Part shown: piece by piece, positions 1 through 64,000 of the stretch
Position numbering within the stretch: position 1 is the stretch's first letter
Layout of the letters: each line of letters begins with the position of its first letter
The notes under the pieces: model-generated
Seen by the model: only the letters and a program-made list of their open reading frames with translations
What the model was told of the DNA's origin: nothing
Databases searched by the model: none
From: Lachnospiraceae bacterium G41
GTDB taxonomy: Bacteria; Bacillota; Clostridia; Lachnospirales; Lachnospiraceae
Length of the DNA: 64,000 nucleotides
Reading direction: 5' to 3'
Assembly (NCBI GenBank): GCA_900100245.1
Contig: FNEU01000001.1
Location: 1 to 64,000, forward strand
Translations under genes and position numbers: made by a program

Positions 1-288
1 GACCAGGGCTGGCAGTATCAGATGAAGCCTTATCAGAAAAGATTAAAAGATAAAGGCATTATTCAAAGTATGTCCAGAAAAGGTAACTGCTTGGATAATT
101 CTGTAATGGAAAACTTTTTCGGTTTATTAAAAAGTGAAATGTTTTATCGCCATAAGTTCAATTCAACAGATGAACTTATAGTTGCCATAAAAGAATATAT
201 AGATTATTACAACAATAAAAGGATAAAAGAAAAACTAAAAGGACTTAGTCCTGTACAATACAGAACTAAGTCCATAGAAGTAGCTTAA
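1..288 (+). mobile_element. IS3-family transposase OrfB, C-terminal part (left end outside window)
   Basis: The reading frame is open from base 1 and ends at 286-288. It starts with DQGWQYQ, followed by SRKGNCLDNSVMENFFG and a tail with YYNNKR and LSPVQYR. These are the last part of the rve integrase core (DDE fold) of IS3/IS150-group OrfB, including the catalytic Glu in the VMENFFG motif. About 95 residues are present of a family length near 280, so the gene is cut by the window edge rather than proven broken. The enzyme would cut and join the IS ends through a circular intermediate. The matching IS right terminal repeat follows at 303-327, so the element appears intact at this end. Confidence 0.93.
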
Positions 289-302
289 ACAATTAATTAA
301 AG

Positions 303-327
303 TGTCCAACATTTGGGGTTCACTTCA
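303..327 (+). repeat. IS3-family right terminal inverted repeat
   Basis: Fifteen bases after the transposase stop lies a 25-base segment running TGTCCAACATTTGGGG to GGTTCACTTCA. Read on the other strand it starts TGAAGTGAACCCC and ends GGACA, the usual form of IS3/IS150-group ends, which finish in CA. The three A bases at 328-330 could be the target duplication, but the other end is not in the window. Confidence 0.8.
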
Positions 328-355
328 AAAGAGTCGGGATTTTTTATTGCTTAAA

Positions 356-793
356 TTATTTTTTCTGAAGCACATCGCCCATGTAATTGATACATTTAAT
401 CGCTTCGTTGTAATTTGCTTTACCTGCATTAAACATTTCTTCGTTATATTCTTCATCCAATGCGCCATGAAAGCACGTAGAAGAGTTTGCAATATAGGTT
501 GTTGCTTTATCCGAAAGCATCTTGCAGTCCTTAAATTCCTTTGGCGGTTCAACCTTTGAAAATTCTTCAAATGCATCTTCCAAATTATCCAAAGAATCGT
601 ATAATTCTTGCTTGTAATTATCTTTATTTGTATCAATTGTATCTATTATTGCTCCGGTTGTAACTATCTGCTCATAGAGCTTTTCTACTTCTTTGTGATA
701 CTCATCGTATTTGTTAGTCTTGTCTGTACATGCGCACATACACAGAACACCAAGAGCTACAAAAATACCGAGAGCATATTTCTTAATTCTCAT
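356..793 (-). CDS. Small putative lipoprotein of unknown function
   Basis: This 145-residue protein begins with MRIKKYALGIFVALGVL and a cysteine cluster (LCMCAC) that fits a lipoprotein signal peptide with lipobox. The mature part is acidic, helical and cysteine-poor, with segments such as YDEYHKEVEKLYEQI and DNLEDAFEEF that suggest a helical bundle. I do not recognise a family. It is transcribed away from ilvB, and its stop lies only 28 bases from the end of the IS3 element, so the insertion replaced whatever originally lay just downstream of it. The start has a Shine-Dalgarno-like GGAGGAA just upstream (around 796-802). The lipid-anchored location is inferred from the signal only. Confidence 0.72.
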   Translation of the reverse strand: MRIKKYALGIFVALGVLCMCACTDKTNKYDEYHKEVEKLYEQIVTTGAIIDTIDTNKDNYKQELYDSLDNLEDAFEEFSKVEPPKEFKDCKMLSDKATTYIANSSTCFHGALDEEYNEEMFNAGKANYNEAIKCINYMGDVLQKK

Positions 794-948
794 ATGTTCC
801 TCCGATTCACATTACATAGTAATGATACCTTGTTAAAAATACCATATTTTGTGTTTTTTTGCAACAAACAATTATTGAATAGGTAATTGTTTTATGATAG
901 TATTAAATAGGTGTTTTATATAAAAAAGTAGTATTTTCGGAGGTATTT

Positions 949-2574
949 ATGAACGGCGCAAGCCTTCTTGTAAAATCGCTCGAATGTGAAAATGTGGATG
1001 TTCTTTTTGGATATCCCGGTGTTTCTATTTGCCCGTTTTTTGATAAATTAACCGACTCAAAGATTCATCCTGTGCTCGTAAGACATGAGGTAAATGCCGC
1101 ACATGAAGCAAACGGTTATTACAGAAGTTCGGGGAAACCCGGTGTTTGTGTATCAAGCTCAGGTCCGGGCGCGACCAATCTTATTACCGGTATTGCAACC
1201 GCTTTTGCAGACAGTATTCCTCTTATTGTTATTACAGGACAGGTAAAGAGTGAGCATATCGGTTCGGATCTGTTCCAGGAAGCCGATATTGTTGGCGCCT
1301 GCGAATCTTTTGTTAAATATTCTTATCTTGTTAAAAACGCTTCTCTTATTCCCAAAACCGTAAAAGAAGCCTTTCATATAGCAACCACAGGTCGTAAAGG
1401 TCCGGTTTTAATTGATATTCCCGTTGACATTCTTTTAGAAGAAGGCCTTGAATTTAATTATCCCGAAACAGTCAATTTAAGAACATATAAGCCTACAGTT
1501 AAAGGCCATGCGGTACAGATTAAGAAGATTATCAATGAACTTTCCAAAGCTGAGAGACCTATTATTATGGTCGGTGGCGGTGTAAAGCTTTCCGGTGCGA
1601 AAGAAGAAGTTCTTGCTTTCTCTAAGAAGCACAACATACCTTTTGTATCCACTCTAATGGGCCTCGGCATTGGTTATGAGGATAATCCCTTATATATTGG
1701 TATGGTTGGAAATAACGGCTCTAAATACGCAAATAAAGCCATTAACGATGCTGATTGTCTGATTGTTGCAGGCGCGAGAGTAGCAGACAGAGCAGTAAAA
1801 CAGCCTGACTTAATTACAAAAGACAAAACTTTGATTCATATAGATGTCGATCCGGCAGAAATCGGCAAAAATGCAGGTCCGAATATTCCTGTAGTAGGCG
1901 ATTTAAAAGAAGTATTCGATGAGCTTAACTGTTTTGAAGAAAAGTTTGATTTCTCAGACTGGGTTCAAAGAATCAATACTTATAAACAAACCAGAGTCGG
2001 AAACAAAGAAACAACAAATCTTTATGTTGATCCCAAGGAGTTTGTATATGAGCTTTCAAGCCGACTAAAAAATGAATCGATATTAGTTACCGATGTGGGC
2101 CAGAATCAAATTTATGCATGCTCCAATTTCGTATCACAGGGCGCTGATTTTGTTACTTCAGGCGGATTCGGCTGCATGGGATTTTCGCTTCCTGCGGCGA
2201 TAGGCGCCAAGATAGGAAATCCCGATAAAAATGTTCTTTCTTTAAACGGTGACGGAGCATTGCAGATGTCTATGTGCGAGCTTTCGACATTAAAGCAGGA
2301 AAATCTTGATATAAAGATAGTTGTATTTAATAACAAGTCTCTTGGAATGATAAAAGAGTATCAGCATCTTAAATACAACAACAATTATACTTTTAACGAG
2401 CTTAACGGCCTTCCGCATTTTGAAAAGATTGCAGAAGCTTATGATATAGAATACAAAGAATGTCATTCCAATGATGAAATGGATGAATGCATTGAATGGC
2501 TTTTAAATTCAAAAGATACTTGTATTCTTGAACTTAACGTTGACAGAGATGCATTTACATGCATGAATATGTAA
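949..2574 (+). CDS. ilvB: Acetolactate synthase large subunit
   Basis: The 541-residue protein is a full-length ThDP-dependent enzyme that joins two pyruvates to acetolactate, or pyruvate and 2-oxobutyrate to acetohydroxybutyrate, the first committed step to valine, leucine and isoleucine. The N-terminal pyrimidine-binding domain has GYPG near residue 22 and the catalytic Glu in RHEVNAAHEANGY near 50. The C-terminal domain has the ThDP/Mg motif GDGALQMSMCEL near 440 ending in FNNKSLG. A good RBS (CGGAGG) precedes the ATG. The regulatory subunit gene follows after 19 bases, which argues for the biosynthetic enzyme rather than the catabolic AlsS. No other ilv or leu gene is in the window. Confidence 0.95.
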   Translation: MNGASLLVKSLECENVDVLFGYPGVSICPFFDKLTDSKIHPVLVRHEVNAAHEANGYYRSSGKPGVCVSSSGPGATNLITGIATAFADSIPLIVITGQVKSEHIGSDLFQEADIVGACESFVKYSYLVKNASLIPKTVKEAFHIATTGRKGPVLIDIPVDILLEEGLEFNYPETVNLRTYKPTVKGHAVQIKKIINELSKAERPIIMVGGGVKLSGAKEEVLAFSKKHNIPFVSTLMGLGIGYEDNPLYIGMVGNNGSKYANKAINDADCLIVAGARVADRAVKQPDLITKDKTLIHIDVDPAEIGKNAGPNIPVVGDLKEVFDELNCFEEKFDFSDWVQRINTYKQTRVGNKETTNLYVDPKEFVYELSSRLKNESILVTDVGQNQIYACSNFVSQGADFVTSGGFGCMGFSLPAAIGAKIGNPDKNVLSLNGDGALQMSMCELSTLKQENLDIKIVVFNNKSLGMIKEYQHLKYNNNYTFNELNGLPHFEKIAEAYDIEYKECHSNDEMDECIEWLLNSKDTCILELNVDRDAFTCMNM

Positions 2575-2593
2575 TTTCGGAGTAATTTTTCGT

Positions 2594-3070
2594 ATGAAAA
2601 GGATTTTTTCCGTTTCGGTTGAAAACAGATTTGGTGTATTAAGCAAGGTTTCTTCTTTATTCGCAAGAAGAGGCTATAATATCGAGAGTCTTACTGTGGG
2701 CGAAACTCATGATCCCACGATTTCAAACATGACTATTGTTTCAAGCGGTTCACCTCACGATCTTGAGCAGATTGAAAAACAGTTAAATAAAAAACTTGAT
2801 GTCATTAAGGTTCGTACCTTCAAGGAAGAGGAAGCCGTTGCAAGAGAGCTTATTTTAGTTAAGATTAAGTACACTGCGGCCAACAGAAGTGAAATAATTG
2901 AAATATGTCAGATTACAAAAGCTGAAATCGTAGATACGACCGACAGCAATATGATACTTCTTTTATGCGATACTCCCGATCGCGTGGATAAATTCATCGA
3001 TATGCTCAAGAAATTCAGCATCATCGAACTTTCGCGTACCGGTACTCTTGCTATGAAAAAGTGTAAGTAA
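2594..3070 (+). CDS. ilvN: Acetolactate synthase small (regulatory) subunit
   Basis: The protein has 158 residues, the normal size. It starts with an ACT domain (MKRIFSVSVENRFGVLSKVSSLFARRGYNIESL is the typical strand-helix-strand, residues 1-33) and has the C-terminal small-subunit domain (DTTDSNMILLLCDTPDRVDKFI). It binds IlvB and normally carries valine feedback inhibition. It lies 19 bases after ilvB, in the same transcript. Four bases separate it from the following NusG-II gene, so that gene is probably co-transcribed although it is not obviously related in function. Confidence 0.94.
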   Translation: MKRIFSVSVENRFGVLSKVSSLFARRGYNIESLTVGETHDPTISNMTIVSSGSPHDLEQIEKQLNKKLDVIKVRTFKEEEAVARELILVKIKYTAANRSEIIEICQITKAEIVDTTDSNMILLLCDTPDRVDKFIDMLKKFSIIELSRTGTLAMKKCK

Positions 3071-3074
3071 AATT

Positions 3075-3431
3075 ATGAAAAAACACGATATTATTCTTTT
3101 AGTTGTAATAATAATAGTTTTACTGCCTATAGCAATTATACTTTTAAATTTGGGCAAAGGCGGTTATGCGATAGTAAAAATAAACGGCCGAGTAATGAAA
3201 ACAATCAGCCTTAATAAAGACGGACTTTATGCCTATGTTACCGATTATGGTTATAACAAAATAGAAGTAAAAGACGGAAAAGTAAGAGTTTTTGAAGCTG
3301 ACTGCCCCAATCAGGACTGCGTTAACAAGGGTTATATTGAAAGAAATGGTGAATCAATCATTTGCCTTCCGCACAAATTTGAAGTAACCATTAAATCAAA
3401 GGATGACGATTATGATGTCATCGTTCAGTAA
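3075..3431 (+). CDS. Membrane-anchored NusG domain II protein
   Basis: The 118-residue protein has one N-terminal membrane helix (residues 6-25, IILLVVIIIVLLPIAIILL) and then a small beta-rich domain matching the NusG_II family: a YAIVKINGRVMKTI strand pair, the ADCPNQDCVNKGYI cysteine motif and a closing SIICLPHKFEV. The domain should face outside. Its biochemical role is unknown. In Clostridia this family is usually next to the Gx-transporter, as here (4-base gap), and often near FMN-transfer or electron-transport genes, so a link to a membrane cofactor process is an inference from neighbourhood only. Confidence 0.85.
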   Translation: MKKHDIILLVVIIIVLLPIAIILLNLGKGGYAIVKINGRVMKTISLNKDGLYAYVTDYGYNKIEVKDGKVRVFEADCPNQDCVNKGYIERNGESIICLPHKFEVTIKSKDDDYDVIVQ

Positions 3432-3435
3432 ATAA

Positions 3436-3939
3436 ATGAAAAAAACTGTCAAATTAACTTTTTTAGGATTGTTCACCGCCGTTGCACTGGTACTTTCATT
3501 CCTTGAAACATTAATTCCGAATATGGTACCGATACCCGGATTTAAATTGGGACTTGCAAATTTTGCGGTTCTTTTAGCATTATATCTGTTCGGGTTTAAA
3601 GAAGCGGTAATAGTTGATGTATGTCGAATAATTCTGGCTGCATTATTGTTCGGTAATTTCTTTTCGTTCTGGTATGCGTTAACGGGTGCTGCATTTGCCC
3701 TTGTAATCGAACTTATTATAAAAAAGACCGACAAGTTTTCGCCCATCGGAGTTTCGGTATTTGGTGCGATATTCCATAATTTAGGACAGTTTTTGGTGGC
3801 TGTAATAATTTTAAAATCCTTTGGAATACTTTATTATCTGCCTTTTACATTGCTTTTCTGCGTGCTTTCAGGCGCATTAAACGGTTATTTGGTATTGATA
3901 TTAAAAGACAGACTTAAATTCCTTAAAAAGACCGATTGA
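3436..3939 (+). CDS. Gx transporter family / heptaprenyl diphosphate synthase component I-like membrane protein
   Basis: This is a 167-residue integral membrane protein with about five helices and the conserved family features: LETLIPNMVPIPGFKLGLANF near residues 25-46, RIILAALLFGNFFSF near 68 and GAIFHNLGQ near 112. It fits the family named after heptaprenyl diphosphate synthase component I but now usually called Gx transporter. The real substrate is unknown and the prenyl-synthase name is probably misleading, since no component II gene is nearby. It shares an operon with the NusG-II gene before it and the lipoprotein after it (1-base gap). Confidence 0.85.
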   Translation: MKKTVKLTFLGLFTAVALVLSFLETLIPNMVPIPGFKLGLANFAVLLALYLFGFKEAVIVDVCRIILAALLFGNFFSFWYALTGAAFALVIELIIKKTDKFSPIGVSVFGAIFHNLGQFLVAVIILKSFGILYYLPFTLLFCVLSGALNGYLVLILKDRLKFLKKTD

Positions 3940-3940
3940 A

Positions 3941-4441
3941 ATGAAAAAACTATATTTAATATTACCTGTAATTCTTGCTATATTTTGCACAGCATGTGCT
4001 ACATCGCCCGAGTTTACAGAGTTTGTCCCGATAGAGAGTCTCGAAGAAGATAAGATTTATTATTTTGACAATGCTTTTTATTCTTTCGATTATCCGGGCA
4101 AAAAGGTAAATGAGTTTTATACAGATAAATTCATAAAAGAAGATGACCGCATTCCTTTCGAAGGAATTTTTATTGGAGCTCCGATATCAGGAGAAATGCA
4201 TTTTGATAAAACAAAAGATGAGCCTGTAGTTGAGTATATAACTTTCGTTGTTTACGAAGATGATTTATCTCAATATGACTGCCAGGAGTATTTATATAAT
4301 ACATACGGAGCACTTATAGCCGAGGGAGCTGAAGACGATATTGACGGACAGATTTACTGGAGAAGATATTTTACAGGTCAGAAACTTCTTAAATATTCAA
4401 AGAAGGCGAAAGACGATTTTTATACGATAACTGTTGAGTAG
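3941..4441 (+). CDS. Putative lipoprotein, unknown function
   Basis: The 166-residue protein has a signal peptide ending in a possible lipobox (LAIFCTAC, Cys near residue 19). The exported part is acidic with many aromatic residues, for example DKIYYFDNAFYSFDYPGKKVNEFY, and no recognisable domain. The position directly after the Gx transporter suggests co-transcription. The Cys at the -3 position is not the commonest lipobox residue, so lipid attachment is likely but not certain. Confidence 0.7.
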   Translation: MKKLYLILPVILAIFCTACATSPEFTEFVPIESLEEDKIYYFDNAFYSFDYPGKKVNEFYTDKFIKEDDRIPFEGIFIGAPISGEMHFDKTKDEPVVEYITFVVYEDDLSQYDCQEYLYNTYGALIAEGAEDDIDGQIYWRRYFTGQKLLKYSKKAKDDFYTITVE

Positions 4442-4467
4442 AATATTGGTACTTTTGGGGGATTATT

Positions 4468-4815
4468 TTGAGCAATAAAGGAATAGAAACTGAAATTGAC
4501 CATAAACACAAAGAAAAAATAGGACTCTTATTATTAACAGTTCCGATATTGGTAAATATTATTTCTATTTTTACTGTTATTTGCGGAATGGCAAGTGAAA
4601 ACAGAAATTCTACGTATCTTTTATTGTTTATTTCATTAATTTTACCATTTATTGGTTTTATATTCTCATTTGCCACACAAAAGATTTATTTTGGAAAGAT
4701 TAAAGTTTGGTGGATTGTATGTTTAATCATTAATATATCTTTCTATGTAATTTACTTTCTGTTTGTTTCATTTGTAGGCTTAGTATATAGAATATTTTTG
4801 GGTACAGTCAATTAA
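4468..4815 (+). CDS. Small membrane protein, tandem paralogue A
   Basis: The 115-residue protein starts at a TTG codon preceded by GGGGGA. It has a charged N-terminus (HKHKEKIG) followed by four predicted membrane helices. It is clearly related to the next gene: both have a PILVNII helix start near residue 25, a central IFS or IYS followed by QKIYF, and a final helix beginning W-I-V/I-x-x-I-I-N-I. No family is recognised. It has no visible catalytic motif. The pair looks like a local duplication inserted between the lipoprotein gene and ruvA. Confidence 0.65.
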   Translation: MSNKGIETEIDHKHKEKIGLLLLTVPILVNIISIFTVICGMASENRNSTYLLLFISLILPFIGFIFSFATQKIYFGKIKVWWIVCLIINISFYVIYFLFVSFVGLVYRIFLGTVN

Positions 4816-4825
4816 TAGATTAATT

Positions 4826-5197
4826 ATGAATGATGATATTTTTAACGATGAATCATTAAAGAAAAAAATTAAAGATCACGAGAGGCAAGGCAGATTATTT
4901 GCGTTAGCTCCGATATTGGTAAATATCATTGCCATAGTATCCTTTATTTGTGCGTTAGCTTTTGCAGGAAATACTAATGTATCTTTTATCTTGATATTAG
5001 TCCCCGGATTTATATTTCCAATAATGGCTTTTATTTATTCACTCATAATACAAAAAATATATTTTGAATGTCCTAAACCCTTTTGGATAATTGGATTTAT
5101 TATAAATATTATAATTTTTGTTTTTTACTCACTTGGCATTTTTATATGGGGATTTATCTTTTTTATCTTTAGCGGATTTAATTTTTTCTGCTGGTGA
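4826..5197 (+). CDS. Small membrane protein, tandem paralogue B
   Basis: The 123-residue protein is the second copy of the duplicated pair, starting 11 bases after copy A. It has a charged N-terminus (SLKKKIKDHERQGR) and four helices. It keeps the APILVNIIAIVSFICALA helix, the QKIYFECPKPFWIIGFIINI segment and an aromatic C-terminus (FFIFSGFNFFCW). The cytoplasmic N-terminus and the QKIYF loop are the most conserved points between the two copies and so the best candidates for functional sites. Function unknown. It precedes ruvA by 36 bases. Confidence 0.68.
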   Translation: MNDDIFNDESLKKKIKDHERQGRLFALAPILVNIIAIVSFICALAFAGNTNVSFILILVPGFIFPIMAFIYSLIIQKIYFECPKPFWIIGFIINIIIFVFYSLGIFIWGFIFFIFSGFNFFCW

Positions 5198-5233
5198 TTT
5201 TTAATCTTTGAATTATTGTAATGGAGATTACTT

Positions 5234-5821
5234 ATGTATGGTTTTATAAAGGGTACAATAGATTATATAAAAAATAATCAAGTATGTATTGATACCGGAA
5301 ACGTCGGTTATCTGGTAAATATATCTGAGAAAACTTACAACGAATTACTCACAGAGTCTGACGAAGTTAAGCTTTATACATACACGAGCGTTAGAGAAGA
5401 TGACATTTCATTGTATGGATTCCTTTCTCTTGAAGAACTAGATTTTTACAAGCTTTTGATTGGAGTAAATTCAATTGGACCTAAGCTCGGAATGAGCGTT
5501 CTTTCGTATTTTACAATTAGTGAACTTGTAACATACATAGTTAATAAAGATGCTAAGGCAATTTCAAAAGCTCCGGGGCTTGGCGCAAAATCTGCAGAAA
5601 AGATTATTATAGATCTTAAAGATAAAGTATCTGCATTCTCGGTAGATGAAGTTGAATACGTAAAAGAAGCAGAAGATGATGAAACTGTAAATGAATGTAT
5701 TGATGCATTAATATCTTTGGGCTTTAAGAAGAAAGATGCACAGATTGCAGTTAAAAAAGTCGGGGATTATACAGATTTATCCGATTTACTTTCTAAAGCT
5801 TTAATGTTTTTTGATAATTGA
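5234..5821 (+). CDS. ruvA: Holliday junction branch migration protein RuvA
   Basis: The 195-residue protein has the three RuvA domains: the N-terminal OB fold ([20 protein letters not shown]), the double helix-hairpin-helix core ([17 protein letters not shown] and [22 protein letters not shown]) and the C-terminal RuvB-binding domain ([22 protein letters not shown]). It forms tetramers on four-way junctions and loads RuvB. The stop overlaps the region just before ruvB, so the two are co-translated. No ruvC is nearby, as expected for Bacillota, which use RecU. Confidence 0.96.
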
Positions 5822-5829
5822 GAGGTTCT

Positions 5830-6822
5830 ATGAGCAGAACAATAGAAACAAAACTTACAAAAGAAGATGTATTAATTGAAAAAGGATTAAGGCCTGTAAG
5901 GCTTTCGGATTATCTTGGCCAGGAAAAGATTAAGTCTTCGCTGGATATTTCGATTAAGGCTGCAAAGCTAAGAAATGAGCCCCTGGATCATATTCTTTTA
6001 TACGGGCCTCCCGGACTTGGCAAAACTACGTTAGCGCAGATTCTGGCTAACGAAATGGGCGTAAATATTAAGATTTCCTCTGGCCCTGCAATTGAAAAGC
6101 CCGGAGATATTGCTGCGATATTAAACGGTTTAAAACCCGGAGATATCCTTTTCATCGATGAAATTCACAGACTTAACAGAGTAGTTGAAGAAGTACTTTA
6201 TTCTGCAATGGAAGATTTCTGCATCGATATCATGATAGGAAAAGGTCCCGCGGCTAAAAGTGTTCGAATGAAATTGCCGAAGTTTACATTAATTGGTGCT
6301 ACAACACGTATTGGTATGCTGACGGCTCCTCTTCGTGACAGATTCGGTGAAATTCATAAGCTTGAATATTATTCGATAGATGAGCTTTCAAGAATAGTCA
6401 TGAAATCTGCTATAAGGCTTGATACTTCGCTTGATATTGAATCAGCATCAGAACTTGCAAGAAGATCGAGAGGTACGCCCAGAATTGCAAACAGACTCTT
6501 AAAAAGAGTAAGGGATTATGCTTTGGTTGCAAACGAAGGCGTTATTTCAAAGCAGATTACGGACGAGTGTCTTGATATGCTTGATATTGACAAATACGGA
6601 CTCGATGCTACCGACAGAAAATATCTTGAAATGATTATTGAACGTTTCAAAGGAGGCCCCGTCGGACTTGAAACTTTGGCGGCTTCGCTTTCCGAAGAAA
6701 CCGAAACAATAGAAGATGTTTACGAACCTTATTTGTTACAGCTTGGATTTATTCAGAGGACCCCTAAAGGTAGAGTTGCATCCGACCTTTCTTACGCACA
6801 TCTTGGGCTTGAAAAGGATTAA
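5830..6822 (+). CDS. ruvB: Holliday junction branch migration DNA helicase RuvB
   Basis: I place the start at the ATG at 5830, after GAGAGG, giving 330 residues. A TTG at 5818 would add four residues but has no RBS. The AAA+ core shows Walker A ([15 protein letters not shown]), Walker B ([12 protein letters not shown]), sensor 1 ([19 protein letters not shown], including the arginine finger region) and the winged-helix C-terminus ending near [13 protein letters not shown]. It is the ATP-driven motor for branch migration with RuvA, whose gene it follows by 8 bases. Confidence 0.97.
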
Positions 6823-6875
6823 TTATTTTTGTATACTTTTATTTGATTTTAAATAACAATACGGGGTATGTTTAA

Positions 6876-7253
6876 ATGACCGGCAAAAGCGAAATTGAAG
6901 TAATTATTGGTGGCAAGGTTTATTATATTTCCGGATATGAATCCGAGGAATATTTACAGAAAGTTGCATCTTATATAAATTCCAAAATAAGCGATTTTGA
7001 AGGCGAAGATGCTTATAAAAGACTCAACAGTCAGTATCAGAATCTTCTTTTGCTCTTAAATATGGCTGACGATTATTTTAAAGCCAAGGCGAGAATCGAT
7101 TTGCTTGAAGAAGAGCTTGCTTCGAAAGACAACGATTTATGCAATATCAAGCACGAACTCATATCGACACAGATTAAGCTTGATAATGCAAAGACCGAAA
7201 TCATATCGAAAGACAATATGATAGCAAGACTTGAAGGCGATTGGAATAAATAA
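6876..7253 (+). CDS. zapA: Cell division protein ZapA
   Basis: The 125-residue protein fits ZapA: an N-terminal globular part (EVIIGGKVYYISGYESEEYLQKVASYINSKI) with the R/Y-rich strand pair and a C-terminal coiled coil (residues ~60-120, KARIDLLEEELASKDNDL). It promotes bundling of FtsZ filaments at the division site. The coiled coil is longer than in classical Bacillus ZapA (about 85 residues), which is common in Clostridia. A clear terminator follows at 7258, so it ends a transcription unit. Confidence 0.85.
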   Translation: MTGKSEIEVIIGGKVYYISGYESEEYLQKVASYINSKISDFEGEDAYKRLNSQYQNLLLLLNMADDYFKAKARIDLLEEELASKDNDLCNIKHELISTQIKLDNAKTEIISKDNMIARLEGDWNK

Positions 7254-7257
7254 AAGA

Positions 7258-7287
7258 AAACCGTATGATTTTTCATGCGGTTTTTTC
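7258..7287 (+). terminator. Rho-independent terminator after zapA
   Basis: A stem AACCGTATGA / TCATGCGGTT with one G-T pair and a T-rich loop is followed by TTTTTTC. It separates zapA from the U32 peptidase gene. Confidence 0.82.
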
Positions 7288-7313
7288 ATGTCTATTTCTT
7301 TTATGAGGTTATG

Positions 7314-9539
7314 ATGGTAGAATTACTTTCCCCCGCAGGTGAATACAGTTCGTTTTTAGGCGCGATAAATGCAGGTGCAGATGCGGTATATCTGGCAGGA
7401 AATATGTATGGTGCCCGGGCAAGTGCGGTCAATTTTTCGAACGAAGAGCTCATAAAAGCAATAAGATACGCACATTTATTTAACAGAAAAGTTTTTTTAA
7501 CAGTTAATACACTCACCAAAAACAACGAACTTGAAAATCTTCGAGATTTTTTAAATCCTTTGTATCAAAGCGGACTTGATGCTGTAATTGTGCAGGATAT
7601 CGGTGTTTTTAAATACATAAAAGATACATTCAAAGATCTTGATATTCATGTTTCGACTCAGGCAGTTGTAACGAGTAAGTACGGCGCTGAATTCTACAAA
7701 AAATTAGGCGCTGCAAGAGTGGTACTTGCAAGAGAGCTTACATTACCTGAAGTAAAGGAAATCACTTCAACAGGTATTGAAACAGAGTGCTTTATTCACG
7801 GTGCTATGTGTTATTCATATTCGGGAATGTGCCTTTTCTCGTCTTTTTTAGGAGGAAATTCAGGTAACCGCGGAAGATGTAAAGGCCCTTGCAGACAGCC
7901 TTATGTATTAGGTAATGCCAACAAAGAAGAATATCTGTTAAGTCTATCCGATATGAATACTGTCGAAATAATCGACAGACTGATTAATGCGGGTATTTAT
8001 TCTTTTAAGATTGAGGGAAGACTTAAAAGCCCGTCATATGCTGCAGGCGTAACAGCTATCTATCGTAAATATATTGATTTTTGTCTTGAAAATCCGGGAA
8101 AAGAACTCATTATTTCCGAAGAAGATAAGAATATCCTTAAAACGCTTTATTCAAGAACTTCCACAGGCACAGGCTATTACGACAGAGTATCTTCTCGTAA
8201 AATGGTCACGATCGAAAAGGGTGCATATGCAAAGGTAGATGATGCACTTGAGAAGAAGATAATCGAAAAGTACATTAATACGCCTTTAAAGCAAAAGATT
8301 GATTTTAAATTTAAGGCGATACCTAATGAAAAAGCCGAATTAAAAGTAAAAACAGTTATAAACAATATAGAGTTTAAGGCAGAGGTTACAAGCGAAGAAC
8401 TGATTGATATGGCTCAAAAGGTTGCAACTTCGAAAGAAGATATAATAAAGCAACTTAAGAAGCTTGGAAATACAGATTTTGAACTGGATAAATGTGAGAT
8501 TACAATTGACAATTCGTTTGTTCCTTCTTCGCTAGTTAACAAATTAAGAAGAGAAGCAGTGGATTTGCTTGAAATCGAAATTTTCAATGCGAATTTAAAC
8601 AAACAGACTTTAATTGAAAATGAATCTATTAAATCAAATGGCTTATTTGATTCAGAAAAATACAGTGAATCAAACGATTTAGTTAATTCTGAAGACATAA
8701 ATCAAATATTTGATAATAACAAAAACATTGTAAATAAAAGAGCCTTCGTTAAATCTATCGAACAGTTGAATTTTGCATTAAATAATATCTTTTATGATTC
8801 TGTTGTTGTAAACAAAGATTTAATTAATAATCCCGAAGCAAAATCATTAATGAACGACTGTTCTAAGCCAATATATATTGAACTTCCGCCTGTATTAAGA
8901 TCCTTAAATCAGTCAGAGTTTCAAGAATTAATCGATTATGCATCAAATAATGATGCAATTAAAGGCGTATATGCAAATCAATATGATGCATACGAACTTC
9001 TAAAGAAAAAAGGCTTTAAAAAAGAGATTTGTTCTAATGCAAATATCTACAGCTATAACAACTTGAGTGCTTCGATAAGTTCAAAATTATTTGATGAAAT
9101 TACGGCTCCTTTGGAATTAAACTTTTATGATATCCCTGAGATAAATAAGAGTTTCAGCTATATGATATACGGAAGAGCACCTTTAATGCATACCGCAAAC
9201 TGCGTTTTAAAGACTACAGGCAAGTGTCAAAAGTGTTTGCCTAATAAAGAATCGTTTGTGAATCTAAAAGACCGCCTGGGCGTGGATTTTAAAGTTTATA
9301 CGGCATGTGATAACAATCTTTGCTTTAATACGATTTATAATTCGAAACCCACTTCTTTGCATAAATATTATAACCGCCTAAAAGAAAAAGGAGTAAATAC
9401 CTGTATCTTTTCTTTTACAGATGAAAATACAGACGATTTGGAAAGAATTACAAACTTCTTTGAAGATGTATTTGCAGGCAAAAATACAGAGCCTCCTTAT
9501 GATTTTACGGCCTTTCATATGAAGAACGGTATTTTGTAG
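7314..9539 (+). CDS. U32 family peptidase with DUF3656 C-terminal region
   Basis: The start is taken at the second ATG (7314), five bases after GAGG, giving 741 residues. An upstream ATG at 7275 lies inside the zapA terminator and is unlikely. The N-terminal half is the U32 TIM-barrel: ELLSPAGEYSSFLGAINAGADAVYLAG, CFIHGAMCYSYSGMCLFSSFLGGNSGNRGRCKGPCRQPY with the family cysteines, then SLSDMNTVEIIDRLINAGIYSFKIEGRLKSPSYAA. The C-terminal half corresponds to the collagenase-associated region with a second cysteine group (CVLKTTGKCQKCLPNKE). U32 proteins include peptidases and enzymes such as RlhA that help hydroxylate 23S rRNA, so the actual role may be RNA modification. Residues ~430-500 are low-complexity and Asn/Ser-rich. 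Confidence 0.9.
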   Translation: MVELLSPAGEYSSFLGAINAGADAVYLAGNMYGARASAVNFSNEELIKAIRYAHLFNRKVFLTVNTLTKNNELENLRDFLNPLYQSGLDAVIVQDIGVFKYIKDTFKDLDIHVSTQAVVTSKYGAEFYKKLGAARVVLARELTLPEVKEITSTGIETECFIHGAMCYSYSGMCLFSSFLGGNSGNRGRCKGPCRQPYVLGNANKEEYLLSLSDMNTVEIIDRLINAGIYSFKIEGRLKSPSYAAGVTAIYRKYIDFCLENPGKELIISEEDKNILKTLYSRTSTGTGYYDRVSSRKMVTIEKGAYAKVDDALEKKIIEKYINTPLKQKIDFKFKAIPNEKAELKVKTVINNIEFKAEVTSEELIDMAQKVATSKEDIIKQLKKLGNTDFELDKCEITIDNSFVPSSLVNKLRREAVDLLEIEIFNANLNKQTLIENESIKSNGLFDSEKYSESNDLVNSEDINQIFDNNKNIVNKRAFVKSIEQLNFALNNIFYDSVVVNKDLINNPEAKSLMNDCSKPIYIELPPVLRSLNQSEFQELIDYASNNDAIKGVYANQYDAYELLKKKGFKKEICSNANIYSYNNLSASISSKLFDEITAPLELNFYDIPEINKSFSYMIYGRAPLMHTANCVLKTTGKCQKCLPNKESFVNLKDRLGVDFKVYTACDNNLCFNTIYNSKPTSLHKYYNRLKEKGVNTCIFSFTDENTDDLERITNFFEDVFAGKNTEPPYDFTAFHMKNGIL

Positions 9540-9568
9540 AATATCTTTTATTTAAGTCCTTTTTATAG

Positions 9569-9574
9569 TATAAT
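9569..9574 (+). promoter_or_regulatory. Possible -10 element before the 9609 gene
   Basis: A perfect TATAAT lies 35 bases before the start codon at 9609 in an AT-rich gap after the U32 gene. No good -35 is seen at the expected distance, so this is a weak call. Confidence 0.35.
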
Positions 9575-9608
9575 TTTTAAGGAAAATACAACTCTTTTAG
9601 GATGCTTT

Positions 9609-9989
9609 ATGAATTTCTCCGACTATATTTATGTCGATGATTATTGCTTTTCAAAATTCGACGAAATAAAAGAGAATATGGAAAAAAGGAAGAAGATTAT
9701 TACAGATCCGTTTTTTGTAATAATCTTAAATGAATATACCTCAAAACTGGAGTTTTGCGACTGGATGTTTCTTCTCCAGAGACATTATAAAAACAATCCT
9801 CCGCTTATTGTGGGACTTGCAAAGGATTACGATTCCGCAGAAGAGCTTACATGCCATATGATTGAAAACTGCCTCATAAAAGTAGGAAACCTCGATTATA
9901 TTGCATATCTTGCTTCTTTACCTGAAATAGAAGAAGGATGTGAGCTTCCGAAAATGTTAAAGATTTCCGGAGGAAAGATGTATGCTTAA
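9609..9989 (+). CDS. Hypothetical soluble protein
   Basis: The 126-residue protein has no signal or membrane segment. It contains aromatic-rich stretches (FSDYIYVDDYCFSKFDEI, EFCDWMFLLQRHY) and a helical C-terminal half. I do not recognise the family. Its stop overlaps the start of the DUF2953 gene by 8 bases (coordinates 9982-9989), so the two are translationally coupled and probably work in the same process. Confidence 0.7.
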   Translation: MNFSDYIYVDDYCFSKFDEIKENMEKRKKIITDPFFVIILNEYTSKLEFCDWMFLLQRHYKNNPPLIVGLAKDYDSAEELTCHMIENCLIKVGNLDYIAYLASLPEIEEGCELPKMLKISGGKMYA

Positions 9990-10944
9990 GGCCCTTGCAA
10001 TAATCGGAATAGTGATTGGTGCTTTAATTGTACTGGCACTTATAATCTTAAATATTTTTCTTTTCGTACCTTTCAGATATAAAATCGGAGGTTCAAATAA
10101 AGACAAGCTATATTTCTACTTTTTGATGAGCTTTTTCCTGTCTTTTTTCAGAGTAAAGATTTATTACAAAGAAGAAATGGGCTGGGCTTCACTAAGGATT
10201 TTCGGCATAAAAATAATAGATAAAAAAATCCCGGAACTTATTGAACTTGTAGAAAAACTGTCTGAGAAATTTTCAAAGAAAGATAAAAAATCTAAAAATG
10301 TGAGTTCAGATGAATCTAAACCTGATGATGCTGTAGCCGAAGCGGATACAATTCCGGAAACAGATTCCGAAGAATACGAACTGACCGAAGAAGAGATTAA
10401 ACAGTATCTTGATGAGCCTGACGAAATCGACGAAATGAATGCTGTAGAGAAAAACATAACATTTCTGTCTTCCATAAAAGATTTTATTTTAAACATCAAG
10501 AAAAAGTGGTATAATTTTAAGAGGTTTGTAAAAGAAAAAATCGACAAGTGGAACAAGACCAAAAAATATATCAAGTATTATTGGAAAGTTCTAAATCATC
10601 CGTCCGTAAAACCTACGTTAAAACTTTTCTGGGATTTGATGATTAAATTCATGAAACATGTATGGCCCAGAAAATGGAGACTTAAGATTAAGTACGGAGA
10701 TGAAGATCCTTATCTTACCGGCAGAGTACACGGATACATATGCATGGCAAGAGGATTGTTTGGAAGAGAAATTGATTTCACTCCCGTATGGGATGAAGAT
10801 GTATTCGAATTTGACGGATATGTTAGCGGAAGAGTACAGTTAATCGTTTTCCTTGTGTTTGCTTTTAAGATATTTGCCAACAGACATTTAAGGAAACTGG
10901 TTATACTGATTATAAAAGGAGGAAAGATTCGTGGCAGAAAATAA
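9982..10944 (+). CDS. DUF2953 domain membrane protein
   Basis: The 320-residue protein has an N-terminal membrane helix (residues 5-30, ALAIIGIVIGALIVLALIILNIFLFVPF), an acidic variable linker (residues ~95-155), a Lys/Trp-rich helical part (IKKKWYNFKRFVKEKI) and the C-terminal DUF2953 core with KIKYGDEDPYLTGRVHGYI and a final hydrophobic stretch. In endospore-formers DUF2953 genes are usually next to gerW/ytfJ, as here (14-base overlap). A sporulation or envelope role is inferred from this context. Confidence 0.85.
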   Translation: MLKALAIIGIVIGALIVLALIILNIFLFVPFRYKIGGSNKDKLYFYFLMSFFLSFFRVKIYYKEEMGWASLRIFGIKIIDKKIPELIELVEKLSEKFSKKDKKSKNVSSDESKPDDAVAEADTIPETDSEEYELTEEEIKQYLDEPDEIDEMNAVEKNITFLSSIKDFILNIKKKWYNFKRFVKEKIDKWNKTKKYIKYYWKVLNHPSVKPTLKLFWDLMIKFMKHVWPRKWRLKIKYGDEDPYLTGRVHGYICMARGLFGREIDFTPVWDEDVFEFDGYVSGRVQLIVFLVFAFKIFANRHLRKLVILIIKGGKIRGRK

Positions 10945-11329
10945 TTTTGACGGCTTGATTAATTCTTTGATGGAAGGAATGGATGGATTTTTATCCACAA
11001 AAACCGTTGTCGGAGATCCTACCAAAGTCGGAGATACAATTATAGTACCCCTTGTGGATGTTTCCTTCGGTGTAGGCGCAGGTGCAGCTAGGGGTGATAA
11101 GAAAAACGGAGGAATGGGTGCTTTATCAGGCAAGATGACTCCTTCGGCAGTTCTAGTTATTTCCAACGGACATACAAGACTTGTAAATATAAAGAACCAG
11201 GATTCCATTACAAAGATTATCGATCTTGTTCCCGATATTCTTGACCGCATCAGCGTTAAGAAAAACAAAGACGGTGTAACGGACGAGAATGCAATAGAAA
11301 CAGCATTCCCTAAGGAAAATGAAGAATAA
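10931..11329 (+). CDS. gerW: GerW family (YtfJ) sporulation protein
   Basis: The start is a GTG preceded by AAAGGAGGAAAG, giving 132 residues. The family hallmarks are the N-terminal INSLMEGMDGFLSTKTVVGDP segment and a glycine-rich strand region with GVGAGAARGD and GGMGALSGKMTPSAVLVI. In Bacillus YtfJ/GerW is needed for germination of spores. Homologues also occur in Clostridia that are not known to sporulate. It overlaps the DUF2953 gene and lies 3 bases before the J-domain gene. Confidence 0.9.
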   Translation: MAENNFDGLINSLMEGMDGFLSTKTVVGDPTKVGDTIIVPLVDVSFGVGAGAARGDKKNGGMGALSGKMTPSAVLVISNGHTRLVNIKNQDSITKIIDLVPDILDRISVKKNKDGVTDENAIETAFPKENEE

Positions 11330-11332
11330 TAT

Positions 11333-11914
11333 ATGGATAATTTTATCTCAATACTTCGCGATTCAAATTCTCCTGAAGAATTAGAGGAACTTAAAGTTCA
11401 GCTTTACAGAGAAAATGTCAGAATAAAAACCGATAAGGCAGATCTGGAGGAATTGAGATCATCGATTTTTAGCGAAAAGCGTGAACTCGAAGATTCCATG
11501 GCGAAACTCGAAGAAGGTCGCAGACAGTTTGAAAAAGAAGCTGATGAAATAAATGCCAGAATTGAAGCATCCAGAAAAAATCTTGAAGAAGATATTAATG
11601 ACTACAATATCAGAAAAGGGTTGCTCGAGGATGAAATCAGAAAACTGGATGAAGACAGGGCGAAATTAAACCGCGAAAAAGAAGAATTTCAAAATTTCAA
11701 AAAGCGTAGTGATTCTTTAAGAAAGGTGCCTCAGCTTGAATACCGCCAGGGAATATTCTTTAAGGGTATTACCTCGGAAAAGAATTTAAAGAAGAGATAC
11801 AAAGATCTTGTAAAAGTATTTCATCCCGACAATGATGCGGGCGATACATATACTTTGCAGAATATCTCGCGAGAATATGAGACATTATTACATGATATAC
11901 AGATGAAAGCATAA
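11333..11914 (+). CDS. Coiled-coil protein with C-terminal J-domain
   Basis: The 193-residue protein has a long charged coiled coil (residues ~15-125, with LEELRSSIFSEKRELEDSM and LEEDINDYNIRKGLLEDEIRKL). After it comes a short J-domain-like segment at residues ~145-190: LKKRYKDLVKVFHPDND, containing the HPD tripeptide between two helices. HPD is the motif by which J-proteins stimulate Hsp70 ATPase. There is no Gly/Phe or zinc region, so this is a class III type J-protein. The coiled coil would bring a partner to DnaK. It is the last gene before a terminator and shares a transcript with gerW. Confidence 0.75.
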   Translation: MDNFISILRDSNSPEELEELKVQLYRENVRIKTDKADLEELRSSIFSEKRELEDSMAKLEEGRRQFEKEADEINARIEASRKNLEEDINDYNIRKGLLEDEIRKLDEDRAKLNREKEEFQNFKKRSDSLRKVPQLEYRQGIFFKGITSEKNLKKRYKDLVKVFHPDNDAGDTYTLQNISREYETLLHDIQMKA

Positions 11915-11945
11915 AAGCAGGAGAGTAAATTTCCTGCTTTTTCTT
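11914..11945 (+). terminator. Rho-independent terminator after the J-domain gene
   Basis: Stem AAAGCAGGA / TCCTGCTTT with a nine-base loop, followed by TTTTCTTTT. It starts at the last base of the stop codon. Confidence 0.85.
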
Positions 11946-11952
11946 TTATGAT

Positions 11953-11978
11953 CCGGACACACTTCGTGAGTCAGGCAC
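11953..11978 (+). repeat. 26-nt split repeat, copy 1
   Basis: CCGGACAC, ten bases, then TCAGGCAC. The same design with the same spacing occurs at 40114-40139 (CCGGGCAC, ten bases, CCAGGCAC). Both lie just past a plus-strand gene end and beside a terminator. It also faces the GTGCCTGTCC arm of the rpmB terminator. Confidence 0.5.
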
Positions 11979-11980
11979 AT

Positions 11981-12011
11981 AAAAAAAGTGCCTGTCCGTT
12001 TGGACAAGCAC
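11981..12011 (-). terminator. Terminator of rpmB (minus strand)
   Basis: Read on the minus strand: GTGCTTGTCC, loop AAAC, GGACAGGCAC, then TTTTTTT. The ten-pair stem has one G-T pair. It lies 20 bases after the rpmB stop. Confidence 0.85.
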
Positions 12012-12030
12012 GAATAATCATTAGTAACAA

Positions 12031-12216
12031 TTACGCTCTTTCAACCAAGCCTGATTTTAAACATCTTGTGCATACATGCATGGTCTTTGTGGTACCGTTT
12101 ACCTTACACTTAACTGTTCTGATATTGGAATTCCAAATATGATTTGAACGTCTGTGTGAATGGCTTACGTTATTACCGAAATGAACGCCTTTATCACAGA
12201 TATCGCATTTAGCCAT
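12031..12216 (-). CDS. rpmB: 50S ribosomal protein L28
   Basis: The 61-residue protein has the L28 sequence MAKCDICDKGVHFGNNVSHSHRRSN and TVKCKVNGTTKTMHVCTRCLKSG. It keeps two CxxC pairs (CDIC and CTRC), so it is the zinc-binding form. It sits alone, divergent from asp23, which matches the common Bacillota order rpmB-(asp23-fakA). The RBS is AAGGAGGTG. A promoter and a leader hairpin are visible upstream. Confidence 0.97.
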   Translation of the reverse strand: MAKCDICDKGVHFGNNVSHSHRRSNHIWNSNIRTVKCKVNGTTKTMHVCTRCLKSGLVERA

Positions 12217-12250
12217 TTTTTACACCTCCTTAAACTGACAAAAAGGATAA

Positions 12251-12265
12251 GGAGAATGCTTCTCC
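12251..12265 (-). promoter_or_regulatory. Hairpin in rpmB 5' leader
   Basis: A perfect GGAGAA / TTCTCC stem with a three-base loop lies in the ~60-base leader between the predicted start of transcription and the rpmB RBS. It could stabilise the mRNA or be part of autoregulation. No known leader family is claimed. Confidence 0.4.
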
Positions 12266-12283
12266 ACAATCCACAACGAAAGT

Positions 12284-12312
12284 ATTATACCCAAATAAAT
12301 CTAAAAAGGCAA
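12284..12312 (-). promoter_or_regulatory. Housekeeping promoter of rpmB
   Basis: On the minus strand TTGCCT, a 17-base spacer and TATAAT. This is a near-consensus sigma-A promoter, about 70 bases before the rpmB start codon. Confidence 0.75.
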
Positions 12313-12357
12313 CTATAAATTGAAAAAATTGTAAATTTTATTAACATTATGTGAATA

Positions 12358-12389
12358 TTGTTTATTTTTTCGAATTCAGGTAATATAAT
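12358..12389 (+). promoter_or_regulatory. Putative promoter of asp23-fakA-recG
   Basis: TTGTTT, a 17-base spacer and TAATAT, with an overlapping perfect TATAAT at 12384-12389. A small TAACA / TGTTA inverted repeat follows near the expected transcription start (12392-12404). Confidence 0.5.
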
Positions 12390-12425
12390 GTGTAACAGTG
12401 TGTTAAAAAACGAGGAGGGGGCATT

Positions 12426-12782
12426 ATGAAAGGAACTCTTGATACGCATTTAGGTAACGTTTCCATTAACAACAATGTCATAGCCGAATATGCTGGAAAT
12501 GTAGCTTTGGAATGCTACGGTGTTGCAGGCATGGCACAGATAAATGTTGCCGAGGGTGTTGCAAGCATTCTCAAAAGAGACAGCATGTCAAAGGGTATTT
12601 CTGTTTCTCTTGATAACAATAAACTTACTATCAATCTTCATATCATCGTTGCTTTCGGCGTTTCCATTACAGCCGTAGCAAATAACGTAATGAGTGAAGT
12701 TAAATACAATGTTGAACAGTTCGCCGGTTTAGACGTTGAAAAAGTCAATGTCTTCATCGAAGGCGTCAGCGTTGTTGAATAA
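12426..12782 (+). CDS. Asp23/Gls24 family envelope stress protein (YloU-like)
   Basis: The 118-residue protein matches the Asp23 family: NNNVIAEYAGNVALECYGVAGMA at residues 14-36 and a C-terminal EVKYNVEQFAGLDVEKVNVFIEGV. Asp23 proteins are abundant cytoplasmic proteins that gather at the membrane and affect envelope stress. The strong RBS (GAGGAGGGG) fits high expression. The next gene, fakA, starts 14 bases later; this yloU-yloV arrangement is widely conserved in Bacillota and suggests a link with fatty-acid handling. Confidence 0.93.
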   Translation: MKGTLDTHLGNVSINNNVIAEYAGNVALECYGVAGMAQINVAEGVASILKRDSMSKGISVSLDNNKLTINLHIIVAFGVSITAVANNVMSEVKYNVEQFAGLDVEKVNVFIEGVSVVE

Positions 12783-12795
12783 GGAGGATGGATTC

Positions 12796-14469
12796 GTGTC
12801 TAAGAATACGATCGATTCAAAAATGCTTGCCAGAATGTTTAATGCTGGCGCATGTAATCTTGAAAAGAACAAAGATTATATAAACGAGCTTAATGTTTTT
12901 CCTGTTCCCGATGGTGATACAGGAACAAACATGACAATGACAATAATGTCGGCTTACAAAGAGCTCAATAATCTTGAAGACCCCGATATGAGAGCAACCT
13001 GCAAAGCCATTTCTTCAGGCTCCTTAAGAGGTGCGAGAGGAAACAGCGGTGTTATTTTATCACAGCTTATAAGAGGCTTTACCAAAGTCGCTGTCGAATA
13101 CAAAGAACTTGATATCGATATTATTACGGATGCATGCAAAAACTCCGTGGCTACAGCATATAAAGCCGTTATGAAGCCTAAGGAAGGTACAATTCTCACT
13201 GTGGCTTCGGGCGTTTATGATAAAGCTGAAGAATTAAGAAAAAGCGGAGAAAAAGATTTAACGGTTTTTCTTGAAACTGTTATCGCATATGCAGATGAAG
13301 TATTACTTAAGACTCCCGAGCTTTTACCCGTTCTTAAACAGGCAGGCGTTGTGGATTCCGGCGGACAGGGTCTGATGGAATTTTTACACGGTGCTTTGGA
13401 TCTTTTCGAAGGAAAAGATGTTGAAACAAATATTGCTTCGCAAAAAGCTGCCGCAAAAGTAGAGAAAAAAGAAGCATCCGACAGCATTGCGGATGAACTT
13501 AAATACAATTATAAAACAGAATTTATTATTCTTTTAAACAAGCCTTTTAATGCCAAGACCGAACAGGATCTTAAAAACTTCCTTGAAGCGTTAGGCGATA
13601 GCGTTAATATCATTCCTACTGACGGAAATATTAAAGTTCACTGCCATACAAACGATCCCGGTCTTATCATTCAGAGAGCTTTAAAGCAGGGCGTTTTAAC
13701 AGATATTAATGTTGAAAACTTAAAGCTTGAGAATAAGGAAAGTGATTCTGCAGATAAGGCAGAAACTCCCGCAAAAGCCGAAGTAAAACCCGAAGCAAAA
13801 GAAGAACCCAAGGAATACGGATTTATCGCAGTTTCTGTCGGTGACGGAATGAGCGAAATCTTTAAATCCATTGGTGCAGATTATATTATTGAAGGCGGTC
13901 AGACAATGAACCCTTCTACGGAAGATGTTTTAAATGCCATTGAAAAAGTCAATGCAAAGCATGTATTCATTTTCCCGAACAACAAAAATATCATTCTTGC
14001 AGCAAACCAGGCCAGAGATTTGACGGAAGACAAGGAAGTAATTGTAATTCCGACCAAGACAGTTCCTCAGGGAATCTCTGCATTAATCAATTATTTGCCT
14101 GATTCTTCTGTAGAAGAAAACACTGAAAACATGACCGAAGGCGCTAATAACGTTAAAACCGGTCAGGTAACTTATGCTGTAAGAGATACCGAAATCGACG
14201 ATAAAGTAATCCAGAAAGACGATTACATGGGCATAGGCGATAAGGGTATTTTATCGGTAGGCTCAGACAGAGATTCCGTTACCAAGGAAATGATTGCCGA
14301 AATGGTGGATGAGGATACCTGCGTTATTACCGTTTATGTTGGTTCCGATGTAAAAGAAGAAGATTACGAACAATTAAAATCCGATCTGGAAGGACTTTAC
14401 GAAGATATTGAAGTCGAGATCCAGATAGGCGGACAGCCGATATATTATTACATCGTATCAGTAGAGTAA
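12796..14469 (+). CDS. fakA: Fatty acid kinase catalytic subunit FakA-like (DAK phosphatase domain, YloV)
   Basis: I take the GTG at 12796, preceded by AAGGAGGAT, as start, giving 557 residues. Longer readings run into asp23. The N-terminal DhaL/DAK domain has the nucleotide-metal motif NVFPVPDGDTGTNM near residue 40 and GSLRGARGNSGVILSQL near 75. The middle has the HCHTNDPG segment, and the C-terminal domain follows a Lys/Glu/Ala linker at residues ~315-335. FakA phosphorylates fatty acids presented by FakB (DegV) proteins, feeding exogenous acids into phospholipids. No degV gene is in the window. It sits between asp23 and recG, the usual Bacillota order. Confidence 0.9.
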   Translation: MSKNTIDSKMLARMFNAGACNLEKNKDYINELNVFPVPDGDTGTNMTMTIMSAYKELNNLEDPDMRATCKAISSGSLRGARGNSGVILSQLIRGFTKVAVEYKELDIDIITDACKNSVATAYKAVMKPKEGTILTVASGVYDKAEELRKSGEKDLTVFLETVIAYADEVLLKTPELLPVLKQAGVVDSGGQGLMEFLHGALDLFEGKDVETNIASQKAAAKVEKKEASDSIADELKYNYKTEFIILLNKPFNAKTEQDLKNFLEALGDSVNIIPTDGNIKVHCHTNDPGLIIQRALKQGVLTDINVENLKLENKESDSADKAETPAKAEVKPEAKEEPKEYGFIAVSVGDGMSEIFKSIGADYIIEGGQTMNPSTEDVLNAIEKVNAKHVFIFPNNKNIILAANQARDLTEDKEVIVIPTKTVPQGISALINYLPDSSVEENTENMTEGANNVKTGQVTYAVRDTEIDDKVIQKDDYMGIGDKGILSVGSDRDSVTKEMIAEMVDEDTCVITVYVGSDVKEEDYEQLKSDLEGLYEDIEVEIQIGGQPIYYYIVSVE

Positions 14470-14473
14470 TTCA

Positions 14474-16450
14474 ATGAATTTAAACGATTTAAAGAATGTA
14501 TCAATCAAAGAATTAAAAGGGGTAGGCGATAAAAACGCCGCCCTTTTTGCGCGTTTAGGGATTGAATCGGTATACGATCTGATTTTATATTTTCCGAGAA
14601 CCTACAAGAAAATGCCACCTCTTTTTAAGGTGAATGAGTTAAGAGAAGGCGAACTGTGTGCGGTAAGACTTACGGTAGACGATGATTTTTATTTTAAGAA
14701 AACTGCGAATAATGCCGTTACAACCGTTTCCGGATATGATGCTACCGGAAAGGTGTCTATGACATTTTTTAGGGTAACTTATCTAAGGAATTTACTTAAA
14801 AAAGGCAGCGAGTGGGTATTTTTAGGAGTAGTAAAAAGAAAAGGCAGGCATTATGCGTTTGAAATGCCTGAAATTCATAAAATATCCGAATATATTGAAA
14901 GTCTAAAGAATCTGCAGCCTGTATATCCTCTGACGAAAGGCATTAATTCAAAGACTATTTCAAAATATGTCAATTCATCAATTGAGCATTATTCACCTTT
15001 TAAAGATTCCTTAAATGCAAATATCATAAAAGAGTTTGATTTTCCGACACTTTCGAGAGCTCTTGCGGACATTCATTTTCCTGTCGATTCTGAAGATTAT
15101 GTGAAAGCAAGAAACAGACTTGCCTTTGAAGAGTTTTATGAGTTTTTCATCGAACTTAACGAAATCAAAAAAGCATATAACAGATTAAAATCCAACTATG
15201 TCTTCATTGAAACAGCGGAATACGCGCGTTTTAAGACGCAGATTCCGTTTGAACTAACCAAAGGACAGAATGATGCACTAAACGATATTTTAGGCGATTT
15301 ATGCAGCGGATACGTAATGAACAGACTCGTTCAGGGTGATGTCGGATGCGGTAAGACAATTATTGCATTTTTATCCTGCGTTTTATGTGCTTCCAACGGT
15401 TATCAGTCTGCATTTATGGCTCCGACGGAAGTACTGGCTGCTCAGCATTTTACGAAATTCAAAGAATTGAATGAGAGATATTCTTTAAATCTCAATATAG
15501 CTTTTTTATCAGGCTCAACGACAGCCGCTCAAAGAAAAGATATATTAAGCGGACTTTCCGACGGAAGCATTAATCTTGTTGTCGGAACACATGCGCTTAT
15601 AGAAGATAATATAGAATTCGAAGATCTTGCGCTTGTAATAACAGACGAACAGCATCGTTTCGGTGTTTTGCAAAGAGAAACCCTTAATGAAAAGGGAAAT
15701 GCTCCTCATGTATTAAGTCTTTCCGCAACACCTATCCCGAGAACCCTGGCTTCTGTTTATTATACGGGCCTTCAGGTGTCGGTAATAAAAGATAAGCCCT
15801 CCAACAGAATACCTATTAAAACCGGTTTAAGAAGTGCTGAAGACAGACTTGACGGCTTAAGATTCCTCTACACAAAAGTAAAAGCAGGACAGCAGGCAAT
15901 TATAGTATGTCCGATGATTGAAGAAAACGAAGACACAAATCTTTCGAACGTTACGGATTATGCCAAATTCCTAAAAGATCTGATGCCCAAAGATGTTCGA
16001 ATCGGCATTCTTCACGGAAGAATGAAAAACAATGAGAAAAACCGCGTAATGCAGTATTTTGCAAACGGCGATATAGACATACTTGTATCCACCACAGTAA
16101 TCGAAGTAGGTATCGATGTTCCGAATGCGACAGTTATTTTAATCGAAAATGCCGAAAGATTCGGTCTTGCGACACTCCATCAGTTAAGAGGCCGAGTAGG
16201 GCGAGGTAAACTTGAATCCTTCTGTATACTCATAAACGGCTCCGGCAAAGAAGAAGAGAACGAGAGATTAAATGTAATGCTTGAATCGGACGACGGCTTT
16301 TATATCGCAGACGAGGATTTAAGATTAAGAGGTCCCGGAGATTTGACCGGTGTCAGACAAAGCGGTGATGTAAGATTTAAAATCGCCGATATTTACAGAG
16401 ACAGAGATTTGTTCTTTAAAGCAAAAGAATTTGCCGATGCATTATATTAA
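14474..16450 (+). CDS. recG: ATP-dependent DNA helicase RecG
   Basis: The 658-residue protein has the N-terminal wedge/OB region (GVGDKNAALFARLGIESVYDLI, then FPRTYK) and the SF2 motor: Walker A RLVQGDVGCGKTI near residue 290, Walker B ITDEQHRFGV near 390, motif III LSATPIPRTLA and motif VI QLRGRVGRG near 575. It rewinds stalled forks and processes branched DNA. It is the last gene of the asp23 transcript; a terminator starts inside its stop codon. Confidence 0.97.
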   Translation: MNLNDLKNVSIKELKGVGDKNAALFARLGIESVYDLILYFPRTYKKMPPLFKVNELREGELCAVRLTVDDDFYFKKTANNAVTTVSGYDATGKVSMTFFRVTYLRNLLKKGSEWVFLGVVKRKGRHYAFEMPEIHKISEYIESLKNLQPVYPLTKGINSKTISKYVNSSIEHYSPFKDSLNANIIKEFDFPTLSRALADIHFPVDSEDYVKARNRLAFEEFYEFFIELNEIKKAYNRLKSNYVFIETAEYARFKTQIPFELTKGQNDALNDILGDLCSGYVMNRLVQGDVGCGKTIIAFLSCVLCASNGYQSAFMAPTEVLAAQHFTKFKELNERYSLNLNIAFLSGSTTAAQRKDILSGLSDGSINLVVGTHALIEDNIEFEDLALVITDEQHRFGVLQRETLNEKGNAPHVLSLSATPIPRTLASVYYTGLQVSVIKDKPSNRIPIKTGLRSAEDRLDGLRFLYTKVKAGQQAIIVCPMIEENEDTNLSNVTDYAKFLKDLMPKDVRIGILHGRMKNNEKNRVMQYFANGDIDILVSTTVIEVGIDVPNATVILIENAERFGLATLHQLRGRVGRGKLESFCILINGSGKEEENERLNVMLESDDGFYIADEDLRLRGPGDLTGVRQSGDVRFKIADIYRDRDLFFKAKEFADALY

Positions 16451-16478
16451 AGGTTTCTTTTATGAGAAACCTTTTTTT
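16449..16478 (+). terminator. Terminator after recG
   Basis: Stem AAAGGTTTCT / AGAAACCTTT, loop of six bases, followed by a T run. Confidence 0.85.
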
Positions 16479-16553
16479 ATGAAAAAATGAACCTTTTATG
16501 ATTTTGCGACATTTATTTAGTGAAAGCTTTCAAGAAACTGCGAGAGGTACTAA

Positions 16554-17087
16554 ATGACTAAACATGATTTGGAAAAACTGATTGAAATACGCGGTAAGGA
16601 TATATATCAGTTTTGTTATCACTTAACAGGAAGCCGTGAAGACGCCGATGATTTGTACCAGGAAACTCTTTACAAAGCTTTTGAAAAGATACAAAAGATT
16701 GAAGACAGTGAGGATTCTTCTTTAATAAACGAACGAAATTACTGCCTGGGAATAGCTACGAGATTATATAAAAATATCATCAGAAAAAAAATAAGAAGAA
16801 AAGAAGAATCTTTGGATGATGAGCAGTTTGATTTTAATTCCAATCTGTCATCGGACTTTTGTACTGAGAAAAAAGTCGAAGAAAAAGAACTTTACGCTCT
16901 TTTAAGGAAAAGCATTCATGAACTTCCCATTAAACAAAGACAAGTGGTTTATCTCTTTTATTTTGCGGATATGTCTTTAAAGGATATCGGTAACTGTTTA
17001 CGAATCCCCGAAGGTACCGTAAAAAGCAGATTAAACACGGCAAAAGGCTCGCTTAAGATTAAACTGGAGGAAAAAGGTTATGAGTAA
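16554..17087 (+). CDS. ECF-type RNA polymerase sigma factor
   Basis: The 177-residue protein has sigma region 2 (IYQFCYHLTGSREDADDLYQETLYKAFEKI, residues ~19-50) and region 4 with the helix-turn-helix LPIKQRQVVYLFYFADMSLKDIGNCLRIPEGTVKSRLNTAK near 125-165. Regions 1 and 3 are absent, as in ECF factors. The next gene overlaps by 8 bases and encodes a single-span membrane protein with the layout of an anti-sigma factor, so the pair is probably a membrane-signal switch. The upstream gap has TGAACC and CGAC boxes about 13 bases apart that could be a self-regulated promoter, but the spacing is short for that class. Confidence 0.92.
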   Translation: MTKHDLEKLIEIRGKDIYQFCYHLTGSREDADDLYQETLYKAFEKIQKIEDSEDSSLINERNYCLGIATRLYKNIIRKKIRRKEESLDDEQFDFNSNLSSDFCTEKKVEEKELYALLRKSIHELPIKQRQVVYLFYFADMSLKDIGNCLRIPEGTVKSRLNTAKGSLKIKLEEKGYE

Positions 17088-17970
17088 AGAAGACGAAATG
17101 ATCCAAGAAGCTTTAAAAATTGATATAAATGCTTCGGATGAATTAAACAGGAAAATAATAGAAAACGTTGGCAAGAAAAAGAGTAATGTATATATTTTAC
17201 GCGTGGCGGCAATTGCAGCATCGTTTTTCGCCGTAGTTCTTGGAACAGGAATCATCGCAAATGCAGCTACCGATAACGGAATCATAGAATATGTTAAAGG
17301 TGTAATCGACAACAGATTTTATGTATTTGGCAACGGATGCAATACCGAAACTTCATTTGTTGAAATGGACGGGCAAAATGTCCAGCAGGTTGATTTTAAG
17401 GATGACCAAGTTGTGTTCTACAATCCGATTGAAGACGGCGAAACCGAATATTCGCTTTATTTAAAAGTTAAGGGCGACGGAACGGACGATTTTATTCTTT
17501 TATCCGCCAGCGTTGACGAGGGTGCTTCTACAGAAGAACTTTACTATACAATTAAAGGCTGCTTTTGGTACACATTAAAATCACAAGAATTTCAGGATGC
17601 CGACAAAAAGGCACAGATTATTGCCGGTTTAAGAGAAGCTGCCGGAAACGCTGATATTGATGCAATAAAAAATGCATTAAATGATTTGGCTGACGAATAT
17701 GAAGGAAACAGAAGAGTCTTTTTCTTTAATTTCCCGGCTGAAATTTATAACACTAATGAAAGGGCAATTGTATATGAAGATATAACGGATCTGCCTCTCG
17801 GAGACTCAGCGATTATAGTAAATACCGTCAACGATGAAAAGACTTTTATCTTTGAAATTACCGTAACCGAAAATGAAAATCTTATAGATTATAATTCTGG
17901 CAATTTGTATTCGGATGAATATTATCAGGAACTGACCGACAAGAATTTACCGATATATGACTTAAGATAA
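17080..17970 (+). CDS. Membrane protein, putative anti-sigma factor
   Basis: The 296-residue protein has a cytoplasmic N-terminus of about 45 residues (EMIQEALKIDINASDELNRKIIENV), one membrane helix at residues ~46-66 (LRVAAIAASFFAVVLGTGIIANAA) and an acidic exported domain of about 230 residues. This layout and the overlap with an ECF sigma gene support an anti-sigma or sigma-regulating role; the N-terminal tail would bind the sigma factor. No zinc-binding anti-sigma motif (HxxxCxxC) is present, and the outer domain belongs to no family I can name. The signal it senses is unknown. Confidence 0.7.
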   Translation: MSKEDEMIQEALKIDINASDELNRKIIENVGKKKSNVYILRVAAIAASFFAVVLGTGIIANAATDNGIIEYVKGVIDNRFYVFGNGCNTETSFVEMDGQNVQQVDFKDDQVVFYNPIEDGETEYSLYLKVKGDGTDDFILLSASVDEGASTEELYYTIKGCFWYTLKSQEFQDADKKAQIIAGLREAAGNADIDAIKNALNDLADEYEGNRRVFFFNFPAEIYNTNERAIVYEDITDLPLGDSAIIVNTVNDEKTFIFEITVTENENLIDYNSGNLYSDEYYQELTDKNLPIYDLR

Positions 17971-17984
17971 TATTCGTTTTGGAT

Positions 17985-18017
17985 ATCCGGGGCAGAAATC
18001 TCTGTCCCGGATTTTTT
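17985..18017 (+). terminator. Terminator after the sigma/anti-sigma pair
   Basis: Stem ATCCGGGGCAGA / TCTGTCCCGGAT, four-base loop, then TTTTTTG. Confidence 0.88.
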
Positions 18018-18029
18018 GTTTTTAATCAT

Positions 18030-18083
18030 AAAATACATGATGTGGTTATTTGTTTATAAATCCACCATATCGTGTATTTTTTT
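18030..18083 (+). terminator. Second, long-stem terminator before the topoisomerase operon
   Basis: AAAATACATGATGTGG pairs with CCA(CC)ATATCGTGTATTTT across an AT-rich loop, with two wobble positions, and is followed by a T run. The left arm begins with A residues, so it could act on both strands. It doubles the block between the sigma pair and parE. Confidence 0.65.
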
Positions 18084-18104
18084 CTTTTATTTGTGCATCT
18101 TTTA

Positions 18105-18113
18105 TGATATAAT
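18105..18113 (+). promoter_or_regulatory. Extended -10 promoter of parE-parC
   Basis: TGATATAAT is a perfect extended -10 box (TGnTATAAT). No good -35 is visible. The ~95-base leader that follows contains an ATGCGAA / TTCGCAT hairpin (18122-18141) and an AATTCTT / AAAGAATT one just before the RBS. Confidence 0.6.
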
Positions 18114-18213
18114 TTGAAAGAATGCGAAAGAATGTTCGCATGAAGGCATTCAGTTTAAAAATGACTTTAAAATTCTTGCAATTTAAAGAATTCTCAAATA
18201 AACGGAGATTAAA

Positions 18214-20136
18214 ATGGCACCTAAGAAAGAAGTTTATGATTCAAGTTCGATTATGGTCCTCGAAGGTCTTGAACCCGTCAGGGAAAGACCCGGTATGTAT
18301 ATCGGTTCGACATCTACCAAGGGACTTAATCATCTTGTATACGAAATAATGGATAACTCTGTCGATGAGCATATGGCGGGTTACTGCGATACCATCAATG
18401 TTACGCTTAATGCTGACGGTTCTGCGACAGTTTCCGATAACGGACGAGGCATTCCAGTAGACAAACACGAAAAAGGTATAACTGCAGAAAGAATTGTACT
18501 TACCACGCTTCATGCGGGCGGTAAGTTTAACAATGACGTATATAAAAATGCCGGAGGTCTGCACGGTGTAGGTTCATCTGTAGTTAACGCGCTATCAAAG
18601 AGATTTGATATTACGGTTAAAAGAGACGGATGCATTTATAAAGATGCTTACGAATTCGGAAAGCCCGTTCTCGAACTTGAAGACGGACTTTTGCCCGTGT
18701 GCGGTAAGACGAGAGAAACAGGTACCAGCATTACTTTTATGCCGGACGATACGATTTTTGAAAAAACATATTTCAGATCCGAGGACATTAAATCCAGAAT
18801 TCATGAGACTGCATATTTAAACCCCGGACTTACGATTGTATTCGAAGATAAACGCGACGTAAAAGAAAAAATCGTTTATCACGAAGAGGAAGGAATTAAA
18901 GGCTTCGTAAAAGATTTAAATGCTGAAAAGGAAGCTTTGCATGACGTAATCTGTCTGCACGGTCAGAGCGAGCATGTAATCGTAGACTGCGCATTCCAGT
19001 ATGTAGATGAGTTCCATGAAAACGTACTCGGCTTTTGTAATAATATTTACAACGCGGAAGGCGGTACTCATGTAACAGGATTTAAGACAATCTTTACGCA
19101 GATTATTAATAACTACGCAAGGTCATTAGGCATCCTAAAAGACAAAGATCCGAATTTTACCGGTGCCGAAGTAAGAAACGGTCTTGTATGCGTGCTTTCA
19201 ATCAAACATCCCGAACCCAGATTCGAAGGTCAAACCAAGACCAAACTAGACAATCAGGATGCAGCAAAAGCTGTTTCCAAGGTTATAAATGATGAAGCAC
19301 AGCTTTTCTTTGACAGAAATCTCGAAACGCTTAAGACCATAATCGGCTGTGCCGAAAAGGCTGCCAAAATAAGAAAAGCCGAAGAAAAAGCTAAAACCAA
19401 TATGCTTACAAAGCAGAAGTTTTCCTTTGATTCAAACGGAAAGCTTGCGAACTGTGAGTCAAAAGAAGCAGATAAATGCGAAATATTTATAGTCGAAGGT
19501 GATTCTGCAGGCGGTTCCGCAAAGACCGCAAGAAACAGAAAATATCAGGCAATTCTTCCTATCAGAGGTAAAATCCTTAACGTTGAAAAGGCAAGTATGG
19601 ATAAAATTCTTGCAAATGCAGAAATAAAGACCATGATTAATGCCTTTGGCTGCGGTTTTTCCGAAGGTTTCGGCAATGATTTCGATATTTCGAAGTTAAG
19701 ATATGACAAGATTATCATTATGGCCGATGCCGATGTCGACGGCGCTCATATCTCAACACTTTTGCTTACTCTTTTCTACAGATTTATGCCCGAGCTTATA
19801 TTTGAAGGACATGTTTATATCGCCATGCCTCCTCTTTACAAGGCAATTCCTTCCAAGGGCGAGGAAGAGTATCTCTATGATGATGCAGCGCTTTCGGCTT
19901 ACAGAAAGAAACATAAAGGTCCGTTTACTCTTCAAAGATACAAAGGTTTGGGCGAAATGGATGCAGAGCAGCTCTGGGAGACCACTCTCGATCCGGAGAG
20001 AAGAAATTTAAGACAGGTACAGATTGAAGATGCTTCGATGGCTTCTAAACTGACCGAACTCTTGATGGGCAACGATGTAGGTATCAGAAGAGATTATATT
20101 TACAAGCATGCAAATGAAGCGGAGCTTGATGTTTAA
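18214..20136 (+). CDS. parE: Type II DNA topoisomerase subunit B (ParE/GyrB family)
   Basis: The 640-residue protein has the GHKL ATPase domain (DNSVDEHMAGYC, SDNGRGIPVDKHEK, GLHGVGSSVVNALS), the transducer domain and the TOPRIM domain with EGDSAGGSAKTARNRKYQAILPIRGKILNVEKA and the metal motif DADVDGAH. It hydrolyses ATP to drive strand passage. Sequence alone hardly separates GyrB from ParE; I prefer the topoisomerase IV assignment because the partner gene downstream lacks a GyrA box. Both subunits are encoded together, 64 bases apart. Confidence 0.85.
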   Translation: MAPKKEVYDSSSIMVLEGLEPVRERPGMYIGSTSTKGLNHLVYEIMDNSVDEHMAGYCDTINVTLNADGSATVSDNGRGIPVDKHEKGITAERIVLTTLHAGGKFNNDVYKNAGGLHGVGSSVVNALSKRFDITVKRDGCIYKDAYEFGKPVLELEDGLLPVCGKTRETGTSITFMPDDTIFEKTYFRSEDIKSRIHETAYLNPGLTIVFEDKRDVKEKIVYHEEEGIKGFVKDLNAEKEALHDVICLHGQSEHVIVDCAFQYVDEFHENVLGFCNNIYNAEGGTHVTGFKTIFTQIINNYARSLGILKDKDPNFTGAEVRNGLVCVLSIKHPEPRFEGQTKTKLDNQDAAKAVSKVINDEAQLFFDRNLETLKTIIGCAEKAAKIRKAEEKAKTNMLTKQKFSFDSNGKLANCESKEADKCEIFIVEGDSAGGSAKTARNRKYQAILPIRGKILNVEKASMDKILANAEIKTMINAFGCGFSEGFGNDFDISKLRYDKIIIMADADVDGAHISTLLLTLFYRFMPELIFEGHVYIAMPPLYKAIPSKGEEEYLYDDAALSAYRKKHKGPFTLQRYKGLGEMDAEQLWETTLDPERRNLRQVQIEDASMASKLTELLMGNDVGIRRDYIYKHANEAELDV

Positions 20137-20200
20137 TTTGAAGTTAATACAGTCAGAACTGTAAATAAAGTTATAAATCAGTTAAGGAATTTTAATTAAT

Positions 20201-22438
20201 ATGGCCGGAAAAATTATAAAAAGTGAATATTCCGAAGTAATGAGCAAATCCTTTGTGGATTATGCGATGAGTGTTATTACCGCAAGAGCACTTCCCGATG
20301 TAAGAGACGGTTTAAAACCTGTTCAGAGAAGAGTTTTATATGATATGCATGAACTCGGTATCAAGCACGATAAGCCTTACAGAAAATCTGCAAGAATTGT
20401 TGGCGATACAATGGGTAAATATCATCCTCACGGCGATTCTTCTATATACGATTCACTTGTCGTTATGACACAGGATTTCAAAAAAGGTCTTGCGCTTGTA
20501 GACGGTCACGGTAACTTCGGAAATATCGAAGGTGATTCCGCCGCTGCAATGCGTTATACTGAAGCAAGACTTCAAAAGATTACTGAAGAAGCATTTCTCG
20601 CAGATCTTGACAAGGATATTGTTGATTTTGTTCCCAATTTCGACGAAACAGAAAAAGAACCGAGTGTTTTGCCGGTTAAATTTCCCAATATCCTTGTAAA
20701 CGGTTCCGAAGGTATTGCTGTTGGTATGGTTACAAGCATACCTCCTCACAATCTCGGCGAAGTCATCGATGCTACGCTTGCTTTTTTAAACGATCCTTAT
20801 ATGACAACAAAGGATCTTATGAAATATGTCAAAGGACCGGATTTTCCTACAGGCGGTATCGTAATAAACGAAGACGAGCTTTTAAATATTTACGAAACAG
20901 GTGTTGGTAAGATTAAGGTTCGTGGAAAAGTTGAAGTAGAAAAAGGCAAGAACGGTAAGACAAATCTGGTGATTACTGAGATTCCTTATCCGATGATTGG
21001 CGCAAATATCGCGAAGTTTTTATCCGATATCGCAGCTCTTTATGAATCTAAGAAAGCCCTTGACATCGTTGATATTTCCAATCAGAGTTCAAAAGAAGGC
21101 ATTCGTATCGTAATCGAACTTAAGAGAGATACCGATATCGAAAACTTCAAGAATATGCTTTACAAGAAAACCAAACTTGAAGATACATTCGGCGTTAACA
21201 TGCTTGCAATTTCCAAAGGCAAGCCGGAAACAATGTCTTTAAGAGACATAATCGCTGACTGTGTTGAGTTTTCTTATGAATTTAACCAGAGAAAATATAC
21301 CAATCTTTTAGCCAAGGAAGAAGAAAAGCGTGAGATTCAGGAAGGTTTAATCCGTGCTTGTAACGTAATCGATTTGATAATCGAGATTTTACGAGGTTCA
21401 AAAGACCGTGCCATGGCTAAAAAATGTCTCGTGGAAGGTGTTACGGACGGTATTCATTTTAAGTCCAAAGAATCCAAGATAATGGCTATGCAGCTTATGT
21501 TTACTGAAAAGCAGGCAAATGCAATCCTTGAGATGAGACTTTATAAATTGATCGGTCTCGAACTTGATGCCCTCGTAAAAGACCATGAACAGACCATGGC
21601 CAATATCTTCAGATACGAGGATATTCTTGAAAGAAAGAGTTCAATGACTCAGGTTATTGCCGAAGAGTTAAAAGAACTTAAAAAGCAGTACGCTGTACCC
21701 AGACGTACCGTAATTACCAACGAAGGCGAAGCCGTATACGAAGAAAAGAAGATGGAAGAGATGGACGTTTACGTTCTTATGGACAGATTCGGATATGTTA
21801 AGGCTGTCGATCTTCCTACATATGAGAGAAATCTTGAGACCATAAAAGAAGAAAGCAAATTTGCCGTTCTTTGCAAGAATACCGGTAAAGTATGCCTATT
21901 CTCAGATAACGGTATGCTTTATACTGCAAAGGTTTCGGATATTCCGCTTGGAAAAATCAGAGATAAAGGTATTCCTATTGATAATATTACTACTTACACA
22001 TCGAATGATTCGGGTATACTTCTTTTATGCTCACAATCTGATTTGAATCTATTCAGACTGATATTTGTATCAAAGATGAGCTATATGAAGGTTGTAGACG
22101 GCGGAGAATTCGATGTTACAAGAAAGACCATCCAGGCAACGAAGCTTATGGATGGCGACAGAATCTGCTCAGTCAGCATTTTAAATGAGCAGAAGAATAT
22201 AATACTTGTATCGAATGACGGATACTTCCTAAAATTCCCGATTGAACAGATACCCGAGAAAAAGAAAATGGCAGTCGGTGTAAGAGGCATGAAATTAAAT
22301 GGCGACGCTTTAATCGACAAAGTATTCTTCACGGGTAATGCAATTGAATCTGTTATCCATTATAATGATACTGACATTCCTTCAGGAAAGATTAAACTTG
22401 CTAACCGTGACAGCAAAGGAAATAAGTTAAGGCTTTAA
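20201..22438 (+). CDS. parC: Type II DNA topoisomerase subunit A (ParC-like)
   Basis: The 745-residue protein has the breakage-reunion domain with KPVQRRVLYDMHELG, the quinolone-pocket segment HPHGDSSIYDSLV (Ser and Asp kept at the usual resistance positions), and the active-site Tyr in AAMRYTEARL near residue 120. The C-terminal beta-pinwheel (residues ~510-745) is short and the GyrA-box QRRGGKG is not present; the nearest segment is KKKMAVGVRGMKLNG. Without that box the enzyme is expected to decatenate and relax rather than supercoil, so ParC is likelier than GyrA. It shares a transcript with parE. Confidence 0.84.
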   Translation: MAGKIIKSEYSEVMSKSFVDYAMSVITARALPDVRDGLKPVQRRVLYDMHELGIKHDKPYRKSARIVGDTMGKYHPHGDSSIYDSLVVMTQDFKKGLALVDGHGNFGNIEGDSAAAMRYTEARLQKITEEAFLADLDKDIVDFVPNFDETEKEPSVLPVKFPNILVNGSEGIAVGMVTSIPPHNLGEVIDATLAFLNDPYMTTKDLMKYVKGPDFPTGGIVINEDELLNIYETGVGKIKVRGKVEVEKGKNGKTNLVITEIPYPMIGANIAKFLSDIAALYESKKALDIVDISNQSSKEGIRIVIELKRDTDIENFKNMLYKKTKLEDTFGVNMLAISKGKPETMSLRDIIADCVEFSYEFNQRKYTNLLAKEEEKREIQEGLIRACNVIDLIIEILRGSKDRAMAKKCLVEGVTDGIHFKSKESKIMAMQLMFTEKQANAILEMRLYKLIGLELDALVKDHEQTMANIFRYEDILERKSSMTQVIAEELKELKKQYAVPRRTVITNEGEAVYEEKKMEEMDVYVLMDRFGYVKAVDLPTYERNLETIKEESKFAVLCKNTGKVCLFSDNGMLYTAKVSDIPLGKIRDKGIPIDNITTYTSNDSGILLLCSQSDLNLFRLIFVSKMSYMKVVDGGEFDVTRKTIQATKLMDGDRICSVSILNEQKNIILVSNDGYFLKFPIEQIPEKKKMAVGVRGMKLNGDALIDKVFFTGNAIESVIHYNDTDIPSGKIKLANRDSKGNKLRL

Positions 22439-22439
22439 T

Positions 22440-22988
22440 ATGAGAGTAATCGCAGGCACTGCCAGAAGCATTAATTTAATAACACCCAAAGGCTTTGATA
22501 CGAGACCTACGACAGATAAATACAAAGAGACATTATTTAACTGTCTGCAGTCCTATGTAGGCAATTGTGTTTTCGTTGATTTATTTGCAGGCTCAGGTGC
22601 TATCGGTATTGAAGCATTAAGCAGAGGTGCTGCAAAAGCTTATTTTTGCGACAATTCCAAAGAAGCAATTAACTGTATTAAGGAAAATTTAAGCAAAACA
22701 AAGCTTGCGGATAAGGCAGTTGTTTATAAAGAAGATGTTTCATTCTTCGTAAAAAATAGGATAAAAGAAATACCCGATATTATCTTTTTAGATCCGCCTT
22801 TTAAGCTTCATCTCGAAAAAGATATCATTCCTTTCCTTGTATCCACAGATTTAATTGGCGAAGAAACGATAATTGTAGTAGAATGCGATTATGATTCAAA
22901 CTTTGATTTTCTGGATGATTTAAATCTTGAAATATTTAAAGAAAAAGAATATAAAACAAACAAACATGTTTTTATTTGTAAGAAATAG
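22440..22988 (+). CDS. rsmD: 16S rRNA (guanine(966)-N(2))-methyltransferase RsmD
   Basis: The 182-residue Rossmann-fold methyltransferase has MRVIAGTARSINL at the start, the SAM motif FVDLFAGSGAIGIEALSRGA near residue 42 and the catalytic DPPF motif (IIFLDPPF) near 118. It methylates G966 of 16S rRNA. The gene starts one base after the parC stop and is followed by coaD, the common rsmD-coaD order of Bacillota. Confidence 0.95.
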   Translation: MRVIAGTARSINLITPKGFDTRPTTDKYKETLFNCLQSYVGNCVFVDLFAGSGAIGIEALSRGAAKAYFCDNSKEAINCIKENLSKTKLADKAVVYKEDVSFFVKNRIKEIPDIIFLDPPFKLHLEKDIIPFLVSTDLIGEETIIVVECDYDSNFDFLDDLNLEIFKEKEYKTNKHVFICKK

Positions 22989-23000
22989 AAAGGCAGTAAA

Positions 23001-23486
23001 ATGAGCAGAGCAATCATCTATCCCGGCAGTTTCGATCCTGTAACTTACGGCCATATCGATATTATCAAAAGAGCTTCAAAAAATTATGATACCGTATATG
23101 TTTCCGTTTTGGACAATAATAAAAAAAGTCCCTTGTTTACAGTTGAAGAACGTGTTAAAATGTTAAAAGATGTGACTAAAGATTATGACAATGTCATAAT
23201 AGACACATTCAGGGGACTTCTAATTGATTATGCCAGAGAAAAAGACGTTCACGTTGTTTTAAGAGGTTTAAGAGCCCTCACGGACTTCGAATACGAGCTT
23301 CATATGGCTCAGACAAATTATCTGATTTCCGGCGGATGGCTTGAAACTGTTTTTCTTTCGACAGATTTGGAATATTCATATCTTTCTTCAACAACAGTAA
23401 GAGAGATTGCTAGTTTCCATGGTGACGTTTCTAAATTCGTACCTGAATGCGTGGCAGAAAGTTTGTATAAAAAATTTGGATATTAA
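23001..23486 (+). CDS. coaD: Phosphopantetheine adenylyltransferase
   Basis: The 161-residue protein is a nucleotidyltransferase with the T/HxGH motif in YPGSFDPVTYGHIDIIKRA and the C-terminal YSYLSSTTVREIA (ISSTxxR). It makes dephospho-CoA from 4'-phosphopantetheine and ATP. It follows rsmD by 12 bases and precedes the coiled-coil gene by 12. Confidence 0.97.
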   Translation: MSRAIIYPGSFDPVTYGHIDIIKRASKNYDTVYVSVLDNNKKSPLFTVEERVKMLKDVTKDYDNVIIDTFRGLLIDYAREKDVHVVLRGLRALTDFEYELHMAQTNYLISGGWLETVFLSTDLEYSYLSSTTVREIASFHGDVSKFVPECVAESLYKKFGY

Positions 23487-23498
23487 GAGGATAATTCA

Positions 23499-24224
23499 AT
23501 GGCAGCTGAAAAAGATAATGTTGATGTTCAGAGACTGGAACGCAAGATTTCAGAAATCGAAAAAATTCTTGAAGAAAGCAAGCCTTCCAAATTAAAAAAA
23601 GGAATGATTCTTGTTGAAATCGATCTTATTTTTGAGAAGCTCGAAGAACTCAAATCGATGATTCCCGATCAGATTAAGCTTGCTAACAACGTTCTTTCAA
23701 AGAGAGAAAAGCTTTTAAAGAGCGCGGAAGCTTTTGCTCATGATAAGATTGACAAAGCTAATGCAAAGGCTTACGAAATCGAACAGGAAGCCATGGAAAA
23801 AGCTGCTGAGACAGAAGAAATGCTTCAGAATAAGCTTTCCGAAAACGAAATTATGCTTGAAGCTCAGAAGCAGGCCGACGCTCTTGTAGAAGAAGCTCAG
23901 GTTCTTTCACAGAGAAGCGTTGACGAAGCTGAAGATTACAAAGAAGACATTATTAAGAGCATGAACTTCTATATGGACGATGTTCTTGTAGATATGCAGA
24001 AAGCCATCGAAGAAGTAATGCTTAAGAACAATAAAACATTTGAAGATGCACAGGCAAGACTTGATGCTTTGTATCAGAAGATAGAAGATAACAGAGCTGA
24101 GATTGCTCCTTTACTTGAAGAAAATGTTCCGGAACCTACCAATCAGATTAAACCGGAGCCTGAATACGTTCCCGAAGAAGAGGAATATGAAGACGGCGAG
24201 CCTGTTGATGAAGACGATTTCTAA
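23499..24224 (+). CDS. Acidic coiled-coil protein (V-ATPase subunit H / DivIVA-like annotation class)
   Basis: The 241-residue protein is almost wholly helical with a long central coiled coil (residues ~65-200: AFAHDKIDKANAKAYEIEQEAMEKAAE, EAQKQADALVEEAQVLSQRSVDEAE) and an acidic disordered tail with EEEEYEDGEPVDEDDF. Proteins of this type after coaD in Lachnospiraceae tend to be annotated as ATPase or H+-ATPase subunit H, but no nucleotide motif is present and I do not support an enzymatic role. The Ala/Glu repeats resemble DivIVA C-terminal coils, but the DivIVA N-terminal domain is missing. A scaffold role is inferred. Confidence 0.72.
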   Translation: MAAEKDNVDVQRLERKISEIEKILEESKPSKLKKGMILVEIDLIFEKLEELKSMIPDQIKLANNVLSKREKLLKSAEAFAHDKIDKANAKAYEIEQEAMEKAAETEEMLQNKLSENEIMLEAQKQADALVEEAQVLSQRSVDEAEDYKEDIIKSMNFYMDDVLVDMQKAIEEVMLKNNKTFEDAQARLDALYQKIEDNRAEIAPLLEENVPEPTNQIKPEPEYVPEEEEYEDGEPVDEDDF

Positions 24225-24230
24225 AATAAA

Positions 24231-24258
24231 TGGCCTCTTAAACTAAGAGGTCATTTTT
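24231..24258 (+). terminator. Terminator after the coiled-coil gene
   Basis: Stem TGGCCTCTTA / TAAGAGGTCA with a three-base loop and a TTTTT tail. It lies directly before the RBS of the next gene. Confidence 0.82.
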
Positions 24259-24277
24259 AATGCGTATAGGAGATTTT

Positions 24278-24853
24278 ATGTTTTCAAACCATAAAGGTGA
24301 ATTTAAATACTTAAAAAAGCAGCCTGTCAGAATAGGCCTTTTAACTCTTTTATTACTTGCAATGTGTGCAGGCGTTTTTATGATAGGTTATATCAATAAA
24401 GGTGATGTAAAGAATGTATTTACGATTATTGCTGTTCTCGGCCTTTTACCCGTAGCAAAGCTTATCGTTTCTTTTATCATGTATATGCGTGCTGAAAAGT
24501 ATTCATGCAGTGTGGAACTTAAAAATGAGATAGAAGCAATCGCAGAAAATAAAGATTTATGCCTTGGATATGATTTTTATCTTACAAGCTATAAAGTGAA
24601 TTTTCCGCTTCTTTCCGTATTTGTATATGACGGTTCGATTCTATGCCTGTCCGGAGATTCAAATCTTGATGCAAAAGAATGCAGAGAGCATATTGAAAAA
24701 TATCTTGCCAATAATTCAATTAACGGCTTTAAGGTTTATATTCTGGAGAATAAGGAAAAGTATTTTGACAGATTAAAGAGTGTCGCTTCAGATTATGCAA
24801 AATCCGAGGGCGATTTAAGCGCATATGCTTTGATTAAGAGTATTTCTTTATAA
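24278..24853 (+). CDS. Hypothetical two-helix membrane protein
   Basis: The start is taken at the ATG at 24278, after AGGAGAT; the ATG at 24260 has no RBS and overlaps the terminator tail. The 191-residue protein has two membrane helices near residues 21-40 (GLLTLLLLAMCAGVFMIGYI) and 48-70 (VFTIIAVLGLLPVAKLIVSFIMYM), then a cytoplasmic mixed domain with YDFYLTSYKVNFPLLSVFVYDGSILCL. No family is recognised. The next gene starts 3 bases after its stop. Confidence 0.7.
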   Translation: MFSNHKGEFKYLKKQPVRIGLLTLLLLAMCAGVFMIGYINKGDVKNVFTIIAVLGLLPVAKLIVSFIMYMRAEKYSCSVELKNEIEAIAENKDLCLGYDFYLTSYKVNFPLLSVFVYDGSILCLSGDSNLDAKECREHIEKYLANNSINGFKVYILENKEKYFDRLKSVASDYAKSEGDLSAYALIKSISL

Positions 24854-24856
24854 TTT

Positions 24857-25813
24857 ATGAAAGAATTTATAATCAACAAAACTAACGAAAACCAAAGACT
24901 GGATAAATATCTTAAAAGAATTCTTCCCGCATCATCCAATTCTTTTTTATATAAAATGCTTCGAAAGAAGAACATCGAGCTAAACGGCAAGAGAGCAAAG
25001 GGAGATGAAATTCTTAAATCCGGCGATTCAATAAAGATCTTCTTTTCAGATGATACATTCTCAAAAATGTCTGAATCTGCAAAAGAAGATATCAGTATTT
25101 TCCTTGATGCTTACAAAAATATTAAAAACGTTGAAATAGTCTTCGAACACGAAGATTTTATGGTTGTAAATAAGCCCGAAGGCGTTTTGACACAAAAAGA
25201 TAAAAGCAGCGTTCCTTCTTTAAACGAATGGTGCATCGGATATCTTTTGTCCAAAAACTTTATAGATGAAAAGTCCCTAAAAGAATTCAAGCCCTCTGTA
25301 TTAAACAGACTCGACAGAAATACAAGAGGCCTGGTTATTTTCGGAAAGACCCTCGCAGGCTCACAGAGGCTCTCTGAACTCATAAAAAAGCGCGATTTAA
25401 AGAAATATTACTTTGCCAAAACCGAAGGCGGCTGTAATTTAAACGGCCTTTATAAGGCTTATTTAAGTAAGGATGAAAAGAGCAATAAAGTCACAATATA
25501 TGATGATATTAAGAATATTCCCAAGGATATTAAATATTCTCCGATATCGACAAAGATAAACGTTCTTAAATCCGAAAATGACTTTTCTTTACTCGAAATT
25601 GAACTTATAACCGGTAAAAGTCATCAAATCAGGGCTCATTTATCATATCTTGGATTTCCTCTTTTAGGAGATAAGAAGTACGGCGGTAAAACTGATAAAA
25701 GCAATAATTATCAGGATCTTATTGCCTACAAACTCGTATTTCCCGAATTTGATGAAAACGATACCTGGAATTCTTTAAGCAAAAAAACAATCAAAATAAA
25801 TGTTGACAATTAA
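24857..25813 (+). CDS. RluA-family 23S rRNA pseudouridine synthase (RluC-like)
   Basis: The 318-residue protein has an N-terminal S4 RNA-binding domain (QRLDKYLKRILP to KRAKGDEILKSGDSIKI, residues ~13-58) and a RluA catalytic domain. The active-site motif is LNRLDRNTRGLVIFGKT near residue 150 (HRLDxxTSG in most relatives; here Asn replaces His and Arg-Gly replaces Ser-Gly). GKSHQIRAHL near 254 also fits. It turns uridines of 23S rRNA to pseudouridine. A second RluA-family gene, RluD-like, is at 46154. The last codons overlap the histidine promoter. Confidence 0.9.
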   Translation: MKEFIINKTNENQRLDKYLKRILPASSNSFLYKMLRKKNIELNGKRAKGDEILKSGDSIKIFFSDDTFSKMSESAKEDISIFLDAYKNIKNVEIVFEHEDFMVVNKPEGVLTQKDKSSVPSLNEWCIGYLLSKNFIDEKSLKEFKPSVLNRLDRNTRGLVIFGKTLAGSQRLSELIKKRDLKKYYFAKTEGGCNLNGLYKAYLSKDEKSNKVTIYDDIKNIPKDIKYSPISTKINVLKSENDFSLLEIELITGKSHQIRAHLSYLGFPLLGDKKYGGKTDKSNNYQDLIAYKLVFPEFDENDTWNSLSKKTIKINVDN

Positions 25814-25831
25814 TTTAGCGTCCGCTATACT
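25803..25831 (+). promoter_or_regulatory. Consensus promoter of the histidine operon
   Basis: TTGACA, a 17-base spacer, TATACT. The -35 box lies in the last codons of the pseudouridine synthase gene. Tandem TTTGGTAA repeats (25844-25859) and a TTAGC / GCTAA hairpin follow in the leader before the hisZ RBS. Confidence 0.88.
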
Positions 25832-25901
25832 TTGTTACAATAGTTTGGTAATTTGGTAATTGGTTAGCAATTTAAAGCGCTAAAGTAAACGAGGATAAAA
25901 A

Positions 25902-26855
25902 ATGAACTTATCATTATTACATACGCCCGACGGAGTAAGAGATTTTTACGGAGCCGAGCTTGATTTAAAAAACTACATAATGAATAAATTTGAAAAGAAT
26001 ATAAAGCTTTACGGTTATGATGAAATTCAGACACCTACGCTTGAGTTCTTAAATGTATTTCTTGAAGACGAAGATGTAGCTTTCGAATCAAAGACATTCA
26101 GATTTATTGACAGAGACGGTAGCACACTTGTTTTAAGACCCGACTATACACCCGGTGTTGCAAGATGTGCGGTAAAATACTTTTCAGATGAGAACAAGCC
26201 CTTAAGATTCTTTTATAAGGGAAATGCTTTCTCGAATAAAGGCGAATACGAAGGCAAGGCAATCGAAGTTACCCAGATGGGCATTGAACTTTTAAAAGAC
26301 GATACAGTTTTAGGCGATGCCGAAGTAATTGAGCTTGTTATCAAAAACCTTCTTTCAATCGGTCTTGAAGAATTTAAGATTTGCGTCAATACAAAGGAAA
26401 GCAATACCGACAGACTTGATAAGATGTTAAAGCTTTTGGACAGCATGGGTTATTCGGAATATGTAACATACGATCCCGATATCGATTCAAACTTCAAGTA
26501 TTACACAGGAATGCTGTTTAAGGTATATACATACGGCGTAGGCGATTCAATCTGTAAGGGCGGTAGATACAATTCACTACTTGAAAAATATGGCGATGCA
26601 GCTCCCGCTGTAGGATGCGTATTCCTTGTAGACAATATCTTACAGAGCATGAAAAAGCAGAAGATTTCCACAGATATCGATGTAAAGAAGGTTTCATTTG
26701 TAGTATACGAAGAAGGCAAGGAAATCGAAGCAATTAAGAAAGCAAACGAACTAAGAGATAAAGATATTAAATGCATAACCATTGCAAAGAATCTTTTTGA
26801 TGATGAATTAAAAGAAATGTGCGATACAAACGGTTATGAAATTATTACCTGCTAA
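25902..26855 (+). CDS. hisZ: ATP phosphoribosyltransferase regulatory subunit HisZ
   Basis: The 317-residue protein resembles the catalytic core of histidyl-tRNA synthetase (TPDGVRDFYGAELDLKNYI, motif 2 region LVLRPDYTPGVARCA, and FYKGNAFSNKG) without the HisRS anticodon-binding domain. It is shorter than most HisZ proteins (about 380-420), with a reduced C-terminal half, but motif 3 (SICKGGRYNSLLEKYG) is kept. It pairs with the short-form HisG encoded 12 bases downstream to form the feedback-regulated first enzyme of histidine synthesis. Confidence 0.93.
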   Translation: MNLSLLHTPDGVRDFYGAELDLKNYIMNKFEKNIKLYGYDEIQTPTLEFLNVFLEDEDVAFESKTFRFIDRDGSTLVLRPDYTPGVARCAVKYFSDENKPLRFFYKGNAFSNKGEYEGKAIEVTQMGIELLKDDTVLGDAEVIELVIKNLLSIGLEEFKICVNTKESNTDRLDKMLKLLDSMGYSEYVTYDPDIDSNFKYYTGMLFKVYTYGVGDSICKGGRYNSLLEKYGDAAPAVGCVFLVDNILQSMKKQKISTDIDVKKVSFVVYEEGKEIEAIKKANELRDKDIKCITIAKNLFDDELKEMCDTNGYEIITC

Positions 26856-26867
26856 ACGGAGATTTTT

Positions 26868-27509
26868 ATGAACGACAGATATTTGACAATTGCACTTTGC
26901 AAAGGCCGGGTTGCAAACCAGACAATGGAGCTTCTCGAAAAGCTTGGCATTAAGTGTGATGAAATAAAAGATAAGTCCACGAGAAAACTTATTTTCACGG
27001 ACGAAAAGAATAAGATTAAATTCTTCCTTGCAAAAGGTCCGGATGTTCCAACGTATGTGGAATACGGAGCTGCCGATTTAGGCGTTGTCGGAAGCGATAT
27101 AATAGATGAAGAGCAAAGGAGAGTAACCGAGCTTCTGGATCTTGGATTCGGAAAATGCAGAATGTGCGTATGCGGTCCCAAGGATGCCAGTGAGCTTTTA
27201 TTACATCGTGAGCAGATTCGTGTCGCAACCAAATATCCTGTTATAGCCAAAGATTATTTCCACAATAAAAAATATCAGACCGTTGACATCATAAAATTAA
27301 ACGGTTCTGTTGAATTAGGACCCATCGTAGAACTTTCCGACGTTATCGTAGATATCGTTGAAACCGGTTCCACCCTAAGAGAAAACGGCCTCGAAGTTCT
27401 TGAAGAAATCTGTCCGATTTCATCCAGACTTATTGTCAACAGAGTAAGCATGAAAATGCAAAAGGAAAGAATCGAAAAGCTGGTAGAGGATATAAAAGCC
27501 AATTTATAA
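26868..27509 (+). CDS. hisG: ATP phosphoribosyltransferase catalytic subunit (short form)
   Basis: The 213-residue protein is the short HisG lacking the C-terminal ACT-like regulatory domain. It begins LTIALCKGRVANQTMELL, has GADVPTYVEYGAADLGVVG near residue 55 and the phosphoribosyl pocket ELSDVIVDIVETGSTLRENGLEV near 150. It joins ATP and PRPP to phosphoribosyl-ATP. The short form needs HisZ, whose gene is adjacent. Confidence 0.96.
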   Translation: MNDRYLTIALCKGRVANQTMELLEKLGIKCDEIKDKSTRKLIFTDEKNKIKFFLAKGPDVPTYVEYGAADLGVVGSDIIDEEQRRVTELLDLGFGKCRMCVCGPKDASELLLHREQIRVATKYPVIAKDYFHNKKYQTVDIIKLNGSVELGPIVELSDVIVDIVETGSTLRENGLEVLEEICPISSRLIVNRVSMKMQKERIEKLVEDIKANL

Positions 27510-27527
27510 AATTTGAAAGGACTAATC

Positions 27528-28817
27528 ATGAATAAATATATTTTAAACGAAGAGAATAAGCAGAATCTCTTAAATAATCTTCTTAAAAGAAGCACTTCAA
27601 ATTATCCCGAATATGAAAAGAAGGTTGCACTTATCTGTGAAGATGTAAAGGAAAGAAAGGACGAAGCTCTCTTTGAATACACTCTTAAATATGATAAATA
27701 TGCTTTAAACAAAGACAATATTAGAGTTACAGAAGCTGAAATCGACGAGGCAGTTAAGAACCTTGATCCCGAATTATTTGCAATTATGAAAGAAGCCTTT
27801 GAAAATATCAAAGCTTATCATGAGAAACAGGTTCGTAATTCGTTCTTTGATACAACCGAAGACGGAACATTCTTAGGCCAGAGAATTCTTCCTATCGAAA
27901 CTGTAGGCGTATATGTTCCCGGCGGAAAGGCAGCTTATCCTTCATCCACACTTATGAATATCGTTCCCGCACTTGTTGCAGGATGTAAAAGAATCGTGAT
28001 GGCAACTCCCTGCAATGCAGAAGGAAAAGTAAGCGATACAACACTTGCTGCCGCTAAAATATGCGGTATTAACGAAATCTATAAAATAGGCGGCGCTCAG
28101 GCAATCGCATCTTTAGCTTTTGGTACAGAAACAGTTCCTAAAGTAAGTAAGATTGTAGGTCCCGGAAATATTTTCGTAGCTTTGGCTAAAAGATATGTAT
28201 ACGGACATGTTTCCATCGATTCGATTGCAGGCCCGAGTGAAATACTCGTTCTTGCAGACGAAACAGCAAATCCTAAATTTGTAGCCGCAGATTTAATGAG
28301 TCAGTGCGAGCATGACGAAATGGCAAGCGGTATTCTTATTACCACAAGCGATGAACTTGCAAACAATGTTGAAAAATACGTAGAAGAATTCTTAAAAGAT
28401 GCACCAAGAAAAGAAATCCTTGAGAAATCTCTCGATCAGTTTGGATTTATTCTGGTTGCAAAAGATATCAAAGAAGCAGTTGATGCAGTAAACGATATTG
28501 CAAGCGAACACCTTGAGATTTTAACAAAGAACCCTCTTGAGACCATGGGTATGGTTAAGAATGCAGGCGCTATTTTCCTCGGAGAATATTCATCCGAACC
28601 TCTCGGTGATTATTTTGCAGGACCCAATCACGTTCTTCCTACCAACGGAACAGCTAAGTTTTTCTCACCTCTTTCTGTTGACGACTTCATCAAAAAGAGC
28701 AGCGTAATTTGCTTCTCCAAGGATGCACTTGAGAAATGTCACACAAAGATTGAGAAATTCGCAAGGAGCGAAGGACTTTACGCACACTCCAAATCCATTG
28801 AAGTAAGATTTGAGTAA
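27528..28817 (+). CDS. hisD: Histidinol dehydrogenase
   Basis: The start is taken at the ATG at 27528, preceded by GAAAGGAC, giving 429 residues. The sequence shows the HisD signatures VGVYVPGGKAAYPSSTLMNIVPA near residue 120, the GPGN(I/K)FVALAKR loop near 210, the zinc-site region LMSQCEHDEMA near 255 and GPNHVLPTNGTAKF near 365. It performs the last two NAD-dependent oxidations to histidine. It lies between hisG and hisB. Confidence 0.97.
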   Translation: MNKYILNEENKQNLLNNLLKRSTSNYPEYEKKVALICEDVKERKDEALFEYTLKYDKYALNKDNIRVTEAEIDEAVKNLDPELFAIMKEAFENIKAYHEKQVRNSFFDTTEDGTFLGQRILPIETVGVYVPGGKAAYPSSTLMNIVPALVAGCKRIVMATPCNAEGKVSDTTLAAAKICGINEIYKIGGAQAIASLAFGTETVPKVSKIVGPGNIFVALAKRYVYGHVSIDSIAGPSEILVLADETANPKFVAADLMSQCEHDEMASGILITTSDELANNVEKYVEEFLKDAPRKEILEKSLDQFGFILVAKDIKEAVDAVNDIASEHLEILTKNPLETMGMVKNAGAIFLGEYSSEPLGDYFAGPNHVLPTNGTAKFFSPLSVDDFIKKSSVICFSKDALEKCHTKIEKFARSEGLYAHSKSIEVRFE

Positions 28818-28820
28818 AAT

Positions 28821-28856
28821 ATTAAACCATTGTGGGATTTCCTGCGATGGTTTAAT
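28821..28856 (+). terminator. Hairpin between hisD and hisB
   Basis: Stem ATTAAACCATTG / CGATGGTTTAAT with an inner GGGATTTCC. The tail is TAATTA rather than a T run, so it may be a weak or processing signal instead of a full terminator. A -10 box for hisB follows. Confidence 0.5.
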
Positions 28857-28867
28857 TAATTACTATA

Positions 28868-28876
28868 TGTTATAAT
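28868..28876 (+). promoter_or_regulatory. Extended -10 promoter before hisB
   Basis: TGTTATAAT is an exact TGnTATAAT box. It could add a second transcript start for hisB-hisIE and the genes behind them. Confidence 0.55.
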
Positions 28877-28922
28877 GATTTAGGTTTTTACAAAATTTGA
28901 TTATTTTATGAAAGGGAAAACT

Positions 28923-29531
28923 ATGAGAACATCATCCCAGGAAAGAAACACTAAAGAAACTCAGATTAAGATGACTCTTAATATTGACGGTTCGGGAATC
29001 GGAAATATCAATTCCGGTATCGGATTCTTCGATCACATGCTTAATTCCTTTGCTAAGCACGGCAATTTTGATCTGGGCCTTGACTGCAAAGGCGATTTAA
29101 ACGTTGATTGTCACCACACAGTTGAAGATATAGGTATAGTGCTTGGAACATGCTTTAAAGAAGCTTTGGGCAACAAGGAAGGCATCAACAGATACGCTTC
29201 GTTTGTAATGCCCATGGATGATGCTTTGGTACTTTGTGCCGTTGATTTCTCAGGCAGACCTTATCTTAATTTCTCTTATGATTTTAAAGACGAAAGAATT
29301 TCAGATTTTGATGTATATACTGTAGGAGATTTTGAAACCGAAACATTAAGAGAATTTTTATACTCTGTTTCATATGCCGCAGGCATGAATTTACACATCA
29401 AAATTATGGATGGTGCCAATACACATCACATTATCGAGGCTATATTTAAGGCAATGGCTAACGCAATGAGAATAGCAGCTTCAAAGAATCCCGACAGAGA
29501 AGGAATTCTTTCTACGAAAGGAGCTCTTTAA
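28923..29531 (+). CDS. hisB: Imidazoleglycerol-phosphate dehydratase
   Basis: The start at 28923 (after GAAAGGGAAAA) gives 202 residues; an in-frame ATG at 28908 would add five. The metal-binding His-rich motifs are DHMLNSFAKHGNF, DCHHTVEDIGI near residue 65, and AGMNLHIKIMDGANTHHIIEAIFKA near 155. It is the monofunctional dehydratase without the histidinol-phosphatase domain. Its stop overlaps the hisIE start. Confidence 0.96.
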   Translation: MRTSSQERNTKETQIKMTLNIDGSGIGNINSGIGFFDHMLNSFAKHGNFDLGLDCKGDLNVDCHHTVEDIGIVLGTCFKEALGNKEGINRYASFVMPMDDALVLCAVDFSGRPYLNFSYDFKDERISDFDVYTVGDFETETLREFLYSVSYAAGMNLHIKIMDGANTHHIIEAIFKAMANAMRIAASKNPDREGILSTKGAL

Positions 29532-30685
29532 TGGTTTTAATAGGCAAGAAAATTGAATTTAGCAATTCATCCTCTTTTAGGGATTATGAAGACATCATAA
29601 AAGACGTAAACGTCAAAGGCTATGATTATCTTTATGTAAAGGGCGAAGCATATTCTGACGCGGATAAGGAAAATTTCTTCCACAATATGATTGAAATCGT
29701 ATCTATGTGCGAAAAGAAAGTAATAGTTGAATTTCCTCTTACACATTTTGAGGATATGAAAAAGCTTTACTATGCAAATGTTAGTCAGATAATCGCTTCC
29801 GAGGGTACAACTCTTGAAGATTCAGTAATCGAAGACGGCAAAAAGAGATTTGGCGATAAACTTGTTGTATATAAAAAGGATTTCATTGAAATTTCTTCAG
29901 AATTTGAGATTGCATCTAGCTATCCTTTTATTTTAGGAGAAGAACCTGAAGATTATAATGCAAAAGAAGCTTTTTATTTAACAGATACAAGCAAATCAAC
30001 GGAAAGTGCCGTAGAATTTAAAAATATGCTTGAAAGCAAAGGCTTTGACGTTTTTTCTCTTAAGTGCGAAATCCCGTGGGAAAATCTTAAGAAAAATGCA
30101 GACGGTTTAATTCCTGCGATTATTGTTGATTATAAGAGCGATAAAATCCTTATGATGGCTTATATGAATGAGGACGCTTATAACAACACTTTTAAGACCG
30201 GTCTTATGAATTATTATTCAAGATCGCGTAATTCACAGTGGATAAAGGGCGAGACAAGCGGCCACTTCCAGTTTGTAAAATACATTAAGGCTGACTGCGA
30301 TTTTGATACACTTTTATGTGGAGTATCACAAATCGGCGTTCCCTGCCATACAGGAAGGGATACCTGCTTCTTTAACGATGTGCTTGTAAACGATTCGCTT
30401 GAAAAGAATCCTTCCAAGATTCTGACAGATCTTTACAAAGTTATCGAAGGCAGAAAGGTTAATCCAAAAGAAGGTTCTTATACCAATTATCTTTTCGATA
30501 AAGGTCTTGATAAGATATTAAAGAAGGTCGGAGAGGAAGCATGCGAAATCGTTATCGCTTCCAAAAATGAAGAGCCTAAAGAAATTAAGTATGAAATAGC
30601 AGATTTCCTTTATCATTTATCTGTACTGATGGTTGAAAAGGGCGTAACCTGGGAAGAGGTTGCTGACGAACTTGCTAAAAGGTAA
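29531..30685 (+). CDS. hisIE: Bifunctional HisIE with unusual N-terminal extension
   Basis: The 384-residue protein has HisI (PRA-CH) from about residue 190 to 290 with YYSRSRNSQWIKGETSGHF, DCDFDTLLCGVSQIG and the zinc ligands in VPCHTGRDTCFF. HisE (PRA-PH) follows from about 295, with GSYTNYLFDKGLDKILKKVGEEACEIVIASKN. These two domains convert PR-ATP to ProFAR. The first ~170 residues are extra: they resemble half of a HisA/HisF barrel (GYDYLYVKGEAYSD, NMIEIVSMCEKKVIVEF, YANVSQIIASEG) but lack catalytic residues. hisA, hisF, hisH and hisC are not in this window. Confidence 0.9.
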   Translation: MVLIGKKIEFSNSSSFRDYEDIIKDVNVKGYDYLYVKGEAYSDADKENFFHNMIEIVSMCEKKVIVEFPLTHFEDMKKLYYANVSQIIASEGTTLEDSVIEDGKKRFGDKLVVYKKDFIEISSEFEIASSYPFILGEEPEDYNAKEAFYLTDTSKSTESAVEFKNMLESKGFDVFSLKCEIPWENLKKNADGLIPAIIVDYKSDKILMMAYMNEDAYNNTFKTGLMNYYSRSRNSQWIKGETSGHFQFVKYIKADCDFDTLLCGVSQIGVPCHTGRDTCFFNDVLVNDSLEKNPSKILTDLYKVIEGRKVNPKEGSYTNYLFDKGLDKILKKVGEEACEIVIASKNEEPKEIKYEIADFLYHLSVLMVEKGVTWEEVADELAKR

Positions 30686-30687
30686 AC

Positions 30688-32553
30688 ATGAGAAAAACTG
30701 CGCTTAGTCATGAAATTTTAATGACTGTCGACAAGCCTGCGAGATATATAGGCGGAGAATTCAACTCCGTCATGAAAGATCTGAATGATATTGATATCAG
30801 ATTTTGTATGTGCTTTCCGGATGTTTATGAAATCGGAATGTCACATCTTGGAATTCAGATTTTATACGCCATGTTTAATTCATTCGAAGATACATGGTGC
30901 GAAAGAGTATATTCTCCATGGCCTGATTTAGACAAAATAATGAGGGATAAAAATATCCCTCTTTTTTCGCTTGAAAGTCAGGATCCCGTGAAAGATTTCG
31001 ATTTCCTCGGAATAACACTTCAATACGAAATGTGTTATACAAATATTCTGCAGGTTTTGGAGCTTTCACAGATTCCGATTTGGGCAAAGTACAGAAACGA
31101 CGATGATCCTATTGTAATCGGTGGCGGCCCATGCTCATATAATCCCGAACCAATCGCGGAATTCTTTGATATGTTTTATATAGGTGAAGGAGAAGTAGCC
31201 TACAGAGAACTGCTTGATTTATATAAAGCATGCAAAAAAGAAGGATATTCACGTGAGGATTTCCTTTATAAAGCAACTAAAATTGACGGTATTTATGTGC
31301 CGTCACTAATTAATGTCGAATATAACGAAGATTTCACCATAAAAGAATTCCTCCCCGTAAAAGAAGGCGTTCGTACAGTAGTTAAAAAAGAAGTCGAAAC
31401 AGATTTAAACGATTCTTTTTACCCAGTAAAACCAATTATTCCTTTTATAAAAGCAACACAGGATAGAATCACTCTAGAAATCATGAGAGGTTGTCCCAGA
31501 GGCTGCAGATTCTGCCAGGCGGGACAGCTTTACAGACCAATTCGTACAAGAGATGTTGAAGTCTTAAAAGAATACGCAAGACAAATGATAGAGAATTCGG
31601 GTTATGAAGAGATTAACCTAAGTTCGCTTTCTTCGTCGGATTATCCCGAATTAAAAGAACTTATTTTATATCTGATTGATTACTGCAACGAAAAGAAAGT
31701 AAATATTTCTTTACCGTCTCTACGAATTGACGCTTTTTCACTGGATGTAATGGGTCAGGTTCAGGATATTAAGAAATCAAGTCTTACCTTTGCGCCCGAA
31801 GCCGGTTCGCAAAGAATGAGAAATGTTATCAATAAAGGCCTTACCGAAGAACAGATACTTGAAGGCTCGAGATTGGCTTTTTTAGGAGGATGGAATAAGG
31901 TTAAGCTTTATTTTATGCTCGGTCTTCCTTTTGAAGAGGATGAGGATGTTGTTGCAATTGCAGAACTATGCGAAAAGGTTGCAAAGGAATATTACGAAAC
32001 ACTTCCCAAGGAGCAGAGAAAGCAAAGAGTTTCTATCACAGCATCAACTTCATTCTTTATTCCAAAGCCTTTTACGCCTTTCCAGTGGGCTTCGCAGTTT
32101 ACGCTCGAAGATTTTAGGGATAAAGCATATCTGACACGTACAAGTATTATGAATCAGCTTAATCAGAGAAGTATTAAATACAACTGGCATGATACAGATG
32201 TATCCGTCCTGGAAGGAGTATTTGCAAGAGGCGACAGAAGACTTGCCAAAGTTATATATGATGCATATAAAAACGGCGCAATGTATGATGCCTGGAACGA
32301 TTATTTTAATTACGACATCTGGCTTAAAGCGTTTGATGACAACAATATCGATATGAAGTTTTATACCACAAGAAAAAGGGAACTTGACGAAGTATTTCCT
32401 TGGGATTTTATCGATATCGGTGTTACGAAGAATTATCTTAAAAGAGAGTGGCTACGTGCCAAAGAAGGAAAAATTACCGAAAACTGCATGATTAAATGTA
32501 ACGGCTGCGGCGCAAATGTTTACGGAGCCGGAAAGTTTTGTTTTAAACAGTAA
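30688..32553 (+). CDS. TIGR03960-family B12-binding-like radical SAM protein
   Basis: The 621-residue protein has an N-terminal cobalamin-binding-like half (residues ~25-200, ending IGEGEVAYRELLDLY) and a radical SAM domain with the [4Fe-4S] motif MRGCPRGCRFCQAG (CxxxCxxC) near residue 270. The C-terminus has a Cys cluster (MIKCNGCGANVYGAGKFC). This family is always linked to the DUF2344 gene, as here (2-base gap), and to RNase G and L21. The reaction is not established; RNA or ribosome modification is an inference from its neighbours. Confidence 0.92.
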   Translation: MRKTALSHEILMTVDKPARYIGGEFNSVMKDLNDIDIRFCMCFPDVYEIGMSHLGIQILYAMFNSFEDTWCERVYSPWPDLDKIMRDKNIPLFSLESQDPVKDFDFLGITLQYEMCYTNILQVLELSQIPIWAKYRNDDDPIVIGGGPCSYNPEPIAEFFDMFYIGEGEVAYRELLDLYKACKKEGYSREDFLYKATKIDGIYVPSLINVEYNEDFTIKEFLPVKEGVRTVVKKEVETDLNDSFYPVKPIIPFIKATQDRITLEIMRGCPRGCRFCQAGQLYRPIRTRDVEVLKEYARQMIENSGYEEINLSSLSSSDYPELKELILYLIDYCNEKKVNISLPSLRIDAFSLDVMGQVQDIKKSSLTFAPEAGSQRMRNVINKGLTEEQILEGSRLAFLGGWNKVKLYFMLGLPFEEDEDVVAIAELCEKVAKEYYETLPKEQRKQRVSITASTSFFIPKPFTPFQWASQFTLEDFRDKAYLTRTSIMNQLNQRSIKYNWHDTDVSVLEGVFARGDRRLAKVIYDAYKNGAMYDAWNDYFNYDIWLKAFDDNNIDMKFYTTRKRELDEVFPWDFIDIGVTKNYLKREWLRAKEGKITENCMIKCNGCGANVYGAGKFCFKQ

Positions 32554-32555
32554 AG

Positions 32556-33272
32556 ATGGAAGAAAGAAAAGTATTACGATTCAAATTTAAAAAATACGGA
32601 CCGATTGTATACATCGGACATCTCGATATAATGCGCTTTTTTCAAAAGGCAATAAGACGAAGCGGTATCGATGCGGCTTATACCGAAGGTTTTTCTCCGC
32701 ATCTTAAGTTAAGCTTTGCACAGCCATTAAGCGTCGGAGTCGAAACAGACGGAGATTATTTCGACCTTGAAATGGAAACTCTGCCGGATTTAAATACGCT
32801 TGTATCAGAAATGAACAAGCAGTGCGTAGACGGTATTGAGATTTTAAATGTCACATTGCTCAATGATGATGTTCAAAACGGAATGAGCAGTGTTAAAGCG
32901 GCTGATTATATTTATAGTTTTGAGTCTCTTTTAGGAGAAAAAGACCTGTTGGATAAATTTTTCTCGCAGGAAACTTATATTTTCGAATATGTCAGAAAAG
33001 AAAAAACGAAAGTCAAAGACTTAATGGAAGATATATACGAATTTAAGATTTTGTCCGACACAGAACTTTTGGTTAAAGTAAATTCCTCATCCGCAAGTAA
33101 TTTAAAGGCTGATGTAGTAATCGAAGCTTTGGAAAAATACGGACTTAAGGCCAAATGCCTTAAATTCAAAAGATCGGATCTTTATACAACAGATTCTGAA
33201 GGTGAGTTTTTAAGTTTAAGAGATCAGGGCGAAGTTTTCTTTAAAAAATACCGTGAAACATTTATTTTATGA
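32556..33272 (+). CDS. TIGR03936 family (DUF2344) protein
   Basis: The 238-residue protein has the DUF2344 start VLRFKFKKYGPIVYIGHLDIMRFFQKAIRRSGI and the segment AYTEGFSPHLKLSFAQPLSVGVETDGDYF. It is the fixed partner of the radical SAM protein before it. Function unknown. Its last codons overlap the RNase G start by four bases. Confidence 0.92.
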   Translation: MEERKVLRFKFKKYGPIVYIGHLDIMRFFQKAIRRSGIDAAYTEGFSPHLKLSFAQPLSVGVETDGDYFDLEMETLPDLNTLVSEMNKQCVDGIEILNVTLLNDDVQNGMSSVKAADYIYSFESLLGEKDLLDKFFSQETYIFEYVRKEKTKVKDLMEDIYEFKILSDTELLVKVNSSSASNLKADVVIEALEKYGLKAKCLKFKRSDLYTTDSEGEFLSLRDQGEVFFKKYRETFIL

Positions 33273-34222
33273 TTAAACCGACAGTAAAAAACGAAGATGC
33301 AAAAAAATATGTGAATTCCTCGGGACTTGAGCTTGTTATCGTAAGAAAAGACGATAACATTGTTTATCTTGTGTTTGAAAACAAGGAATTAATCGATATT
33401 GAATTCGAAAAAGAGAACGAACTTCCAGTCGGCACAAAATGTGTAGGAAAAGTATCAAAAATAGCAAAGGATATTAATTCTGCATTTATTTTATTGCCTG
33501 ATAAAAGCACAGCTTATCTAAAAAATATTCCGGCAGACCTTAAATGTGAGCAGAATATCGCTGTAGAAATAACCAGAGCATCCTCTAAAGGAAAATTACC
33601 GTCTGTAACTCTGATAAACGAAGATATCGAACACAGAACCGATTTGTCTATCATTGAGAAGGGTCCCAAAATCTATGAAAAACTTCTTTTAAAGTATAAA
33701 TTTAACAGGATTTTGACCGATATAGACAATATATTAAAAGAAATTAAAGAATTTATAAATTCGAACAATGTCATTGATTTGTCCGAGCTTATTCTGTATA
33801 ATGATTTAATGGTTTCACTGAGTACTTTATATTCGGTGAGCGCCAGATTAAAAGAGGCTACTTCCAAGGTAATCTGGCTTAAAAGCGGAGCGAATATTGT
33901 CATAGAAGAAACAAGCGCATTTACCGTAATTGACGTAAATTCCGCCAAAAAAGACAATAAGAAAAGTAATTCGTTTTTAGAGATCAACAAGGAAGCTGCA
34001 GCGGAGATATTCAGACAGATGAATTTAAGAAACCTGTCCGGTATTATACTGATAGATTTCATCAATCTTGAGCGCGAAGAGTACAAAATTCTGATGGATG
34101 AATTAAACAATCTGGCAAAAACACAAAAATCATTTACGAAAGTGGTTGACATAACTGCACTCGGAATCGCGGAAATAACACGTAAAAAAGAAGGCATTAC
34201 ATTAAGCGATATTGTTAAGTGA
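33269..34222 (+). CDS. Short ribonuclease E/G family protein
   Basis: The 317-residue protein has an S1-like domain (VGKVSKIAKDINSAFILLPDKSTAYLKNI, residues ~58-85) and a DNase I-like catalytic core: the metal Asp in TSAFTVIDVNSAKK near residue 220 and the second Asp in IILIDFINLEREEY near 268. Most Rne/Rng proteins have 400-500 residues and a fuller 5' sensor and zinc-link domain. Here the sensor region is short and no CxxC zinc-link is present, so it may be monomeric or have altered specificity. The gene fits the usual order between DUF2344 and L21, with one SHOCT-like gene inserted. Confidence 0.82.
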   Translation: MIKPTVKNEDAKKYVNSSGLELVIVRKDDNIVYLVFENKELIDIEFEKENELPVGTKCVGKVSKIAKDINSAFILLPDKSTAYLKNIPADLKCEQNIAVEITRASSKGKLPSVTLINEDIEHRTDLSIIEKGPKIYEKLLLKYKFNRILTDIDNILKEIKEFINSNNVIDLSELILYNDLMVSLSTLYSVSARLKEATSKVIWLKSGANIVIEETSAFTVIDVNSAKKDNKKSNSFLEINKEAAAEIFRQMNLRNLSGIILIDFINLEREEYKILMDELNNLAKTQKSFTKVVDITALGIAEITRKKEGITLSDIVK

Positions 34223-34294
34223 TTACGAATTTTGCTTTTTTTGACACAATATATGGAACTAAAAAATTAAAGTTTGCATAACTCAAAAAAGTTC

Positions 34295-34323
34295 TTGAAT
34301 ATATACACAAAATTTGGTAATAT
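34295..34323 (+). promoter_or_regulatory. Promoter of the SHOCT-repeat gene
   Basis: TTGAAT, a 17-base spacer, TAATAT, with an overlapping TATAAT at 34321-34326. It lies about 120 bases before the start codon, in the 219-base gap after RNase G. Confidence 0.65.
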
Positions 34324-34351
34324 AATTAAGTGATATAAGCGTTCAAGAGAG

Positions 34352-34377
34352 AATCTAATTATGTTAGATTTTATCTT
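34352..34377 (+). terminator. Leader hairpin with T run (possible attenuator)
   Basis: AATCTAA, loop TTATG, TTAGATT, followed by TTATCTTTTTT. It lies ~25 bases after the predicted transcription start and before the gene at 34442. It is AT-rich and weak, so it may act conditionally or only partly. Confidence 0.45.
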
Positions 34378-34441
34378 TTTTCGCTTTTATAATAATTTTT
34401 CATGATTCCACGCTTAAGGGGAACGAAAGGGAGGTTAAGGA

Positions 34442-36136
34442 ATGGCAACTGCTCAGGTATTTTCTTGTAATTACAGCGGCAGCATCAAGAATAAGTTGCT
34501 TAAAGGCGGAGATAAGTTGTTCTTAAAGATTGAGGACACCAAGATTTCCGGAAAGGCTTTCATCTGCAACGAGGAAGGTCGTAACGGATATATCGATAAC
34601 TTCGAATATCCTATCAATGATGTAAGAGAAGTATATAAGGGTGATTATCAGGGTGATGTTGCTCTTATTATGAATACACGTATAACCAGTTTGTACGGAA
34701 CCAAGAAAGCTCAGACTATTTTCCCTGCAATCAAGGATATCGATGTAGTAGTTGAAATCCTTGGCGAATTAAAGGAGAAGACAGCTGCAGCAGGTAGTAC
34801 AGGCGGAGCACCCAGAGCTGCTACAACACAGAGCCAGCCTATTGCTCGCCCCGTAGCACCTACTCCCAGTGCACCTTCACCCGCAGCACAGCAGGTTCCC
34901 ACAGCACCTGTTCCTTCAGCAAGCCTCGATGCAAAGAGCATCAAGCAGGAAGTTACACAGAGTGTTGTTGTTAAGAAAGATTCCGGTATCGGTGGCAGCG
35001 ATGCAATCGGCGGCGCACTTCTTAACAGAAAACCCGCAGAACCCATGAGAACCGCTTCCAATGCCGTAGGAAGTGCAGTTATGCAGAAGGGTTCACCCGC
35101 ACCTGCTCCCGCTCCCGCACAGCCTACACCTCAGCAGCAGAAAAAGAATGATTCCGAAGATTTCCAGAAGAGAATGGAAAAACTTTACGTTCTCAAGGAT
35201 TGCGGAATGTTAACAGATAAAGAATTCGATGCAAAGAAACTCGAACTTGTTTCGGAACTTTGCGGAATGACAGACTTCAACGAAAAGGTTCAGAAGCTCG
35301 TTGTTCTTAAGGAATGCGGAATGCTTTCCGAAAAAGAATTCGATTCCAGAAAAGTTGATATCATCAAAGAGTGCTGCTCAACAGATGTTGAAGACCTCGG
35401 CGAATACAAGAGAAACGTTGAGAGACTTCCTTATCTTAAACTCGGTGGCATGATTGATGAAGCTGAATTCATAGAGAAGAAGAACCAAGTACTTGCAGAA
35501 GTTGAGTATTCAGATCTTGATCCCGATGAAATCACACTTAAGAAACTCGAAAGATGGCCCGTTCTTCGCGATGCAGAAATGCTTACAGAAGACGAATTCA
35601 AGATCAAAGTTCAGCAGCTTGTTGATCATATCGATGTTTCAGAATTCGACAGCATCGAATTACTCAGCGCTAAACTTAAAAAGTGGCCCCTTCTTGTACA
35701 GGCTAAGCTTATTTCAGAAGGCGAATTCAAGAAGAAACAGACAGACGTTATCGATGCATTTACAAATGCTCCTTGGAACGATGTTCCCAGCTTCACAGTT
35801 GTTGTTGAAAGACTTATGGCTCTTAAAGATTGCGAATGGCTTTCAGAGCTTGACTTCCATTCAAAGAAGGTTGAACTTCTCAGAAAGGTTGCTAATGTTG
35901 AAGATTACGTTACAAAGGTTCAGCTTTACTTAGCACTTCCTCAGATTGGTCTTATTTCACAGGGCGACTTCGAAGTTAAGAAACAGGAATTCGTTGATGA
36001 AATCTTTGCTCCAGGAAACGGATCTACAGAAGAGTTCCAGACCAAGGTTAAGAAACTCATGGATCTTGAAAAGACCGGAATGCTTTCAACAGATGAATTT
36101 ACTAACTACAAGATGAAGTTAATGAGCGAATTATAA
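34442..36136 (+). CDS. Protein with eight tandem SHOCT-like repeats and N-terminal PH-like domain
   Basis: The 564-residue protein has three parts. Residues 1-~115 form a beta-rich domain (FSCNYSGSIKNKLLKGGDKLFLKI, PINDVREVYKGDYQGDVALIM) that resembles bacterial PH domains. Residues ~116-235 are an Ala/Pro/Gln-rich linker. Residues ~238-564 hold eight copies of a ~40-residue unit of the form L-x-x-L-K-D-x-G-M-L-x-x-x-E-F-x-x-K-K, each close to the SHOCT motif. Units 1, 2 and 8 are the most regular. No catalytic residue is seen. The GGGAGG RBS, own promoter and even codon use suggest high expression. Function unknown; multivalent binding is inferred. Confidence 0.82.
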   Translation: MATAQVFSCNYSGSIKNKLLKGGDKLFLKIEDTKISGKAFICNEEGRNGYIDNFEYPINDVREVYKGDYQGDVALIMNTRITSLYGTKKAQTIFPAIKDIDVVVEILGELKEKTAAAGSTGGAPRAATTQSQPIARPVAPTPSAPSPAAQQVPTAPVPSASLDAKSIKQEVTQSVVVKKDSGIGGSDAIGGALLNRKPAEPMRTASNAVGSAVMQKGSPAPAPAPAQPTPQQQKKNDSEDFQKRMEKLYVLKDCGMLTDKEFDAKKLELVSELCGMTDFNEKVQKLVVLKECGMLSEKEFDSRKVDIIKECCSTDVEDLGEYKRNVERLPYLKLGGMIDEAEFIEKKNQVLAEVEYSDLDPDEITLKKLERWPVLRDAEMLTEDEFKIKVQQLVDHIDVSEFDSIELLSAKLKKWPLLVQAKLISEGEFKKKQTDVIDAFTNAPWNDVPSFTVVVERLMALKDCEWLSELDFHSKKVELLRKVANVEDYVTKVQLYLALPQIGLISQGDFEVKKQEFVDEIFAPGNGSTEEFQTKVKKLMDLEKTGMLSTDEFTNYKMKLMSEL

Positions 36137-36142
36137 AATAGA

Positions 36143-36171
36143 AAAAGACTTGCGAAAGCAAGTCTTTTTTT
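36143..36171 (+). terminator. Terminator after the SHOCT-repeat gene
   Basis: Stem AAGACTTGC / GCAAGTCTT with a GAAA tetraloop and a T run of seven. Very strong by appearance. Confidence 0.92.
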
Positions 36172-36197
36172 ATGCTCATTATTTTATAAATTATTTG

Positions 36198-36226
36198 TTG
36201 ACATAAGAAACAAAATCACTTATTAT
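36198..36226 (+). promoter_or_regulatory. Consensus promoter of the L21-L27 operon
   Basis: TTGACA, a 17-base spacer, TATTAT. Transcription should start near 36233. Confidence 0.85.
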
Positions 36227-36232
36227 ATTAGA

Positions 36233-36306
36233 GTATGCCGCATAACGAGGTAAAAGAGGCTTTTTGCCCACCACAGTTAGCGAGATTGTTAATAAGGAGG
36301 TGCCTT
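36233..36306 (+). ncRNA. Putative ribosomal protein L21 leader
   Basis: The ~74-base untranslated leader between the promoter and rplU contains GC-richer conserved-looking blocks (GCCGCATAACGAGG, GGCTTTTTGCCCACC) and ends in AAGGAGGTGCCTT. The GGTG of the RBS region can pair with CACC at 36269-36272, and AGGC near 36257 with GCCT, which would close the RBS. L21 leaders in Bacillota are autoregulated. The family match is by position and sequence feel, not by a covariance search. Confidence 0.65.
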
Positions 36307-36612
36307 ATGTACGCTATTATTGCAACAGGAGGTAAGCAGTACAAGGTTTCTGAAGGCGATGTGATCAACGTTGAGAAGATCGAAGCTGAAGTAAACGATA
36401 CTGTTACTTTTGATGACGTTCTTGCAATCAGCGATTCATCATTCAAAGCCGGTGATGACTGCGCTAACAGCACTGTTTCAGCTACAGTTCTTGAACAGGG
36501 CAGAGGTAAGAAGGTTATAGTATACAAGTACAAGAGAAAATCCGGTTATCATAAGAAAAACGGACACAGACAGTACTTTACAAAAGTTAAAATCGACAAG
36601 ATTAATGCTTAA
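36307..36612 (+). CDS. rplU: 50S ribosomal protein L21
   Basis: The start at 36307 after AAGGAGG gives 101 residues: MYAIIATGGKQYKVSEGD at the beginning and KRKSGYHKKNGHRQYFTKVKI at the end, the L21 signature. An in-frame ATG at 36235 would turn the leader into protein and is rejected. The following genes prp and rpmA are co-transcribed, as in most Bacillota. Confidence 0.97.
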   Translation: MYAIIATGGKQYKVSEGDVINVEKIEAEVNDTVTFDDVLAISDSSFKAGDDCANSTVSATVLEQGRGKKVIVYKYKRKSGYHKKNGHRQYFTKVKIDKINA

Positions 36613-36614
36613 TT

Positions 36615-36935
36615 ATGGTATCTGTTATTTTTTACAAGAAAAACGGTTCATATTACAGAATTGAATGTTCCGGTCACGCCGGAGATGCACCGCAAGGTGA
36701 AAATATTGTATGTGCAGCAATTTCTGCACTGGTCATTAACTGCTTCAATTCTGTTGAACAGTTTACCGAAGACTACGTTTCATCAGAGACAAGTAAAGAC
36801 GGTATAACGAGTTTACAATTAAAGAGTGATATTTCACATGACGCAGAACTTCTTGTAAAATCTTTGGAATTGGGATTAAGAGAGATTTCAAAGGATAACG
36901 GAAAATATTTGAAAATTTCGGTTAAGGAGGTATAA
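36615..36935 (+). CDS. prp: Ribosomal-processing cysteine protease Prp
   Basis: The 106-residue protein (formerly YsxB) has the catalytic His in [16 protein letters not shown] and the catalytic Cys in the same segment ([17 protein letters not shown]), near residues 22 and 34. Prp removes the N-terminal extension of L27. Its substrate is encoded 4 bases downstream and carries the cleavage sequence, so the pair is functionally consistent. Confidence 0.95.
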
Positions 36936-36939
36936 ACCT

Positions 36940-37224
36940 ATGCTGCAGATGAATCTTCAATTATTTGCACACAAAAAAGGTGTTGGTTCTACTAAGAACG
37001 GCAGAGATTCAGAATCTAAGCGTTTAGGAGCTAAAAGAGCTGACGGTCAGTTTGTTAAGGCCGGCAATATCTTATATAGACAGCGTGGTACTAAAATTCA
37101 TCCCGGTGTGAATGTTGGTATCGGCGGTGATGATACATTATATGCCAAAGTTGACGGAGTATTACGTTTCGAGCGTAAGGGCCGTGACAAAAAGCAGGCA
37201 AGTGTATATCCTGTAGAACAGTAA
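36940..37224 (+). CDS. rpmA: 50S ribosomal protein L27 with Prp-cleaved leader
   Basis: The 94-residue protein starts [24 protein letters not shown]. The nine or so residues before AHKKG end in the Prp site (NLQLF/A); mature L27 would start at Ala. The core has [19 protein letters not shown]. The mature N-terminus reaches the peptidyl transferase centre, so unprocessed L27 blocks the ribosome. The start at 36940 has AAGGAGG nine bases upstream. Confidence 0.97.
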
Positions 37225-37232
37225 TTAGAACA

Positions 37233-37263
37233 ACGCCTCAAGGATTTTCTTGAGGCGTTTTTA
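37233..37263 (+). terminator. Terminator after rpmA
   Basis: Stem ACGCCTCAAG / CTTGAGGCGT with a GATTTT-type loop and TTTTT tail. Confidence 0.88.
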
Positions 37264-37276
37264 ATGAGGAAATTAA

Positions 37277-38608
<1,332 letters not shown>

Positions 38609-38619
38609 AAGGAGATATT

Positions 38620-38925
38620 ATGACAAGCAAACAAAGAGCATATTTAAAATCTCTTGCAAATAATCTTGAACCTTTATTTATGGTCGGAAAATCCAGTTTA
38701 ACACCCGAGTTTAATGAAGCGGTTTTAGAGGCATTTAATACACACGAACTTATTAAGTTAAGCGTATTAAAGAATTGTCCGGACGATCCCAAGGAACTTG
38801 GAATTACAATTGCTGAAAGAACTCATTCCGAACTCGTTCAGGTTATTGGCAAAAAGTTTATTTTATACAAACCTTTTAAGGATAATCCTGTGATTATTCT
38901 TCCAAAGGAAAGAAAAGAAGATTAG
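38620..38925 (+). CDS. yhbY: YhbY family RNA-binding protein (CRM domain)
   Basis: The 101-residue protein starts MTSKQRAYLKSLANNLEPLFMVGKSSLT and has the CRM-domain GxxG-like VGKSS loop and the C-terminal strand IGKKFILYKPFKDNPVI. CRM proteins bind pre-50S particles. Between obg and nadD, as in most Bacillota. Confidence 0.94.
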   Translation: MTSKQRAYLKSLANNLEPLFMVGKSSLTPEFNEAVLEAFNTHELIKLSVLKNCPDDPKELGITIAERTHSELVQVIGKKFILYKPFKDNPVIILPKERKED

Positions 38926-38934
38926 AATAATTAT

Positions 38935-40107
38935 ATGAAAATATGTATTTCCGGCGGTACTTTTGACCCCATTCACAACGGACATATTGAGATTGCAAAA
39001 ATCGCCTTGTCACAGTTTAATCTGGACAAGGTTATTTTCATGCCCACAGGAAATTCATATATGAAAAGCGATGTCACGCCTTCGATTCACAGATACAATA
39101 TGATAAAACTTGCAATTGAAGGTATTGATAAATTCGAAATAAGCGATCTTGAAATTAAAAGAGCAGGATATACATATACCAAAGATACTGTGGCATATTT
39201 CAAAGAGAATTACCCTGATGATGAACTTTATTTCCTCATTGGAACGGATACTCTTTTTATGCTTGAAAAATGGTATATGCCGGAGTATCTTTTTAAAAAT
39301 CTTATCTTTATAGTTGCTAAAAGAGGCGACGCCGACAGTGTTGCCAAAGCAGAAAAATTAAAAGAGAAATTTAACGCAGATATTCGTTTCATGCATAACG
39401 ATATAATCGATATTTCTTCAACCGAAATTCGTGAAGAATTCGACAATAAGAGTTACGATGAATTCAATAACCGCTTCTTTGACAAGAAGGTTTTTGAATA
39501 TATCAAAGAAAACCATCTTTACAAAGAAATGAATGATGCGGAAATGATAACGCTTCTTTCAAAAGAATTAAAAGAATCAAGATTAATGCATACATTCGGT
39601 GTTATAGATACCGCAACTGCACTTGCAAAAGCATATCAGGCAGACATAAAAAAATGTGAAAGAGCAGCACTTTTACACGACTGTGCGAAATATATGCCGC
39701 TTGAAGATATGATAGCAATATGCGAGAGGAATTTTGTTGAATTAAACGATCTGGAAAAATCAAAAGATGCACTCCTTCATGCAAAAGCCGGCGCATGCCT
39801 TGCGTACGAGAAATACGGCATAAAAGATAAAGAAATACTTGATGCGATTAAATATCATACAACAGGAAAACCTGATATGTCTTTAATCGAAAAGATTATT
39901 TTTGTCTCAGATTTCATTGAACCTGGGAGAACACACTCTGAGAAGCTTCCTATGTATCGAATGATTGCAATGGCAGATATAAATTTAGTTACTATGAATA
40001 TCCTAAAAGACACATTAGATTATCTTGAGTCTTTAAACGTGGAAATTGATTCGCTCACAAAAGAGACTTATGCATTTTATAAGAATTTGATATCAAATAG
40101 AAGTTAA
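38935..40107 (+). CDS. nadD: Fused nicotinate-nucleotide adenylyltransferase (NadD) and HD-domain hydrolase (YqeK)
   Basis: The 390-residue protein joins two enzymes that are separate genes in Bacillus. Residues 1-~197 are NadD: GGTFDPIHNGHIEIAKIAL with the HxGH motif, FLIGTDTLFMLEKWY and the ISSTEIRE motif. Residues ~205-390 are YqeK: the HD metal-binding series RLMHTFGVIDTA, ALLHDCAKYMP, LLHAKAGACLAYEKYG and AIKYHTTGKPDMSLIEKIIFVSDFIEPGR. NadD makes deamido-NAD; YqeK hydrolyses symmetrical Ap4A-type dinucleotides. The gene for RsfS, which usually follows yqeK, is absent here. Confidence 0.93.
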   Translation: MKICISGGTFDPIHNGHIEIAKIALSQFNLDKVIFMPTGNSYMKSDVTPSIHRYNMIKLAIEGIDKFEISDLEIKRAGYTYTKDTVAYFKENYPDDELYFLIGTDTLFMLEKWYMPEYLFKNLIFIVAKRGDADSVAKAEKLKEKFNADIRFMHNDIIDISSTEIREEFDNKSYDEFNNRFFDKKVFEYIKENHLYKEMNDAEMITLLSKELKESRLMHTFGVIDTATALAKAYQADIKKCERAALLHDCAKYMPLEDMIAICERNFVELNDLEKSKDALLHAKAGACLAYEKYGIKDKEILDAIKYHTTGKPDMSLIEKIIFVSDFIEPGRTHSEKLPMYRMIAMADINLVTMNILKDTLDYLESLNVEIDSLTKETYAFYKNLISNRS

Positions 40108-40113
40108 TCAGAG

Positions 40114-40139
40114 CCGGGCACGACACGCGTACCAGGCAC
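40114..40139 (+). repeat. 26-nt split repeat, copy 2
   Basis: CCGGGCAC, ten bases containing ACGCGT, then CCAGGCAC. Same layout as 11953-11978. It starts seven bases after the nadD-yqeK stop and ends ten bases before a terminator. Confidence 0.5.
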
Positions 40140-40149
40140 TGAAAATAAA

Positions 40150-40179
40150 AAAGAATACCGATTAAGGTATTCTTTTTTT
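40150..40179. terminator. Bidirectional terminator between nadD-yqeK and lexA
   Basis: Stem AAAGAATACC / GGTATTCTTT with loop GATTAA, T run on the plus strand and A-rich bases before it that give T residues on the minus strand. It serves the two convergent genes. Confidence 0.88.
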
Positions 40180-40208
40180 GAGAAAAATAGTATGAAACGT
40201 AACAAATA

Positions 40209-40835
40209 TTATTTACAAAGTCTGAAAACACCGAATACTTTACCTAATACCTGAATATTACCGTTAACGATAATAGGTTCCATTGCATCGTTTTCAGGCT
40301 TTAATTCGATATGATCTTTAAATTTATAGAAAGTCTTTATTGTAGCGCTGTCTTCAAGCAGAGCAACGACTGTATCACCGTTTGAAGCTGTATTGCATTG
40401 TCTGACAAAAACATAATCTCCATCGAAGATTCCGACATTAATCATACTGTCGCCCTTTGCCATTAGAACGAATACCTCATCATTAGGAAGCATTTCTACG
40501 GGAAGAGGGAAGTAACCTTCAATATTCTGAGTTGCTAAGATAGGTTCGCCGCATGCAACCTGGCCCACAATGGGAACTGAAGCAGTTTCTGTTCTTATCT
40601 GATTAAATGAATCATCGATAATTTCGATACATCTGGGCTTAGCAGGATCTCTTTTAATAAGATCGTTTGCTTCGAGTTTATTAAGATGTGCAAATATACT
40701 GCTGGTCGAAGATAAACCTGTGAATTTACACATTTCACGAACTGTAGGCGGGAAGCCCTTTTTCATAATGTTTTCTTTTATATATTCAAGCAATTCGTAA
40801 TCAGTACTTGTAAGCTTGTTCTTTTCTCTGGACAT
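40209..40835 (-). CDS. lexA: LexA repressor
   Basis: I take the ATG at 40835, after AAGAGGGAGAATT, as start (208 residues); the upstream in-frame ATG would translate the operator region. The N-terminal winged helix contains GFPPTVREMCKFTGLSSTSSIFAHL. The C-terminal S24 peptidase has Ser in AKGDSMINVG near residue 130 and Lys in ATIKTFYKF near 167. The self-cleavage site reads VACGEPILA, so the bond would be Cys-Gly where most LexA proteins have Ala-Gly. Two LexA-box-like sites overlap its promoter. Confidence 0.95.
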   Translation of the reverse strand: MSREKNKLTSTDYELLEYIKENIMKKGFPPTVREMCKFTGLSSTSSIFAHLNKLEANDLIKRDPAKPRCIEIIDDSFNQIRTETASVPIVGQVACGEPILATQNIEGYFPLPVEMLPNDEVFVLMAKGDSMINVGIFDGDYVFVRQCNTASNGDTVVALLEDSATIKTFYKFKDHIELKPENDAMEPIIVNGNIQVLGKVFGVFRLCK

Positions 40836-40858
40836 TAGAATTCTCCCTCTTTTAAAAC

Positions 40859-40870
40859 GAACATATTTTC
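40859..40870. promoter_or_regulatory. LexA-box-like operator 1
   Basis: GAACATATTTTC, one base off the Bacillota SOS box GAACNNNNGTTC. It lies at the predicted transcription start of lexA. Confidence 0.65.
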
Positions 40871-40876
40871 TATTAA

Positions 40877-40906
40877 ATAATATCATAACGATTTCGTTTT
40901 AGCAAA
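40877..40906 (-). promoter_or_regulatory. lexA promoter
   Basis: On the minus strand TTTGCT, an 18-base spacer, TATTAT preceded by TGA (extended -10). Both operator-like sites overlap or touch it. Confidence 0.6.
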
Positions 40907-40915
40907 CATATTTTC
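40904..40915. promoter_or_regulatory. LexA-box-like operator 2
   Basis: AAACATATTTTC, two bases off GAACNNNNGTTC and identical to operator 1 in the last eleven bases except the first position. It overlaps the -35 box. Confidence 0.5.
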
Positions 40916-40958
40916 GATTTATTTTTTATTTTTGCTTAAAAATCATAAAATAAATAAA

Positions 40959-40988
40959 AAAGATGAGGAAAATTTATTCCTCATCTTT
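40959..40988 (-). terminator. Terminator overlapping the recombinase stop codon
   Basis: On the minus strand AAAGATGAGGAA, a six-base loop, TTCCTCATCTTT and a T run. The left arm encodes the last residues (DEE) and the loop contains the TAA stop. Confidence 0.85.
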
Positions 40989-42068
40989 ATTTTTTGATTC
41001 TGTGATTTCATTTTCGTCTTCTCTAAGCTTAAAGTTCATAATCGCTTTTCTTCTTGTATCATCAGAAATAGAAGCATAATGCTTTCTGGTTGTATTTACG
41101 TCCTTATGGCCAAGGAAATCAGCTACAAGGTAAATATCATTGGTTTCGCGATAAAGATTTGTACCGAAGGTACTTCGAAGCTTATGAGGTGTTATGTGCT
41201 TTAAAGTATTAAGTTTACTCGTGTATTTTGAAACCATATTTTCCATAGCACGAACCGACATTCTTTTATTCTGCATACTTAAGAAAAGTGCATCTTCATG
41301 ACCCTCAAGCGGAATAATGGTTTTTCTTAAATCAAGGTAATTAGATAATGCATCGCAGACTTCATCGCCAAAATAGATGATGGCTTCCTTACCGCCTTTA
41401 CGTCTGACCTTAAATCTGAATTCATCAAGATCAACATCCGAGATATTTAAGCCGACACATTCGGAAACACGAATACCGGTTCCAAGCATAACGGTAAGAA
41501 TCGTAAAATCCCTGGTAGCATTTCTGTCAAAAAATCTCGCTTCACCCTTGGTGAGTTTAGCACCGTTTTCAACCAAATCAAGCAAATCAACAACTTCATT
41601 TACATCAAGTCTAATGATTTCTTTTTCATGAAGTTTAGGCATCGGAACAAGGTCGGCAGGATTAGTCTTTATAAGTTCATTGACAAAATAATAATGATAA
41701 AAGCTCTTTAAAGAAGCAAGTTTCCTGGCTTTTCCACGTTCGTCATTGGTATAAACCTTACCGTCTTTCTCGTAATACGAAAGAAATTCCATGTAAAAGA
41801 GAATATCGTTTCTTGTGATTTCATCAAGAATATCGATTTTATAATCTTTTATGAGCGATTTCTGAAATTTTGGATCTGAATCATAAATATATTCAAAGAA
41901 AACTATCAGATCGTATGCATAAGCAATTTTGGTTCTTGAGGATATTACATCATTTTTACCGATGAAATATTCCGTAGCAAAAGAAGGGAGTTTTTTTAAC
42001 AATTCCCTTAATTTAAGTACATTCTGCGCTTTTAATTTTTCGTGATAATTAAATGATTTTGAATCCAT
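40974..42068 (-). CDS. XerC/XerD-type tyrosine recombinase
   Basis: The start at 42068 (MDSKSFNYHEKLK) gives 364 residues. A longer in-frame reading overlaps the 3' end of the TtcA gene and is unlikely. The N-terminal SAM-like domain (residues ~30-150) includes SLKSFYHYYFVNELIKTNPADLV. The catalytic domain has Arg in LGTGIRVSECVGL, Lys in VRRKGGKEAII, HKLRSTFGTNLY (HxxR), LGHKDVNTTRKHY with the last His and the nucleophilic Tyr. It may resolve chromosome dimers; a mobile-element integrase is less likely given the housekeeping neighbours and the stable lexA-xer adjacency. Confidence 0.9.
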   Translation of the reverse strand: MDSKSFNYHEKLKAQNVLKLRELLKKLPSFATEYFIGKNDVISSRTKIAYAYDLIVFFEYIYDSDPKFQKSLIKDYKIDILDEITRNDILFYMEFLSYYEKDGKVYTNDERGKARKLASLKSFYHYYFVNELIKTNPADLVPMPKLHEKEIIRLDVNEVVDLLDLVENGAKLTKGEARFFDRNATRDFTILTVMLGTGIRVSECVGLNISDVDLDEFRFKVRRKGGKEAIIYFGDEVCDALSNYLDLRKTIIPLEGHEDALFLSMQNKRMSVRAMENMVSKYTSKLNTLKHITPHKLRSTFGTNLYRETNDIYLVADFLGHKDVNTTRKHYASISDDTRRKAIMNFKLREDENEITESKNKDEE

Positions 42069-42093
42069 AATTATATGTCTTTTATGATTTATT

Positions 42094-42822
42094 TTATTCT
42101 GTTGAAGGCTTTCTCCAGCCTTTAATATCCGAGTTTTGAATAGCAGTAAATATTCTTTCTCTGACGCCCGGAGCATCATCGTTAATAGATTTTATAAGGT
42201 CTTTCGCATACTGCCTCTTGGTATATCCGTCAACCGGGCAGGGAGATTTTAAAACAGGAATATTATTAGCCTTTACAAATCCGATTATATCGGCTTCTTT
42301 CATGTAAATAAATGGCCTTATAACAGTAACACCCGTACGATCCAGGAAAGTAACGGGAGAGAAGGTATTCTGTCTTCCTTCGTAGATTAAAGACATCATA
42401 TAAGTCTCAACCACATCGTCCTGATGATGAGCGTAAGCAATCTTATAAATCCCGCGTTCTTTTAGGAAATTATACATTGCGCCTTTACGCATTTTAGCAC
42501 ATAACGAACAGGGATTTTCTTCTTTTCTTATATTAAAAACAATATCTGAAATATCTGATTTAACGAGTGTGTATTCCACATCCAGCTCATCGCAAATCTT
42601 CTTAATATCATCAAAATTTACATTTTTAAAACCCAAATCACAGGTAATAGCGATAAGAGAGTAGTGTACGGGGTAGAAGCGTCTCATTCCTGCGAGCGAA
42701 TATAGTAGAGCCAGGGAGTCTTTGCCGCCCGAAATGCCGACTGCAATTATGTCTCCTTCTTTTATCATTTCATAGTCATCAACGGCTTTGCGCGTTTTTG
42801 ACATTATCTGCTGAAGTTTCAT
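42094..42822 (-). CDS. TtcA-like tRNA 2-thiocytidine biosynthesis protein
   Basis: The 242-residue PP-loop ATPase has AVGISGGKDSLALLYSL near residue 30, an internal CSLCAKMRKGAMY (CxxC) near 105 and CPVDGYTKRQYAKDL near 205. This fits the TtcA/TtuA class that adenylates a tRNA base for thiolation with an Fe-S cluster. The target nucleotide cannot be read from the sequence; TtcA acts on C32. The gene is 25 bases upstream of the recombinase gene in the same operon. Confidence 0.87.
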   Translation of the reverse strand: MKLQQIMSKTRKAVDDYEMIKEGDIIAVGISGGKDSLALLYSLAGMRRFYPVHYSLIAITCDLGFKNVNFDDIKKICDELDVEYTLVKSDISDIVFNIRKEENPCSLCAKMRKGAMYNFLKERGIYKIAYAHHQDDVVETYMMSLIYEGRQNTFSPVTFLDRTGVTVIRPFIYMKEADIIGFVKANNIPVLKSPCPVDGYTKRQYAKDLIKSINDDAPGVRERIFTAIQNSDIKGWRKPSTE

Positions 42823-42937
42823 TTTTAGACCTTTTTTATTAGTTTTTTTACCATATTGATTATAACATATTTATATAGAATTATAGTAATTTATGGTTTA
42901 TAATTTTATTGTATTTATATTTATTAAAGGTGTAAAA

Positions 42938-43828
42938 ATGGGTAAAAGAATAATTAAATTTATAATTGCATTTGTTGTGGCAATAATCCTTGGAGCAATA
43001 GCCGGTCTTATTTTGGCAGTTGTAAGAATTGCAGCGCCCGAATATTATGATTTAACAAAATTCATAATGAATACAATATTCTGGATAATTATGGCTTTAG
43101 CTTTTATAGTTATATTCATTATTATCGGAGTTTCCACCATAAAAGAATTCAACTTCATGAAGCTGGTAAATAACGAATTAATGTATAACGGATTGACCGA
43201 AACAATTTACAATGCAGCTTCTAAAAGAAAGGAAAGGTATAAGAAAAACAAAACAAGCGTCGGATATGTCGGAAGCGTTAATATGATGATAAATTTCTTG
43301 GCGATGCAGGATAAATTTAAAGAAGCAGAAGAGATGTTGGAAGAGTTCGATTTAATCGAATTAAAAGATAAGATGAAGATTGAATCCGGAAATCCCAACA
43401 GATCAAATGCGACAACATATTTTGGACTTTTGGATACTGCAATGTGTCTATACATAGAATTAAATAATAAAGAAAAGGTTGAATATATTTATTCGATTTT
43501 TAACCCTTTATATAATCTGTACATTGCAAAATTTGATTATTTAACGGATGTTTTATACGAGGCAAAAGTTAAATATCTGATATTTAACGAAGAATTCAAC
43601 GAAGCAAATTCAATACTGGATATTTTAAAATCTAACCGGCCGTTTTTATATTATGCATTTTTGTTGGATGTACATAAAAAGAAAAAGGAAACAAATAAGG
43701 ATCTGATTGAAGAAACTTATAATAATGCGATAACAGAAGCTGAAAAACTTGCTTCAAAGGGCTTCTTTAAACAATCACTGGCAAAGAAAAAGGAAGACAT
43801 TTATAAAGAATTGGCCAAAGAGGGATAA
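42938..43828 (+). CDS. Membrane protein with helical-repeat cytoplasmic domain
   Basis: The start at 42938 follows AAAGGTG and gives 296 residues; a further upstream ATG has no RBS. Two membrane helices lie at residues ~6-30 (FIIAFVVAIILGAIAGLILAVV) and ~48-68 (TIFWIIMALAFIVIFIIIGV). The remaining ~220 residues are helical, with TPR-like pairs (KFKEAEEMLEEFDLIEL, YEAKVKYLIFNEEFNEANSIL). Not a family I can name. Its stop lies 2 bases before the next transporter gene, so it may be a cytoplasmic partner of that transporter. Confidence 0.72.
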   Translation: MGKRIIKFIIAFVVAIILGAIAGLILAVVRIAAPEYYDLTKFIMNTIFWIIMALAFIVIFIIIGVSTIKEFNFMKLVNNELMYNGLTETIYNAASKRKERYKKNKTSVGYVGSVNMMINFLAMQDKFKEAEEMLEEFDLIELKDKMKIESGNPNRSNATTYFGLLDTAMCLYIELNNKEKVEYIYSIFNPLYNLYIAKFDYLTDVLYEAKVKYLIFNEEFNEANSILDILKSNRPFLYYAFLLDVHKKKKETNKDLIEETYNNAITEAEKLASKGFFKQSLAKKKEDIYKELAKEG

Positions 43829-43830
43829 TC

Positions 43831-45276
43831 ATGAAATTCAAATGGGATAAGAAATATTTATACTGGGGTGTAACCGCACTTGTTGTTTTGGCAATTGTGG
43901 TATTGTTTAATTTCCTTTTAAACAACAATCTGGCCATCAGAACAGCCATCAGTAAGTTAGTAAGGATATTGCTTCCGATTATTTTAGGATTTGTATTTGC
44001 ATTCCTTGTAAATCCTTTAATGAAATGGTTTGAAGTATCCGTATTTTCATTGTTTGACAAAAAAGCTCCCGACAGAGTGCTTTTGCCAAAATGGAAGAAG
44101 AATTTATATAGAATTCTCGCAATGGTTTTATCATACATTGTCATAATTGTATTGATAGCATGCTTTGTAATCGCTGTAATCCCTCAAATAAGCGAAAGTA
44201 TTGTAAATATTTCGGTTTTATTTCCTAAATACAAGGAAAACTTCACGGTTTGGTTTGACGGTCTTACCCGCAAATATCCGGAGCTTTATAAGTATTTAGG
44301 CAATTACATCAAAGAAAACGAAGAAATAATTGATAACTGGACCGATACAACGCTTGTTCCTTGGTTAACATCAATGGCTTCAAAATCTTCAGTTTACCTG
44401 TTAACATTCTTTAAAGCTCTGAAAGACATTGTAATCGGATTTATCGTATCGATTTACGTTTTATCCAAAAAAGAACTGTTTAAGGGCCAGGCAAAGAAGA
44501 TTGTTTATTCGATTTTCAATGTTAAAAACGGTAATATCATCATAAAAAACACGCGAATGGCCAGCGATAAGTTCTCCGGATTTATAATCGGTAAAATCGT
44601 AGATTCGCTTATAATCGGCTTTTTATGCTTCTTAGGATGCTCAATTATTAAGATTGAATATCCAGTTTTGATTGGTTTAATCATCGGTGTAACCAATATA
44701 ATTCCTTTTTTCGGACCGATTATCGGTGCAATTCCTTGTTTATTGCTGTTACTTATAATTAACCCGATACATGCGCTTTATTTCCTCATTTTCGTCATCA
44801 TTTTGCAGCAATTGGACGGAAACTTTATAGGACCAAAGATTCTTGGTTCATCTACAGGAATTTCAAGTTTCTGGGTTATATTCGCAATTACTGTATTTGG
44901 CGGTTTCTGGGGAATACCCGGTATGATTATCGGCGTTCCTTTAATGGCTGTAATTTACACATTAATCCAGTCAGCTTTGGACATAACGCTTAGAAATAAA
45001 GAATTGTCCAAGGATACAGATGATTATGTTTATCTGGATCATATTGATAATGAAAATAAAGAATTTATTGATCGTGAATTACCAAGTGTTTTAATGGCTA
45101 AGAAAAAAGCTGAAAAGAAAAAACTTGCTAAAAATAAAAAGAAGGAAAAAGAATTAAAAAGGCAGGAAAAACTTCAAAATAAAGAAAAAGCCTCTGAAAA
45201 CGATAAAAATGTCGTTGATAAGGAAAATATCGCTGAAAACGACGAAAAAGCGAATACAGACGAAGAAAAATCTTAA
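43831..45276 (+). CDS. AI-2E family transporter
   Basis: The 481-residue protein has the AI-2E (PF01594, YdiK/PerM) layout: two N-terminal helices, a soluble segment (residues ~110-175), and a C-terminal bundle with the family core IGLIIGVTNIIPFFGPIIGAIP near residue 285 and LQQLDGNFIGPKILGSSTGISSFWV near 330. The tail from ~395 is highly charged (KKKAEKKKLAKNKKKEKELKRQEK). Some members export autoinducer-2, others act as Na+/H+ antiporters, so the substrate is open. Confidence 0.92.
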   Translation: MKFKWDKKYLYWGVTALVVLAIVVLFNFLLNNNLAIRTAISKLVRILLPIILGFVFAFLVNPLMKWFEVSVFSLFDKKAPDRVLLPKWKKNLYRILAMVLSYIVIIVLIACFVIAVIPQISESIVNISVLFPKYKENFTVWFDGLTRKYPELYKYLGNYIKENEEIIDNWTDTTLVPWLTSMASKSSVYLLTFFKALKDIVIGFIVSIYVLSKKELFKGQAKKIVYSIFNVKNGNIIIKNTRMASDKFSGFIIGKIVDSLIIGFLCFLGCSIIKIEYPVLIGLIIGVTNIIPFFGPIIGAIPCLLLLLIINPIHALYFLIFVIILQQLDGNFIGPKILGSSTGISSFWVIFAITVFGGFWGIPGMIIGVPLMAVIYTLIQSALDITLRNKELSKDTDDYVYLDHIDNENKEFIDRELPSVLMAKKKAEKKKLAKNKKKEKELKRQEKLQNKEKASENDKNVVDKENIAENDEKANTDEEKS

Positions 45277-45311
45277 AAAAACATCAAAAAAGTGATTTTT
45301 TAGCATAAATT

Positions 45312-45340
45312 AACCGGTATTAATAAAATACCGGTTTTTT
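45312..45340 (+). terminator. Terminator after the AI-2E gene
   Basis: Stem AACCGGTATT / AATACCGGTT with a short A-rich loop, followed by TTTT. Confidence 0.85.
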
Positions 45341-45408
45341 ATTTGAAAGATTAGTTAATTCATTAGATAAACTAAATTAAAGTAATTTAATCGCTTACCA
45401 CAATATCT

Positions 45409-45489
45409 AATAATTTAACGCAGCAGTTAAGGTGGCTTACCGATACACGAAAACCACTCTTTTGAGCCTTAACTCTGCGTTAAATTATT
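45409..45489. repeat. Long imperfect hairpin with 23-bp stem
   Basis: AATAATTTAACGCAG plus AGTTAAGG (one bulged C between) pairs exactly with CCTTAACT and CTGCGTTAAATTATT. An inner GTGG / CCAC pair sits in the 34-base loop. The right arm covers the stop codon of the minus-strand gene at 45485. There is no strong T run on either side, so it is not a typical terminator. Confidence 0.75.
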
Positions 45490-46117
45490 CTTTTGCGAAT
45501 AGTTGCACGTAATCTTCTATGAGCTTTACGGCGCCTTCAATGCCGGTTTTTGCTGAATTTATACACAAATCATATGATGATGCACGTCCCCATTTGTTGT
45601 CCGAATAATAATTATAATAGCTTGCACGTGCTCGGTCTTTTTTATCAATAAGTCCGTTTAAGTTATTTTCAGACATTTCAGGATTTTCAGAAGCGATTCT
45701 TTTAAGACGAAAGTCTTTATCTGCATAAATGAAAATAGATAAGAGATTTTCATTATCTTTTAGGATATAATCCGCACATCTTCCGACTATTACGCAAGGA
45801 CCTTCGCTTGCGATATTTTTTACAGTCTCATACTGCGCTAAAAAGATTTTCTGGCCGTAAGGCATATCTGTTACGGAACCGCGGTTAAAACTGATTGAAT
45901 AAGGATCCGTTACCAGATTGTATAGAAAACTGGACGTGGGCTTTTCATCATGTTCCATGATTATTTCCTTACAAAGCCCTGATTCCTTCGATACACGGTC
46001 AATAAGGGCATTATCATAGAATTTTACGCCTAATTTCTCTGCCAGCTTCTCTCCTATTTCGTGTCCGCCTGAACCGTACTGTCTTCCGATAGAAATGATA
46101 AATTTGTTTTCTGCCAT
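45485..46117 (-). CDS. Cytidylate kinase-like family protein
   Basis: The 210-residue P-loop protein has FIISIGRQYGSGGHEIGEKLAEKLGVKFYD at the start, which fits the cytidylate kinase-like family (PF13189) rather than true Cmk. Further family features are the IVGRCADYIL motif near residue 110 and RASYYNYYSDNKWG near 162. The substrate is not known for this family. It is a single gene: the downstream RluD gene starts 36 bases upstream in the minus direction and a hairpin overlaps its stop. Confidence 0.9.
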   Translation of the reverse strand: MAENKFIISIGRQYGSGGHEIGEKLAEKLGVKFYDNALIDRVSKESGLCKEIIMEHDEKPTSSFLYNLVTDPYSISFNRGSVTDMPYGQKIFLAQYETVKNIASEGPCVIVGRCADYILKDNENLLSIFIYADKDFRLKRIASENPEMSENNLNGLIDKKDRARASYYNYYSDNKWGRASSYDLCINSAKTGIEGAVKLIEDYVQLFAKE

Positions 46118-46153
46118 AATAAAGTCCCCCTTATTTTAATTTATCAAAACTTT

Positions 46154-47077
46154 TTATTTTCTTAATTTATTTAATAATTCAACAAATTCGTTATTCAAAG
46201 GCGCTTCGAATTCAACATATTCTTTTGTTGTAGGATGAATAAATCCTATAGTCTTTGCATGTAAAACCTGTCCTTCGATTCCGAATTTATTGTTTGCTGC
46301 ACCATATGTATAATCACCAAGTAAAGGATGATTTAAATATTTCATTGCTACGCGAATCTGATGCGTTCTTCCGGTTTCGAGTTTAAATTCTACTAAATCA
46401 TAACCGTCAAATGATTCAAGCACTTTATAATGCGTCACAGCGTGTTTTCCGTGCATTTTATCGCATACAGACATCTTTTTGCGGTCATTCTTATCTCTGT
46501 CTAAGAATACGTCTACAGTGCCTTCATAGTCTTTTAAATGCCCCGTAACGATGCCCTGATATATTCTGGTGATTGAATGTTCTTTTAACTGATCTGCTAT
46601 AAATCTGTGCGCAGAATCATTTTTACAGATAATAAGTGAGCCTGAAGTATCTTTATCGATTCTGTGAACGATTCCCGGTCTTAAAATTCCGTTAATTCCG
46701 GACAATTTATCTTTGCAATGATATAAAACTGCATTTACAAGCGTTCCTGTTAAATGTCCGGGTGCAGGATGAACCACCATTCCCTTTGGCTTATTTACAA
46801 TCATAAATTCATCGTCTTCATAGATGATATCAATAGGAATATCTTCGGGAAGAATCTCAAGCGGTAAAGGCTCGGGAACATTTAATTCAATTTCATCATC
46901 TTCTTTTAATTTGTATGAAGATTTTGAAACAACTTTACCGTTTACGTTTATGTTTCCTTCTTTTATGAGCTTTTGTAAATAAGTTCTGGACGCATCTTTA
47001 TAAACATTGCTTAAAAATACGTCGATTCTTTCTTCATTATCGTCAGCTATGAATTTGTAAGTCGTAAAATCGCTCAT
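46154..47077 (-). CDS. rluD: RluD-like 23S rRNA pseudouridine synthase
   Basis: The 307-residue protein has the S4 domain (ERIDVFLSNVYKDASRTYLQKLIKEGNINVNGK), the catalytic motif VHRIDKDTSGSLIICKN near residue 140, and GRTHQIRVAMKYLNHPLLGDYTYG near 238. This is closer to canonical RluA family than the gene at 24857. It would modify U1911, U1915 and U1917 of 23S rRNA. lspA, which precedes rluD in many Bacillota, is absent here; a hypothetical gene takes its place. Confidence 0.93.
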   Translation of the reverse strand: MSDFTTYKFIADDNEERIDVFLSNVYKDASRTYLQKLIKEGNINVNGKVVSKSSYKLKEDDEIELNVPEPLPLEILPEDIPIDIIYEDDEFMIVNKPKGMVVHPAPGHLTGTLVNAVLYHCKDKLSGINGILRPGIVHRIDKDTSGSLIICKNDSAHRFIADQLKEHSITRIYQGIVTGHLKDYEGTVDVFLDRDKNDRKKMSVCDKMHGKHAVTHYKVLESFDGYDLVEFKLETGRTHQIRVAMKYLNHPLLGDYTYGAANNKFGIEGQVLHAKTIGFIHPTTKEYVEFEAPLNNEFVELLNKLRK

Positions 47078-47692
47078 TTATTCCTTTTCCCAAGACTTTT
47101 CGTCGTAGGTTATCTCTTCGAATGCTGATAAAATAACATCATCGCCCGGAAGGCTTGTCTCAATACCCTTACCGAGTTTGCATAAAAGCTTTGTATTATT
47201 ATCTTTCTTAGCAACAGTTTTCTTATATATATCAAATAAATCCTTCGCTTTGCATTTACACTGCGAAATCATTACTTTGTAAGGAACCAAGAGGTCTCTA
47301 ATTTCCAAATATTCTTCGTTTGAAATCAAATCCGTCTTAAAAGACACAAATGCCAGCAATACAAGGCTTAATGACACGCAGTCGGCCTCAGTGAATTTGC
47401 CTGTTTCTTTTAATACTTCATAAAAAATATTATCGGCGAAATATATATCGCTCTCATTATCTTCATCATATGCCTTTTTATGCACGTTTAAGGCTTCTTT
47501 GATAAAATGTTCAAGTGTCTCCTCATCCTGTGCTATAAGCTCGTAATTGTTATTCTCAAGCCACATGAAAAACTTCGCTTTGTATAATGCGCCAAGTCGT
47601 AATGCATGTGACATTAAAGTAATGTAATCTTTGGGATCGGCTCCCTTGATATTTTCTACGTTTAAATTCTTAAAAGCTTCTTTTGAAATCAT
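47078..47692 (-). CDS. Hypothetical helical protein
   Basis: The 204-residue protein is soluble and mostly helical, with LMSHALRLGALYKAKFFMWLE near residue 28 and a Cys-containing CKCKAKDLFDIYKK near 150. No family is recognised. It stops exactly where rluD starts (0 gap), so it is co-transcribed, and it may be an accessory factor or simply linked by position. Confidence 0.7.
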   Translation of the reverse strand: MISKEAFKNLNVENIKGADPKDYITLMSHALRLGALYKAKFFMWLENNNYELIAQDEETLEHFIKEALNVHKKAYDEDNESDIYFADNIFYEVLKETGKFTEADCVSLSLVLLAFVSFKTDLISNEEYLEIRDLLVPYKVMISQCKCKAKDLFDIYKKTVAKKDNNTKLLCKLGKGIETSLPGDDVILSAFEEITYDEKSWEKE

Positions 47693-47720
47693 TAATGTAA
47701 TCCTTCTATATATAAAAATC

Positions 47721-47746
47721 GAGTATGGATGTTAATCTCCATACTC
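47721..47746 (-). repeat. Hairpin 1 of the 47.7 kb cluster
   Basis: GAGTATGGAT / ATCTCCATACTC hairpin in the gap between the sepF unit and the hypothetical gene. Confidence 0.6.
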
Positions 47747-47798
47747 GCGCGCCAGCCGCATGCTGCGAAGCAGCAAATTTCCTTATGCGGCTGTGCGC
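47747..47798. repeat. GC-rich nested hairpin
   Basis: GCGCGCCAGCCGCAT pairs with ATGCGGCTGTGCGC; inside is a perfect GCTGC-GAA-GCAGC stem-loop. It is far more GC-rich than its surroundings. It lies between two other hairpins. Confidence 0.7.
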
Positions 47799-47800
47799 AT

Positions 47801-47826
47801 AAAAAGGGCAGGGAATTTCCCTGCCC
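47801..47826 (-). terminator. Terminator after sepF
   Basis: A perfect palindrome GGGCAGGGAATTTCCCTGCCC followed on the minus strand by TTTTT. It is 18 bases beyond the sepF stop. Confidence 0.88.
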
Positions 47827-47844
47827 ATATTATTTTTAAATTAA

Positions 47845-48240
47845 TTACAGCATGCTTTCGGAATCTTCGTCCTCTTCTCTCTTATCTCCTACTATTCCTA
47901 CTTCTGCAGGGCAGATAAGGAAAATGAACTCGGAAATCTTCTGCATTGAGCCATCGATTGCATATACAGAACCTGCTGTAAAGTCGATAAGTCTCTGGCC
48001 TACTGCCTTGTTAACCTTTGATAAATCAAGGATAACTGCTCTTCCGTTTAATAAAGTATCAGCAATTTCGTATGAATCGTTATCAAAAGAACTTGCAATA
48101 ATATTGCAAATTTCAAAACTGCTTGAACCCGAACCGCTGTTTTTGTTTGTAGATCTCTTAAGCAATGATGAAAATCCTCCCGATTTTTTCTTACCTTCTT
48201 CTTTATCGTCGTCAAATACATCCATTACGCTGCTAACCAC
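47845..48240 (-). CDS. sepF: Cell division protein SepF
   Basis: The start is a GTG (48240) with AGGAGG eight bases before it, giving 131 residues. The N-terminal part is a Lys/Ser/acid-rich linker; the SepF core runs from about residue 42: IASSFDNDSYEIADTLLNGRAVILDLSKVNKAVGQRLIDFTAGSVYAI, then ISEFIFLICPAEVGI. SepF tethers FtsZ to the membrane; the usual N-terminal amphipathic helix is not obvious here. It follows yggS by 12 bases, the Ylm order of Gram-positive bacteria. Confidence 0.9.
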   Translation of the reverse strand: MVSSVMDVFDDDKEEGKKKSGGFSSLLKRSTNKNSGSGSSSFEICNIIASSFDNDSYEIADTLLNGRAVILDLSKVNKAVGQRLIDFTAGSVYAIDGSMQKISEFIFLICPAEVGIVGDKREEDEDSESML

Positions 48241-48252
48241 TTTGAATTCCTC

Positions 48253-48948
48253 CTAAACATAATTTCTGGCACCAAAGATTGCGGTTCCGACTCTTACAAA
48301 ATCAGCACCTTCTTCAATGGCCACCGTGTAATCACAAGTCATTCCCATTGACAGAAAAAACCTGTTTTTATTATACAATCCTTTATCTTTTAGGTCAACC
48401 ATTAAAGAACGCAATTGCACAAAATATTGACGGTTTTCTTCGGCATTTTCAACATATGGCGCACTAGTCATAAGTCCTAAAACTTCAATGCCTTCTATCT
48501 TGTTTATTTCTTTAAAATTCTCTTCAAGGTTTTCGCTTGTAAATCCGAATTTGGTATTTTCCTCAGCCACATTTACTTCAAGAAGTATTTTTACGGTTAT
48601 ATTTCTTTTACGAGCTTCTTTACCTATTGCCTCGGCTAAATGAAGCGAATCGACGGAATGAATCATGTATACCTTATCGATAATATACTTGATTTTATTG
48701 GTCTGAAGATGTCCGATCATATGCCATCTGATATCATCAGGCATAGTCTCCATTTTTGATGCCAGCTCCTGCACATAATTCTCGCCAAAATCCCTGTAAC
48801 CAAGATCATACAATTCTTGAATCATTTCACAGGGCTTTGTTTTGCTGACAGCGATAAGTGTGATATCCTCGCTGTATCTAGCGCCTTTTTCGGCAGCAAT
48901 ATCGATATTCTTTTCTACTTCTTTTATGTTTTCAAGTAATTCGCTCAT
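48253..48948 (-). CDS. yggS: YggS family pyridoxal phosphate homeostasis protein
   Basis: The 231-residue alanine-racemase-fold protein has the PLP lysine in LIAVSKTKPCEMIQELYDLG near residue 35, WHMIGHLQTNK, and the C-terminal GMTCDYTVAIEEGADFVRVGTAIFG. It controls free PLP and amino-acid/keto-acid balance. It is adjacent to sepF and stands in the place of ylmE. Confidence 0.95.
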   Translation of the reverse strand: MSELLENIKEVEKNIDIAAEKGARYSEDITLIAVSKTKPCEMIQELYDLGYRDFGENYVQELASKMETMPDDIRWHMIGHLQTNKIKYIIDKVYMIHSVDSLHLAEAIGKEARKRNITVKILLEVNVAEENTKFGFTSENLEENFKEINKIEGIEVLGLMTSAPYVENAEENRQYFVQLRSLMVDLKDKGLYNKNRFFLSMGMTCDYTVAIEEGADFVRVGTAIFGARNYV

Positions 48949-48951
48949 TTT

Positions 48952-50502
48952 TTACTCATAAATATATTCGTTATCTTTTACTTTAGATGCATCAAGAGCA
49001 ATGTAATCGTAAGGCTTAATCATCGTATATTGAGGATCTATGATAATGTATTCCTCATTCTCATAAAGCTTTTTGATGTTCTTAAAATCAGCATAGCCCT
49101 GATTTATCTTATAAACTCCTAAAAGAGTCGCAGTCCGGTTAATCGTATACGAAGTAACTTCATCCGCTCCGTAAACAGTATTGTTTAGTTTAACCACACT
49201 TCCGTCGACATAGTACTCTCCTCCGTCTGTTCGATATACATTAAGCTCAGTTGTTACAAATGTCTTGGTACCGTCTTCGAGGTATTTATCAAGTTTAACG
49301 CATACGGTATTGGTAGTATCGTTAAAATCAAACGCAACAGTATCGGGAATAAGCAGGAATTCCTTTTCAACAACGGAACTCTTTGGAATCTTATAACCTG
49401 AATTTTCATTCATAAAGATTTCAAAATCAATAAATCTGTTGTTTAAATAATCAGCCACGGATACATTAAATGTAACCACGCAGATCTTTTCGATGGATGT
49501 GTTCTTTCCGGGCGCGATAGCATCTATGATTTTAACTTTACCCTTTAAGGTTTCCTGGTTCTTTAAGAATTTGACTTTCATCTCTTTGCCGTCAAATTCC
49601 TTTGCCTTCTCCTCTTCTATCGGGAATACAAGCTGCCAGGTGTTTGATGTCACGAGCTTATAAGCGAAATCGCCTTCTTCAACAATTTCATTATTGGCAA
49701 TCATATGCTTCGTATATTCTCTGTCTTTGTCAAAATACGCTGAATTGATGTCTTCAAGCTTAACATCCTCATAATCGTCATAATAATATACGACATATCC
49801 GGTCTTGGCATTTTCAGCACCGTCAGCACAGTAATACTTATTAACATTGGTACCGTTTAAACTCATAGAGGAAATCTTGTTTAAAATATAAAGATTTGAC
49901 ATCTTTAAGCTGATACTGTCCAAATCGTCCTTAAAATCATATACGTCAACAAAATCAGAATGGTTATATTCTTTGGAGAATTTAACGATTTCACTCTTAA
50001 TTTCAACTAAATCGTCCTGTGAAAGCGTACTTGCATCACCTGTCTGATTTGTCATCATTTCTTTGATTTTACCTGAACCGTCTATGGAATATACAAGATC
50101 GTTATGAGAAGCCTTTTCGCCCTCTTTTAGATAGAAATTATAATATCCGGAGCTTTTCGCATAGTAAATCTCTTCTTCACGTAAAATAAGTCCCGTGTAA
50201 GAATTCTGTTCACTTAAAGCGCCTTCTTTTACCTGATACGTGGAAATATTTTTAGAATTAACGTATTTGTATCCGCTATAAAAGAGATAAGCAGCGATTA
50301 AAACTATGAAAGCATAAAAAATAATCCTGAAAGAAATGATGTTTCTTTTAGGAAGAAAAATAAGGGAGCCCTTTTTAGACGAAGAATCATCGTTTTTCTT
50401 GGAAGATTTCGCTTTGGATGCGTTTTCTTTAGGCTGATTCTCTGTTTTTATCCCTCTTCTTTTATTGTTGCCTTCGTTGTTGAAATCGAATCTGCTCTGC
50501 AT
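48952..50502 (-). CDS. HlyD-like membrane-anchored protein
   Basis: The 516-residue protein has a basic, Ser/Lys-rich cytoplasmic N-terminus (residues ~1-55), one membrane helix (residues ~57-78, IIFYAFIVLIAAYLFYSGY) and a large beta-rich outer part. The first outer segment (AKSSGYYNFYLKEGEKASHNDLVYSI) resembles the lipoyl-type hinge of HlyD/RND adaptor proteins; a shorter coiled or helical span separates it from a second one. A barrel-like C-terminal half follows. Gram-positive bacteria lack an outer membrane, and no ABC transporter or peptidase is adjacent, so its role in division or envelope is an inference from the sepF neighbourhood. Confidence 0.75.
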   Translation of the reverse strand: MQSRFDFNNEGNNKRRGIKTENQPKENASKAKSSKKNDDSSSKKGSLIFLPKRNIISFRIIFYAFIVLIAAYLFYSGYKYVNSKNISTYQVKEGALSEQNSYTGLILREEEIYYAKSSGYYNFYLKEGEKASHNDLVYSIDGSGKIKEMMTNQTGDASTLSQDDLVEIKSEIVKFSKEYNHSDFVDVYDFKDDLDSISLKMSNLYILNKISSMSLNGTNVNKYYCADGAENAKTGYVVYYYDDYEDVKLEDINSAYFDKDREYTKHMIANNEIVEEGDFAYKLVTSNTWQLVFPIEEEKAKEFDGKEMKVKFLKNQETLKGKVKIIDAIAPGKNTSIEKICVVTFNVSVADYLNNRFIDFEIFMNENSGYKIPKSSVVEKEFLLIPDTVAFDFNDTTNTVCVKLDKYLEDGTKTFVTTELNVYRTDGGEYYVDGSVVKLNNTVYGADEVTSYTINRTATLLGVYKINQGYADFKNIKKLYENEEYIIIDPQYTMIKPYDYIALDASKVKDNEYIYE

Positions 50503-50518
50503 TGGTGTTTTCGTATAT

Positions 50519-50543
50519 AAAGCCCCGGAAAAACCGAGGCTTT
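50519..50543 (-). terminator. Hairpin after the small P-loop gene
   Basis: AAAGCCCCGG / CCGAGGCTTT (one mismatch) with an AAAAA loop. The T run is short, so termination may be partial and the HlyD-like gene may still be read through. Confidence 0.5.
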
Positions 50544-50570
50544 AATATAAACTTAAAATTCTAATCTATT

Positions 50571-50990
50571 TTATAATGCTTCCATTACCTTATCTTTTAA
50601 AGATTCGGGAATATCCCCGTCAGTAGTGGAAATTGCTGCATAAATGTCTATTCCGAAATTTTTGCTAAGTTCATCGAGCTGCTTTATTATAGTTTCCAAA
50701 TCATTTATCGAAGTATGCGACAATGCTAAGAAATTGTCGAAATAAAGTTCCTGAATATCGTGATCGCCGGAAATGATTCCGAGAAGAAAACCTATGAACA
50801 TATCACCTGAGGATATATCATATTCTGAAGCATTGATGAGTCTAATCTTGTTGTTAAGCTCATACATATGCTTGGTTGAAGTATCGAGATAAACGATGTT
50901 TCCTAAAATCTCCTTTACCTGAGAGTTTACTTTTTCGAGCAAAAATCTTGATTTGCCCTTTCCGTTCTTGCCTGTTATTAAATTGACCAT
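50571..50990 (-). CDS. Small P-loop protein (putative ATPase)
   Basis: The 139-residue protein starts MVNLITGKNGKGKSRFLLEKV, where GKNGKGKS is a Walker A motif (residues 7-14). A Walker B-like strand with two acidic residues, QELYFDNFLAL, lies near 83. The ABC signature motif is not visible and the protein is too short for a full ABC ATPase, though the GKNGKGKS start is ABC-like. I cannot name its partner. The strong RBS (GGAGGTGTG) and own promoter suggest a real, expressed gene. Confidence 0.75.
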   Translation of the reverse strand: MVNLITGKNGKGKSRFLLEKVNSQVKEILGNIVYLDTSTKHMYELNNKIRLINASEYDISSGDMFIGFLLGIISGDHDIQELYFDNFLALSHTSINDLETIIKQLDELSKNFGIDIYAAISTTDGDIPESLKDKVMEAL

Positions 50991-51037
50991 TGTAACACAC
51001 CTCCGATTGGAAATATTATAGTTTAGTGCATGTAAAT

Positions 51038-51066
51038 ATTATAGTTGATTTCGCGTCAAAAAACAA
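51038..51066 (-). promoter_or_regulatory. Promoter of the P-loop gene
   Basis: On the minus strand TTGTTT, a 17-base spacer, TATAAT. A second TATAAT in a 13-base direct repeat (AAATATTATAGTT) lies 23 bases closer to the gene. Confidence 0.55.
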
Positions 51067-51076
51067 GAAGATAAAC

Positions 51077-52048
51077 TTATTTCGCACTCGAAATAAGGGT
51101 ATCCATATCGGCATATAAAGTATCGTAATCTTCGGACTTTAATATGCACGCAATATAGGGATTTTCCTCGGAATCCTTAAAATAAAGAATGAGGCATTTG
51201 CCCGCCGCTTCAGTGGTTCCTGTCTTACCGCCGATAACGGTATATCCTGCGGGAACTTCCCTTGATTCATTTAAATACAGATTTGTCGATTTAAGTTCAA
51301 TTGTCTTGATTGTGCCGTCTGCCTTGGTATAAGATGTCGTATAACCGCTCTGGTTAACGATTTTTAAGAATTTTTCATTCTTAGTGAGTTCATTTAATAT
51401 TAGATAAAGATCATATACGGTTGAAGCGTGGCCTTCTTCGGTTAAACCGTGAGGATTGACAAAATTGGTGTGCGTAGCGCCCAGATCCTCTGCTTCTTCC
51501 TTCATCAATCTTAAGAATTCTACGTATCCTCCGTCACAATTAACTGCTAAAAGATTAGCAACGTCATTTGCAGAGAATAAAAGAAGTATATTTAAGGCCT
51601 GTTCAACTGTTAACTTATCTCCCGGCTCAAGTCCGAGCTTCTGAGCACCTGCTTCGGTAACTTTACATTCATCGGTAAATGTTAGCGTCTGAGTCAAATC
51701 ATAATGCTTTAATACTACCAAAGCCGTTAAAAGTTTGGTAATGCTGGCAGGAGTCAACTCCTCATACATATTCTGACCGTAAAGAACACTTTTTTTGTTA
51801 ATGTCAAAAAGACCTGCAGCATATGACGAATTTAATACAACAGGATAATAACTTCCGTCGTCAATGCACAAATCTTTCGCAAAAGTATTCGATTCTAGAT
51901 AAAGAGTATTTGCATTTGAAACGGCCAGCGTGGGTGAGGCCGAATTTCTTTCAAATGCATAAGGAATGTTGTCCTTTTTGCAAGCACACAAAAAAGACAA
52001 CATAAGAACAGCAAATATAGATAAAGTATATTTATTTATACATTTCAC
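51077..52048 (-). CDS. D-alanyl-D-alanine carboxypeptidase (peptidase S11), lipoprotein-type
   Basis: The protein has 323 residues and starts at GTG 52048, inside the mgsA 3' end. The signal peptide ends in LCAC (Cys near residue 23), a lipobox, instead of the usual SPase I site. The S11 motifs are SITK (in [14 protein letters not shown] near residue 82), SAN ([11 protein letters not shown] near 153) and KTG ([13 protein letters not shown] near 274). It trims D-Ala from peptidoglycan stem peptides. The C-terminal anchoring helix of classical DacA is missing, so the lipid anchor may replace it. It is the last gene of the elongation cluster. Confidence 0.9.
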
Positions 52049-52427
52049 GCCACTCTAAATCTCCTCTGTCAAGTGATTTGATAAGAAGTTCCGCGCTGGC
52101 TAAATTAGTGGCCAAAGGAATATTGTGTACATCACAAAGATGTATAACATTGTTAAGATCAGGCTCATGTGACTTGGGCGTTAGAGGATCTCTTAAGAAA
52201 ATAACAAGGTCAATCTGATTGTGCTCAATCTGAGCGCCGATCTGCTGTTCGCCGCCAAGATGTCCTGCCAGAAACTTATGTACATTGAGGTTTGTTACCT
52301 CTTCGATTAGTCTTCCGGTGGTTCCGGTAGCATACAGTTCATTTTTGCAAAGTATCCCCCGATATGCTATGCAAAAATTCTGCATCAGTTTCTTTTTTGC
52401 ATCATGTGCAATGAGTGCAATGTTCAT
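52032..52427 (-). CDS. mgsA: Methylglyoxal synthase
   Basis: The 131-residue protein has the MgsA signature: [34 protein letters not shown] near residue 37, [36 protein letters not shown] with the catalytic Asp region. It turns dihydroxyacetone phosphate to methylglyoxal, a phosphate-starvation overflow. It follows rodA by 32 bases, as in many Clostridia, and its last 17 bases overlap the carboxypeptidase gene. Confidence 0.95.
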
Positions 52428-52459
52428 AGTTTTTACCCCATATATTTTGCTTAATATTT

Positions 52460-53608
52460 TTAGTCGTTGTTAAATTTTCTTTGCTTTTGAAGACGGACAT
52501 TCATTACAAATCCCATACCTACATAAATAACAAGCAAAGAAGTAAGGCCGTAACTTACAAAAGGAAGCGGAATACCCGTATTCGGGAAAAGTCCTGTAGT
52601 TACGCAGATGTTTATTGTACTTTGGAAACCTATGAAAGCTCCCATACCCCCGGCAATTATCCTGCCGGGCAAGTCCGCGGCTTTAAAGGCCACTATAAAG
52701 CATTCTATCGTAATCAGCATCAAGAGAATTATGATTGTCGCGGAACCGACAAAACCAAGTTCCTCTCCCGCTATCGTAAATATAAAGTCTGTCTGAGGCT
52801 CGGAAATAAAGTTACCTTTTTTAACCGAATTGACACCCGTATTGTTTAAGCCCTTACCGGTTAACTGTCCTGAACCGATTGCCATAATCGAGTTTTGCTG
52901 CTGGAAAGCTTCCTCAAGCTCATATTCGTCCGGATGAAGCCACGCCAATACTCTAAGCTGCTGATATCCTTCGACGAGACCTTTATCATTTTCACTGTTT
53001 TTAACCAGTATGGAATCAGGCTGTATCAATAAAAGAAATACAATAATAAATGCCGGAATTCCGACCGCGGCCAAAGCAATGAAATATCGGTAATTTATTT
53101 CTCCCAGGAACAATATGCTTAAGAATATTAAAGCAAATACAATTGTGGTAGATAAATCGGGCTCTTTAAATATAAGTGCTAAAGGAGGAATAACCAGTAT
53201 AACCATGATTAAAATCATATACCACAGATTGATTCTTTCCTTAAACTTCATTATAAACTGTGCAAAAAACAGAATCAACAAAATTTTTGCCGCTTCGGAG
53301 GGCTGGAAACGGATACCAAAGAGCGTAAACCATCTCTTTGCACCAAGCGCGGTATTACCTTTTACGAGCACCGCAACCAGCAATGCAATCATGAGAAAAT
53401 AGTAAACCGGCCATATTTTAAGCCATATATGATAGTCGATAAAAGACAAAATAATCATAATGGCAAGTCCTGCTATAAATCCCATCAGCTGTTTTTTGGT
53501 ATTTTCGGGCTGAGCGGAATTAACAAGCAAAATTCCCAGTACGGTAATAACGCAAAGATACAATATTAACTTGAAATCATAGTCTTTAAACTTATAATTC
53601 TTAAACAT
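52460..53608 (-). CDS. rodA: SEDS peptidoglycan polymerase RodA (FtsW/RodA family)
   Basis: The 382-residue protein has about ten membrane helices and the SEDS motifs: the essential Asp in [13 protein letters not shown] near residue 155, [17 protein letters not shown] near 245, [18 protein letters not shown] near 268 and the final [17 protein letters not shown]. It polymerises glycan strands with PBP2 during cell elongation. It follows the PBP2 gene by 1 base. Confidence 0.92.
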
Positions 53609-53609
53609 A

Positions 53610-56483
53610 TTAATCTCCGGCCTGACCGTTGTTTATAGGCGTGTTAGCCTGTCCGTTTAAAAGTTCTTCCTGATCGTAAATGCCGTAATAATAAGCATAT
53701 ACGTCTTTTGCAACCTGAGCCGCATTGTTTGAATCATAACCGTTCATGATTCTTACGGTAACTGAAATTTCAGGGTTTGAATAAGGTGCGAATGAGATAA
53801 ACAAAGCGTGGCAGGCTTCATTCCATGCTTCCTGTGCCGTACCGGTTTTACCTGCAACCTCAAGATCATAGTCGAAATATGCTTTATGCTCAACCACTTC
53901 TCTCATACCTCTATGAAGCATATTCCAAACAGACTGGTCGAGCGTAATATAATTTCTGACCTCTGCGGAATTATCAAGATAAAGTTCACCGTTTGAATCG
54001 TATATTTTATCTATCAAAGTATAATTGTAAACTGTTCCCTTGTTGGCAACCGCGGTTACATATCTTGATAAACCTACCGTAGTATATGCATGTGTACCCT
54101 GACCGATCATCGAAGGTACAGGAAGGTCATCGGATACATTAGGCTCGGACTCCGCTATTTCTACGCCTGATTTTTCGGATAATCCGAACATATCAGCATA
54201 TTTAGCCATTCTTTCAATACCGAGTCTTGAATTGTATGTTCCGTTATCATTAGCAAGTCTGTAGCCCACCTCATAAAAGAAGCAGTTACAGGAATTTGCA
54301 ATACCGCCTTCAACATTTAAATTTCCGTGAGCACCGGGAGATATCCAGCATTTATGTACTACGCCTGTTAATTTGTCAAAATAACCTTTACACTGAATCA
54401 ATGAGCTCTGATCGATTACGCCTTCTTCAAGACCTGCAACGGATGAAACAATCTTAAATGTGGAACCCGGTGCACTTCTGTACTGTGTCGCATAATTCCA
54501 CAAAGGTCTTGAATAATCGTTATTTAACTGTGCCAGATAATAATTATCCGAATTGGCAAGTCTGTTGTTATCGTACGAAGGATAAGAAACAAGAGCCAAA
54601 ACATCACCAGTATTTACATCCGTTACGACGCACGAACCGGAACAAGGTTCCAGGGCCAATTGTGCAGGGGTTATTTTTAATTCTTTTATGAGATCTGTCA
54701 TAAATACATATGACGAAATTCTTCCCTGCTTAAGTGCCGCAATTTTATCGCCCGGAACATCAATTAAGTTCTGATCATAAAGAATAATACAGAGTTGTTT
54801 GCCCGAAATATAATTGCCTGCAATCATGTATTTGTAGATTTTCTTTGAAAATTCTTTGTTGTTTCTAAGCTTTTCAAGAGTAATATCTACAATCTTGTCA
54901 TAAATCTCCTGAGTATCCGAATATTTCGTACTCATGTTAAGATTATTGACATTAATCCAGTTCATATTGATGCAGTATGTCAGAAAATCTTTAAGAGAAA
55001 TTGTCTCGTCGGTGGTCCATGCGATATACATTTCATCATCCTGGTCGATTAGTTCCTTATCAAGGATTTTTACATTGTCTGACATCAGATAATTGACTAT
55101 AAAGCTCTGGTAAATCTGATATTCTTTTGGTAAATCCTTGTAAGCTTTGGGCTTTTCTTCATAAAGTTCGTTTCTTATTTCTTCAAAAACCGAATCCTGT
55201 CTTGCGACAAATGCATCGTATACTTCTCTTTCGGTCTCGGAAGCATAGGGCTTTGAGATATGATTTAAATCGATAATATTATTGTTTATAAGCTGAAAAT
55301 ACACGTCATCAATAGGAATTTTAATATCCGCCTGCTTTGTATTTTCAGTCATTGTGAATTCTTTTATGTTGTCAATTTTTGATACAAGAATACCTGCGAT
55401 TCTCTGCTCCAACAGGTCGTAAATAGCAATCTGTAAATCCCTGTCTATCGTTAGGTAAATATCGTTACCGGTCTTCTCTTCTTTGGTCTTGGTAGAATCA
55501 AGCACTTTACCGAGAACATCTACATAAACGGTTTCTTTACCCTTTACACCTTTTAAATAGGCTTCCTGGGAATATTCGATACCTGTTTTACCTACATAAT
55601 CATTTAAGGTATAATCGCTGTTTTCTTCCTGGGAATATAAATCATATTCTTCCTGGGAAATCATACCTGTATAACCGATTATCTGTGAGAAATAAAACGG
55701 ATCGTTATATCTTCTGACGGAATTCTGATTGACGGTAACTCCGGGAAGTATGTCTTCATGCTCTAATATACTTGCAACTGATTTTTCGGAGATATCCTTT
55801 GCAATCGTTGTACCCATGTATTTCTGGTAGCCTGTTAATGAAAGCGCATAGCGAACCGAAACGATTCTTACTATCTCTTCTTTGGTATATCCGCCGCCCA
55901 CAACAAATGATTCTTTATCATTGGGGTTTTCGTAATATCCGATAGCATATTTTTTACGAGCGCAGAAATAATTGATTACGTCTTCGGGAGTCGAATTCTT
56001 TTCCTGATATGTTAAATCCTGAGTTTTCGCATGTCCGTAAATATCTGCCAAGAATCTTAAAAGCTGCGTGCCTTCAACGCTGAATGCATATTCATCGTTT
56101 TCATTCACGTAAACTTTAAAATCCATGCTAAAATCATCGCCGTTTTTGCTTAATATCTTATACACCTCATAAATGGTGTTATTAAGCTGCATATTTTTGC
56201 CTTTGCCGGACTCGATTACATCCTCAAAGTTAACGTCGTAAGATAAGACATTGTACGCAAGCAGATATCCGTTACGATCGTAAATATTTCCTCTGATACC
56301 GTCTATGGATTTTTCACGAATGATTTTAAGTTCGTAGTTATTGACATATTCTTCACCTTTTATGATCTGAAGGTTGAAAATTCTGACAACAAGAACAACA
56401 CCGATAGCCAAAAATAAGCAAATCGGCAAAAGAAGACGCGATTTTAAAAAACTCTTTAATTCTTCTTTGAAACGTTCAAACAT
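53610..56483 (-). CDS. Penicillin-binding protein 2 (class B, elongation)
   Basis: The 957-residue protein has one N-terminal membrane helix (residues ~17-35), the PBP dimerisation domain from about 45 (KSIDGIRGNIYDRNGYLLAYN) and the transpeptidase domain. The active-site motifs are STFK (SAPGSTFKIVSSVA near residue 680), SCN (IANSCNCFFYEVG near 740) and KTG (VAGKTGTAQEAWNEA near 880). It is larger than most PBP2 proteins (600-700), because of an insertion of about 250 residues between the two domains. It cross-links new strands with RodA in the elongation machine. Confidence 0.92.
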   Translation of the reverse strand: MFERFKEELKSFLKSRLLLPICLFLAIGVVLVVRIFNLQIIKGEEYVNNYELKIIREKSIDGIRGNIYDRNGYLLAYNVLSYDVNFEDVIESGKGKNMQLNNTIYEVYKILSKNGDDFSMDFKVYVNENDEYAFSVEGTQLLRFLADIYGHAKTQDLTYQEKNSTPEDVINYFCARKKYAIGYYENPNDKESFVVGGGYTKEEIVRIVSVRYALSLTGYQKYMGTTIAKDISEKSVASILEHEDILPGVTVNQNSVRRYNDPFYFSQIIGYTGMISQEEYDLYSQEENSDYTLNDYVGKTGIEYSQEAYLKGVKGKETVYVDVLGKVLDSTKTKEEKTGNDIYLTIDRDLQIAIYDLLEQRIAGILVSKIDNIKEFTMTENTKQADIKIPIDDVYFQLINNNIIDLNHISKPYASETEREVYDAFVARQDSVFEEIRNELYEEKPKAYKDLPKEYQIYQSFIVNYLMSDNVKILDKELIDQDDEMYIAWTTDETISLKDFLTYCINMNWINVNNLNMSTKYSDTQEIYDKIVDITLEKLRNNKEFSKKIYKYMIAGNYISGKQLCIILYDQNLIDVPGDKIAALKQGRISSYVFMTDLIKELKITPAQLALEPCSGSCVVTDVNTGDVLALVSYPSYDNNRLANSDNYYLAQLNNDYSRPLWNYATQYRSAPGSTFKIVSSVAGLEEGVIDQSSLIQCKGYFDKLTGVVHKCWISPGAHGNLNVEGGIANSCNCFFYEVGYRLANDNGTYNSRLGIERMAKYADMFGLSEKSGVEIAESEPNVSDDLPVPSMIGQGTHAYTTVGLSRYVTAVANKGTVYNYTLIDKIYDSNGELYLDNSAEVRNYITLDQSVWNMLHRGMREVVEHKAYFDYDLEVAGKTGTAQEAWNEACHALFISFAPYSNPEISVTVRIMNGYDSNNAAQVAKDVYAYYYGIYDQEELLNGQANTPINNGQAGD

Positions 56484-56993
56484 TTATGAACTCTCCGCGT
56501 TTTTCTTTTTAAATACGTAGGCCTCAATTACCCAAAGCAAAGGATAAATGATAACCGAAATCAAAAGTGTATAAACAACTTCGGGTAAAATAATGTTTAA
56601 AAAATAAAATCCGAATTCAAACCTGCTTCTTAACAAAAACAGGAAGAAATATGTAGCAAAGCAGCATACAAGGTCGCTGCTTACAATCATAATTGCAGGT
56701 AATTTAAAGTCTTTCAGGTAAAAGAAATTGTGAAGCAAACCGTTTAAAAAACCGATGAGCATGTAAAGAATGGTATAAAAACCGAATATATCAAAGGAAC
56801 AGACATCCAGTAAAAGACCGCATGCAAAACCGACAAACATTCCTTCCCTGTCACCCTGCATAAAGCCCGAACATGATACCAGGATAATCAGTATGTTCGG
56901 AATAATGCTGGATATTTTTAACATAGGAAAGATTGTTGTCTGCAATACGAAAAAGACAAGTATTAAAGCTAAATCTATGAAAAATCTTTTCAT
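56484..56993 (-). CDS. mreD: Rod shape-determining protein MreD
   Basis: The 169-residue protein has five to six membrane helices (first FFIDLALILVFFVLQTTIFPML, later GMFVGFACGLLLDVCSFDIFGFYTILYMLIGFLNG) and the MreD segment GLLLDVCS. It belongs to the MreBCD complex. It abuts the PBP2 gene with 0 gap. Confidence 0.9.
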   Translation of the reverse strand: MKRFFIDLALILVFFVLQTTIFPMLKISSIIPNILIILVSCSGFMQGDREGMFVGFACGLLLDVCSFDIFGFYTILYMLIGFLNGLLHNFFYLKDFKLPAIMIVSSDLVCCFATYFFLFLLRSRFEFGFYFLNIILPEVVYTLLISVIIYPLLWVIEAYVFKKKNAESS

Positions 56994-57001
56994 TACATTC
57001 C

Positions 57002-57868
57002 TTATTCGAGTTCGGTCTTAAGCTTGGTAATTACCAATACTTCACTGATATGCTCAAAGTTAACGCTCGGGGTAATATATCCCGATACGGATAAATGATT
57101 GGAATCTTTTTCCATATAGGATATGATTCCTACCTGAATTCCGGGCAAATAAACATCTGAAATATTACTTGTAACGATTTTATCACCGACTTCAACGCCT
57201 TTTGCGTTTTCGGAAAGCTGATTAAATGTAATATATCCATTCTCCATGGTAGAAAGGCTTCCCGAAACCATCAAATGGTCGTTAGTCGTCAAAACCATGC
57301 ATGAAACATTGCTTGTATCGTCAATAATACTTAAAACTCTGGACCAGTTCGAACCGACTTCAGTGATTCGACCTACCAGTCCACCGCCGGCCAAAACATT
57401 CATGCCGACTTTCATTCCGTCATTGGAACCTTTATCAATTATAAAAGATGAAAACCAGTTGCCTGTTGAACCTGAAATAACTCTGGCACCTGTTTTAGGA
57501 TAATCGGAATATGTTTGATCAAGCTGATATAACGCTCTTAATGAATTAAGCTCGATTTTATCCTGCATGAGGATATCATTTTCCATGGTAAGGTCGTTAA
57601 CCTGCTTCATCAGTTTGTTATTCTGATCAACCAGTTCGTTCATCTCTTTTACCATTTCTTTTCTCGAATAAAGCTTTTCTCCGACGATGCTTATACCCTT
57701 TTGAAGAGGAATAACGGTAACTGAAACAACTTCGTTTAAAGGCTTTAGAGGAATATCGAAAACGAAGGTAAAAAGCATCAAAATAACACAGATTGCTGAA
57801 AGAATCAGCAACCAGTATTTTGTAGGCAGTTTATACTTTTCCTGAGGTTTTCTGACTAAAGGGCTCAT
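57002..57868 (-). CDS. mreC: Rod shape-determining protein MreC
   Basis: The 288-residue protein has an N-terminal membrane helix (residues ~20-38), a coiled coil (ELVDQNNKLMKQVNDLTMENDILMQDKIELNSL) and the MreC beta-barrel domain with ARVISGSTGNWFSSFIIDKGSNDGMKVGMNVLAGGGLVGRI. It links MreB to PBP2. It overlaps mreB by one base. Confidence 0.93.
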   Translation of the reverse strand: MSPLVRKPQEKYKLPTKYWLLILSAICVILMLFTFVFDIPLKPLNEVVSVTVIPLQKGISIVGEKLYSRKEMVKEMNELVDQNNKLMKQVNDLTMENDILMQDKIELNSLRALYQLDQTYSDYPKTGARVISGSTGNWFSSFIIDKGSNDGMKVGMNVLAGGGLVGRITEVGSNWSRVLSIIDDTSNVSCMVLTTNDHLMVSGSLSTMENGYITFNQLSENAKGVEVGDKIVTSNISDVYLPGIQVGIISYMEKDSNHLSVSGYITPSVNFEHISEVLVITKLKTELE

Positions 57869-58866
57869 TATACTTCAAATGTTAAATTCTTATATTTCTT
57901 ATTATTTCTGATAATCTCGGCAAGACCGAAAATAACACTGTTTTCAGCAGAATCGGATGTATTAACTTTAAGGCCTGTGCCGTTAGCAACATTCTGACAA
58001 AGGTTACTTACAAGGCTTCCGCCGCCTGTAATATAAATACCCTGTTTGTAGATATTTGCGCCGATTTCCGGAGGCGTGCTCTCAAGTAATTCTTTTACAT
58101 TATCAGTTATCTGTAAAAAGCTTTCTCTTAGGCAATTCTCAAGTACAATAGGATCAACCATGCATTCAACGGGAAGTCCGCTTGCTACGTTTCTTCCGTA
58201 AACAACACCCTTCTCTCCGCTTCTTTTAAGATCTGCGATCTGCATTTTTAAAGCTTCTGCGGATTTGGAACCGATATGAAGGTTGTATTCTTTTCTGACT
58301 GTTGCTTTTATGATGTCGTCGAATTTATTCCCGCCGATTTTAACAAGTTTGGATTTTACGATACCGCCGAATGAAAGAATCGAAATTTCCGTCGTATTGT
58401 ATCCGACATCGACTATCATTACACCCTGCGAGCTTTTAACATCGATATTAAGTCCGATGGCACATGCGATAGACTTTTCAACAACAGATACACTGTGGGC
58501 TTTCATTGAAGAATCTTCGATTAATTCACCGAAAGCTCTTCTTTCAACATCGGTAACATCGTGAGGAATAGACATTACATAATCGGAATTTTTGTAATTG
58601 CCTTTCGTTATCTCCGAAATAAAAAGTCTTAAAAGATCCTGCATATTGTTGATATCCGAAATAACGCCATTATTAAGAGGCATTGATACCACAATATTAT
58701 CGGGAGCTTTTTCGAACATTTCATAAGCCGAATCGCCATATGCAATAACATTCTTTTTATTTTCAATCGCAATCATATTGCGCTCAACAAATACGCGCTT
58801 TTTCTCATGATTATAAATACAAATTTTACTGGTACCCAAATCGATACCAAAAGCATTGTTGGCCAA
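57868..58866 (-). CDS. mreB: MreB-family actin-like protein, divergent
   Basis: The start is a TTG (58866) with a GGAG RBS, giving 332 residues, the usual MreB length. ATP-site signatures are FGIDLGTSKICIY (phosphate 1), VDVGYNTTEISIL near residue 160 (phosphate 2; canonical VDIGGGTTDIAV) and ITGGGSLVSNLCQNV near 290 (adenosine; canonical ITGGGALLRG). GGNKFDDIIKATV also fits (GGDxFDExI). The changed residues in the second phosphate loop suggest a divergent MreB, either the main shape protein here or an Mbl-like paralogue. Confidence 0.88.
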   Translation of the reverse strand: MANNAFGIDLGTSKICIYNHEKKRVFVERNMIAIENKKNVIAYGDSAYEMFEKAPDNIVVSMPLNNGVISDINNMQDLLRLFISEITKGNYKNSDYVMSIPHDVTDVERRAFGELIEDSSMKAHSVSVVEKSIACAIGLNIDVKSSQGVMIVDVGYNTTEISILSFGGIVKSKLVKIGGNKFDDIIKATVRKEYNLHIGSKSAEALKMQIADLKRSGEKGVVYGRNVASGLPVECMVDPIVLENCLRESFLQITDNVKELLESTPPEIGANIYKQGIYITGGGSLVSNLCQNVANGTGLKVNTSDSAENSVIFGLAEIIRNNKKYKNLTFEV

Positions 58867-58909
58867 AGTATTTCTCCAATTTCTTCTTCACATAATAATA
58901 CAGTTTACT

Positions 58910-58918
58910 ATTATACCA
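58910..58918 (-). promoter_or_regulatory. Extended -10 promoter of the mre operon
   Basis: On the minus strand TGGTATAAT, an exact TGnTATAAT. It lies about 45 bases before the mreB start. No clear -35. Confidence 0.6.
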
Positions 58919-58937
58919 CATTTTGAACCAGAGGGAC

Positions 58938-59143
58938 GGTTCTTTTGGCTTTTTTTCAAAAAAATATGAGCTGTGACCACATAATACACCGCGGGCACGC
59001 TCTCGCTAATCTTTTGTACGCAGCGGATGCTAAATTCGACTTCGCACAATTGTGCTCGTCTTATTAAGCACCGGCGACAAAAATTACCCGCTCGTGCATC
59101 ATGTGGCACAGCTCATTAATATACTAATTGAGCCAAAAGAACC
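58938..59143. repeat. ~206-bp imperfect palindrome (foldback element)
   Basis: The ends are GGTTCTTTTGGCT and its perfect complement AGCCAAAAGAACC (13 bp). Further arms match inward: ATGAGCTGTG at 58966-58975 with CACAGCTCAT at 59107-59116, then CCACATAATACAC with its near complement, and GCACAATTGTGC at the centre (59044-59055). The whole stretch can fold to a cruciform or long hairpin. It is GC-richer than the flanks, has no reliable gene, and sits between the methionine-gamma-lyase-like gene and the mreB promoter. Confidence 0.82.
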
Positions 59144-59160
59144 TTTCTAATTCAAACATA

Positions 59161-60435
59161 CTATAATTCAACCAGATTTCTCTCGTATAAGGTCTGAAGG
59201 GATTTTATTATACCCAACTTGACATGAGGGAAAGTAAGGCCGCCCTGGAAATAGACACTATAGGGCTCTTTTACGGGTCCGTCTGCGGAAAGTTCGATTG
59301 AGGAACCGGATATAAAGGCTCCTGCGGCCATGATTACGTCGGAATCATATCCGGGCATAGCCCAGGGTTCGGGTTTAACGAAGGAATCAACGGGTGATGC
59401 GGCCTGAATGCCCTGACAGAAGGCAATCATTTTGTCTTTATCATGGAAGGTAACAGCCTGAATAATGTCATGTCTGTCTTCTGTGGAGTTTGGAATTACT
59501 TCAAAGCCGAGTTTTTCATAAATGTTAGCTGCAAAGATTGCGCCTTTAAGAGCACTTGCAACAACTGTGGGTGCAAGGAAAAGACCCTGATAAAAATCTC
59601 GTAAAATAGTTAACGAAGCTCCGACTTCTTTACCAAGTCCGGGCGAAGTAAGTCTGTATGCTGCATTTTCAATGCATTCCTTCTTACCGCAGATATATCC
59701 TCCTAAAGGTGCAAGTCCGCCACCGGGGTTTTTAATTAAAGAGCCGACTATCATATCTGCTCCGACATCGCTCGGCTCAATTTCTTCAGTAAATTCACCG
59801 TAGCAGTTATCAACCATGCATATAACTTCGGGCTTAATGCTTTTAACAAATGCAATCAACTCGCCTATTTGTTTTACAGAAAACGAAGGCCTTGTCTGAT
59901 AACCTTTTGAACGCTGAATCGTTACCAGCTTTGTCTTATCATTTATTGCATTTTTAATGTTTTCGTAATCGAATGTACCATCAGGAAGTAAATCTACCTG
60001 TCTGTAAGATACACCGTATTCTTTTAAGGAACCGATGCTGTCTCTGATACCTATTACTTCTTCCAAAGTATCGTAAGGCTTTCCTGCAGGGCTTAAAAGC
60101 TCGTCTCCGGGACGTAAATTACTCATAAGAGCAAGTGCCAGTGCATGAGTTCCGCAAGTAATCTGAGCCCTTACAAGCGCATCCTCGGTATGAAAAATAT
60201 CAGCATATACTTTTTCAAGAGTCTCTCTGCCAAGATCGTTATAGCCGTATCCTGTGGTTCCAAGCATGCACGCTTCGGATACATTATTCTTTTGCATTGC
60301 AGAAATAACCTTAAGCTGATTTATTTCAGCAAGTTTGTCGATATCATCGAATCTTGGTTTTAAATCTTTTAGGATATTATCTGCAAATAAACAGACTTTA
60401 TCATCAATTCCGAAATCTTTGTAAATATTTTTCAT
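59161..60435 (-). CDS. Methionine gamma-lyase family protein (aluminium-resistance type)
   Basis: The 424-residue fold-type I PLP enzyme has NNVSEACMLGTTGYGYNDLGRETLEKVYADIF at the start, RAQITCGTHALALALMS near residue 92 and GSLIKNPGGGLAPLGGYICGKKECIENAAYRL near 232, where the Lys is the likely PLP lysine. It belongs to the family often called aluminium-resistance protein. The substrate is probably a sulphur amino acid, but this is not proven for the family. It lies after miaA with a repeat-rich 92-base gap and before the palindrome. Confidence 0.9.
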   Translation of the reverse strand: MKNIYKDFGIDDKVCLFADNILKDLKPRFDDIDKLAEINQLKVISAMQKNNVSEACMLGTTGYGYNDLGRETLEKVYADIFHTEDALVRAQITCGTHALALALMSNLRPGDELLSPAGKPYDTLEEVIGIRDSIGSLKEYGVSYRQVDLLPDGTFDYENIKNAINDKTKLVTIQRSKGYQTRPSFSVKQIGELIAFVKSIKPEVICMVDNCYGEFTEEIEPSDVGADMIVGSLIKNPGGGLAPLGGYICGKKECIENAAYRLTSPGLGKEVGASLTILRDFYQGLFLAPTVVASALKGAIFAANIYEKLGFEVIPNSTEDRHDIIQAVTFHDKDKMIAFCQGIQAASPVDSFVKPEPWAMPGYDSDVIMAAGAFISGSSIELSADGPVKEPYSVYFQGGLTFPHVKLGIIKSLQTLYERNLVEL

Positions 60436-60457
60436 TACAACCTCTATTAAACAAATA

Positions 60458-60525
60458 TTTATTATTCAAACATATTTGAAAATAATTATTCAATTATTTT
60501 TTATTATTCAAATATATTTCAAATT
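60458..60525. repeat. Pair of 26-bp direct repeats upstream of the gamma-lyase gene
   Basis: TTTATTATTCAAACATATTT at 60458 and TTTATTATTCAAATATATTT at 60500 begin two 26-base copies, 42 bases apart (about four helix turns). A third ATTATTCAA lies between them at 60485. Each copy includes a CAAAnATATTTG-like half-palindrome. The 92-base gap between MiaA and the gamma-lyase start holds them. Confidence 0.55.
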
Positions 60526-60527
60526 TT

Positions 60528-61466
60528 TTAGATAATATTTTTTTCTTTTAAAACGCTCAAAACATAATTCTCGATTTCTTCAGGAGTCTTATTGTCAATA
60601 TCAATAAAATCCGCATATCTTTCTCTTTTAAAGAATGTAACCTGCCTTTTTGCATAATGTCTTGAATTCTGTTTAATAAGATAAACGGCTCTGTCAAAAT
60701 CATATTCGCCGTTAAGATAATCAATAATCTCTTTATATCCGATGGCATTATATAAGCCCGACTGCGAATCATAGGGATATTTGGCGATTAAGTTCTTAAC
60801 CTCGTCGACTAAGCCGTTTTCTATCATAATATCCACTCGCTTGTCTATTTTCTCATATAAAAGACTTCTGTCGCGATTTAATACGAAATATGCAAGATTA
60901 TAAGGTGTTTCGCGTTCCTGCTGTTCTTTGTTGTGCTCTGATATTTTTTTATGATGAAGCTCATAAAATTCAATGGCTCTTATAACGCGCTTGATATTCT
61001 GCTTGGGGATTATTAAAGTCGATTCGTAATCAATCTCTTTTAATCTTTCAAACAATGCGTCTTCGCCGTTTTTATTATAAAAGTCTGTGATTTCCTCACG
61101 AATCGTATTATCGTCTTCTTCGGTAAAATCAATATCCCTTGTTACGGCCTGAATATAAAAGCCCGTGCCACCGCAAATGATTGGGATATGATTGTTTTTA
61201 TATATTTCATCCATTGCTTCAAGTGCAAGGGATTTAAATCTTACTGCATCGCAAGAATCGTCAGGGTTTAGACAATCTAAAAGATAATGTTTAATACCGC
61301 CCATTTCATCTTCGGTAATCTTGGCGGTACCAACATCCATAAATTTATAGACCTGCATTGAATCGGCGGAGATTATCTCTCCGCCGATTATTTTTGCAAT
61401 ATTTACTGCCAAAGCACTTTTGCCTGTTGCAGTTGCTCCGGCAATTACTACCAGAGGCTTTTTCAT
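60528..61466 (-). CDS. miaA: tRNA dimethylallyltransferase
   Basis: The 312-residue protein has the P-loop VVIAGATATGKSALAVNIAKI, DSMQVYKFMDVGTAKITEDE, the PICGGTGFYIQAV segment near residue 97 and KRQVTFFKRERYADFI near 275. It prenylates A37 of tRNAs reading UNN codons. Its start overlaps the mutL stop by four bases; miaA commonly follows mutL in Clostridia. Confidence 0.96.
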   Translation of the reverse strand: MKKPLVVIAGATATGKSALAVNIAKIIGGEIISADSMQVYKFMDVGTAKITEDEMGGIKHYLLDCLNPDDSCDAVRFKSLALEAMDEIYKNNHIPIICGGTGFYIQAVTRDIDFTEEDDNTIREEITDFYNKNGEDALFERLKEIDYESTLIIPKQNIKRVIRAIEFYELHHKKISEHNKEQQERETPYNLAYFVLNRDRSLLYEKIDKRVDIMIENGLVDEVKNLIAKYPYDSQSGLYNAIGYKEIIDYLNGEYDFDRAVYLIKQNSRHYAKRQVTFFKRERYADFIDIDNKTPEEIENYVLSVLKEKNII

Positions 61467-64000
61467 GAAACTATCCTTTTGAACATCTTTTCAAGATCTG
61501 TCTTTGAAATTCTGATAAGCGTAGGTCTTCCGTGAGGACACTGATAAGGATTCTTTAAGGTAAGCATATTTTCAAGAAGCTTCTTGCAATCATCCTTGCT
61601 CATCTTCTGATTGCCCTTAATTGCAGCCTTACATGCTCTGGTTGCAATTCTTGTCTCAATGATATCGATATGAAGCGAAGGTGAAACATTAATAAGTTCG
61701 GATAAAATATCAAGGAACAAGCTCTTTGCATCGGAACCGAACAAATCAGTCGGTATACCTCTGATAAACAAATCTCTGTCACCGAAATCATTTATTATAA
61801 ATCCGAATTTTTCGAATTCATTCTTGTAACGAAGATATACATCCATTTCAGCCTTGCTTAAGTTTACAACCTGAGAAAGCATCAGAGTCTGCGTTTCAAT
61901 CTTATCATTTTTAAACTTCTCCATAAATCTTTCATAAAGCACTTTTTCATGTGCGGCATGCTGATCCATGATAAGAAGTTCGTTTTCAACCGATATTAAC
62001 CAATATGTATCAAATATCTGATCAATAATCGTAAATTTAGAAAGCTTTGAAGGATCAAGTGTCTTTTCGTTAAAGAGAACACTCTGTGTTTCCTTAACCT
62101 TTGGCTCTCTCTTGCCCGGAGAATTGAATCTGTCAACTTTCTTAAAGATATTGTCTACATTTTCAATCTTAGGAGAAACTGCTTCGTCATCTGTATCTTT
62201 GTCAAAATCTTTTACTCTGAAAGTAAATTTGGATTTTTTAGGAGCTTCTTCATCAGACTTTATAGGTGCGATGTCATCATTTAATACTGAGTATTTCTTA
62301 TCTGTATCTTTTAGTCTGTCTGCATCATCTTCCTTGGACTTTTCTCCTACGCGGTCGATAATATCTGCTTTTCTCTCCCATTTGAAATCCATGAAAGCAT
62401 CATTTGAATCATCTTCAGCTTCATCGGTAACAAATGTATTCTCGGGAATATCGCTTAATTTAACGATCATACCCTTGTTTTCCTGCTCGATTTCGCTTTC
62501 TTCCTTGTTTTCGATGGAAGCAAGCCATTCCTCGAACATATTAACGGGAGCTGCCTGCTCTTCTACTGCTTCAGGAGCAGCTTCTTCAACGTTTGCTTCA
62601 ATTTGAGGCTGAGGATTTTCTGCAGTTGCTTGGGCGGGAATTTCTTCATTCGCCTCTTCTTCCTTGGCAAAGATATCTTTCTTAAATAAAGCAGAACCGT
62701 GCGAACCTGTATCTGCAGGCTTTTCTTCTTCGGTTTCTTTCTTTTCGGCTGCAATTCTGTTCTTAAGTAATGCAGAACCTCTGGTACCGTCCTTATCTAC
62801 ATAATCATCAGCTGTTTCTTTATGAGAACCGATTCTTGTAGTAAGAAGTGATGAGCCGTGTGAAGAAGCATCATAAGAACCTTCGTCCTTAATATTTCCT
62901 TCGGACTCTGCGAAAGACGTAACTTTGTTAAAGGATGTCTTTTCACCGGCTAATGTACTCTTAGGCGCTTCAGCCGTTGTATCTTTTGTAAGGAAATCGT
63001 AATTGGGACTGTCCTTTTTAATTACAACATTCTTGGGTGCCTCAGCGGTCGTATCGTTTCTTAAGAAATCATAATCATCCTTAGGCGCTTCGGTTTCGGC
63101 AACTGCTTCTTTTACCTCTTCTGCAGTTTCCTCATTCTCTTCAACGTCGTTCTTCATACGTTCTTCAAACTTGTCGTATTTAGACTTGTAAGGAATCGTT
63201 GTGATATGATTCATAAATTCATTGTTGGGCTTGTCTTTCTTTTCTTCAAACTCAACAGTGAATTCTTTTGATTTGTCATTCTGAGCATAGGCTTCGGATT
63301 CGGCAGCGGTCATATTGTTAACGCCCTTCTTGCCGTCATAGCCTTTTTGTACTACAAGGTCACCCTTCTTGAAATTCTTTTCAAAAGGTTCGGGAGCTCT
63401 TTCAAGAGGCTTTTCTTCTTCCTTGAACTTAAACGCACTCGGAATAAGCTCATTCTTTGTAAGAGCTTCACTGATTGTCTTATTTAAAATCTCAACGAGG
63501 AATTCTCCGTTTGTAATTCTAACTTCACTCTTTGCGGGATGAACATTTACGTCGATTCCGAAAGGATCGAGATCTATAAACAGAACAACAAAAGGAAACT
63601 TATGCTGCATCAGGAAATTGCGGTATCCTTCTTCAATTCCTCTTGTAACATAATCATTCTTGATATATCTGCCGTTTATAAAATAATATTCTCCGGATCT
63701 GGAAGGACGGCATAAATCAGGCTTTGAAATATAGCCCTGAATCTTTATGAAATCATCCTCATAATCCAAAGGAATAAGACCCTCGTGAATTTCTTTTCCG
63801 AAGAGTCTGAAAATAACGTCCTTAAGATTGCCTGAACCGTTAGTCTGAATCTTAACCTGACCGTTTACAAGAAGCTGGAAGGCAATAGAAGGATTGGAAA
63901 GAACAAGTTCTTCCATCATTTCAATAATCTTCGTAGCTTCGGACGAAGGTGAATTTAAGAATTTTTTACGAGCGGGAACATTAAAGAATAAATCTTTTAC
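61463..64000 (-). CDS. mutL: DNA mismatch repair protein MutL, 5' part outside window, with long acidic linker
   Basis: The frame runs open to base 64000, so the N-terminal ATPase motifs are cut off; the first visible residues are VKDLFFNVPARKKFL, a MutL ATPase-domain segment. The C-terminal domain has the endonuclease motif DQHAAHEKVLYERF (DQHAxxExxxxE), ATRACKAAIKGNQKMS and the CPHGRPTLIRI metal-site motif, so this is an incising MutL. Between them lies a linker of about 440 residues (roughly 62100-63430), acidic and repetitive, with DYDFLRNDTTAEAPK and NYDFLTKDTTAEAPK copies and SHGS-type repeats. Most MutL linkers are 100-200 residues. Confidence 0.93.
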   Translation of the reverse strand, partial: VKDLFFNVPARKKFLNSPSSEATKIIEMMEELVLSNPSIAFQLLVNGQVKIQTNGSGNLKDVIFRLFGKEIHEGLIPLDYEDDFIKIQGYISKPDLCRPSRSGEYYFINGRYIKNDYVTRGIEEGYRNFLMQHKFPFVVLFIDLDPFGIDVNVHPAKSEVRITNGEFLVEILNKTISEALTKNELIPSAFKFKEEEKPLERAPEPFEKNFKKGDLVVQKGYDGKKGVNNMTAAESEAYAQNDKSKEFTVEFEEKKDKPNNEFMNHITTIPYKSKYDKFEERMKNDVEENEETAEEVKEAVAETEAPKDDYDFLRNDTTAEAPKNVVIKKDSPNYDFLTKDTTAEAPKSTLAGEKTSFNKVTSFAESEGNIKDEGSYDASSHGSSLLTTRIGSHKETADDYVDKDGTRGSALLKNRIAAEKKETEEEKPADTGSHGSALFKKDIFAKEEEANEEIPAQATAENPQPQIEANVEEAAPEAVEEQAAPVNMFEEWLASIENKEESEIEQENKGMIVKLSDIPENTFVTDEAEDDSNDAFMDFKWERKADIIDRVGEKSKEDDADRLKDTDKKYSVLNDDIAPIKSDEEAPKKSKFTFRVKDFDKDTDDEAVSPKIENVDNIFKKVDRFNSPGKREPKVKETQSVLFNEKTLDPSKLSKFTIIDQIFDTYWLISVENELLIMDQHAAHEKVLYERFMEKFKNDKIETQTLMLSQVVNLSKAEMDVYLRYKNEFEKFGFIINDFGDRDLFIRGIPTDLFGSDAKSLFLDILSELINVSPSLHIDIIETRIATRACKAAIKGNQKMSKDDCKKLLENMLTLKNPYQCPHGRPTLIRISKTDLEKMFKRIVS

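Follow-up and report, generated by a model that had tools for sequence, protein, structure and literature searches.

An eight-unit SHOCT protein encoded between the RNase G and L21 genes of Lachnospiraceae, with a predicted alpha-solenoid array

Why does a gene for a protein ending in eight consecutive SHOCT-like units lie between the genes for RNase G (rng) and ribosomal protein L21 (rplU)? This question arises from a 64,000-nucleotide stretch of DNA from Lachnospiraceae bacterium G41 (contig FNEU01000001.1, positions 1 to 64,000), referred to here as the window. We examined whether the repeats are genuine, how the gene is distributed and expressed, and what role its product (the long form) may have. 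The features of the locus are collected in Table 1.

Table 1. Features of the eight-SHOCT locus (nucleotide positions in the window; residues of the encoded protein for the single units).
Feature	Position	Strand	Description
Promoter candidate	34295..34323	+	TTGAAT (34295) -17 nt- TAATAT (34318); alternative -10 TATAAT 34321-34326
5' leader hairpin	34348..34392	+	AGAAUCUAA..UUAGAUUUU, then U-rich tract ending in UUUUUUCGCUUUU; hairpin at about 34350-34372
Eight-SHOCT protein gene	34442..36136	+	564 aa, ATG start, SD GGGAGG
N-terminal domain	34442..34792	+	Residues 1-117, beta-rich, PH-like fold suggested
Ala/Pro-rich basic linker	34793..35149	+	Residues 118-236, predicted disordered, length variable
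Eight-SHOCT hairpin array	35159..36133	+	Residues 240-564; predicted alpha-solenoid with an acidic net charge (about -21)
SHOCT units 1-4	Residues 240-277, 278-320, 321-363, 364-405		By inspection and self-alignment
SHOCT units 5-8	Residues 406-449, 450-487, 488-530, 531-564		By inspection and self-alignment
Intrinsic terminator	36138..36173	+	-20.4 kcal/mol, z=-7.9; may act in both directions

The protein was compared with the Pfam SHOCT profile (PF09851), which it matched with 44.6 bits (cut-off 27 bits; E=1e-11), and four stretches passed alone. A relative from locus L011 reached 66 bits. An independent HMM, trained solely on five single-SHOCT sequences that do not belong to the array, recovered eight domains in order. 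By this HMM, the window copy scores low at units 3 and 5 (0.1 and 1.8 bits), all eight units of L011 score at least 6.8 bits, and the best score among 2,107 shuffled or reversed arrays was 5.8 bits. Because the HMM recovers eight units and finds almost none in shuffled arrays, the array is real and not a compositional effect. The eight SHOCT copies proposed in the initial annotation are thereby confirmed. The units are 34-44 residues long, with a period of 38-44. The most canonical SHOCT is unit 1 (33.6 bits), which follows the linker directly, and units 3-7 are diverged. Unit 8 forms the C-terminal end of the protein, which agrees with the usual C-terminal position of SHOCT, within 50 aa of the end in 89% of proteins. 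A search of NCBIfam with the protein gave low-complexity or sub-threshold matches only. A weak PF09851 match elsewhere in the same genome (C9:243216) lies inside a radical-SAM-type protein and was taken as chance.

The gene product shares with known SHOCT proteins (PF09851) the motif, the two-helix hairpin and the C-terminal position. It differs from most of them, which have one copy, in its fixed bacterial eight-unit array and predicted solenoid. Eberhardt et al. (2013, PMC3581485) found that most model organisms lack SHOCT. The same paper reports an eight-SHOCT protein in Naegleria gruberi (D2VS68), so the array, previously called unusual, is rare but not unprecedented. In the literature searched, the coverage of which is incomplete, a SHOCT array was nowhere described from bacteria.

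The N-terminal domain had been described as PH-like, a fold whose hallmark is a barrel of seven strands with a C-terminal helix as its cap. In the AlphaFold2 model it is beta-rich, with a pLDDT of 50, and a Foldseek search returned a list rich in PH-containing chains (Spt16, GRK2, BBS5, Trio and PTB), all at E>=0.16. Seven N-domains searched against Pfam at E<=10 matched no PH or bPH family, although such a search could miss a diverged domain, and gave no convincing match to any family. The protein resembles bacterial PH-domain (bPH) proteins in that its SHOCT part is headed by a beta-rich domain of some 115 residues, and PH plus SHOCT fusions are described in PMC3581485; it differs from them in that none of the PH families in Pfam matches it. 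The domain is beta-rich but poorly predicted, its model being too poor for a fold to be claimed, and a PH-like fold is suggested only.

SHOCT-like domains have been placed in submembrane assemblies (PMC11237479), and the domain statistics in that paper and in PMC3581485 would fit a platform beneath the membrane, for stress or signalling, akin to the PSP/SPFH systems. Several unrelated SHOCT matches in our survey were indeed SPFH-type or membrane proteins. However, within the window's genus no PSP, SPFH or membrane gene adjoins the long form, and the hydrophobic stretches of the protein are too short to span a membrane (maximum KD19 1.17). We regard such a platform as unlikely.

The distribution of the gene was then surveyed. 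It was present in 24 of 31 genomes of the window's genus and in 12 of the 13 with a completeness of 90% or more and a contamination of 5% or less; by these counts it is near-universal in its own genus. The order rng - gene - rplU was kept in every genus locus holding both flanks, as well as in one genome of a second genus (G364, g5). The L014 locus has an additional stretch of about 3 kb between the gene and rplU. Of 29 loci from other genera, 13 have rng upstream of rplU and on the same strand as it, and in nine of these the two are 108-269 bases apart. Since this adjacency is common in other genera, the gene is an insertion into that arrangement, in agreement with the initial annotation, which had it interrupting the run from RNase G to L21.

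Among 397 genomes of the family, representing 334 genera, the long form was found in four genera (g1, g5, g117 and g23), and no further long form turned up among 391 genomes sampled from the class. The carriers are uncultured Lachnospiraceae of the rumen and the gut. Thus, within its genus the gene matches SHOCT and is neither sporadic nor poorly conserved, but across the family it was seen in only four genera. Its position also varies among them, with rplU on another contig in G034 and the gene located elsewhere, not beside rplU, in G146 and G373. In G373, the gene (L072, 5718-7253) encodes a protein of 511 aa with the shortest linker and lies amid transposase-like ORFs; it may have been acquired horizontally. 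All four genera have eight units, which align one to one down to 28% identity. Each window unit found its best match in the same-position unit of G364, and in the other genera this was the case for most units.

Other Lachnospiraceae genera carry a short form of 229-281 residues, consisting of a CxxC...CxxC zinc ribbon, an N-domain, an Ala/Pro linker and one SHOCT. Comparison by hhalign shows the N-domains of the two forms to be homologous (99.35%, E=6e-21), and that of the long form is picked up when the short-form profile serves as the query (3.7e-9). The two forms also share the linker type and the SHOCT at the linker end. The short form differs in its own N-terminal zinc ribbon, its single SHOCT and its typical location beside a [FeFe]-hydrogenase-like gene. 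No clear array of two to seven units was seen among the fetched loci, one two-hit ORF in L133 apart; this sampling was biased toward relatives of the query, and the multi-unit matches were the long form. The simplest history that we infer from these sequences is that one SHOCT was duplicated to eight in the common ancestor of the long-form genera. An ancestor with an N-domain, a linker and a single SHOCT probably underwent this duplication before the carrier genera diverged, and in two or more of these genera the long form would have taken up its place between rng and rplU as its own transcription unit.

Some further relatives were noted during this survey. The short form adjoins the [FeFe]-hydrogenase-like gene in several Lachnospiraceae genera (L033-L035, L037, L038, L073-L076), where cotJC and gltX are often nearby, and a functional link is possible. 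A 385-aa protein (L090:466-1623) combines an N-domain-like pattern and one C-terminal SHOCT with a different middle region; given this protein, the family may be wider than the long and short forms. Second paralogues, with an open frame of 180-216 aa, were found at G176:C16:7418-7897, G229:C26:7852-8241 and G206:C1:178812-179195. Their matches to the short-form profile fall for the most part on its zinc ribbon and N-domain, and they apparently lack a full SHOCT.

The initial annotation also gave the gene its own promoter, a possible attenuator and a strong terminator. The promoter candidate is a weak match to the consensus and falls below the threshold of the consensus scan, but its hexamers can be read, and TTGAxx -17- TAxxxT is likewise readable upstream in the genus relatives inspected. 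The leader hairpin, folded alone, has an energy of -6.3 kcal/mol (z=-2.8), and it occurs at one site in the whole genome. Over 12 leaders, 97% of its cells were paired; two pairs were changed on both sides, which is within the shuffle range, and the stem is almost entirely A-U. It was not seen upstream of the gene in L015. On these alignments the hairpin is gene-specific and conserved; it may act as an attenuator, stabilise the mRNA or have no effect. In the window, Rfam gave no family at the gathering threshold and nothing for the leader. The terminator is strong, as annotated, and a hairpin-plus-T stretch follows the gene in those relatives whose 3' flanks were inspected. Downstream, rplU has its own promoter (TTGACA-17-TATTAT). 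Owing to this terminator and the separate rplU promoter and leader, the eight-SHOCT gene is most likely its own transcription unit. At 36239-36284 (+), where an L21 leader would be expected before rplU, there is a sub-threshold match to the Rfam L21_leader (15.4 bits against a gathering threshold of 36). Relatives within the genus seem to conserve this leader, which may be a diverged version of that family. In loci L003, L009 and L016, the interval from the terminator to rplU holds additional sequence, GC-rich or palindromic, that could represent mobile repeat elements.

Selective constraint was estimated by comparison with L007, in which large dS values are saturated. The dN and dS values were 0.0036 and 0.52 for the N-domain, 0.069 and 0.90 for the array, and 0.17 and 1.17 for the linker, which has the highest dN of the three protein regions. 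The corresponding values were 0.008 and 0.38 for L21, 0.31 and 3.9 for RNase G, and 0.086 and 2.6 for Obg. With a dN/dS near that of L21, the N-domain is under constraint as strong as that on a ribosomal protein. Codon adaptation was calculated relative to the ribosomal-protein region, a reference set that includes a few non-ribosomal ORFs, with five genome stretches and the window as the background. The value for the gene was 0.827, the highest of the 121 ORFs compared, and that for L21 was 0.826. From this high codon adaptation, the protein is probably abundant, and the low dS of the gene and of L21 fits codon selection.

These data bear on a second explanation, in which the protein is a translation or ribosome-assembly factor linked in function to the products of the downstream genes (L21, L27 and Obg) and to RNase G, encoded upstream. 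The conserved synteny described above, together with codon adaptation and slow evolution like those of L21, is what such a factor would lead one to expect. Yet the gene has its own terminator and rplU a separate promoter and leader, so that the two are not co-transcribed by design; the gene is elsewhere or not beside rplU in G034, G146 and G373; and the array is strongly acidic. A ribosome-linked role, suggested by neighbourhood and expression, seems to us quite improbable.

The structure was predicted with AlphaFold2 run on 12 genus members. Residues 234-563 form 16 helices (405-412 and 415-420 being taken as one helix) with a mean block pLDDT of about 89, and each of the eight units consists of two helices joined by a hairpin loop of 4-5 residues. 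The helix pair and short loop agree with SHOCT, whose hairpin has two amphipathic helices and no internal indels. The full model has a pTM of 0.49, and more than 200 residues are disordered or unresolved; the pLDDT of the linker, which has a pI of 10.5, is below 50. The prediction is thus confident for the array but not for the N-domain. Because the helices are confident and the loops between hairpins are only 4-8 residues long, the model favours one continuous alpha-solenoid rather than eight flexible beads. The predicted fold shares with HEAT/TPR alpha-solenoids the tandem two-helix units of about 40 residues and the superhelix, but no sequence relationship to them was found. Foldseek gave no match to the array at E<0.001. 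VIA-align returned generic HEAT-like helical-repeat matches only, weak in structural terms (Z under 8), and the fold was not named from them. A PDB sequence search with the full and N-domain profiles gave chance matches only, namely an Ala/Pro stretch of myosin light chain and designed TIM barrels, for which no stretch passed alone.

The initial annotation had suggested a multivalent scaffold or an oligomer-forming protein. Eight related modules after a flexible linker might act as independent sticky beads, making the protein multivalent, self-assembling or condensate-forming. Bead arrays usually vary in copy number. Here the number is fixed at eight, with one-to-one alignment of the units in four genera, and the predicted packing is continuous. 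The one published multimerisation test, made with an isolated SHOCT, found none (PMC3581485). Independent beads are consequently a decidedly doubtful explanation, and the proposal of oligomer formation gains no support here; scaffold or adaptor remains the most reasonable part of the earlier suggestion.

Binding of nucleic acids by SHOCT hairpins acting like helix-hairpin-helix motifs, a hypothesis raised in PMC3581485 and favoured by the linker, basic in most members, and by the zinc ribbon of the short forms, is very improbable because the array is acidic in every member examined (net charge -12 to -21, pI about 4.7-5.0), and the linker charge is not conserved in G146 and G373.

We therefore return to a soluble adaptor or scaffold. 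The reading that we prefer, with a probability of about one half, is that of an abundant cytosolic protein in which a constrained N-domain, a disordered linker and an acidic solenoid tether a client complex. The eight hairpins are predicted to stack one upon the next and so form a single rigid, acidic alpha-solenoid. The N-domain would dock on a partner or at the membrane surface, the basic disordered Ala/Pro linker would give reach, and the solenoid would offer an extended groove to be bound by another protein. The molecule could in this way tether or organise a client complex. Its homology to the similarly laid-out single-SHOCT proteins, its lack of a predicted membrane segment and the occurrence of SHOCT-like domains in submembrane assemblies (PMC11237479) also speak for this reading. 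Support decreases in the order of abundance, solenoid and adaptor role. The neighbours differ between genera, and therefore the gene context points to no partner. Somewhat below even odds, and so tentatively, we also propose that the SHOCT hairpins build a true alpha-solenoid, that is, a fixed eight-unit platform, abundant, constrained like a ribosomal protein, descended from a single-SHOCT ancestor and belonging to rumen and gut Lachnospiraceae.

SHOCT is a widespread domain, and a protein with eight packed units that has a close single-unit relative provides a direct experimental handle on it. If the solenoid is real, it would add a repeat type to the bacterial set and suggest that SHOCT is an interaction hairpin rather than an oligomerisation tag. 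A near-universal, unannotated protein of rumen bacteria that is predicted to be abundant is a gap worth closing.
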